From an uncultured Dysosmobacter sp. (GTDB lineage: Bacteria; Bacillota; Clostridia; Oscillospirales; Oscillospiraceae), in contig CAKUBJ010000026.1 of NCBI GenBank assembly GCA_934636905.1, positions 1-23,480 on the forward strand: a DNA stretch of 23,480 nt, written 5' to 3'. Below the pieces are notes generated by a model, which saw only the letters and a program-made list of their open reading frames with translations, did no database searches and had not been told where the DNA came from. Shown here piece by piece: positions 1 to 23,480 of the stretch. Position numbers and translations under genes: made by a program. Each line of letters begins with the position of its first letter. Position 1 is the stretch's first letter.

Positions 1-128
1 GCTACCACAGGGATATGGATCGCTGCCGCGGAGTGATGGAGACATCATGAGAGGGTTTGAACAGGCGATATCGAACAGCAAGGTATCATCTAACGCGATT
101 TCACCGCCCTGTGAAGCTAAAGCTTGAA
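1..128 (+). ncRNA. M-box (ykoK-type) magnesium riboswitch, 5' end missing
   Basis: This is the leader of mgtE. It carries the conserved M-box landmarks in the right order: ATATGGA then GCTGCCGC near 13-30, a small hairpin with GATGG/ACATCA near 35-48, AACAGG near 60, AAGGT near 80, TAACGC near 91, and GAAGCTAAAGCTT near 113-125. The AGGG near 10 can pair with CCCT near 108, closing the aptamer. M-box RNAs bind Mg2+ and stop expression of Mg2+ importers when magnesium is plentiful. The first strand of the outermost helix probably lies before base 1. The call is by motif recall, not by a covariance model. Confidence 0.8.
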
Positions 129-168
129 CGGCAGGGCGGGCTGCTTCGGCAGGGCGCCCGTGAATCAG

Positions 169-209
169 GACTTCTCCGCACCGGCACCGGGCGGGAGGTC
201 TTTTGTTTT
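169..209 (+). terminator. Riboswitch expression-platform terminator before mgtE
   Basis: GACTTCTC (169-176) can pair with GGGAGGTC (193-200), including two G-U pairs. The loop between them is GC-rich and itself partly pairs. TTTTGTTTT follows directly at 201-209. The position between the M-box and the mgtE ribosome site is what is expected for a Mg2+-dependent intrinsic terminator. Another compact hairpin with a TTCG loop (CTGCTTCGGCAG, 141-152) lies between aptamer and terminator. I could not work out the antiterminator pairing. Confidence 0.65.
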
Positions 210-263
210 GCTCTGCCGGGAGGCAGAAATACCGGGCAGACTGCCCGGAAAGGAGGTCGCGCA

Positions 264-1646
264 ATGTTTGAAATGGAAAACCGTGGGGAACTGATCGAAA
301 AAATTGAGGATCTGGTTAACCGAAAACGATATACGGAACTGCGGGATCTCCTGCTGCCCATGGAGCCGGCGGACATCGCCATTCTGGCAGACGATCTGGA
401 CGACGAAAAAACCCTGCCCCTGCTGTTCCGGCTGCTGCCCAAGGAGCAGGCGGCGGAGGTGTTCGTGGAACTGGAAAGCGACCAGCAGGAACTGCTGATC
501 CGCGGCTTTTCCAACACGGAACTGAAGGAAGTGCTGGACGAGCTGTATCTGGACGATACCGTTGACATCGTGGAGGAAATGCCTGCCAACGTGGTCAAGC
601 GGATTCTCAAGCACTCCGACCCGGATATGCGCAAGAGCATCAACGAAATCCTCAAATACCCGGAGGATTCCACCGGCTCCATCATGACCACGGAGTATGT
701 GGATCTGAAGGAAACCATGACGGTGTCAGACGCCCTGAAGCGCATCCGCCGCACCGGCCCGGATAAGGAAACCATCAACGTCTGCTACGTCATTGACGAG
801 CGGCGCTGCCTCATCGGCGTTCTCTCCATCCGCACCCTGCTGCTGGCGGAGGAGGACGACATCATCGGGGACATCATGGAGCGGAACTTCATCTCCGTCC
901 GGACGCTGGACGACCAGGAGGAAACCGCTCAGGCGCTGAGCAAATACGACTTCCTGGCCCTTCCCGTGGTGGACACGGAAAACCGTCTGGTGGGCATTGT
1001 CACCGTTGACGATGCCATCGACGTTCTGCAGGAAGAAACCACGGAGGATATGGAAAAGATGGCGGCCATGCTGCCTACCGACAAGCCCTACCTCCGCACC
1101 AGCGCCTTTGAAACCTTCAAATCCCGGATTCCGTGGCTGCTGCTGCTGATGATTTCCGCCACCTTCACCGGGCAGATTATCTCCAGCTTTGAGGACGCCC
1201 TCAGCGCCTTCACCATCCTCACTGCCTATATCCCCATGCTGATGGACACCGGCGGCAACTGCGGCTCTCAGGCCAGCGTCACGGTAATCCGCGGCATCTC
1301 TCTGGGGGACATCGAGTTTTCCGACCTGCTTCAGGTGGTCTGGAAGGAGTGCCGGGTGGCGGTGCTGTGCGGCACGATTCTGGCCGGCGCCAACTTCGTC
1401 AAGCTGATGCTGCTGGACCGGCTGGTATTCCACAATCCCATCACCGTCACCGTGGCTTCCGTCATCTGCCTGACGCTGGTGTGCACGGTGTTTGCCGCCA
1501 AGATTGTAGGCTGTATGCTGCCGCTGCTGGCCAAGAAAATCGGCTTTGACCCCGCCGTCATGGCCTCCCCCTTCATCACCACCATTGTGGATGCCCTGTC
1601 CCTGCTGATTTACTTCCGCTTCGCCTCCCTGCTGCTGGGGATCTGA
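264..1646 (+). CDS. mgtE: Magnesium transporter MgtE
   Basis: This encodes a 460-residue MgtE-type Mg2+ channel/transporter of the cytoplasmic membrane. The start at 264 has AGGAGG (251-256) 7 nt upstream and gives the usual family length; an in-frame upstream extension to 57 would run through the riboswitch and is rejected. Order of domains: acidic helical MgtE N domain (about 1-130), paired CBS domains (about 138-260; GVLSIRTLLL and GIVTVDDAIDVLQEE mark the ends of the two repeats), then a membrane domain of about five helices from residue 290 on. The pore signature PMLMDTGGNCGSQAS and the aspartate in the last helix (TTIVDALSLL) are present. In the family the N and CBS domains sense cytosolic Mg2+ and close the pore. 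Placement behind an M-box fits completely. No frameshift or missing motif was seen. Confidence 0.97.
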   Translation: MFEMENRGELIEKIEDLVNRKRYTELRDLLLPMEPADIAILADDLDDEKTLPLLFRLLPKEQAAEVFVELESDQQELLIRGFSNTELKEVLDELYLDDTVDIVEEMPANVVKRILKHSDPDMRKSINEILKYPEDSTGSIMTTEYVDLKETMTVSDALKRIRRTGPDKETINVCYVIDERRCLIGVLSIRTLLLAEEDDIIGDIMERNFISVRTLDDQEETAQALSKYDFLALPVVDTENRLVGIVTVDDAIDVLQEETTEDMEKMAAMLPTDKPYLRTSAFETFKSRIPWLLLLMISATFTGQIISSFEDALSAFTILTAYIPMLMDTGGNCGSQASVTVIRGISLGDIEFSDLLQVVWKECRVAVLCGTILAGANFVKLMLLDRLVFHNPITVTVASVICLTLVCTVFAAKIVGCMLPLLAKKIGFDPAVMASPFITTIVDALSLLIYFRFASLLLGI

Positions 1647-1657
1647 CAGGCAAATTC

Positions 1658-1684
1658 AAAAGGCGTGACCTCTCGGTCACGCCT
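1658..1684. terminator. Left copy of duplicated terminator hairpin (repeat copy 1)
   Basis: AAAAGGCGTGACC / TCTC / GGTCACGCC forms a strong hairpin 10 nt after the mgtE stop codon. It is repeated at 1910-1936 with one base change. On the + strand it is followed by CAGCG of the repeat rather than by a T-tract, so as it stands it should stop mgtE transcripts poorly. On the - strand the AAAA becomes a T-tract and the hairpin should work. Confidence 0.75.
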
Positions 1685-1909
1685 CAGCGTGTCGAAAAAG
1701 TCTTTTCGCCCCGCTGAGCCAGTTTTCAGAACTTTATAAAAGTTCTGAAAACTGCAAATTTTAATGGCGCAGGACACCCCTCTTGGGTTATCTACGCGCT
1801 AAGAGCCGCCGCTTTACGGCGGTTGCGCTCCGAAACGCGCCTGCGGGCGCAGTCCCGCACACACCCTTCCTTACCGCCGCAGAGGATTTACCGCTTAATC
1901 GACAGTCTC
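1685..1909 (+). mobile_element. Terminator-associated repeat element, copy 1 (long form)
   Basis: This non-coding element starts CAGCGTGTCGAAAAAG and ends TCGACAGTCTC. The 5' end and the reverse complement of the 3' end agree at 12 of 16 positions, so the ends form weak inverted repeats. Near-identical sequence recurs at 6635-6792 and, inverted, at 8175-8336. Inside are a hairpin at 1685-1716, a stronger hairpin at 1720-1754, the conserved stretch ATGGCGCAGGACACCC, and, only in this copy, about 63 extra bases at 1790-1852 with their own hairpins. The element is flanked by direct repeats of about 27 bp that are complete terminator hairpins. No coding frame is conserved between copies, so if mobile it depends on an enzyme encoded elsewhere. 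Confidence 0.85.
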
Positions 1910-1940
1910 AAAAGGTGTGACCTCTCGGTCACGCCTTTTC
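1910..1940. terminator. Right copy of duplicated terminator hairpin (repeat copy 1)
   Basis: AAAAGGTGTGACC / TCTC / GGTCACGCC is followed by TTTTCTCTGTTCTT on the + strand and preceded by AAAA. It is therefore a good bidirectional terminator for mgtE arriving from the left and for the aldolase gene (stop at 1981) arriving from the right. One base (T1916) differs from the left copy. Confidence 0.85.
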
Positions 1941-1980
1941 TCTGTTCTTATCTTATTCATCTTTCCGGCACGCCGGCTTC

Positions 1981-2631
1981 TCACTTTTTGGGCTGGCCGT
2001 AGGTTCGGAAGCGTTCCAGCGCCTCCTCCATCTGGCTGTCTGACAGGATATGGGGTGTTCCCGCCGCCATGGCCCGCCACTGAAGTTCCGCCGTAAATTC
2101 CAAATCCCGTGCCAGGGCGAATGCCTTCGGCAGGCTCTCCTCCCAGACCACCAGACCGTGGTTGGCCAGCAGCACCGCCTTTCCGTCTCCGCAGGTGTCC
2201 ACGGCGGCTTCCGCCAGCGCTGGTGTGCCGAACAGGCGGTAGGGTGCCACCGGCACCCGGGGCACCCCGGCGGCGGCAATGGCGTAATGCACCGCCTCCA
2301 GCGGCCGGCCGAGGCAGGCCAGCACCGTACAGTACACGGAATGGGTATGAATCACCGCCCGGGCTTCCGGGTGGCGGCGGTAGAAGCCCCCGTGCAGCGC
2401 CCACTCGCTGGTGGGCTTCCGCGCCCCCTCCGTTTCATGGCCGTCGGGGGTCATCAGGACAATGTCCGCCGGGGTAATGGCTTCATATTCCATCCCGGAG
2501 GGGGTAACGGCCATGACCCCCTCCTCCGGCACATAGACGCTGAGGTTCCCGCTGGTGCCCACGGACAGCCCCGCCTGGCTCATCCGGCGGCCGTATTCCG
2601 CCAGCAGGCTCCGTTCCCGTTCCAGCTTCAC
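1981..2631 (-). CDS. Class II aldolase/adducin family protein
   Basis: This is a 216-residue cytoplasmic protein of the FucA/AraD-like class II aldolase family, whose members are Zn-dependent and cleave or epimerise sugar phosphates such as L-fuculose-1-phosphate or L-ribulose-5-phosphate. Visible marks are GTSGNLS (about 25-31), the SEW segment with the likely catalytic Glu76, the metal-binding HTH pair (His95, His97) and a third histidine in LANHGLV (His158). I chose the GTG start at 2631: its GTGA overlaps the trkH stop codon, and GGAGGGAGGGG lies just upstream. An ATG at 2670 would give 13 more residues and a longer overlap. The coupling to trkH implies shared transcription, but an aldolase has no obvious role in K+ uptake. 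The substrate cannot be told from the sequence. Confidence 0.9.
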   Translation of the reverse strand: MKLERERSLLAEYGRRMSQAGLSVGTSGNLSVYVPEEGVMAVTPSGMEYEAITPADIVLMTPDGHETEGARKPTSEWALHGGFYRRHPEARAVIHTHSVYCTVLACLGRPLEAVHYAIAAAGVPRVPVAPYRLFGTPALAEAAVDTCGDGKAVLLANHGLVVWEESLPKAFALARDLEFTAELQWRAMAAGTPHILSDSQMEEALERFRTYGQPKK

Positions 2632-4094
2632 AGGTTCCCCTCCCTCCTTTTCAGGCGGCTGCCCCGCCACAGGGAGGGGGCAAACAGCAGCAGCATGGGG
2701 AAAATTTCCAGCCGCCCCGCCAGCATATCAAAACTCAGCAGCAGCTTGGACGCCGGCGAAAATGCGGCGAAGCTGCCCATGGGGCCTACCATGCCCAGCC
2801 CGGGCCCGATGTTGTTGATGCAGGAGGCCAGCGCCGTAAAGGTGGACAGCAGGTCAAAGCCCTCCAGACTCAGCAGCAGCCATGAAATGCCAAACAGCAG
2901 CATATACAGGGAGAAATAGGCCTGCACGCCCCGCACCTGCTTTTCCGGCAGGGCGCGGCCCTCCATCCGCACCCGGATGACTGCGTTGGGGTGCAGCATT
3001 TTTCTCATGTCCGCAAAGGCCGCCTTGGCCATGGTCACAATCCGCGTTACCTTCAGGCCGCCGCCGGTGGAGCCGGCGCAGCCGCCGATGAACATCAGCA
3101 GCACCAGCACCGTTTTGGCATAGCCCGGCCACTGGTCGAAATTCACCGTGGCGTAGCCTGTTGTGGTGATGATGGAGGAAACCTGAAAGAACGCGTGCCG
3201 CAGGGAGGTGCCGACGCTGCCGTAAATATGCAGGATATTGGCGGCAATGGTGACGGTGGAGAATCCCACAATCCCCAGATAGGCCCACAGTTCCTCGGAT
3301 TTCAGCACATCCCGGAAGCGCCCCGCCAGCAGGAAGAAGTACAGGTTGAAGTTCACGCCGAAAGCCAGCATTCCCACGCCGGTCACAATGTCCAGATAGG
3401 TGCTCTCATAGGCGCCGATGCTCAGCGCCCGGCTGGAAAAGCCGCCGGTGCCGGCGGTGCCGAAGGCGTGGACGCAGGCGTCAAAGAGATTCATGCCTCC
3501 CAGAAGCAGCAGGAGAATCATCACCGCCGTCATGGCAAAATAGATGCCATAGAGGATTTTGGCGGTGTCGCTCATGCGGCTCACCAGCTTCCCCGCCGTG
3601 GGACCGGGCATTTCCGCCCGGAGGATGTGCATGGTGTGGCCGTCGCTCATGGGCAGGATGGCCATCACAAACACCAGCACGCCCATGCCGCCTACCCAGT
3701 GGGTAAAGCTCCGCCACAGCAATCCGCTCCGGCTGAGAATCTCCACATCCGTCAGAATGGATGCACCGGTGGTGGTAAAGCCGGAAACCGTTTCAAAAAA
3801 CGCATCCACATAGTGGGGAATGTCCCCGCTGAGCACAAAGGGCAGCGCCCCGAAGGCCGACATCAGAATCCATGCCAGCGCCACGGCGGCGAAGCCGTCC
3901 CGGGCGTAGAGGGCGGTGCGCTCCGGGCGGCGCCGGCTCAGCAGCCCGCCCCACAGCACCAGCAGCCCCATGGTCACCAGCCACGGCAGCAGGGATTCCC
4001 CGTACAGCAGCGCCGTCACCAGCGGCAGCACCAGCAGTCCCGCCTCCGTCAGCAGAATCCGCCCCAGCACGAAGCCAATCATCCGTAAATTCAT
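2628..4094 (-). CDS. trkH: Potassium uptake protein TrkH (membrane pore subunit)
   Basis: This is a 488-residue integral membrane protein of the TrkH/KtrB superfamily and forms the ion pore of the Trk K+ uptake system. The fourfold pore-loop pattern is readable: SGFTTTGASIL, GTAGTGGFSS, SSIITTTGYATVNF and SCINNIGPGLG, each holding the filter glycine. The chain starts MNLRMIGFVLGRILL, already hydrophobic as is usual in TrkH. Length is normal for TrkH (about 480-490). It lies 12 bp downstream of trkA, its gating partner, in the same direction, and its stop codon overlaps the next start. All four filter glycines are intact, so an active transporter is likely. Confidence 0.96.
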   Translation of the reverse strand: MNLRMIGFVLGRILLTEAGLLVLPLVTALLYGESLLPWLVTMGLLVLWGGLLSRRRPERTALYARDGFAAVALAWILMSAFGALPFVLSGDIPHYVDAFFETVSGFTTTGASILTDVEILSRSGLLWRSFTHWVGGMGVLVFVMAILPMSDGHTMHILRAEMPGPTAGKLVSRMSDTAKILYGIYFAMTAVMILLLLLGGMNLFDACVHAFGTAGTGGFSSRALSIGAYESTYLDIVTGVGMLAFGVNFNLYFFLLAGRFRDVLKSEELWAYLGIVGFSTVTIAANILHIYGSVGTSLRHAFFQVSSIITTTGYATVNFDQWPGYAKTVLVLLMFIGGCAGSTGGGLKVTRIVTMAKAAFADMRKMLHPNAVIRVRMEGRALPEKQVRGVQAYFSLYMLLFGISWLLLSLEGFDLLSTFTALASCINNIGPGLGMVGPMGSFAAFSPASKLLLSFDMLAGRLEIFPMLLLFAPSLWRGSRLKRREGNL

Positions 4095-4106
4095 GGCCGC
4101 CCCCTC

Positions 4107-5474
4107 TTATTCCGGCATCAGGATATCGTGGATATCCTGAAGAGCGGCGTCCTGGGTGACGACGATGACGTCATCCCCCACGCAGATGGTGTCGCTGCCG
4201 CCGGGAATCAGGATTTCCCCGTTCCGGCGGACAATCCCGGCAATCAGCACGCCGGGCTTCAGCTTCAAGTCCCGCAGAGGCGTATCCGCCAGCGTCACGT
4301 CTCCGTCCACATGAAATTCCAGTGCCTCCACGGCGCCCCCCACCAGCCGGTGCAGGGTCTTGATCCGGGAACCGGCGGCGCACTCCATGGCCCGGATGTA
4401 CTGGACAATCAGTTCCGTGGTCACGTCCCGGGCGGACACCACGCTGTCGATCATCCCCTCGCTGCTGACCAGATCCATCAGGGAGCGGCGGTTGATTTTG
4501 GCCACCACCTTGCACCCCTCCGTCTGCCGGGAAGCGCAGATGGCCATGAGGATGTTGGCCTCGTCGATGCCCGTCAGCGCCACAAAGGCGTCCGTCTGCT
4601 CGATGCCCTCCTCCGCCAGCAGTTCGCTGTCGGTGCCGTCCCCCATAATCACCAGCGCCCGGGGCAGCTGCTCGCTGATTTGAGTGCAGCGGCTCTCGTT
4701 CTGGTCGATGATTTTCACGCGCATTCCCATGTGCAGCAGTTCGTCCGCCAGATAGTAGCACATCTTGCTGGCGCCCACAATCATCACCGTGGAGGCCTTC
4801 TTCCGGAACACTCCCAGATACTGGAAAAAGGCGGACAGCTGATCCGGCGCAGCGGTAACGTAAATCTTGTCCCCGCTGCTGAGCTGGAAATCGCCGGAGG
4901 GAATGGTGGTTTCCCCCTTCCGGGACACGGCGCAGATCAGCACCCGCGCCCGGGCGTTCTTGTAGAGATCCAGCAGGCGCACGCCGTGAAGGGCGGAGCC
5001 TTCCGGCAGGCGGTATTCCACCAGTTCCAGCCGCCCCTTGGAAAAGGACTCCAGCTTCATGGCCGCCGGGAAGCGCAGCACACGGGCAATCTCATGAGCC
5101 GCTGCCTTTTCCGGATTGATGGACATGGTCAGCCCCAGTTCCCCCCGCATGAAGCGCAGCTGCGTTTCATACTCCGGGTTGCGGATCCGGGCGATGGTGT
5201 GTGCCACCCCCAGCTTCTTCGCCACAAGACAGGCCAGAATATTGATTTCGTCGCTGGAGGTGGTGGCAATCAGCAGGTCGGCCCGGCCCACCTCCGCCTC
5301 CTTCTGTACCTCGTAGCTGGCGCCGTTGCCGCAGACACCCATGACATCATACACATTGATGATATTCTCAATCAGGCGCGGCTCCTGATCGATGACCGTA
5401 ACGCGGTGCTCCCGGATCAGCTGGGCGGCAAGGCTTGTGCCCACCTTGCCCGCGCCTACAATGATGATCTGCAT
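4107..5474 (-). CDS. trkA: Trk system potassium uptake protein TrkA (regulatory subunit)
   Basis: This is a 455-residue peripheral membrane protein that binds NAD(H)/nucleotide and gates TrkH. It has the doubled layout of classical TrkA: RCK/TrkA-N Rossmann fold 1 starting IIIVGAGKVGTSLAAQL, a TrkA-C domain around residues 140-220 (LELVEYRLPEGSAL), Rossmann fold 2 starting VMIVGASKMCYYLADELL near residue 230, and a final TrkA-C domain ending near the C terminus. The second nucleotide loop has a Cys where the third glycine of GxGxxG is expected, so that half may bind nucleotide differently. The start at 5474 has GGAAAGGAG upstream; the open frame extends to 5621 but the extra residues have no family counterpart. 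A good promoter lies just upstream. Confidence 0.96.
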   Translation of the reverse strand: MQIIIVGAGKVGTSLAAQLIREHRVTVIDQEPRLIENIINVYDVMGVCGNGASYEVQKEAEVGRADLLIATTSSDEINILACLVAKKLGVAHTIARIRNPEYETQLRFMRGELGLTMSINPEKAAAHEIARVLRFPAAMKLESFSKGRLELVEYRLPEGSALHGVRLLDLYKNARARVLICAVSRKGETTIPSGDFQLSSGDKIYVTAAPDQLSAFFQYLGVFRKKASTVMIVGASKMCYYLADELLHMGMRVKIIDQNESRCTQISEQLPRALVIMGDGTDSELLAEEGIEQTDAFVALTGIDEANILMAICASRQTEGCKVVAKINRRSLMDLVSSEGMIDSVVSARDVTTELIVQYIRAMECAAGSRIKTLHRLVGGAVEALEFHVDGDVTLADTPLRDLKLKPGVLIAGIVRRNGEILIPGGSDTICVGDDVIVVTQDAALQDIHDILMPE

Positions 5475-5517
5475 ACTGCTCCTTTCCGGCTTCTGTGCCG
5501 TCCGTCTGGTTTCGTCG

Positions 5518-5546
5518 ATGATAACCCGGCGCCGCCGCCATGGCAA
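5518..5546 (-). promoter_or_regulatory. Sigma-A type promoter for the trkA-trkH-aldolase operon
   Basis: On the minus strand TTGCCA (5541-5546) and TATCAT (5518-5523) are separated by exactly 17 bp. Transcription would start about 35 nt upstream of the trkA start codon. No operator-like repeat was noticed around it. Confidence 0.7.
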
Positions 5547-5562
5547 GCCCTCTCCGGGATTC

Positions 5563-6504
5563 TTAACGGAAAATTTCCTCCGGGATCCGGATATCCTCCT
5601 TCGGCACCTTCTCCCAGTCAAAGTCCGCCAGCAGCGCCGCCGGCGTTTTGGGAGCCGCCGAGGGATTGAAGCCCGCCAGAAACGCCAGCCGCCCCAGAAT
5701 CTCCTCCGGAGGCAACTGCTGCAGGCTGTCCAGCCCCACGGAGCCGTCCCGCTTGGAAAGGCGCTTTCCCTCCGCCGTCAGCAGCAGGGGGAAGTGCCGG
5801 AACCGGGGCGGCGTCAGCCCCAGCAGATGGTAAAGATACAGCTGCCGGGGGGTGGAGGAGAGCAGGTCGGCCCCCCGCACCACCTCCGTCACGCCCATGG
5901 CGGCGTCGTCCGCCACCACGGCCAGCTGATAGGCAAACATCCCGTCCGACCGCCGCAGGAGGAAATCCCCGCAGTCCGCCGCCAGATTTTCCTCATACCA
6001 TCCCATATGGCCGTCCTGAAAGCCCCATACCTCCTCCGGTACCTTCAGGCGCAGGGCAGGGCGGCGGTGTCTGCTCTTTTCCGCAATCTCCGCCGCCGTC
6101 AGGCAGCGGCAGGTGCCGGCGTAAACCGCCTGCCCATCCTCCCGATGAGGGGCGGAGGCGGCGTGCAGTTCTGCCCGGGTGCAGAAGCAGGGGTAAACCA
6201 GCCCCATCCCCTGCAATTTTTCCAGCGCCGCCTGATAAAACGCGGTGCGCTCACTCTGATAATACGGCCCCGTCCCGCCGTCCTTTCCGGGGCCCATGTC
6301 CCAGTCCAGTCCCAGCCACTGCAAATCCCGCTCCAGCTGTTCCCCATAGCGGCGGGGACAGCGGGCGGTATCCAAATCCTCCACCCGCAGCAGAACCTTT
6401 CCCCCCGCCTGCCGGGCGGAAAGCCATACCAGCAGGGCGCACAGCAGGTTGCCCAGATGCAGCCGTCCGCTGGGAGAGGGGGCAAACCGTCCCACCGTTT
6501 CCAT
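5563..6504 (-). CDS. gluQ: Glutamyl-Q tRNA(Asp) synthetase (GluQRS, YadB family)
   Basis: This is a 313-residue truncated paralogue of glutamyl-tRNA synthetase without the anticodon-binding domain. The family attaches activated glutamate to the queuosine base at position 34 of tRNA(Asp) rather than to the tRNA end. The class I signatures are present: HLGN (His16-Asn19) as the HIGH motif and KRLSK (247-251) as the KMSKS motif. The zinc site CFC (Cys106, Cys108), Tyr128 and Cys132 is typical of GluQRS. The start has GGAGGGG upstream and the product length is normal (about 290-315). It has its own promoter and no operon partner. The presence of the gene implies that the organism makes or salvages queuosine. 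Confidence 0.95.
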   Translation of the reverse strand: METVGRFAPSPSGRLHLGNLLCALLVWLSARQAGGKVLLRVEDLDTARCPRRYGEQLERDLQWLGLDWDMGPGKDGGTGPYYQSERTAFYQAALEKLQGMGLVYPCFCTRAELHAASAPHREDGQAVYAGTCRCLTAAEIAEKSRHRRPALRLKVPEEVWGFQDGHMGWYEENLAADCGDFLLRRSDGMFAYQLAVVADDAAMGVTEVVRGADLLSSTPRQLYLYHLLGLTPPRFRHFPLLLTAEGKRLSKRDGSVGLDSLQQLPPEEILGRLAFLAGFNPSAAPKTPAALLADFDWEKVPKEDIRIPEEIFR

Positions 6505-6539
6505 ATGCGCCCCTCCTTCCGGGCATTCTATCTGGTGCG

Positions 6540-6568
6540 ATTATACTCCTTTCCCCTCCCCAAGGCAA
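6540..6568 (-). promoter_or_regulatory. Sigma-A type promoter for gluQRS
   Basis: On the minus strand TTGCCT (6563-6568), a 17-bp spacer and a perfect TATAAT (6540-6545) lie about 35 bp upstream of the gluQRS start codon. Confidence 0.75.
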
Positions 6569-6604
6569 GTACTCCCGCAGGCCGGTTTCAGATATTCGGA
6601 AAAG

Positions 6605-6634
6605 CAAAGGCCGGAACGCGTTACGTTCCGGCCT
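6605..6634. terminator. Left copy of duplicated terminator hairpin (repeat copy 2)
   Basis: CAAAGGCCGGAACGCG / TTACGTTCCGGCCT forms a long GC-rich hairpin. The same 30 bp recur at 6793-6822 with one change, in the loop (A6623 versus G6811). Read on the minus strand it is followed by TTTGCTTTT, so it is the better terminator of the pair for transcripts coming from the metallo-hydrolase gene. Confidence 0.75.
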
Positions 6635-6792
6635 CAGCGTGTCGAAAAAGTCTTTTCGCCCCGCTGAGCCTGTCTTCAGAACTTTATAAAGTTCTGAAGA
6701 CAGTAGATTTTAATGGCGCAGGACACCCCTCTTTGGTTTCCCGCGCACACTCTTCCTTACCGCTAAGGGAAAATCTAACGCTTTATCGACAA
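6635..6792 (+). mobile_element. Terminator-associated repeat element, copy 2 (short form)
   Basis: This 158-bp copy aligns with copy 1 from the first base (CAGCGTGTCGAAAAAG) to the last part (TTTATCGACA), but lacks the 63-bp block of copy 1 and ends a few bases short of the TCGACAGTCTC terminus. Its central hairpin reads CTGTCTTCAGAACTTT and AAAGTTCTGAAGACAG. Two base pairs differ from the other copies, with both sides changed so that pairing is kept. It lies between the end of the metallo-hydrolase gene and the start of gluQRS, inside a 405-bp gene-free stretch. The rest of that stretch holds only the gluQRS promoter and plain sequence (6823-6909). Confidence 0.85.
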
Positions 6793-6822
6793 CAAAGGCC
6801 GGAACGCGTTGCGTTCCGGCCT
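6793..6822. terminator. Right copy of duplicated terminator hairpin (repeat copy 2)
   Basis: A 30-bp near-identical copy of 6605-6634. On the minus strand it is the first hairpin met after the metallo-hydrolase stop codon and is followed by TTTGTTGTC, a moderate T-tract. Confidence 0.75.
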
Positions 6823-6909
6823 GCATCTGCTGAATAATCTGTCAAATCATTGCATTGTGCGTTCCGCGGCTCCGGGCTTTGCCGCTTCGGCATCCATCCT
6901 CCGTCCCGG

Positions 6910-7863
6910 TTACTCGATTTCCAGATGGACGGTTTCATGGAACTGCGGCTCCACCAGACCGGGCAGTTCCACGGCGTCGGTGAAGTACAGGTTCTTCACA
7001 TACTGCTGCAGCAGGGACACCACATAGGGGTGGGGGCGCTCGTCCGGGCGCCGGGCAGCCACCGTCACCACCGCCGTTTCCGGCCGGAGTTTTTCCAGCA
7101 GCTTCCGGGATGTGGAGTCAAAAGAGGCGTGGTGGGGCACCTTGAGAATGTCGCAGGGGGTCAGGTTCACCGTTTCCCACACATGGGCATAGGCATCGCC
7201 CCCCAACACGATTTCCTTCCCGTGGTAATACAGCCGCTGGCGCAGGGAGCACACGTTCATGGACTTCGCCCAGCGCACCAGATCGTAGCCGTTCTGCTCC
7301 CCGGCGTAGGCGGCGTCGTAGATCTCCTTCTGCCGCCGGTACAGCGCCGGCTCCCCGCAGAGGATGTCCATCCTCAGTGCCGGGGTCAGCTGAAGGGACA
7401 CGGTTTCCGTCCCCGGCAGCAGGCGGAAGCGTTCAATCCGTCCCGGGTGGGTCTGCAATGCCCGGGTGTAAAGCTGGATGCACAGGAGGGCGTTTTTCGC
7501 AGCCTTGGGCAGGCCGTTATCCGGCCGGAGCGGCTCCAGATCCGGGACGTTTTCCGGCGGCAGATAGGTGGTGACAAACTCCCCCACCGTCACCGCGTCC
7601 AGCACCCGGCCAAGGCCGCCGATGTGATCCCGGTGGAAGTGGGTGGCCAGTGCCAGATCCAGATGCTCCACGCCCAGCTTCCGCAGGAAGTCCCCGGCGT
7701 AAATCCGCCGGGAGCGGGGATCCAGTTCCCCCGGATGGTCGTCCCGCACCAGACAGTCGTGGCCGAAGTCCACCATCATGGCAAAGTCCTGCCGCCCGTC
7801 GTTGATTTCCCGGATGAGAATGGAGTCGCCGTTGCCCACGTTGATAAAGTCCAAAGCCAGCAT
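6910..7863 (-). CDS. Stand-alone ComEC/Rec2-like metallo-beta-lactamase-fold hydrolase
   Basis: This is a 317-residue soluble protein of the metallo-beta-lactamase superfamily. The metal-binding motif HFHRDHIGGL (about residues 96-105) follows the typical first strand FINVGNGDSILI, and later blocks LGGDAYAHVW and VPHHASFDS match the ComEC-like group, in which the C-terminal enzyme domain of the DNA channel has this fold. No membrane helices or signal peptide are present, so it is not the competence channel itself. Members of this group are suspected nucleases or phosphodiesterases; the substrate is unknown. The start at 7863 has GGGAGGGG upstream. The upstream region is only 32 bp long before a foldback repeat begins, and no normal promoter was found there, so expression may depend on that repeat or be weak. 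Confidence 0.85.
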   Translation of the reverse strand: MLALDFINVGNGDSILIREINDGRQDFAMMVDFGHDCLVRDDHPGELDPRSRRIYAGDFLRKLGVEHLDLALATHFHRDHIGGLGRVLDAVTVGEFVTTYLPPENVPDLEPLRPDNGLPKAAKNALLCIQLYTRALQTHPGRIERFRLLPGTETVSLQLTPALRMDILCGEPALYRRQKEIYDAAYAGEQNGYDLVRWAKSMNVCSLRQRLYYHGKEIVLGGDAYAHVWETVNLTPCDILKVPHHASFDSTSRKLLEKLRPETAVVTVAARRPDERPHPYVVSLLQQYVKNLYFTDAVELPGLVEPQFHETVHLEIE

Positions 7864-7895
7864 ATACAGTTCCCCTCCCGTTTGGTTGTTCTAAC

Positions 7896-8060
7896 GATAC
7901 CATCGATTGACAAGGGCAGACACGGTTTTGCCGGAGCAGAAATGTGCCCAGGCAAGGAAAGACCCGCAGGGAATACTGCCGTATTCTCAAGGGGCTTGAC
8001 GCGGTATGGGGACATTTCTGCCCGTCAAAACCGTGTCTGCCCTTGTCAATCGATGGTATC
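7896..8060. mobile_element. Foldback (MITE-like) element with 35-bp perfect inverted ends
   Basis: GATACCATCGATTGACAAGG and the next 15 bases (7896-7930) are the exact reverse complement of 8026-8060. Pairing continues inside with GCAGAAATGT (left) against ACATTTCTGC (right), and the centre holds a small hairpin GAATAC/GTATTC. The 165-bp unit has no coding frame. It shares nothing with the terminator-associated repeats nearby. No target duplication is clear (CTAAC on the left, ATACC on the right). Non-autonomous transposon remains the simplest reading; a large structured RNA or DNA cruciform site is an alternative. Confidence 0.8.
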
Positions 8061-8143
8061 ATACCGCGTGAACGTTTACAATGGGGAATCCAAGGCTGTG
8101 CCTGCCAAAAATTTTTACAGGATTTTGACGGTTTTCACAAGAA

Positions 8144-8174
8144 CGCCGGAAAGGAGCGCTGCTCCTTTCCGGCG
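8144..8174. terminator. Left copy of duplicated terminator-like hairpin (repeat copy 3)
   Basis: CGCCGGAAAGGAGCG / CTGCTCCTTTCCGGCG is a nearly perfect palindrome of 31 bp, identical to 8337-8367. On the minus strand it is followed by GTTCTTGTG, a weak T-tract. It would be the far terminator for the 626-residue membrane protein gene. Confidence 0.65.
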
Positions 8175-8336
8175 GAGACTGTCGATAAAGTGGTAAGTTT
8201 TCTGCAACGGTAAGGAAGGGTGTGCGCGGGAAACCCAAGAAGGGTGTCCTGCGCCATTCAAACCTACAGTTTTCAGAACTTTTGTAAAGTTCTGAAAACT
8301 GGTTCAGCGGGGCGAAAAGACTTTTTCGACACGCTG
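8175..8336 (-). mobile_element. Terminator-associated repeat element, copy 3 (inverted)
   Basis: This 162-bp copy lies in opposite orientation to copies 1 and 2. Read on the minus strand it starts CAGCGTGTCGAAAAAG at 8336 and ends TCGACAGTCTC at 8175, matching the ends of copy 1. It lacks the 63-bp block, so the short form is probably ancestral. The flanking 31-bp hairpins are identical to each other and unrelated to those of the other loci. It lies in the 546-bp gap between the unknown membrane protein gene and the metallo-hydrolase gene. Apart from this and the foldback element, I see only plain sequence at 8061-8143. Confidence 0.85.
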
Positions 8337-8367
8337 CGCCGGAAAGGAGCGCTGCTCCTTTCCGGCG
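8337..8367. terminator. Right copy of duplicated terminator-like hairpin (repeat copy 3)
   Basis: Identical to 8144-8174. It is the first hairpin met by transcripts leaving the gene that stops at 8410. On the minus strand it is followed directly by CAGCG of the repeat, with no T-tract, as at copy 1. Confidence 0.65.
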
Positions 8368-8369
8368 TT

Positions 8370-8402
8370 CAACGTGTTAAAATGTCGTTTCGCTCCGCCG
8401 GT
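8370..8402 (+). repeat. Possible decayed 5' end of the same repeat family
   Basis: The sequence CAACGTGTTAAAATGTC then GTTTCGCTCCGCCGG aligns with the first 33 bases of the repeat at 25 positions with one gap. It starts two bases after the hairpin at 8337-8367 and points the other way from copy 3. It could be the remnant of an older insertion at the same hairpin, but it is short and chance cannot be excluded. Confidence 0.35.
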
Positions 8403-8409
8403 TCGGTTC

Positions 8410-10290
8410 TTATGCCGTCTGCTCTGTCCCGGAAGCCTGCGGAGCCGTTTCCGCCGGAAGTGCCGTGCTGGTGTCAGTCTCCGGCTCCCCCGTTTCGTTT
8501 TCCGCCGCAGGCGCCGCCGGCGGGGCGGCAACGGCCCGGTTGTCCACCTCAATTTTCTGCGCCGTAATCCACTGGGTGCCGCTCCTCCAGTAAACGGTAA
8601 CGGTGTCCCCCACGTTCAGCAGCGGGGCTTCCGGCACCTGCGCGGCGCTGACGTACACGGAGAATCCGCTCTCTCCCTCAAAGCGGAGGTAGTAGACGCT
8701 GGTGCCCTCAATGACGGCGCTGCGGATTTCCACAATGGTGCCCTTCGTCTCCCAAAGTTCCTGCTCCTCCGCCGGCACCTCGGCGTCGGCACCGTCAATG
8801 ATGCCATTATTCAGCAGGGTTTTCCGGTAGTTTTCCTCGCAGTCCGCCACGGTCTGGCCGGTTTCCACGATGTTGTACTGCTGGACATTCACCATGGCGT
8901 ACATCTTCACCAGACCGTCCTCACCCTTCAAAGCCATAAAGTAGGTGGGCTGGTCGGCGATATTCAGCAGCAGGGGGAAGGTGGCGGAATAGCGCATCTG
9001 CTGCACCTGACTCTGGGCGGAACTCTTCGCCGAGGTTTCCGTGGCGCCGGCGCAGGGATAGAACCGGGTTTCCTTGGTCCGCTGGTTGGTGAGGATAAAG
9101 CCGATGTTGGACTGGTCGCTGGTAACGGAGGTCACGCCGGTGTACATATACACATCGTCATTGATGGCGATATAGTTCCAGCCGTCCGTGGTCAGCGTCA
9201 CGTCCCGCTGCCCCAGATAGGCGTTGAGGAAGCCGTTGTGGTACTGGCCGTAATAGTCGTACTGCTCCATGATGATGTCGGAGGAGTACAGGCGGTCTAC
9301 CCAGGTGGGCACATCCTCATAATATTGGCTCTCACCGCTGACGGCGTTCACCAGCACCGCCCCCTGAATGTCCGTGCCGCCGAAGAGGCCGATGCGCTTG
9401 ACAATCCGTGGGCACACCCAGTAGGGGGTGCCCTCCTCGTCAATCTCAAACACCGGGTCGTCGAACATCATGGTGGGATAGCGGAACCGCAGGTGACGGT
9501 AGAGATTCCGGCTGAAGTGCTCCGCCGTGGTGTACTTCATGCCCTCGTCCAGCCGCACCACCTCCGCCTCCTGGGTCACCATGTCGATAACCAGGTAGGC
9601 CGGCAGGCCGTTGGCGCGGTTGGTAAACCACTTGATGATGTCCCCGTAGGCCAGACTGGTGACCCGGACGGGACGTCCCTTATAGTTGATCTGGGTGTAG
9701 TTGGGGAGAATCTCAAACTGGGACACCATGTCCGCCAGTTCCCCCAGCTTCCGGCTGCCCAGCCGGGCGGCGGAGTCGCTGTCCAGCATGGGAATCTGGT
9801 CGTAGCGAATCTCCTCCACCTCCGAGGCGAAGTCGCCGGTGGTCAAAGGCAGGAGCCTGCTGTAGGCCCCGGCCCGCAGCACCACCCAGGAGGCAATGGA
9901 GCCTACGGCAATGGCGGCAATCAGGGCAATGACCACAAAAAAGGGAACCGTACACTGCTTTTTCACAAACCGGAAGTATCCGCCGGCGCCGGTGCCCTGA
10001 AAACCGGAGGTCAGCACCGCGCAGCCGCAGTACACGGCGCACAGCAGGAAGAGGAAGAAGTAAAATTCCTCCGCATGGGGATTCAGCGCCGGCAGTTCCA
10101 GATAGAAGAACACCAGCCCCACCACCGCCGTGACGGCAAGATTGATAAGCGTCCGGGTAAAGGGCGTCCCGATGGGTTTCCGGGGCTTCCGCTCCCGCTG
10201 AGGGCGCTGGGTATAGTCCGGCTGCGGTTCCTGACCGCCGGGCTGCCAGCCGCCGGGATTGAAGCCGCCGAAGTTGAAAATAAATGGCAT
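8410..10290 (-). CDS. Membrane protein of unknown function (626 residues)
   Basis: I do not recognise a named family with confidence. The chain has a short Gly/Pro-rich, then basic, cytoplasmic start (1-45), three hydrophobic helices at about 46-65, 74-94 and 115-138, and a long probably extracytoplasmic part (about 140-580) rich in Tyr and aromatic residues. The tail from about 585 on is low-complexity Ala/Pro/Glu/Thr. A late segment (LLNVGDTVTVYWRSG) looks like a small beta-barrel or SH3-like domain. The start at 10290 begins MPFIFNFGGF and has GGAAAGGAA upstream; the frame is open to 10413 but that part overlaps the promoter. It is transcribed alone. A role at the cell surface is inferred from topology only. 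Confidence 0.8.
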   Translation of the reverse strand: MPFIFNFGGFNPGGWQPGGQEPQPDYTQRPQRERKPRKPIGTPFTRTLINLAVTAVVGLVFFYLELPALNPHAEEFYFFLFLLCAVYCGCAVLTSGFQGTGAGGYFRFVKKQCTVPFFVVIALIAAIAVGSIASWVVLRAGAYSRLLPLTTGDFASEVEEIRYDQIPMLDSDSAARLGSRKLGELADMVSQFEILPNYTQINYKGRPVRVTSLAYGDIIKWFTNRANGLPAYLVIDMVTQEAEVVRLDEGMKYTTAEHFSRNLYRHLRFRYPTMMFDDPVFEIDEEGTPYWVCPRIVKRIGLFGGTDIQGAVLVNAVSGESQYYEDVPTWVDRLYSSDIIMEQYDYYGQYHNGFLNAYLGQRDVTLTTDGWNYIAINDDVYMYTGVTSVTSDQSNIGFILTNQRTKETRFYPCAGATETSAKSSAQSQVQQMRYSATFPLLLNIADQPTYFMALKGEDGLVKMYAMVNVQQYNIVETGQTVADCEENYRKTLLNNGIIDGADAEVPAEEQELWETKGTIVEIRSAVIEGTSVYYLRFEGESGFSVYVSAAQVPEAPLLNVGDTVTVYWRSGTQWITAQKIEVDNRAVAAPPAAPAAENETGEPETDTSTALPAETAPQASGTEQTA

Positions 10291-10384
10291 AGCCGTATTC
10301 CTTTCCGCAGATACACTGCCTCCCGCCCGGGAGCATGATTCCGCCTTCCCGGGGGATGGCGGGCGTTTCCCCGCCGCTGATATG

Positions 10385-10413
10385 ATGATAGCACCGGAAT
10401 GTGAACAAATCAA
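10385..10413 (-). promoter_or_regulatory. Sigma-A type promoter for the 626-residue membrane protein gene
   Basis: On the minus strand TTGATT (10408-10413) and TATCAT (10385-10390) are 17 bp apart. The leader to the start at 10290 is about 85-90 nt and contains a GC-rich stretch with inverted GGCGGGG/CCCGCC-like segments near 10320-10375. Confidence 0.7.
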
Positions 10414-10438
10414 GGATGCCGGTTCCCGGATGCCCCCG

Positions 10439-11335
10439 TTATCCCGGCAGCTTCACGGAGCCGTAGGTTTCGGAAAATTCGCCGTCCACCAGAAAGCGCA
10501 CGCTGTCCACCGCTTCCAGCGACAGAAGGCTCCGGCGCAGGGACGCCACGGCGGTTTCCAGTGCCGCCGGCTCCGGCTGCCCCTCCAGCAGTGCTGAGGA
10601 CAGGCTCACATAGCAGACCCCCTCCTCCAGCCACAGCTTGCGCACCTTGAAGCCCTCCGGCAGCGCCGGCCGGAGTTCCTTGCTCTCCGGGCCGTTTTCC
10701 AGCGTCCGGACAACCACGGACACCTGGGTGTCCCCCTCATAGAGGTTCAGCACCCGCTCCTCCGGAACCAGCGTTCCCTCCTCATCCGGGAAGTACAGCC
10801 GGGCCGTCACCGTGTCCACCACGTCCTCCTTGGGCGCCAGCAGGACGTCCCGGGTCAGGAACACCTGCCGTCCCCGGTAGTCCAGGTCACTGCCGGCCAC
10901 GGTAATCCGCACCCGTGCCACATCCGGCAGCTGGGTCAGCGTCAGGGCAATGGCATAATCCGCCAGCGAGAGGTTCACGCCGGAGAGGGTACCGTAAACC
11001 GGTGTGAGGTCTACATGGATTTCCGTGCCCTTCCGCTCCACATAGTTGACCTCGGTTCCGGCGGGAAAGGGACTTTTCAGCGTGGGATCCGCCGGCCCCT
11101 TCAGCAGTTCCTTCATCAGCGCGTCCGCCAGTTCCTCCGCAGAGCCGCCGGGATCCATCGCCCGCTCCTCCGCCCGGAGGGCATCGCCGCCGGCGGCAGT
11201 TCGGAGATTCTGCTCCATGAAATACAGGCTGTAGGCATTGACGGCCTCCTGCCGCCCTCCCGCCGCGCCGATGGCGCCGCCGGCAATCACCAGCAGCAGT
11301 GCCAGAAGCACCACCGCTGCCCAGCGTTTTCTCAT
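10439..11335 (-). CDS. GerMN-domain protein (two copies), membrane-anchored or secreted
   Basis: This is a 298-residue protein with an N-terminal signal or anchor helix (about 5-26; no lipobox cysteine) and two GerMN-type domains, at about 55-155 and about 175-290. The first shows the typical run from PAGTEVNYVERKGTEIHVDL to SLADYAIALTLTQLPDVARV; the second ends DSVRFLVDGE. GerM in Bacillus is a spore-forming and germination protein outside the membrane, and the domain also follows sensor kinases in other Gram-positives (LpqB/MtrB). It is the last gene of the comEA / response regulator / kinase operon and overlaps the kinase stop codon by 4 nt, which suggests an accessory role in the sensor system or in the envelope it monitors. 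That link is inferred. Confidence 0.88.
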   Translation of the reverse strand: MRKRWAAVVLLALLLVIAGGAIGAAGGRQEAVNAYSLYFMEQNLRTAAGGDALRAEERAMDPGGSAEELADALMKELLKGPADPTLKSPFPAGTEVNYVERKGTEIHVDLTPVYGTLSGVNLSLADYAIALTLTQLPDVARVRITVAGSDLDYRGRQVFLTRDVLLAPKEDVVDTVTARLYFPDEEGTLVPEERVLNLYEGDTQVSVVVRTLENGPESKELRPALPEGFKVRKLWLEEGVCYVSLSSALLEGQPEPAALETAVASLRRSLLSLEAVDSVRFLVDGEFSETYGSVKLPG

Positions 11336-12726
11336 GCTCCGCCGCCTCCTTCCACTGCCGGCCAGCGGACGGTAAACACCGCGCCGCCTTCCGGGCGGTT
11401 GGCGGCGGAAACCGTGCCGCCCCGTCTGGTTACCGTATCCTGCACGATGGACAGCCCCAGCCCCGTACCGCCGGCGGCCCGGGAGCGTGCCTTGTCCACC
11501 CGGTAGAAGCGCTCAAACACCCGGGGCAGATCCTCCTCCGGAATGCCGGGGCCGTTGTCCGACACCGTCAGCACCACCTGATTGCCGTCCCGCCGCAGAT
11601 CCACATCCACCTTTCCGTGTTCGCCGCTGTATTTCACGGCGTTGTCCGTCAAGTTGTAGATCACCTGATGCACCTCGCCTCTGGTGGCGGACACCCGGCA
11701 GTCCTCCCCGGTCTGATAGGTCAGTTCCACACCCTTTTCCTGAGCCAGCAGGGTCATCATCCGCATCACCTGCTCCAGCACCGGGGCAATCTCCACCGTT
11801 TCCGGCTTGTCCAGCAGGCCGCTGTCAAGCCGGGTCAGCCGCAGGAGGTCCTCGGTAATCCGGCTGAGACGCTCCGCCTCGCTGCCGATATCCGTCACAA
11901 AGTCCCGCACCGTCTCCGGATCCATGTTCTCCGTCTGCAAAATGGAATCCGTCAGCAGCCGGATGGCGGCCAGAGGCGTTTTCAGTTCGTGGCTGGCATC
12001 GGACACAAACCGGCGGCGCATGGTTTCCGTGGTCTGGAGGCGATCCGTCAGGCTGTTGAATTCCTCTCCAATCTGGGCAATCTCGTCCCGGCCGGGGATG
12101 TGGGTGCGGTGCTCATAGGCGCCCTCCCGCACCCGGCGGATGCCCGTCAGCAGGGCGCCGATTTTCCGGGTCAGCATCCGGGAGAGCAGGAAACTCAGCA
12201 CCACCACTCCCAGCGCAATGATGCCGGAGAGTTTCATCAGGTTGCTCTGAAGCCCCTCCAGCAGTTCCGCCTGCTCCGTATCGTATTCATAGGCGTACAC
12301 CGCGCCGATGATCCGGTTCTGGTACAGCACCGGGGACGCCGCCCGGCTGCGGAAGGCACCGTCCCGGTAGAGGCAGGAAAAGGCGTCGTTGCCCTCCAGC
12401 GCCTGTACGATTTCCGCATAGAAGGTGTATTTTCCCACGGCGCCCAGAGTTTCCCGGGTGTCATAGAGCACCTGCCCGGCGCCGTCCGTCACCAGCACGC
12501 GGCTCAGCCCTGTTTCCTCCACCACCGCCATGGCGGCGGCCACGTTCTCCTGATTCAGCTTGTCCAGCCCTGCCAGAGAGTATACCATCACGGAAACGCT
12601 TCCCTGCATGGTGGTTTCCTTGGAGCGGAACACCAGATCCTCGCTGACCAGCAGGGGGTAGGTGTTCAGCAGCAGGAGCACCGCCGCAATGACGGCAATA
12701 TAGCTCAGGCCGAACTTCAGCTGCAA
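11332..12726 (-). CDS. Sensor histidine kinase (HAMP, PhoR/ResE-like)
   Basis: This is a 464-residue membrane kinase. TM1 is about residues 5-22, an extracytoplasmic sensor of about 140 residues follows, TM2 is about 166-184, then HAMP (about 185-238), HisKA with the phospho-histidine His246 in SDASHELKTPLAAIRLL, and HATPase_c with the N box (NLTDNAVKYSG), G1 (DNGPGIP), F box (FERFYRVDKAR) and G2 (GGTGLGLSIV). Everything needed for activity is there. The start is uncertain: the first usable codon is TTG at 12726, placing TM1 right at the N terminus. The open frame upstream (reading SKDKRRAFWGS) looks like a genuine cytoplasmic lead-in but has only an ATT codon near 12762. Its partner is the response regulator gene just upstream. 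Confidence 0.92.
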   Translation of the reverse strand: MQLKFGLSYIAVIAAVLLLLNTYPLLVSEDLVFRSKETTMQGSVSVMVYSLAGLDKLNQENVAAAMAVVEETGLSRVLVTDGAGQVLYDTRETLGAVGKYTFYAEIVQALEGNDAFSCLYRDGAFRSRAASPVLYQNRIIGAVYAYEYDTEQAELLEGLQSNLMKLSGIIALGVVVLSFLLSRMLTRKIGALLTGIRRVREGAYEHRTHIPGRDEIAQIGEEFNSLTDRLQTTETMRRRFVSDASHELKTPLAAIRLLTDSILQTENMDPETVRDFVTDIGSEAERLSRITEDLLRLTRLDSGLLDKPETVEIAPVLEQVMRMMTLLAQEKGVELTYQTGEDCRVSATRGEVHQVIYNLTDNAVKYSGEHGKVDVDLRRDGNQVVLTVSDNGPGIPEEDLPRVFERFYRVDKARSRAAGGTGLGLSIVQDTVTRRGGTVSAANRPEGGAVFTVRWPAVEGGGGA

Positions 12727-12748
12727 ACTGCCCCAGAAGGCTCTCCGC

Positions 12749-13426
12749 TTATCCTTTGAAATAGTAGCCCACTCCCCACTTGGTCATGATGTGATCCGGC
12801 TCCGCCGGGTTCTCCTCCAGCTTTTCCCGCAGGCGGCGGATATGCACGTCCACGGTGCGGTAATCCCCGGCGTAGGTGTAGCCCCACACCACGTTCATCA
12901 GGTTTTCCCGGCTGTAGACCCGCCGGGGGTTGCGCATCAGCAGTTCGATCAGGTCGTACTCCTTGGCGGTGAGATCCACGGTCTTTCCGTCCCGCAGAGC
13001 CACCCGCTCTTCGGTGTTCAGGGTAATCTTCCCCACCGTCAGCAGGCTGCCCTGACTGCGCTGCACCCCTGCCGCCCGACGCAGCAGCGCCCGCACCCGG
13101 GCTTTCAGTTCCAGAATGTTGAAGGGCTTGGTGAGATAGTCGTCCGCCCCGGACTCAAAGCCCATCAGCTTGTCGGCGTCCTCGCTTTTGGCCGTCAGCA
13201 TGATGATGGGCACGTTGGAAAACTCCCGGATCTTCATACAGGCTTCCAGCCCGTCCATCTCCGGCATCATCACGTCCAGAATGATGAGGTCAAACCGCCC
13301 CTCCCGGGCCAGTCCCAGCGCCGCCGCGCCGTCATAGGCGCACTCCACCTCATAGCCCTCGTTTTCCAGATTGAACTTCATGCCCTTCACCAGCGTCTTT
13401 TCGTCATCCACCACTAAAATTCTCAA
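12749..13426 (-). CDS. OmpR/PhoB-family response regulator
   Basis: This 225-residue protein has a receiver domain (1-120) with the acidic pocket DDE (8-10), phospho-acceptor Asp51 (ILDVMMPEMDG), Thr78 and Lys100 (LTKPFN), followed by a winged-helix DNA-binding domain (about 130-225) with the pattern LTAKEYDLIELLMRNP and DYRTVDVHIRRLREKLE. It is a transcription factor activated by the kinase encoded next. The start is TTG at 13426 within a TTGA overlap with the comEA-like stop codon; GGAGCAG lies 5 nt or so upstream. It resembles the YycF/PhoP group, but the context here (comEA-like before, GerMN after) is not that of the essential yyc operon, so I give no gene name. Confidence 0.94.
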   Translation of the reverse strand: MRILVVDDEKTLVKGMKFNLENEGYEVECAYDGAAALGLAREGRFDLIILDVMMPEMDGLEACMKIREFSNVPIIMLTAKSEDADKLMGFESGADDYLTKPFNILELKARVRALLRRAAGVQRSQGSLLTVGKITLNTEERVALRDGKTVDLTAKEYDLIELLMRNPRRVYSRENLMNVVWGYTYAGDYRTVDVHIRRLREKLEENPAEPDHIMTKWGVGYYFKG

Positions 13427-13803
13427 GGCTCTGCTCCTTCATTTTCATTTCCCACGGTAACATACTCCCGCAGGCCCTCATATTTCTTCTCCCCGATGCC
13501 GGAGACTTCCATGATGTCCTCCGGGCTTTCAAAAGGCCCGTGCTCCGCCCGGTAGTCAATAATCCGCTGCGCCAGCCCCTGACCGATCCCCGGCAGGCCT
13601 GCCAGCTCCGATACGTCCGCCGTGTTCAGATTCACGGGATCCGCCCGGATTTCCTCCGGCGGCAGCCCCTGCGCCGTTGTCACCGCCACCGGCTCCGGAG
13701 AGGCGTTCTCCCCGGTGGAAACGCCCCACAGGACGCCTAAAAACACCGCCGTCAGCCCCAGAAGGATCAGTTCCGTCCTGACAGCTTTTAACTTTGCTCT
13801 CAT
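13423..13803 (-). CDS. ComEA-like helix-hairpin-helix protein
   Basis: This is a 126-residue protein with one N-terminal membrane anchor (about 11-30, after MRAKLKAVRTE), a short linker, and two helix-hairpin-helix motifs: VNLNTADVSELAGLPGIGQGLAQRII and SPEDIMEVSGIGEKKYEGL. ComEA is the DNA receptor at the cell surface in transformable Bacillota and normally neighbours comEC. Here it is instead the first gene of a two-component operon, sharing 4 nt with the response regulator. The length is at the short end for ComEA (about 120-210) because the linker is reduced. The ATG at 13803 has GAAGGAG 8 nt upstream. DNA binding is likely from the family; participation in DNA uptake is unproven. Confidence 0.88.
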   Translation of the reverse strand: MRAKLKAVRTELILLGLTAVFLGVLWGVSTGENASPEPVAVTTAQGLPPEEIRADPVNLNTADVSELAGLPGIGQGLAQRIIDYRAEHGPFESPEDIMEVSGIGEKKYEGLREYVTVGNENEGAEP

Positions 13804-13805
13804 GG

Positions 13806-13834
13806 TTGAACTCCTTCGATTTTTTTGTTATACT
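13806..13834 (+). promoter_or_regulatory. Sigma-A type promoter for the D,D-carboxypeptidase gene
   Basis: TTGAAC (13806-13811), a 17-bp spacer and TATACT (13829-13834) lie on the plus strand, about 80 bp before the start codon at 13913. The -35 region overlaps the ribosome site of the comEA-like gene on the other strand, so the two leaders must overlap head to head. Confidence 0.7.
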
Positions 13835-13912
13835 CAGGGTGTCGGATTGCGTCGGTTTCCGTCACGCCGTCCGCTTCTTGATTCAGTATACCATAATCTT
13901 CAGGAGAAAGAT

Positions 13913-15271
13913 ATGAAAATCAAACGCTTTGTATCGGTTTTTTTGCTCTGTGCGTGTCTGGCGGGGCTGCTCCTCACCCCGGCCGCCTCGGCGGCAGAGG
14001 TGCCGGATATTCAGGCAAAGGCGGCGCTGCTGGCGGATGTGAACACGGACGCCGTGGCCTACGGGAAAAACATCCATGAAAAGAACTATCCCGCCAGCCT
14101 CACCAAGGTCATGACGGCGCTGCTGGTTCTGGAAAGAGCCAGCGGGGACGAGGCGCTGCTGAGCGAGCCGGTGACGGCCTCGGAGAGCGCCTTCAGTGAT
14201 ACCTATTACCATGTCGACGGCAGCAGTGCCGGCATCAAGGCCGGGGAAATCCTGACGGTGCGGGAGCTGCTGGAATGTATGCTCATCGTCTCCGCCAATG
14301 AGGCCGCCAACATTCTGGCGGAGTGGGTTTCCGGTTCCATCCCCGCCTTTGTGGACGCCATGAACGCCAAAGCGGCGGAACTGGGCTGTGAGGACACCCA
14401 CTTCGTCAACCCCAGCGGGCTGCACGATCCGGATCACTACACCTCCGCGTGGGATCTCTATCTCATTACCAAGGCCGCCATGGCGTATCCGGAATTCATG
14501 GAAATCTGCGACTCACCCAAAGCCGTGGTTCCCGCCACCAATCTCAGCAAGGAGCGGACGCTGTACACCACCAACCACCTGCTGTCCAACTGGCGGGTCA
14601 TCGGCTACCGGGATAAGCGTGCCCATGGCATCAAAACCGGTTCCACCGATGCCGCCGGCCACTGCCTCATCTCCTCCGCGGAGGAGGGAGAACTGCACTT
14701 TGTCACCGTCATCATGGGCGCGGAGCGGATTGAGGAAAACGGCGTGGGCAACCTGCTGAATTTCTCGGAAACCTCCCATCTGTTTGATTACGGCTTCAAA
14801 AACTTCTCCTACCGTCAGATTCTGGAAAGTAAAGAGGTAATTCAGGAGGTGGCGGTGAGCCTGTCCAAAACGGACTATGTCACCGTGCACCCTGCCAACG
14901 ACATTGAGGTTCTCTTCCGCCGGGATCTGGATCCCGCGGATCTGACCCGGAACATCACCCTGCCGGAAGCCGTAGAGGCGCCCATCACCGCCGGGCAGAA
15001 GCTGGGCACCATGGAGCTGACGGACGGGGAAACCGTCTACGGCACGGTGGATCTGCTGGCCAGCAATGATGTGGAGGCCGACGGGCTGATGGTTTTCCGG
15101 CACAACGTAGCGCTGTTCTTCCGGAAGCCTACCGTGCGGATCGGCGTGGTGGTGCTGGCGGTTCTGGCAGTCCTGCTGCTGTTGCTGTTCCTGACCCGCG
15201 GCAGCCGCCGCAGGCGCTATGGCCGCAGCCGCCGGGGATACCGCGGCGGCTATCGGGGCCGCAGGCGCTGA
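13913..15271 (+). CDS. D-alanyl-D-alanine carboxypeptidase (serine-type, DacF/PBP5 family)
   Basis: This 452-residue secreted, membrane-anchored penicillin-binding protein removes the terminal D-Ala from peptidoglycan stem peptides. A signal peptide ends near AASAAEV (27-30). The three catalytic motifs are SLTK (Ser62-Lys65), SAN (128-130) and KTG (242-244). The C-terminal beta domain follows (about 300-400), then a membrane helix (about 411-428) and a tail (430-452) made almost only of Arg, Gly, Tyr and Ser. Family members usually end in an amphipathic helix that lies on the membrane; a true helix plus an Arg/Gly tail is unusual. The start at 13913 has CAGGAGAAAG upstream and gives a clean signal peptide; the open frame continues to 13622 but runs through the promoter and the opposite gene. 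Confidence 0.95.
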   Translation: MKIKRFVSVFLLCACLAGLLLTPAASAAEVPDIQAKAALLADVNTDAVAYGKNIHEKNYPASLTKVMTALLVLERASGDEALLSEPVTASESAFSDTYYHVDGSSAGIKAGEILTVRELLECMLIVSANEAANILAEWVSGSIPAFVDAMNAKAAELGCEDTHFVNPSGLHDPDHYTSAWDLYLITKAAMAYPEFMEICDSPKAVVPATNLSKERTLYTTNHLLSNWRVIGYRDKRAHGIKTGSTDAAGHCLISSAEEGELHFVTVIMGAERIEENGVGNLLNFSETSHLFDYGFKNFSYRQILESKEVIQEVAVSLSKTDYVTVHPANDIEVLFRRDLDPADLTRNITLPEAVEAPITAGQKLGTMELTDGETVYGTVDLLASNDVEADGLMVFRHNVALFFRKPTVRIGVVVLAVLAVLLLLLFLTRGSRRRRYGRSRRGYRGGYRGRRR

Positions 15272-15295
15272 GTTCTCCCAATCGTCCATACAAAA

Positions 15296-15334
15296 CGCCC
15301 CGGGGACACCTCAACCTGAGGTGTCCCCGGGGCG
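15296..15334. terminator. Bidirectional intrinsic terminator
   Basis: A perfect 18-bp stem (15296-15313 with 15317-15334) has a 3-nt loop. On the minus strand it is followed by GTTTTGTATGG, on the plus strand by GCTGCGGTTTCC. It separates the convergent carboxypeptidase (+) and DUF523 (-) genes and serves both, more strongly the minus-strand operon. Confidence 0.9.
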
Positions 15335-15377
15335 CTGCGGTTTCCTTTGGAATCCTGCTGCCGCGCTGCCGTATTTT

Positions 15378-15827
15378 TTATCCCTTCTCTTCGCCGCAGT
15401 GCAGCAGTTCCTCTGCCCGGCTCTCTCCCAGAACACGGATGCCATGGCTCAGCAGCAGTTCCGCTGTCACGCCGTCTCCGTCCGTCAGGCTGCCGGTGAA
15501 GGTGCCGTCATAGATGCGGCCATGCCCGCAGGAGGGGCTGCGCTCCTTCAGGACGGCGGTTTCACAGCCCAGAAGGCGGCACAGCGCCAGCGCCGATTCC
15601 GCCCCCCGGCGGTACTGCGCCGTCACGTCGGTGCCGTCGTTTCTCACCACCCGGGTTCCCTGCCGCTCCGACGGTGCCCGGGGCGTCGGCAGTCCGCCCA
15701 GCTGCTCCGGACAAACCGGCACCAGCTCATAACGCTCCGCCAGTGCCTTTCCCCATGGCTGAGGTTTGGACGCGCCGTCATACCGGCAGGGAAGCCCCAG
15801 CAGGCACGCCGAAATCAGGATTTTCAT
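15378..15827 (-). CDS. DUF523 family protein
   Basis: This 149-residue protein shows the complete DUF523 pattern: SACLLGLPCRYDG near the start, VCPEQLGGLPTPR in the middle and LKERSPSCG later. Conserved cysteines (in SACLLG, CRYDG, VCPE and PSCG) suggest a metal or Fe-S site, but the biochemical role of the family is not established as far as I know. It is the last gene of the Nudix/DUF3783/DUF523 operon; its ATG overlaps the previous stop codon by 4 nt. The bidirectional terminator at 15296-15334 follows 44 bp after it. Confidence 0.9.
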   Translation of the reverse strand: MKILISACLLGLPCRYDGASKPQPWGKALAERYELVPVCPEQLGGLPTPRAPSERQGTRVVRNDGTDVTAQYRRGAESALALCRLLGCETAVLKERSPSCGHGRIYDGTFTGSLTDGDGVTAELLLSHGIRVLGESRAEELLHCGEEKG

Positions 15828-16177
15828 TGGCCTCTCCCCTCCATAGCCCGGCGTTCCCGCTCCAGCTCCCGATACAGCCGTCCCGGCGTCCAGTCCCGGT
15901 TGGCCGGCGTCAGCACCGCTTTCAGGCAGACAATTCCCGCTCCCCGCAGCGCCGCCAGCAGGCCATCCAGTTCCCGTTCCAGACCGCAGAACACCAGCAT
16001 CCTGCCGCCTGCCGCCATGCCGCCGCTGCCGGTTTCCCCCCGTTCCAGTGCCGCCAGCGTCAGATGGCGGCTTCCTTTCGGGACATTCACCGCCTCGGCG
16101 CCGTATTTTTGGGCGATCCCCGCCACCGTCAGAATCTCCGGAAGGGCATCAAAGCCGAACATCAGAATTTTTTTCAC
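15824..16177 (-). CDS. DUF3783-like small protein
   Basis: This 117-residue soluble protein opens MKKILMFGFDALPEILTV, followed near its middle by GGRMLVFCGLERELDGLLAALR and then LKAVLTPANRDWT. That pattern fits DUF3783, a small alpha/beta family of unknown function in Clostridia. The C terminus is basic and charged (about 95-117). It overlaps both neighbours by 4 nt (ATGA), so its translation is coupled to the Nudix gene before and the DUF523 gene after. The domain call is by memory of the family pattern. Confidence 0.75.
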   Translation of the reverse strand: MKKILMFGFDALPEILTVAGIAQKYGAEAVNVPKGSRHLTLAALERGETGSGGMAAGGRMLVFCGLERELDGLLAALRGAGIVCLKAVLTPANRDWTPGRLYRELERERRAMEGRGQ

Positions 16178-16644
16178 GGTTCCACCGCCTTCCCGTTCAG
16201 CACGGCATGTTCCAGCCGCTCTCCGTCATAGCAGAGCTTCAGGGAGAAAAATGGCGTGTCCGAATCCAGCAGCCGCAGGAAAATGCGATCCCCCTCCCAC
16301 ATGGGCAGCGCCAGCAGGTCTTTTTTCCGGATCCATGCCAGATCCCCCTCGTCACAGGGATGCGCCTGCCCCGTCCAGCCGGTAGCAGTGAACAGGTGCA
16401 TATATTCCGTAGGCCACTGCGTATTCACAAAGGTCACAAGCCCCCGGTAACGGTACTCCGTCAGGGTCAGCCCTGTCTCTTCTCTGCATTCCCGCAGCAG
16501 GCAGTCCTCGGGGCTTTCCCTGTCCTCAAACTTGCCGCCGATCCCGATCCACTTGTCATGGTTTGCGTCCTGTGCCTTTTTTACCCGGTGGAGCATCAGG
16601 TATTCGTCTCCCCGTTCCAGATAGCACAGCGTCGATTGCAGCAT
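16174..16644 (-). CDS. Nudix hydrolase (MutT/8-oxo-dGTP diphosphatase-like)
   Basis: This 156-residue cytoplasmic enzyme hydrolyses a nucleoside diphosphate linked to another group. The Nudix box is complete: G-x5-E-x7-RE-C-REE-T-GL at about residues 38-60 (from GGKFEDRE to REETGL). The N-terminal segment STLCYLERGDEYLMLHRVKK and the later TEYMHLFTATGWTG resemble the 8-oxo-dGTP diphosphatases of Bacillota, so nucleotide pool cleaning is the likely role, although other substrates are possible. The start at 16644 has GAGAAAGGATGG upstream. First gene of its operon, with a leader of about 115 nt. Confidence 0.9.
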   Translation of the reverse strand: MLQSTLCYLERGDEYLMLHRVKKAQDANHDKWIGIGGKFEDRESPEDCLLRECREETGLTLTEYRYRGLVTFVNTQWPTEYMHLFTATGWTGQAHPCDEGDLAWIRKKDLLALPMWEGDRIFLRLLDSDTPFFSLKLCYDGERLEHAVLNGKAVEP

Positions 16645-16765
16645 ATGATTCCATCCTTTCTCCGCCGCCGGGCGGTTCCGGCAGCAGCCCGGCAGGCAGA
16701 CATCCGCCGTTTTTTCTGCGCCCGGAACTCCCTGTCAGCCTGCTCCATGTCTCTCTTCAAACAGG

Positions 16766-16794
16766 ATTATACATACTTCCGCAGAAAAAGGGAA
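16766..16794 (-). promoter_or_regulatory. Probable promoter of the Nudix/DUF3783/DUF523 operon
   Basis: On the minus strand a perfect TATAAT (16766-16771) has a weak -35, TTCCCT (16789-16794), at 17-bp spacing. It lies just beyond the terminator of the preceding YjbQ gene, so the leader to the Nudix start would be about 115 nt; no known riboswitch was recognised in it. Confidence 0.55.
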
Positions 16795-16819
16795 GCCCCG
16801 GCATCCGCTTACCGTCCCA

Positions 16820-16851
16820 TAAAAAACGGGAGAGGACGTTCGTCACTCTCC
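16820..16851 (-). terminator. Intrinsic terminator of the aminotransferase/Dabb/YjbQ operon
   Basis: On the minus strand GGGAGAG (16845-16851) pairs with CTCTCCC (16827-16833) and is followed by GTTTTTTATGG. The hairpin starts within the last codons of the YjbQ gene, so stop codon and terminator overlap. Confidence 0.88.
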
Positions 16852-17295
16852 CATTACCTGAAATACAATATCCCGCACCCGATCCCGGGTGTCGCACTCC
16901 ACCAGCGTCAGGTTCTGCCACGGCCCCAGCATCAGCTTTCCCTCCGTAAAGGGCACCGTGATGAAGGGGGACAGCAGCAGCGCCTTGATGTGGGAGGAGC
17001 CATTGTCGTCGTGCCATGTATCGTGGTGCCGGTAGTGGATCACCCGGCCCTTTTCGTCCCGGTAGGGGGCAAAGACGTCCAGCGCCGCCTTCAGGTCGTG
17101 CCCCACCAGACCCGGCTCGTATTCCAGCGTAGTCAGCGCCGCCACGCCGCCGGTGGTAAAGCCGGTGACGGTGCCGGCGGAGATCTCCTTTTCCCGGCAG
17201 GCCGTCTCCACCGCGTGCCGGAAGTCCTCCGTCACGTCGATCATGCCCATGTGGGCTTTGGTGTGGTACGTCTTCGTTTCCGTGTAAACCGCCAT
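16843..17295 (-). CDS. YjbQ family protein (UPF0047), HTTA-motif variant
   Basis: This 150-residue protein belongs to the YjbQ/UPF0047 family, some members of which are called secondary thiamine-phosphate synthase. Recognisable blocks are DVTEDFRHAVE, AALTTLEYEPGLVGHDLKAAL, HDDNGSSHIKALLLSP and KLMLGPWQNLTLVE. In most members the first block before AALT reads HTT; here it reads TTGGV, so that histidine and the usual pair of threonines are absent. This variant form may not have the thiamine-related activity. The start at 17295 (MAVYTETKTYHT) has GGAGAGGAG upstream; an ATG further up at 17388 would overlap the Dabb gene by 64 nt and adds residues without family match. It is the last gene of its operon. 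Confidence 0.85.
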   Translation of the reverse strand: MAVYTETKTYHTKAHMGMIDVTEDFRHAVETACREKEISAGTVTGFTTGGVAALTTLEYEPGLVGHDLKAALDVFAPYRDEKGRVIHYRHHDTWHDDNGSSHIKALLLSPFITVPFTEGKLMLGPWQNLTLVECDTRDRVRDIVFQVMGE

Positions 17296-17324
17296 GCTCA
17301 CCGCTCCTCTCCGGCAGTGTCCGT

Positions 17325-17630
17325 TCAGTCTTCCGTGTCCGGCAGCAGGCAGTCCACCGACGCCCGATCCGTCCGGATGGACTTGCACAGGGCGGACACC
17401 GCCTTGTGCCGGGGATCCGCCAGATAGCGTTCCAGCGCCTCGCGATCCGCAACGTCCGCAATCAGCGCCGCGTCATAATTGCTGCCCTCCATGCCCCGGA
17501 GCACCTGACAGCGTTTCAGTTCCGGAATCTGGCCGTACAGCCCCTGCAGTCCGGTGAGAAACAGATCCCGCTCCGCCTCGGTGCCTGGGCGGAACTTCCA
17601 CATCACGATGTGCCGCAGCATCTCGCTCAC
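17325..17630 (-). CDS. Dabb family (stress-responsive A/B barrel) protein
   Basis: This 101-residue protein has the pattern of the dimeric alpha/beta-barrel Dabb family: LRHIVMWKFRPGTE at the start, LKRCQVLRGMEGSNYDAALIADVADREALERYLADPRHKAV in two consecutive blocks, the HIV and HK histidines in their usual places. Bacterial members are mostly uncharacterised; related barrels act on small hydrophobic or phenolic substrates. It overlaps the aminotransferase stop codon by 4 nt (ATGA) and the YjbQ gene follows after 29 bp. Confidence 0.88.
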   Translation of the reverse strand: MSEMLRHIVMWKFRPGTEAERDLFLTGLQGLYGQIPELKRCQVLRGMEGSNYDAALIADVADREALERYLADPRHKAVSALCKSIRTDRASVDCLLPDTED

Positions 17631-18826
17631 CCCCGTCTGGCGTTGTAGGCCGCCACGCCCTTGCCCAGCAGCTGAATGGCCCGGCGCAGGTAGTCGCAGT
17701 TTTTCACATAGGCGATGCGGATCTCGCTGCGTCCCTTGGCAGGGTCGGCGTAGAAGCCGCTGCCGGGGGCGTACATCACCGTGTCGCCGCCGTCCTCAAA
17801 TTCTTCCAACAGGAAGTACTGGAGCTTTTCGGCGTCATCCACCGGCAGGGTCGCCATGATATAGAAGGCGCCGTCCGGGGTGCTGAATTTGGCGCCGGGG
17901 ATCTTCCCCAGTTCCTCCAGAACCGTATCCCGCCGCTTTTTGTACTCCGTGCGGACGTCCTCAAAATAGCTGGGTTCCACGGAGCGGTACATGGCCGCGG
18001 CACCGATCTGGTCGATGGTGGCGGGGCACAGACGCCCCTGACACAGCTTCATGGCCTGCGCCATAAAGTCCCTGTTCCGGGAGATCATGGCGCCGATCCG
18101 GGCGCCGCAGGCGGAAAAGCGCTTGGAGATGGAATCCACGATAATCAGGTTCTCCCGGATGTCCTCAAGGGAGCCGAAAGTGGTCAGCCCCTGATTCTCA
18201 TAGAAGAACTCCCGGTACACCTCGTCCGCCACCAGGAACAGGTCGTGCTCCTTGACGATGTCCGCAATCACCCGCATCTCCTCCGGGGTCAGCACCACGC
18301 CGGTGGGGTTGCCGGGATTGGTCACCAGAATGCCCCGGGTATGCTCGTTAATCAGCGGCTCGATGAGCGCCCGGTCGGCATAGCGGTAGCCGTTGTCCGG
18401 GGAGGTGGGCACCGGGCGGATGGAGCCGCCGGTCATATAGGCGAAGGTGTTGTAGTTGGCATAGAAAGGCTCCGGCACCAGCAGCTCGTCACCGTCGTCC
18501 AGAATGGCGGCCAGCACAAATTCCAGCGCTTCGCCGGCGCCGGAGGTCACCAGAATGTCACTGCGCTCCAGCGTGATGCCCAGCTTGGCGTAATAGCCCC
18601 GGACGGCGTCCAGATATTCCGGCAGCCCCGGGGTGGGGGCGTATTCCAGCACCGGCCCCTTGAAGGCGCCCACCGCCTCAAAGAAGGCGTCCGGCGTCCG
18701 GATGTCCGGCTGGCCAATGTTCAGATGATAAATAGTGCGTCCCTTTGCCTCCGCCGCCGCCGCGCAGGGGTTGAACTGACGCACCGGGGACAGCTGGCAT
18801 TTCTGCACCTTACTGGAAAATTTCAT
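17627..18826 (-). CDS. Class I/II PLP-dependent aminotransferase
   Basis: This 399-residue fold-type I enzyme transfers an amino group between an amino acid and a keto acid with pyridoxal phosphate. Features: NIGQPDIRTP near 36-45, the GAGEALE cofactor-phosphate loop near 97-103, NPGNPTG (170-176), DEVY (201-204) and the Schiff-base lysine Lys235 in SISKRFSACGARIG. A likely substrate-carboxylate arginine lies near the C terminus in SEIRIAYVKN. It resembles aspartate/aromatic/alanine aminotransferases of family I-gamma, and substrate cannot be read from sequence. Start at 18826 (MKFSSKVQKCQLSP) has GAAGGAGGAG upstream. The T-box leader before it shows that its expression follows the charging of one tRNA, so it serves the metabolism of that amino acid. 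Confidence 0.94.
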   Translation of the reverse strand: MKFSSKVQKCQLSPVRQFNPCAAAAEAKGRTIYHLNIGQPDIRTPDAFFEAVGAFKGPVLEYAPTPGLPEYLDAVRGYYAKLGITLERSDILVTSGAGEALEFVLAAILDDGDELLVPEPFYANYNTFAYMTGGSIRPVPTSPDNGYRYADRALIEPLINEHTRGILVTNPGNPTGVVLTPEEMRVIADIVKEHDLFLVADEVYREFFYENQGLTTFGSLEDIRENLIIVDSISKRFSACGARIGAMISRNRDFMAQAMKLCQGRLCPATIDQIGAAAMYRSVEPSYFEDVRTEYKKRRDTVLEELGKIPGAKFSTPDGAFYIMATLPVDDAEKLQYFLLEEFEDGGDTVMYAPGSGFYADPAKGRSEIRIAYVKNCDYLRRAIQLLGKGVAAYNARRG

Positions 18827-18839
18827 GGGAATGCTCCTC

Positions 18840-19095
18840 CTTCAAGCTAAAAAAGAATCGCCCCTGACCAATGTCAGGGGCGAAATAGTATTTCACGGTA
18901 CCACCCTGATCTATCCGGCACGCGCGATTCCGGATATCTCATGTCATCCTGTAACGGGGATGAATCGTCCCGCTCCTCGCAGGCTGCTCCAAAGCGGCGT
19001 GCCGTCTCCCCTGCGCCGAGGGCTTTCACTGTCCCCTCTCGCTGAAGGCCGGTGTGATACGGCTGACTTTGTCATTGCTTTTGTCGATTTGAAAT
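18840..19095 (-). ncRNA. T-box riboswitch leader of the aminotransferase operon
   Basis: On the minus strand the T-box sequence AGGGTGGTACCGTG (18907-18894) is followed by a terminator hairpin. Upstream are the Stem I landmarks: AGCGAGAGGGG, the AGTGAAAGCCC element, GGAGCAGCC and the CGGG...CCCGTTA helix typical of T-boxes, then a Stem III hairpin ATCCGG/CCGGAT just before the T-box. T-boxes bind a specific uncharged tRNA and then let transcription continue. The specifier codon is not certain: UGC (Cys; 18981-18979) sits where alignment to the general T-box pattern places it, and GAC (Asp; 18969-18967) is an alternative. Confidence 0.93.
18849..18882 (-). terminator. T-box leader terminator
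   Basis: On the minus strand CGCCCCTGAC / ATTG / GTCAGGGGCG is followed by ATTCTTTTTT. It sits between the T-box sequence and the ribosome site and is the off-state of the riboswitch. Confidence 0.92.
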
Positions 19096-19097
19096 TC

Positions 19098-19125
19098 ATT
19101 ATAGACGCTTTCCGACATTTGTCAA
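19098..19125 (-). promoter_or_regulatory. Strong sigma-A promoter of the T-box leader
   Basis: On the minus strand a perfect TTGACA (19120-19125) and a perfect TATAAT (19098-19103) are separated by 16 bp. Transcription should start about 19091, giving a leader of about 265 nt. This is the best promoter in the window. Confidence 0.85.
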
Positions 19126-19190
19126 GGGGAAATCTTCCTCATTTTTTGCAGGTTCTTCCCCTATTCCCTTCCGCCTGCCATCATAAACGG

Positions 19191-19225
19191 GCGCAGGAGG
19201 CCGCGGCTTGGCCGGCCTCCTGCGC
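19191..19225 (-). terminator. Terminator-like hairpin after the efflux operon
   Basis: GCGCAGGAGGCC (19191-19202) pairs with GGCCTCCTGCGC (19214-19225). On the minus strand the T-tract after it is poor (CCCGTTTATG), so termination may be partial, but it lies 28 bp after the permease stop codon and no other candidate is seen. Confidence 0.65.
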
Positions 19226-19252
19226 ATTTTCAAAATGTCTCCGCTCAGGGCA

Positions 19253-20497
19253 TCAGTCATACCGCAGGGCATCGATGGGGTTCAGCTTTGCCGCCTTGTT
19301 GGCCGGCAGATAGCCGAACAGGATGCCGATGCCCACGCTGACGCCGAAGCTGATGGCAATGTCCGACAGGGTCGGCACGGCGCTGAAGGCTGCGCCCCCC
19401 ATGGAACTGTTGGCAATGCTGCCTACAATGGCGGTGGCCGCCTGAGCCAGCAGCAGTCCGAAGCCAATGCCCAGCACGCCGCCCACGGCGGAGGTGGTGC
19501 CGGCCTCAATGACAAACTGCCCCCGGATGTCCTTCTGCTTCGCTCCCAGGGACTTCCGGATGCCGATTTCCCGGGTGCGCTCCGTGACGGACACCAGCAT
19601 GATGTTCATGATGCCGATGCCGCCCACCAGCAGAGAAATGGCGGCGATGGCCACCAGTACAATCATCATGGTGTTCATCATGGTGTTCATGGCGTCCATC
19701 ATTTCCGCGGAGGTCATCACCATGTAGTAGTCCGAGGACTGGTAGGTCTTGTACAGCCGCTTTTCCACAATGCCCTTGGCGGCGGCCGCTGTGTCCCGGC
19801 TGGTGGTGGTCAGCAGATACATCCCGCCGGTGTCCATGGTCATGGTGCTGGTGCCCATCCGCTGGGCGTTTTCATAGGGGATGTAAATCACGTCGTCGCC
19901 GCTGCCCTCGGTGCCGTCGGCGTTTTCCGTCAGCACACCAATAATGGTATAGGGAACACCGCTGAGGGAAATGGTTTTCCCCAGCGCATCCCCCCGGAAG
20001 GCGGTCTGTGCCAGATAGCTGCCGATAACGCAGACGTCCTGATTGCGGTCTACATCAATGTAGCTGAGGAAGCGCCCCTCCGACAGGGTTTCCCCCTGCA
20101 TGGTGCCCATGGTGTCCTCCTTGAAGAAGGCCTCGCTGACGCCGTAGACCGAGGTGCGGTCGTAGTCCTCCGTCTGATGGCGCACCTTGCAGGAGGCGGA
20201 TACATAGGGGGTCACGCCGGTGAGGTACTGGGGATATTTTTCCACCAGTGCATAGAAGTCGTCCACATCCACGTCCCGGGTGCCGCCGCTGCCCCGGCCG
20301 AAGGTCATGACCTGCACCAGATTGGCACCCATTTTCTCAAACTGGGTGTTCATCATGTTGGTCATGCCGTTGCCCAGAGACAAAATCACAATCACGGCGC
20401 CTACGCCGATGATGATGCCCAGCATGGTGAGGAACGCCCGCATTTTGCTGGTTTTCAGGGATTTCAGCGCCAGCTTGAAGGATTGGGCAAAGTTCAT
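19253..20497 (-). CDS. MacB/FtsX-type ABC transporter permease
   Basis: This 414-residue membrane protein has the MacB layout: a TM helix near residues 20-42 (MRAFLTMLGIIIGVGAVIVI), a large extracytoplasmic MacB-PCD domain (about 45-280), and three further helices in the FtsX domain (about 285-400), with the typical signature GGIGIMNIMLVSVTERTREIGIRKSLGA. The protein works as a dimer with the ATPase encoded directly upstream (4-nt ATGA overlap) and the adaptor. Family members use ATP to move substrates from the outer face, often peptides, antibiotics or lipids. The substrate cannot be predicted. Confidence 0.95.
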   Translation of the reverse strand: MNFAQSFKLALKSLKTSKMRAFLTMLGIIIGVGAVIVILSLGNGMTNMMNTQFEKMGANLVQVMTFGRGSGGTRDVDVDDFYALVEKYPQYLTGVTPYVSASCKVRHQTEDYDRTSVYGVSEAFFKEDTMGTMQGETLSEGRFLSYIDVDRNQDVCVIGSYLAQTAFRGDALGKTISLSGVPYTIIGVLTENADGTEGSGDDVIYIPYENAQRMGTSTMTMDTGGMYLLTTTSRDTAAAAKGIVEKRLYKTYQSSDYYMVMTSAEMMDAMNTMMNTMMIVLVAIAAISLLVGGIGIMNIMLVSVTERTREIGIRKSLGAKQKDIRGQFVIEAGTTSAVGGVLGIGFGLLLAQAATAIVGSIANSSMGGAAFSAVPTLSDIAISFGVSVGIGILFGYLPANKAAKLNPIDALRYD

Positions 20498-21237
20498 GCT
20501 TCCACCTCCTCATCCAGACCGGCTTCCTCCGGCTGCACCACGGCCTTGGGGTCACTGGCATCACCGTCATAGATGATGCGGCCGTCCTGAAGCCGGACAA
20601 TCCGCTTTGCCTTCACGGCGATGGAGTTGTCGTGGGTAATGAGCACCACAGTGTCCCCCTCCTGATTCAGCTTCTGGAGGAAGCCCAGCACCTCCCGGCC
20701 CGTCCGGGAGTCCAGTGCACCGGTGGGTTCGTCCGCCAGAATCACGGAGGGACTGCCTGCCAGCGCCCGGGCGATGGACACCCGCTGCTGCTGGCCGCCG
20801 GAAAGCTGGCTGGGGAGGTTCTTCTGCTTATCCGCCAGACCCACCCGGCCCAGCGCGGCAATGGCCCGTTCCTTCCGCTCCTCGGCGCCCACGCCGGCAT
20901 ACAGCAGGGGCAGCTCTACGTTTTCCAGCACGTTCAGCTTGGGAATCAGGTTGTACTGCTGGAAGATGAAACCCAGCATTTTGTTGCGGATTTCCGCCTG
21001 CTGGTCGTCGTCCATGGTAGACACATCCACGCCGCCCAGATGGTATGTACCGCTGGTGGGGACGTCCAGACAGCCGATGATGTTCATGGCGGTGGACTTG
21101 CCGGAGCCGGACTGCCCCACAATGGCCACAAACTCCCCCTTGTCGATGGTGAGGCTTACGCCGTCCAGGGCGTGGACGTCCTCGTCCCCCATGTGGTAGA
21201 TCTTGTAGACGTCCTTCAATTCAATGAGGTGTTCCAT
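20494..21237 (-). CDS. MacB/LolD-type ABC transporter ATP-binding protein
   Basis: This is a 247-residue cytoplasmic ATPase with Walker [10 protein letters not shown] (about 41-49), Q-loop in [10 protein letters not shown], signature LSGGQQQR, Walker [14 protein letters not shown] and switch histidine in LITHDN. It fits the MacB/LolD group that pairs with FtsX-type permeases. The C terminus carries an extra acidic tail (last 20 residues, ending [11 protein letters not shown]) beyond the usual end. It starts 3 bp after the adaptor stop codon and overlaps the permease start. Confidence 0.96.
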
Positions 21238-21240
21238 GGC

Positions 21241-22872
21241 TTACATCCCCATCATCATATCCATCATGCTGGAACTCTGGTTGGCGATGAGGACAATGTC
21301 GCCCTCCTCCAGGCCGCCGGTGACCTCAATGTAATCGCCGTCGTTTTTGCCCAGAGTCACGTCCCGGCTCTCCAGCTTGCCGGCATCCACCACGGAGGTA
21401 TTGTCGGCGTTCATGGCGCCGGGGCCGGGAACCAGAACCGTGTTGCCCCGGTTCACCGCATCCACGGGGATGCACAGGGCGTTGGGAATCCGGTCGCCCT
21501 TGATGGTGGCGGAGACGTTCATGCCGGGCTTCAGGTCGCCGTAGTTCTCAATGACGATGGTGACGGGATAGCTGGTGGCGCCGCCGGCGGTGGTGCCGTT
21601 GATGCTGATTTTATCCACCACGCCGGAGAAGGTCTGTCCCTCCAGCGCGTCGGCGGTGATTTCCACCTCCTGCCCCACGGCCACCTTGCCGATGTCCAGT
21701 TCATCCACGGCCATTTCCAGCTTCAGATAACTCATGTCGAAAATCACCGCCAGAGAGCCGGAGTTCATGCCCTCCACCTTGTCGCCGGCCTTGAAGTTCT
21801 TCTCGATGACCGTGCCGGTAATCTGGGAGTCGATGTTGTAATCGTCCAGGCTGTCAGAGGCCATGGAGGCCGCCAGCTGGGCGTTCTGGAGGTTCAGGCC
21901 GGCATTCCGCAGCTGGTCCCGCGCAGCTTCGGACTCCACTGTGCACAGGGTTTCCCCTTTCTTCACGGTGCTGCCTGCCAGCTTGCTGAGATTCTGAACG
22001 GTACCGCTGACCGTGGCGTAAACCGTGGAGGAGCCGCCCAGATTCAAAGGCGTCTGCCCGTAGCTGCCATAGCTGCCGATCTGGGCGGTGGCCGTCATGG
22101 AATCCGTCAGGTTGCCGGGATTGTGGATCTTTACCCGGACGCTGACGGCGGTTATGCCGTTGCTGGTGACGCTGTTGGAATTGGAAACGGACTCCACGGT
22201 GCCGCTGACCGGCGCCTCAAAGTTGCCTGCATATACCGTGGCGGGCTGACCCACATAGAAGTCCGTGGATTTGGCGTAGGGGAACAGGAAGTCCACCGAC
22301 AGATCCATACTGGAGACAATCTTGGCAATGGGGGCGCCCATTGTCACGCTGTCGCCGTTGTGGACGTACAGTTCGTTGATGGTGCCGGAAATCGTGGCCA
22401 CGGGGTTCAGCCCCTCCGTGGCCTGCTGATAGGCCAGTTGCGCCTGAGATACGGAAATATCCGCCCGCTCCACATTGTTCCGGGCATCGCTGCTGTCCAG
22501 TGCAAACAGGAGGGCGCCCTTTTCCACCAGATCCCCTTCTTCAAAGGGAGCGTTTTCCACCTCGCCGGAAATCAGGGTGGTGACATTGTAGGAATCCGCC
22601 GGCTTCAGGGTGGCCGTGCCGGTGACGGACATGGTCAGATCCTGACGGACGGCCTGCGCCACCAGATAGCTGCCGTTAATCTGTGCGCTGGCCTTTTTCG
22701 CCGCGCCGGCCATGCAGCCTGCCGCGATGGCCGCCACAATCACCACCGCAATCAGGATTTTCAACCACTTCTTTGCCTTTTTGCTTTTGGGCAGACTGAA
22801 TTTTTTCTTCGGCTCCGCCCCGGACGCCGGGACATTCTGAACCGCTTTGGTGTCTTTCGTCATGTTTTCCAT
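21241..22872 (-). CDS. Efflux periplasmic-adaptor-like protein (HlyD/MacA family)
   Basis: This 543-residue membrane-anchored adaptor is clearly longer than usual (about 350-450). The N terminus is basic, with a TM helix near 36-57. It has two successive lipoyl-hairpin-lipoyl modules: the first from GEVENAPFEEGDLVEKGALL to GTINELYVHNGDSVTMGAP (about 90-190), the second from GTVQNLSKLAGSTVKKGETL to GTVIEKNFKAGDKVEG (about 285-370), then beta-barrel and membrane-proximal domains up to residue 530 and a Met-rich end (last 8 residues MMDMMMGM). The doubled module may be an internal duplication. In Gram-positives such adaptors sit on the outer face of the membrane next to MacB permeases. The start at 22872 has AAAGGAG upstream. 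Confidence 0.93.
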   Translation of the reverse strand: MENMTKDTKAVQNVPASGAEPKKKFSLPKSKKAKKWLKILIAVVIVAAIAAGCMAGAAKKASAQINGSYLVAQAVRQDLTMSVTGTATLKPADSYNVTTLISGEVENAPFEEGDLVEKGALLFALDSSDARNNVERADISVSQAQLAYQQATEGLNPVATISGTINELYVHNGDSVTMGAPIAKIVSSMDLSVDFLFPYAKSTDFYVGQPATVYAGNFEAPVSGTVESVSNSNSVTSNGITAVSVRVKIHNPGNLTDSMTATAQIGSYGSYGQTPLNLGGSSTVYATVSGTVQNLSKLAGSTVKKGETLCTVESEAARDQLRNAGLNLQNAQLAASMASDSLDDYNIDSQITGTVIEKNFKAGDKVEGMNSGSLAVIFDMSYLKLEMAVDELDIGKVAVGQEVEITADALEGQTFSGVVDKISINGTTAGGATSYPVTIVIENYGDLKPGMNVSATIKGDRIPNALCIPVDAVNRGNTVLVPGPGAMNADNTSVVDAGKLESRDVTLGKNDGDYIEVTGGLEEGDIVLIANQSSSMMDMMMGM

Positions 22873-22887
22873 ACAGATTCGCTCCTT

Positions 22888-23480
22888 TTATTTCTGCTGT
22901 GCGGCGGGCTTTGCGCCCATGCCCCGCTGCAAAATTTTCAATACGCGTTCCAGCCGCTTCCGGCCGTCCGGATCGGCACCGGGCCGCAGGCTGTTATACA
23001 TCATGGGCACCACCAGAATCATCAGCATCCGCAGGATATAATCCAGATCCTCCGGCTCCTGAAGATCCAGCAGATCCGGATTCACACAGTCCTTCATTCG
23101 TCCCAGAATGGACTCCGGATCCAGAAATCCCAGCAGGCTGCCCCTTTGCAGGCCGCGGTTCCGGCTGACGATGGCTGACATCATGCCCATGCCGCCCAGC
23201 CCGCAGTCCGCATCCGGGTGGCTTCTGAGATAATCGTACATCACCATCAGCGACTCGAACACATCCCCGCCGCAGCTTTGCAGGAACTCCTCAAAAGCCG
23301 CCAGCATTTCCTGAATGCTCTCATTCAGCAGATAGTGGAACAGATCCTCCTTATCCCGGAAATACATATAAAAGCTGCCCCGGGGGATTCCCGCCTCCCG
23401 GATGATCCGGTTGATGGAGGCCTCGTTATAAGGCCGCTCCGTAAACTCCCGGACTGCCGCCGACAGCAGCTTTTCCTGCT
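22888..23480 (-). CDS. TetR-family transcriptional regulator (N terminus beyond window)
   Basis: The gene enters from the right edge. The visible part, 197 residues, starts inside the helix-turn-helix: QEKLLSAAVREFTERPYN, then EASINRIIREAGIPRGSFYMYFRDKEDLF, the recognisable TetR DNA-binding pattern. The remaining residues (MLAAFEEFLQ onwards) are the ligand-binding all-helical domain. Only about 10-15 residues at the N terminus should be missing. It lies 15 bp upstream of the adaptor gene in the same direction, so it is the first gene of the efflux operon and probably represses it, its ligand being an efflux substrate. That role is inferred from family and position. Confidence 0.93.
   Translation of the reverse strand, partial: QEKLLSAAVREFTERPYNEASINRIIREAGIPRGSFYMYFRDKEDLFHYLLNESIQEMLAAFEEFLQSCGGDVFESLMVMYDYLRSHPDADCGLGGMGMMSAIVSRNRGLQRGSLLGFLDPESILGRMKDCVNPDLLDLQEPEDLDYILRMLMILVVPMMYNSLRPGADPDGRKRLERVLKILQRGMGAKPAAQQK

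What the first reader, a model, noticed from the sequence alone, without database searches (positions are those of the whole stretch)
1658..8367. Small repeat family that sits inside terminators and duplicates the complete hairpin
The sequence shows three copies of a non-coding element (1685-1909, 6635-6792, inverted 8175-8336). Each is bounded exactly by two copies of a hairpin of 27, 30 and 31 bp. The two hairpins of one locus are identical or differ at one base; hairpins of different loci are unrelated. All cores start at the same base (CAGCGTGTCGAAAAAG), copies 1 and 3 end in TCGACAGTCTC, and the ends form a weak inverted repeat. The straightforward reading is insertion into a gene-end hairpin with duplication of the whole target. 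Target duplications of about 27 bp are rare; from memory, IS1202-type elements make duplications of this size, so a transposase of that sort might act in trans. I know of no described mini-element whose duplication is a whole terminator.
Basis: partly seen in the sequence, partly recalled or inferred. Interest (0 to 1): 0.85.

Follow-up and report, generated by a model that had tools for sequence, protein, structure and literature searches.

The report
Mini-transposons that duplicate whole terminators
Small non-coding mobile elements in gut bacteria insert at the foot of the stem-loops that end genes and leave a complete copy of the stem-loop on each side, so the neighbouring genes may keep their stop signals.

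Summary
Three 158-225 bp non-coding elements each sit between two copies of one hairpin of 27, 30 or 31 bp. Related Oscillospiraceae genomes hold many more. Of 115 left ends, 92 abut a hairpin (random positions 112 of 4000). Of 91 ends with room for a right side, 57 have a flanking direct repeat above all 273 controls. In 53 measurable copies the duplication is 21-38 bp and is the palindrome itself.

Best reading: MITEs of a palindrome-targeting clade of IS1182-family insertion sequences, not IS1202. Of 16 full-length IS1182-family elements with similar ends, 12 have the same hairpin on both sides. Two natural filled/empty pairs of such elements show one hairpin becoming two. One MITE-filled locus has a syntenic single-hairpin site in another species. 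Wan et al. [quoted passage not shown]

New as far as searched: the MITE family, a duplication length that follows the target, and the proposed sharing-out of terminator tails. Against: 30 of 87 ends lack the duplication; the window host's partner IS was not found.

The parts
1658..1684 (.). Left hairpin copy of element 1 (27 bp)
   Evidence: scores as a minus-strand terminator, 1685-1660
1685..1909 (+). Element 1 core, 225 bp, non-coding MITE-like
   Evidence: relatives
1910..1936 (.). Right hairpin copy of element 1 (27 bp, 1 mismatch)
   Evidence: scores as a plus-strand terminator, 1910-1939
6605..6634 (.). Left hairpin copy of element 2 (30 bp)
   Evidence: minus-strand terminator-like, 6635-6607
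6635..6792 (+). Element 2 core, 158 bp; right end degenerate
6793..6822 (.). Right hairpin copy of element 2 (30 bp, 1 mismatch)
   Evidence: minus-strand terminator-like, 6822-6796
8144..8174 (.). Hairpin copy of element 3 (31 bp)
   Evidence: minus-strand terminator-like, 8174-8144
8175..8336 (-). Element 3 core, 162 bp, inverted
8337..8367 (.). Other hairpin copy of element 3 (31 bp, identical)

Best explanation
The three elements are non-autonomous copies (MITEs) of a palindrome-targeting clade of IS1182-family insertion sequences. A transposase supplied in trans joins the two element ends at the two feet of a gene-end palindrome, probably extruded as a cruciform. Gap repair copies the whole arm, so each insertion ends up between two complete hairpins. 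The duplication therefore has no fixed length: it follows the palindrome (21-38 bp seen). Because the element enters between stem and tail, the two hairpin copies can keep one tail each. Shown by sequence: the duplications, their identity with the palindrome, single-hairpin empty sites, IS1182-family relatives with the same habit. Inferred: movement in trans by such a transposase, the cruciform intermediate, working termination after insertion.
For: Direct repeats in 57 of 91 ends, control maximum 11.6. Duplication equals the palindrome: complementary fraction 0.764 at the true edge, 0.25-0.39 with the left edge shifted 1-6 bases; 49 of 53 palindromic with slack, 47 of 5000 random. Full-length IS1182-family elements: same hairpin on both sides in 12 of 16 with both ends recognised (4 of the 16, of which 3 of the 12, are copies in one genome, G439) and in 4 of 8 plasmid or phage relatives. 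MITE left end matches 7 such elements at 13-17 of 18 bases. Filled/empty pairs Javan87/Javan90 and pELF_AA94/pELF_AA55. MITE locus L319 with an exact 27-bp duplication and syntenic empty locus L328 with one hairpin. One supported transposase clade holds the hairpin inserters (100/100).
Against: 30 of 87 true ends lack the repeat: 12 have a left hairpin only, 18 have none on the left (by eye); L330 at the same mgtE end has one hairpin only. The MITE right end matches the IS right ends at only 11-12 of 18 bases. No full-length clade member was found in 18 MITE-bearing drafts and 2 records, so the partner is inferred. RNAfold stem spans did not track the duplication better than permutation, and the first length estimate correlated only weakly (0.38). 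The filled/empty pairs are of autonomous relatives, not of this MITE. No experiment bears on the cruciform.
Confidence: 0.85

Rival explanations
1. An IS1202-type transposase with a long duplication of roughly fixed length (about 24-29 bp, recalled) made these insertions.
For: The window's duplications of 27-31 bp are near that range.
Against: Range is 21-38 bp and follows the palindrome. The one ISNCY_1 hit in 10 genomes or records has unrelated ends. Similar ends and the same duplication occur on IS1182-family elements.
Confidence: 0.04
2. The hairpins belong to the element as its own ends and are exchanged or copied between loci, rather than being duplicated target.
For: The hairpins are always at the element edge where present; 3 of 16 full-length elements carry different hairpins on the two sides, as recombination between copies would give.
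Against: Empty sites already hold the locus's own single hairpin. Hairpins of different loci are unrelated.
Confidence: 0.03
3. Stem-loop replacement as in IS1272: the target hairpin is lost, and the paired hairpins arose otherwise.
For: IS1272, an IS1182-family member, replaces its target (PMC5678879). Some MITE ends have no hairpin or one.
Against: Two copies of the same hairpin remain in 57 of 87 true ends.
Confidence: 0.03
4. The clade and the duplication are right, but the transposase reads an unpaired single strand (replication or transcription) or a bound protein at terminators, not a cruciform in duplex DNA.
For: Sequence alone cannot tell these states apart; insertion sites look like transcribed terminators: 34 of 57 have 4 or more T in the 8 bases after the right copy, random 382 of 5000.
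Against: Joining at both feet with a stem-dependent gap is simplest at a four-way junction (inference; model in PMC5678879).
Confidence: 0.3

Closest known systems
IS1272 and TnSha1 (IS1182 family, staphylococci)
   Same: Family; targets are stem-loops of unrelated sequence, several confirmed as terminators (PMC5678879 sections 22 and 24 and passages; PMC4923244 passages).
   Different: They delete or replace the stem-loop and leave no duplication; here the whole stem-loop is duplicated. Duplication was drawn there only as a possible branch (Fig 13, pathway b).
ISCbo5 / ISBma2 (IS1182 family)
   Same: All sites but one are hairpins at gene ends, read as transcription stop signals (PMC3098183 section 15).
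   Different: That section does not say whether the hairpin is duplicated; the elements are full-length IS, not MITEs.
ISEfa7-like element of plasmid pELF_AA94 and IS1182-family elements of Streptococcus phages
   Same: Whole-hairpin duplication of 24-30 bp, with empty sites for two.
   Different: Autonomous; ends such as CAGACTGTAGACAAAG differ somewhat from the MITE ends.
IS1182-related MITEs of Methanosarcina acetivorans (ISMac2)
   Same: 160 and 169 bp non-autonomous elements ascribed to an IS1182 partner, 14 and 7 copies (PMC3852290 table passage).
   Different: By my reading of the table's last column, direct repeats of 4 and 0 bp; no hairpin duplication in the passage seen.

Membership tests
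MITE of an IS1182-family clade | Short, without a transposase gene, repeated | tested here: met
   158-225 bp; 3 copies in the window; 115 left ends in the loci read
MITE of an IS1182-family clade | Terminal sequences shared with an autonomous partner | tested here: inconclusive
   Left end 13-17 of 18, right end 11-12 of 18 against 7 full-length elements; no partner found in the same genomes
MITE of an IS1182-family clade | Same target choice and duplication as the partner clade | tested here: met
MITE of an IS1182-family clade | Mobilised by that transposase in trans | not testable with these tools
   Needs a transposition assay
IS1202-type element (definition recalled) | Related transposase associated with these ends | tested here: not met
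   One ISNCY_1 hit in 10 genomes or records, ends unrelated
IS1202-type element (definition recalled) | Long duplication of about 24-29 bp | tested here: not met
   21-38 bp, following the palindrome
IS1272-type stem-loop replacement | Target stem-loop lost, no duplication | tested here: not met
   57 of 87 true ends keep two copies; some of the other 30 could fit

The most novel reading that the evidence does not exclude
In this transposase clade the length of the target duplication is not set by the protein but read from the target: the enzyme joins both ends at the junction of an extruded cruciform, so the stagger equals the stem-loop. Insertion into a two-way terminator splits it into two one-way terminators that insulate the element, and each duplicated hairpin can be hit again, which makes terminators renewable safe harbours.
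Probability: 0.55. Interest if true: 0.75.

Novelty: new variant of a known kind. Interest (0 to 1): 0.62.

Why it matters
Target duplication length is normally close to a constant of a transposase. Here it ranges from 21 to 38 bp and follows the target palindrome, as a cruciform-junction mechanism predicts and as Wan et al. 2017 could only draw as an untested branch. Dozens of natural insertions, two exact filled/empty pairs and a syntenic MITE pair make it directly testable. It also suggests how a parasite can enter gene-end terminators in large numbers without destroying them, and that some hairpins reported before ISBma2-type transposase genes (PMC2965389 passages) may be copies of host terminators.

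Tried and rejected
IS1202 (ISNCY_1) as source: one hit, in G002, with unrelated ends. NF033551 in the first 10 genomes or records gave two weak matches in G002 and no partner; the partner class appeared only in 250 family genomes. IMG/VR scans: one element (L001) and 26 further loci with the 16-mer but, by eye, no element body or flanking hairpin. RNAfold on reconstructed sites overshot the stem because A and T tracts pair; its statistic (10 of 55 within 4 bases, permutation mean 8.6) does not support the length rule and was replaced by the edge-shift test. That test used 53 of 57 copies; 4 without a recognised right end were dropped (L055, one copy in L157, L170, window copy 2). The first tree held two rows that I judge wrong-frame (L224, L237) and was rebuilt. 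There the label needs 3 changes because L227 and L205 were labelled as without hairpin inside the clade; L227 has two different hairpins by eye, L205 seems truncated. Flanks of the 11 rows outside the clade were not examined for hairpins. Rfam: no match at 1400-8500. The tail-sharing idea fits window copies 1 and 3, but both hairpins of copy 2 score on the minus strand. Gene order next to window copy 2 was not kept in the 30 metallo-hydrolase loci read.

Literature: the Siguier review is not held; 'IS1182 direct repeats 0-60 bp' is recalled. PMC10969869 has no mention of IS1182; PMC3196728 lists an IS1182 element with 4-bp repeats. 'Not found in print' rests, open-access papers only, seen as listings plus passages named here.
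Full report
Observation. The cores share a left end that folds on itself, an internal A+T-rich hairpin and a right end TCGACAGTCTC (degenerate in copy 2). Copy 1 lies between convergent genes, MgtE-like (57-1646 +) and class II aldolase (1981-2670 -). Copy 2 lies downstream of a metallo-hydrolase (6910-7863 -), copy 3 downstream of the ORF 8410-10413 (-).

Host and spread. No whole genome is held for the window. One exact-pattern scan of the GTDB genome collection gave 23 loci, labelled Oscillibacter, Avoscillospira, Ruminococcaceae, Clostridia or Clostridiales. The copy-2 core matched 10 of 10 genomes or records behind such loci (35, 41 and 40 matches in G002, G003 and G005, capped lists) and 13 of 200 genomes of the family of G002. 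In the genus of G006 (an Oscillibacter MAG) rows matching the element part appear for 26 of 86 genomes, counted by eye from a cut listing. The window's mgtE is up to 83% identical there.

Statistics. Of 153 matches to the left end, 15 lacked the element's second arm and 19 were reverse-strand artefacts; 4 more artefacts were recognised by eye, leaving 115. Of these, 92 have a hairpin ending within 6 bases, against 112 of 4000 random positions. Of 91 ends with more than 330 bases downstream, 57 carry a flanking direct repeat; scores are 14.8 or more, or 8.8 or less, with nothing between, and 273 flank-swap controls reach 11.6. Without the 4 artefacts it is 57 of 87. Of the other 30, 12 have a hairpin on the left only and 18 none there. 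Some of these have arms of a palindrome on opposite sides (L078, L179) or a short repeat (L095, 7 bp) (by eye).

The duplication is the palindrome. In 53 copies with a recognised right end it is 21-38 bp. The complementary fraction is 0.764 at the true edge and 0.25-0.39 with the left edge shifted by 1-6 bases; with slack 49 of 53 are palindromic against 47 of 5000 random stretches. A fixed stagger would not give this. Two cruder measures were weaker: correlation of an over-extended repeat length with palindrome span 0.38, and RNAfold spans no better than permutation. At 34 of 57 sites there are 4 or more T in the 8 bases after the right copy (random 382 of 5000), as at intrinsic terminators.

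Source. IS1182-family transposases (NF033551) occur at E <= 1e-20 in 52 of 250 family genomes, 23 above cut-off; relatives of one of them (L190) at E <= 1e-50 in 21 of 394 order genomes. Among these loci 16 distinct full-length elements have recognisable ends on both sides: 12 have the same hairpin on both sides, 3 different hairpins, 1 a hairpin on one side (L226, L236, L239 and L240 share one genome). Of 8 plasmid or phage relatives read, 4 have the same hairpin on both sides, 2 different ones, 1 is cut by the record end, 1 shows none. The MITE left end agrees with seven of the elements at 13-17 of 18 bases, the right end at 11-12 of 18. A clade of 25 transposases with 100/100 support holds all 23 rows labelled as hairpin inserters; the 11 rows outside were not examined for hairpins. 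In 18 MITE-bearing genomes and 2 records no full-length clade member was found, only fragments or distant matches in three drafts.

Empty sites. Phage Javan87 has the IS between two copies of AACCGCTCTCTTAATCGAGGGCGGTT; phage Javan90, identical over the 1505 bases compared, has one. Plasmids pELF_AA94 and pELF_AA55 show the same for AAACGATGCCTATTTAGCATCGTTT. For the MITE, 50 mgtE loci of the genus were read. Two carry a MITE at the gene end: L319, with an exact 27-bp duplication, and L330, with one hairpin. Of the other 48, 44 have a hairpin and none a duplicated one within 420 nt. L328 has one hairpin corresponding to that of L319 and the same right-hand neighbour (alignment score 102, maximum 41 in 200 shuffles). 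In 30 metallo-hydrolase loci, 29 have a hairpin after the gene, none is duplicated, and none has the MITE there.

Mechanism. Shown: whole-palindrome duplication of variable length by an IS1182-family clade and by the MITEs. Inferred: strand transfer at the two 5' feet of a cruciform, whose junction keeps both joints close whatever the stem length, then gap repair through the arms. Wan et al. (PMC5678879, Discussion passage) drew this as pathway b, while IS1272 itself replaces the stem-loop (sections 22 and 24). In window copy 1 the left hairpin scores as a terminator on the minus strand and the right one on the plus strand; copy 3 fits for its minus-strand gene; in copy 2 both score on the minus strand. 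Over 44 ungapped pairs of hairpins, 508 of 533 stem pairs are unchanged, 17 differ by a wobble-type change, 4 changed on both sides and still pair, 4 are broken.

Known and new. Hairpin or terminator targeting by IS1182-family members is published (PMC3098183 section 15; PMC4923244 passages), as are IS1182-related MITEs in an archaeon (PMC3852290 passage). A survey reports IS1182 over-represented between convergent genes (PMC9208149 passage), which fits. Not found in the listed searches: a MITE family whose duplication is a whole terminator, or a demonstration that duplication length follows the stem-loop. I call it a new variant of a known kind.

Noticed in passing
window 7896-7930 and 8026-8060: A perfect 35-bp inverted repeat with about 95 bp between its arms, upstream of the metallo-hydrolase gene and unrelated to the elements described.
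   Followed up: no
L170 (G132), minus strand from about position 1470 to 1885: Three copies of one hairpin with two elements between them: either a second insertion into a duplicated hairpin or a tandem duplication.
   Followed up: partly
L164, L172, L176 (G132) and L084, L089, L092 (G002): Elements of about 202-206 bp, in L172 and L176 with a different interior (begins CAGTGTGTCAAAAAAGCC or similar), also between hairpin copies: perhaps a second MITE family.
   Followed up: partly
window 1685-1909, L001, L179, L183: Copy 1 has an extra stretch of about 65 bp absent from copies 2 and 3; similar stretches occur in L001, L179 and L183, so there is a longer form of the element.
   Followed up: no
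L226 (G439) and L277 (plasmid pTVN of Thermocaproicibacter melissae): Identical IS1182-family transposases; the right hairpin of L226 equals the left hairpin of L277 while the left hairpin of L226 differs, as if the plasmid and a chromosomal copy had recombined.
   Followed up: no
L078, L179, L095, L075: Elements without flanking hairpins: two have palindrome arms on opposite sides, two have short 5-7 bp repeats, so other insertion modes exist (by eye).
   Followed up: no
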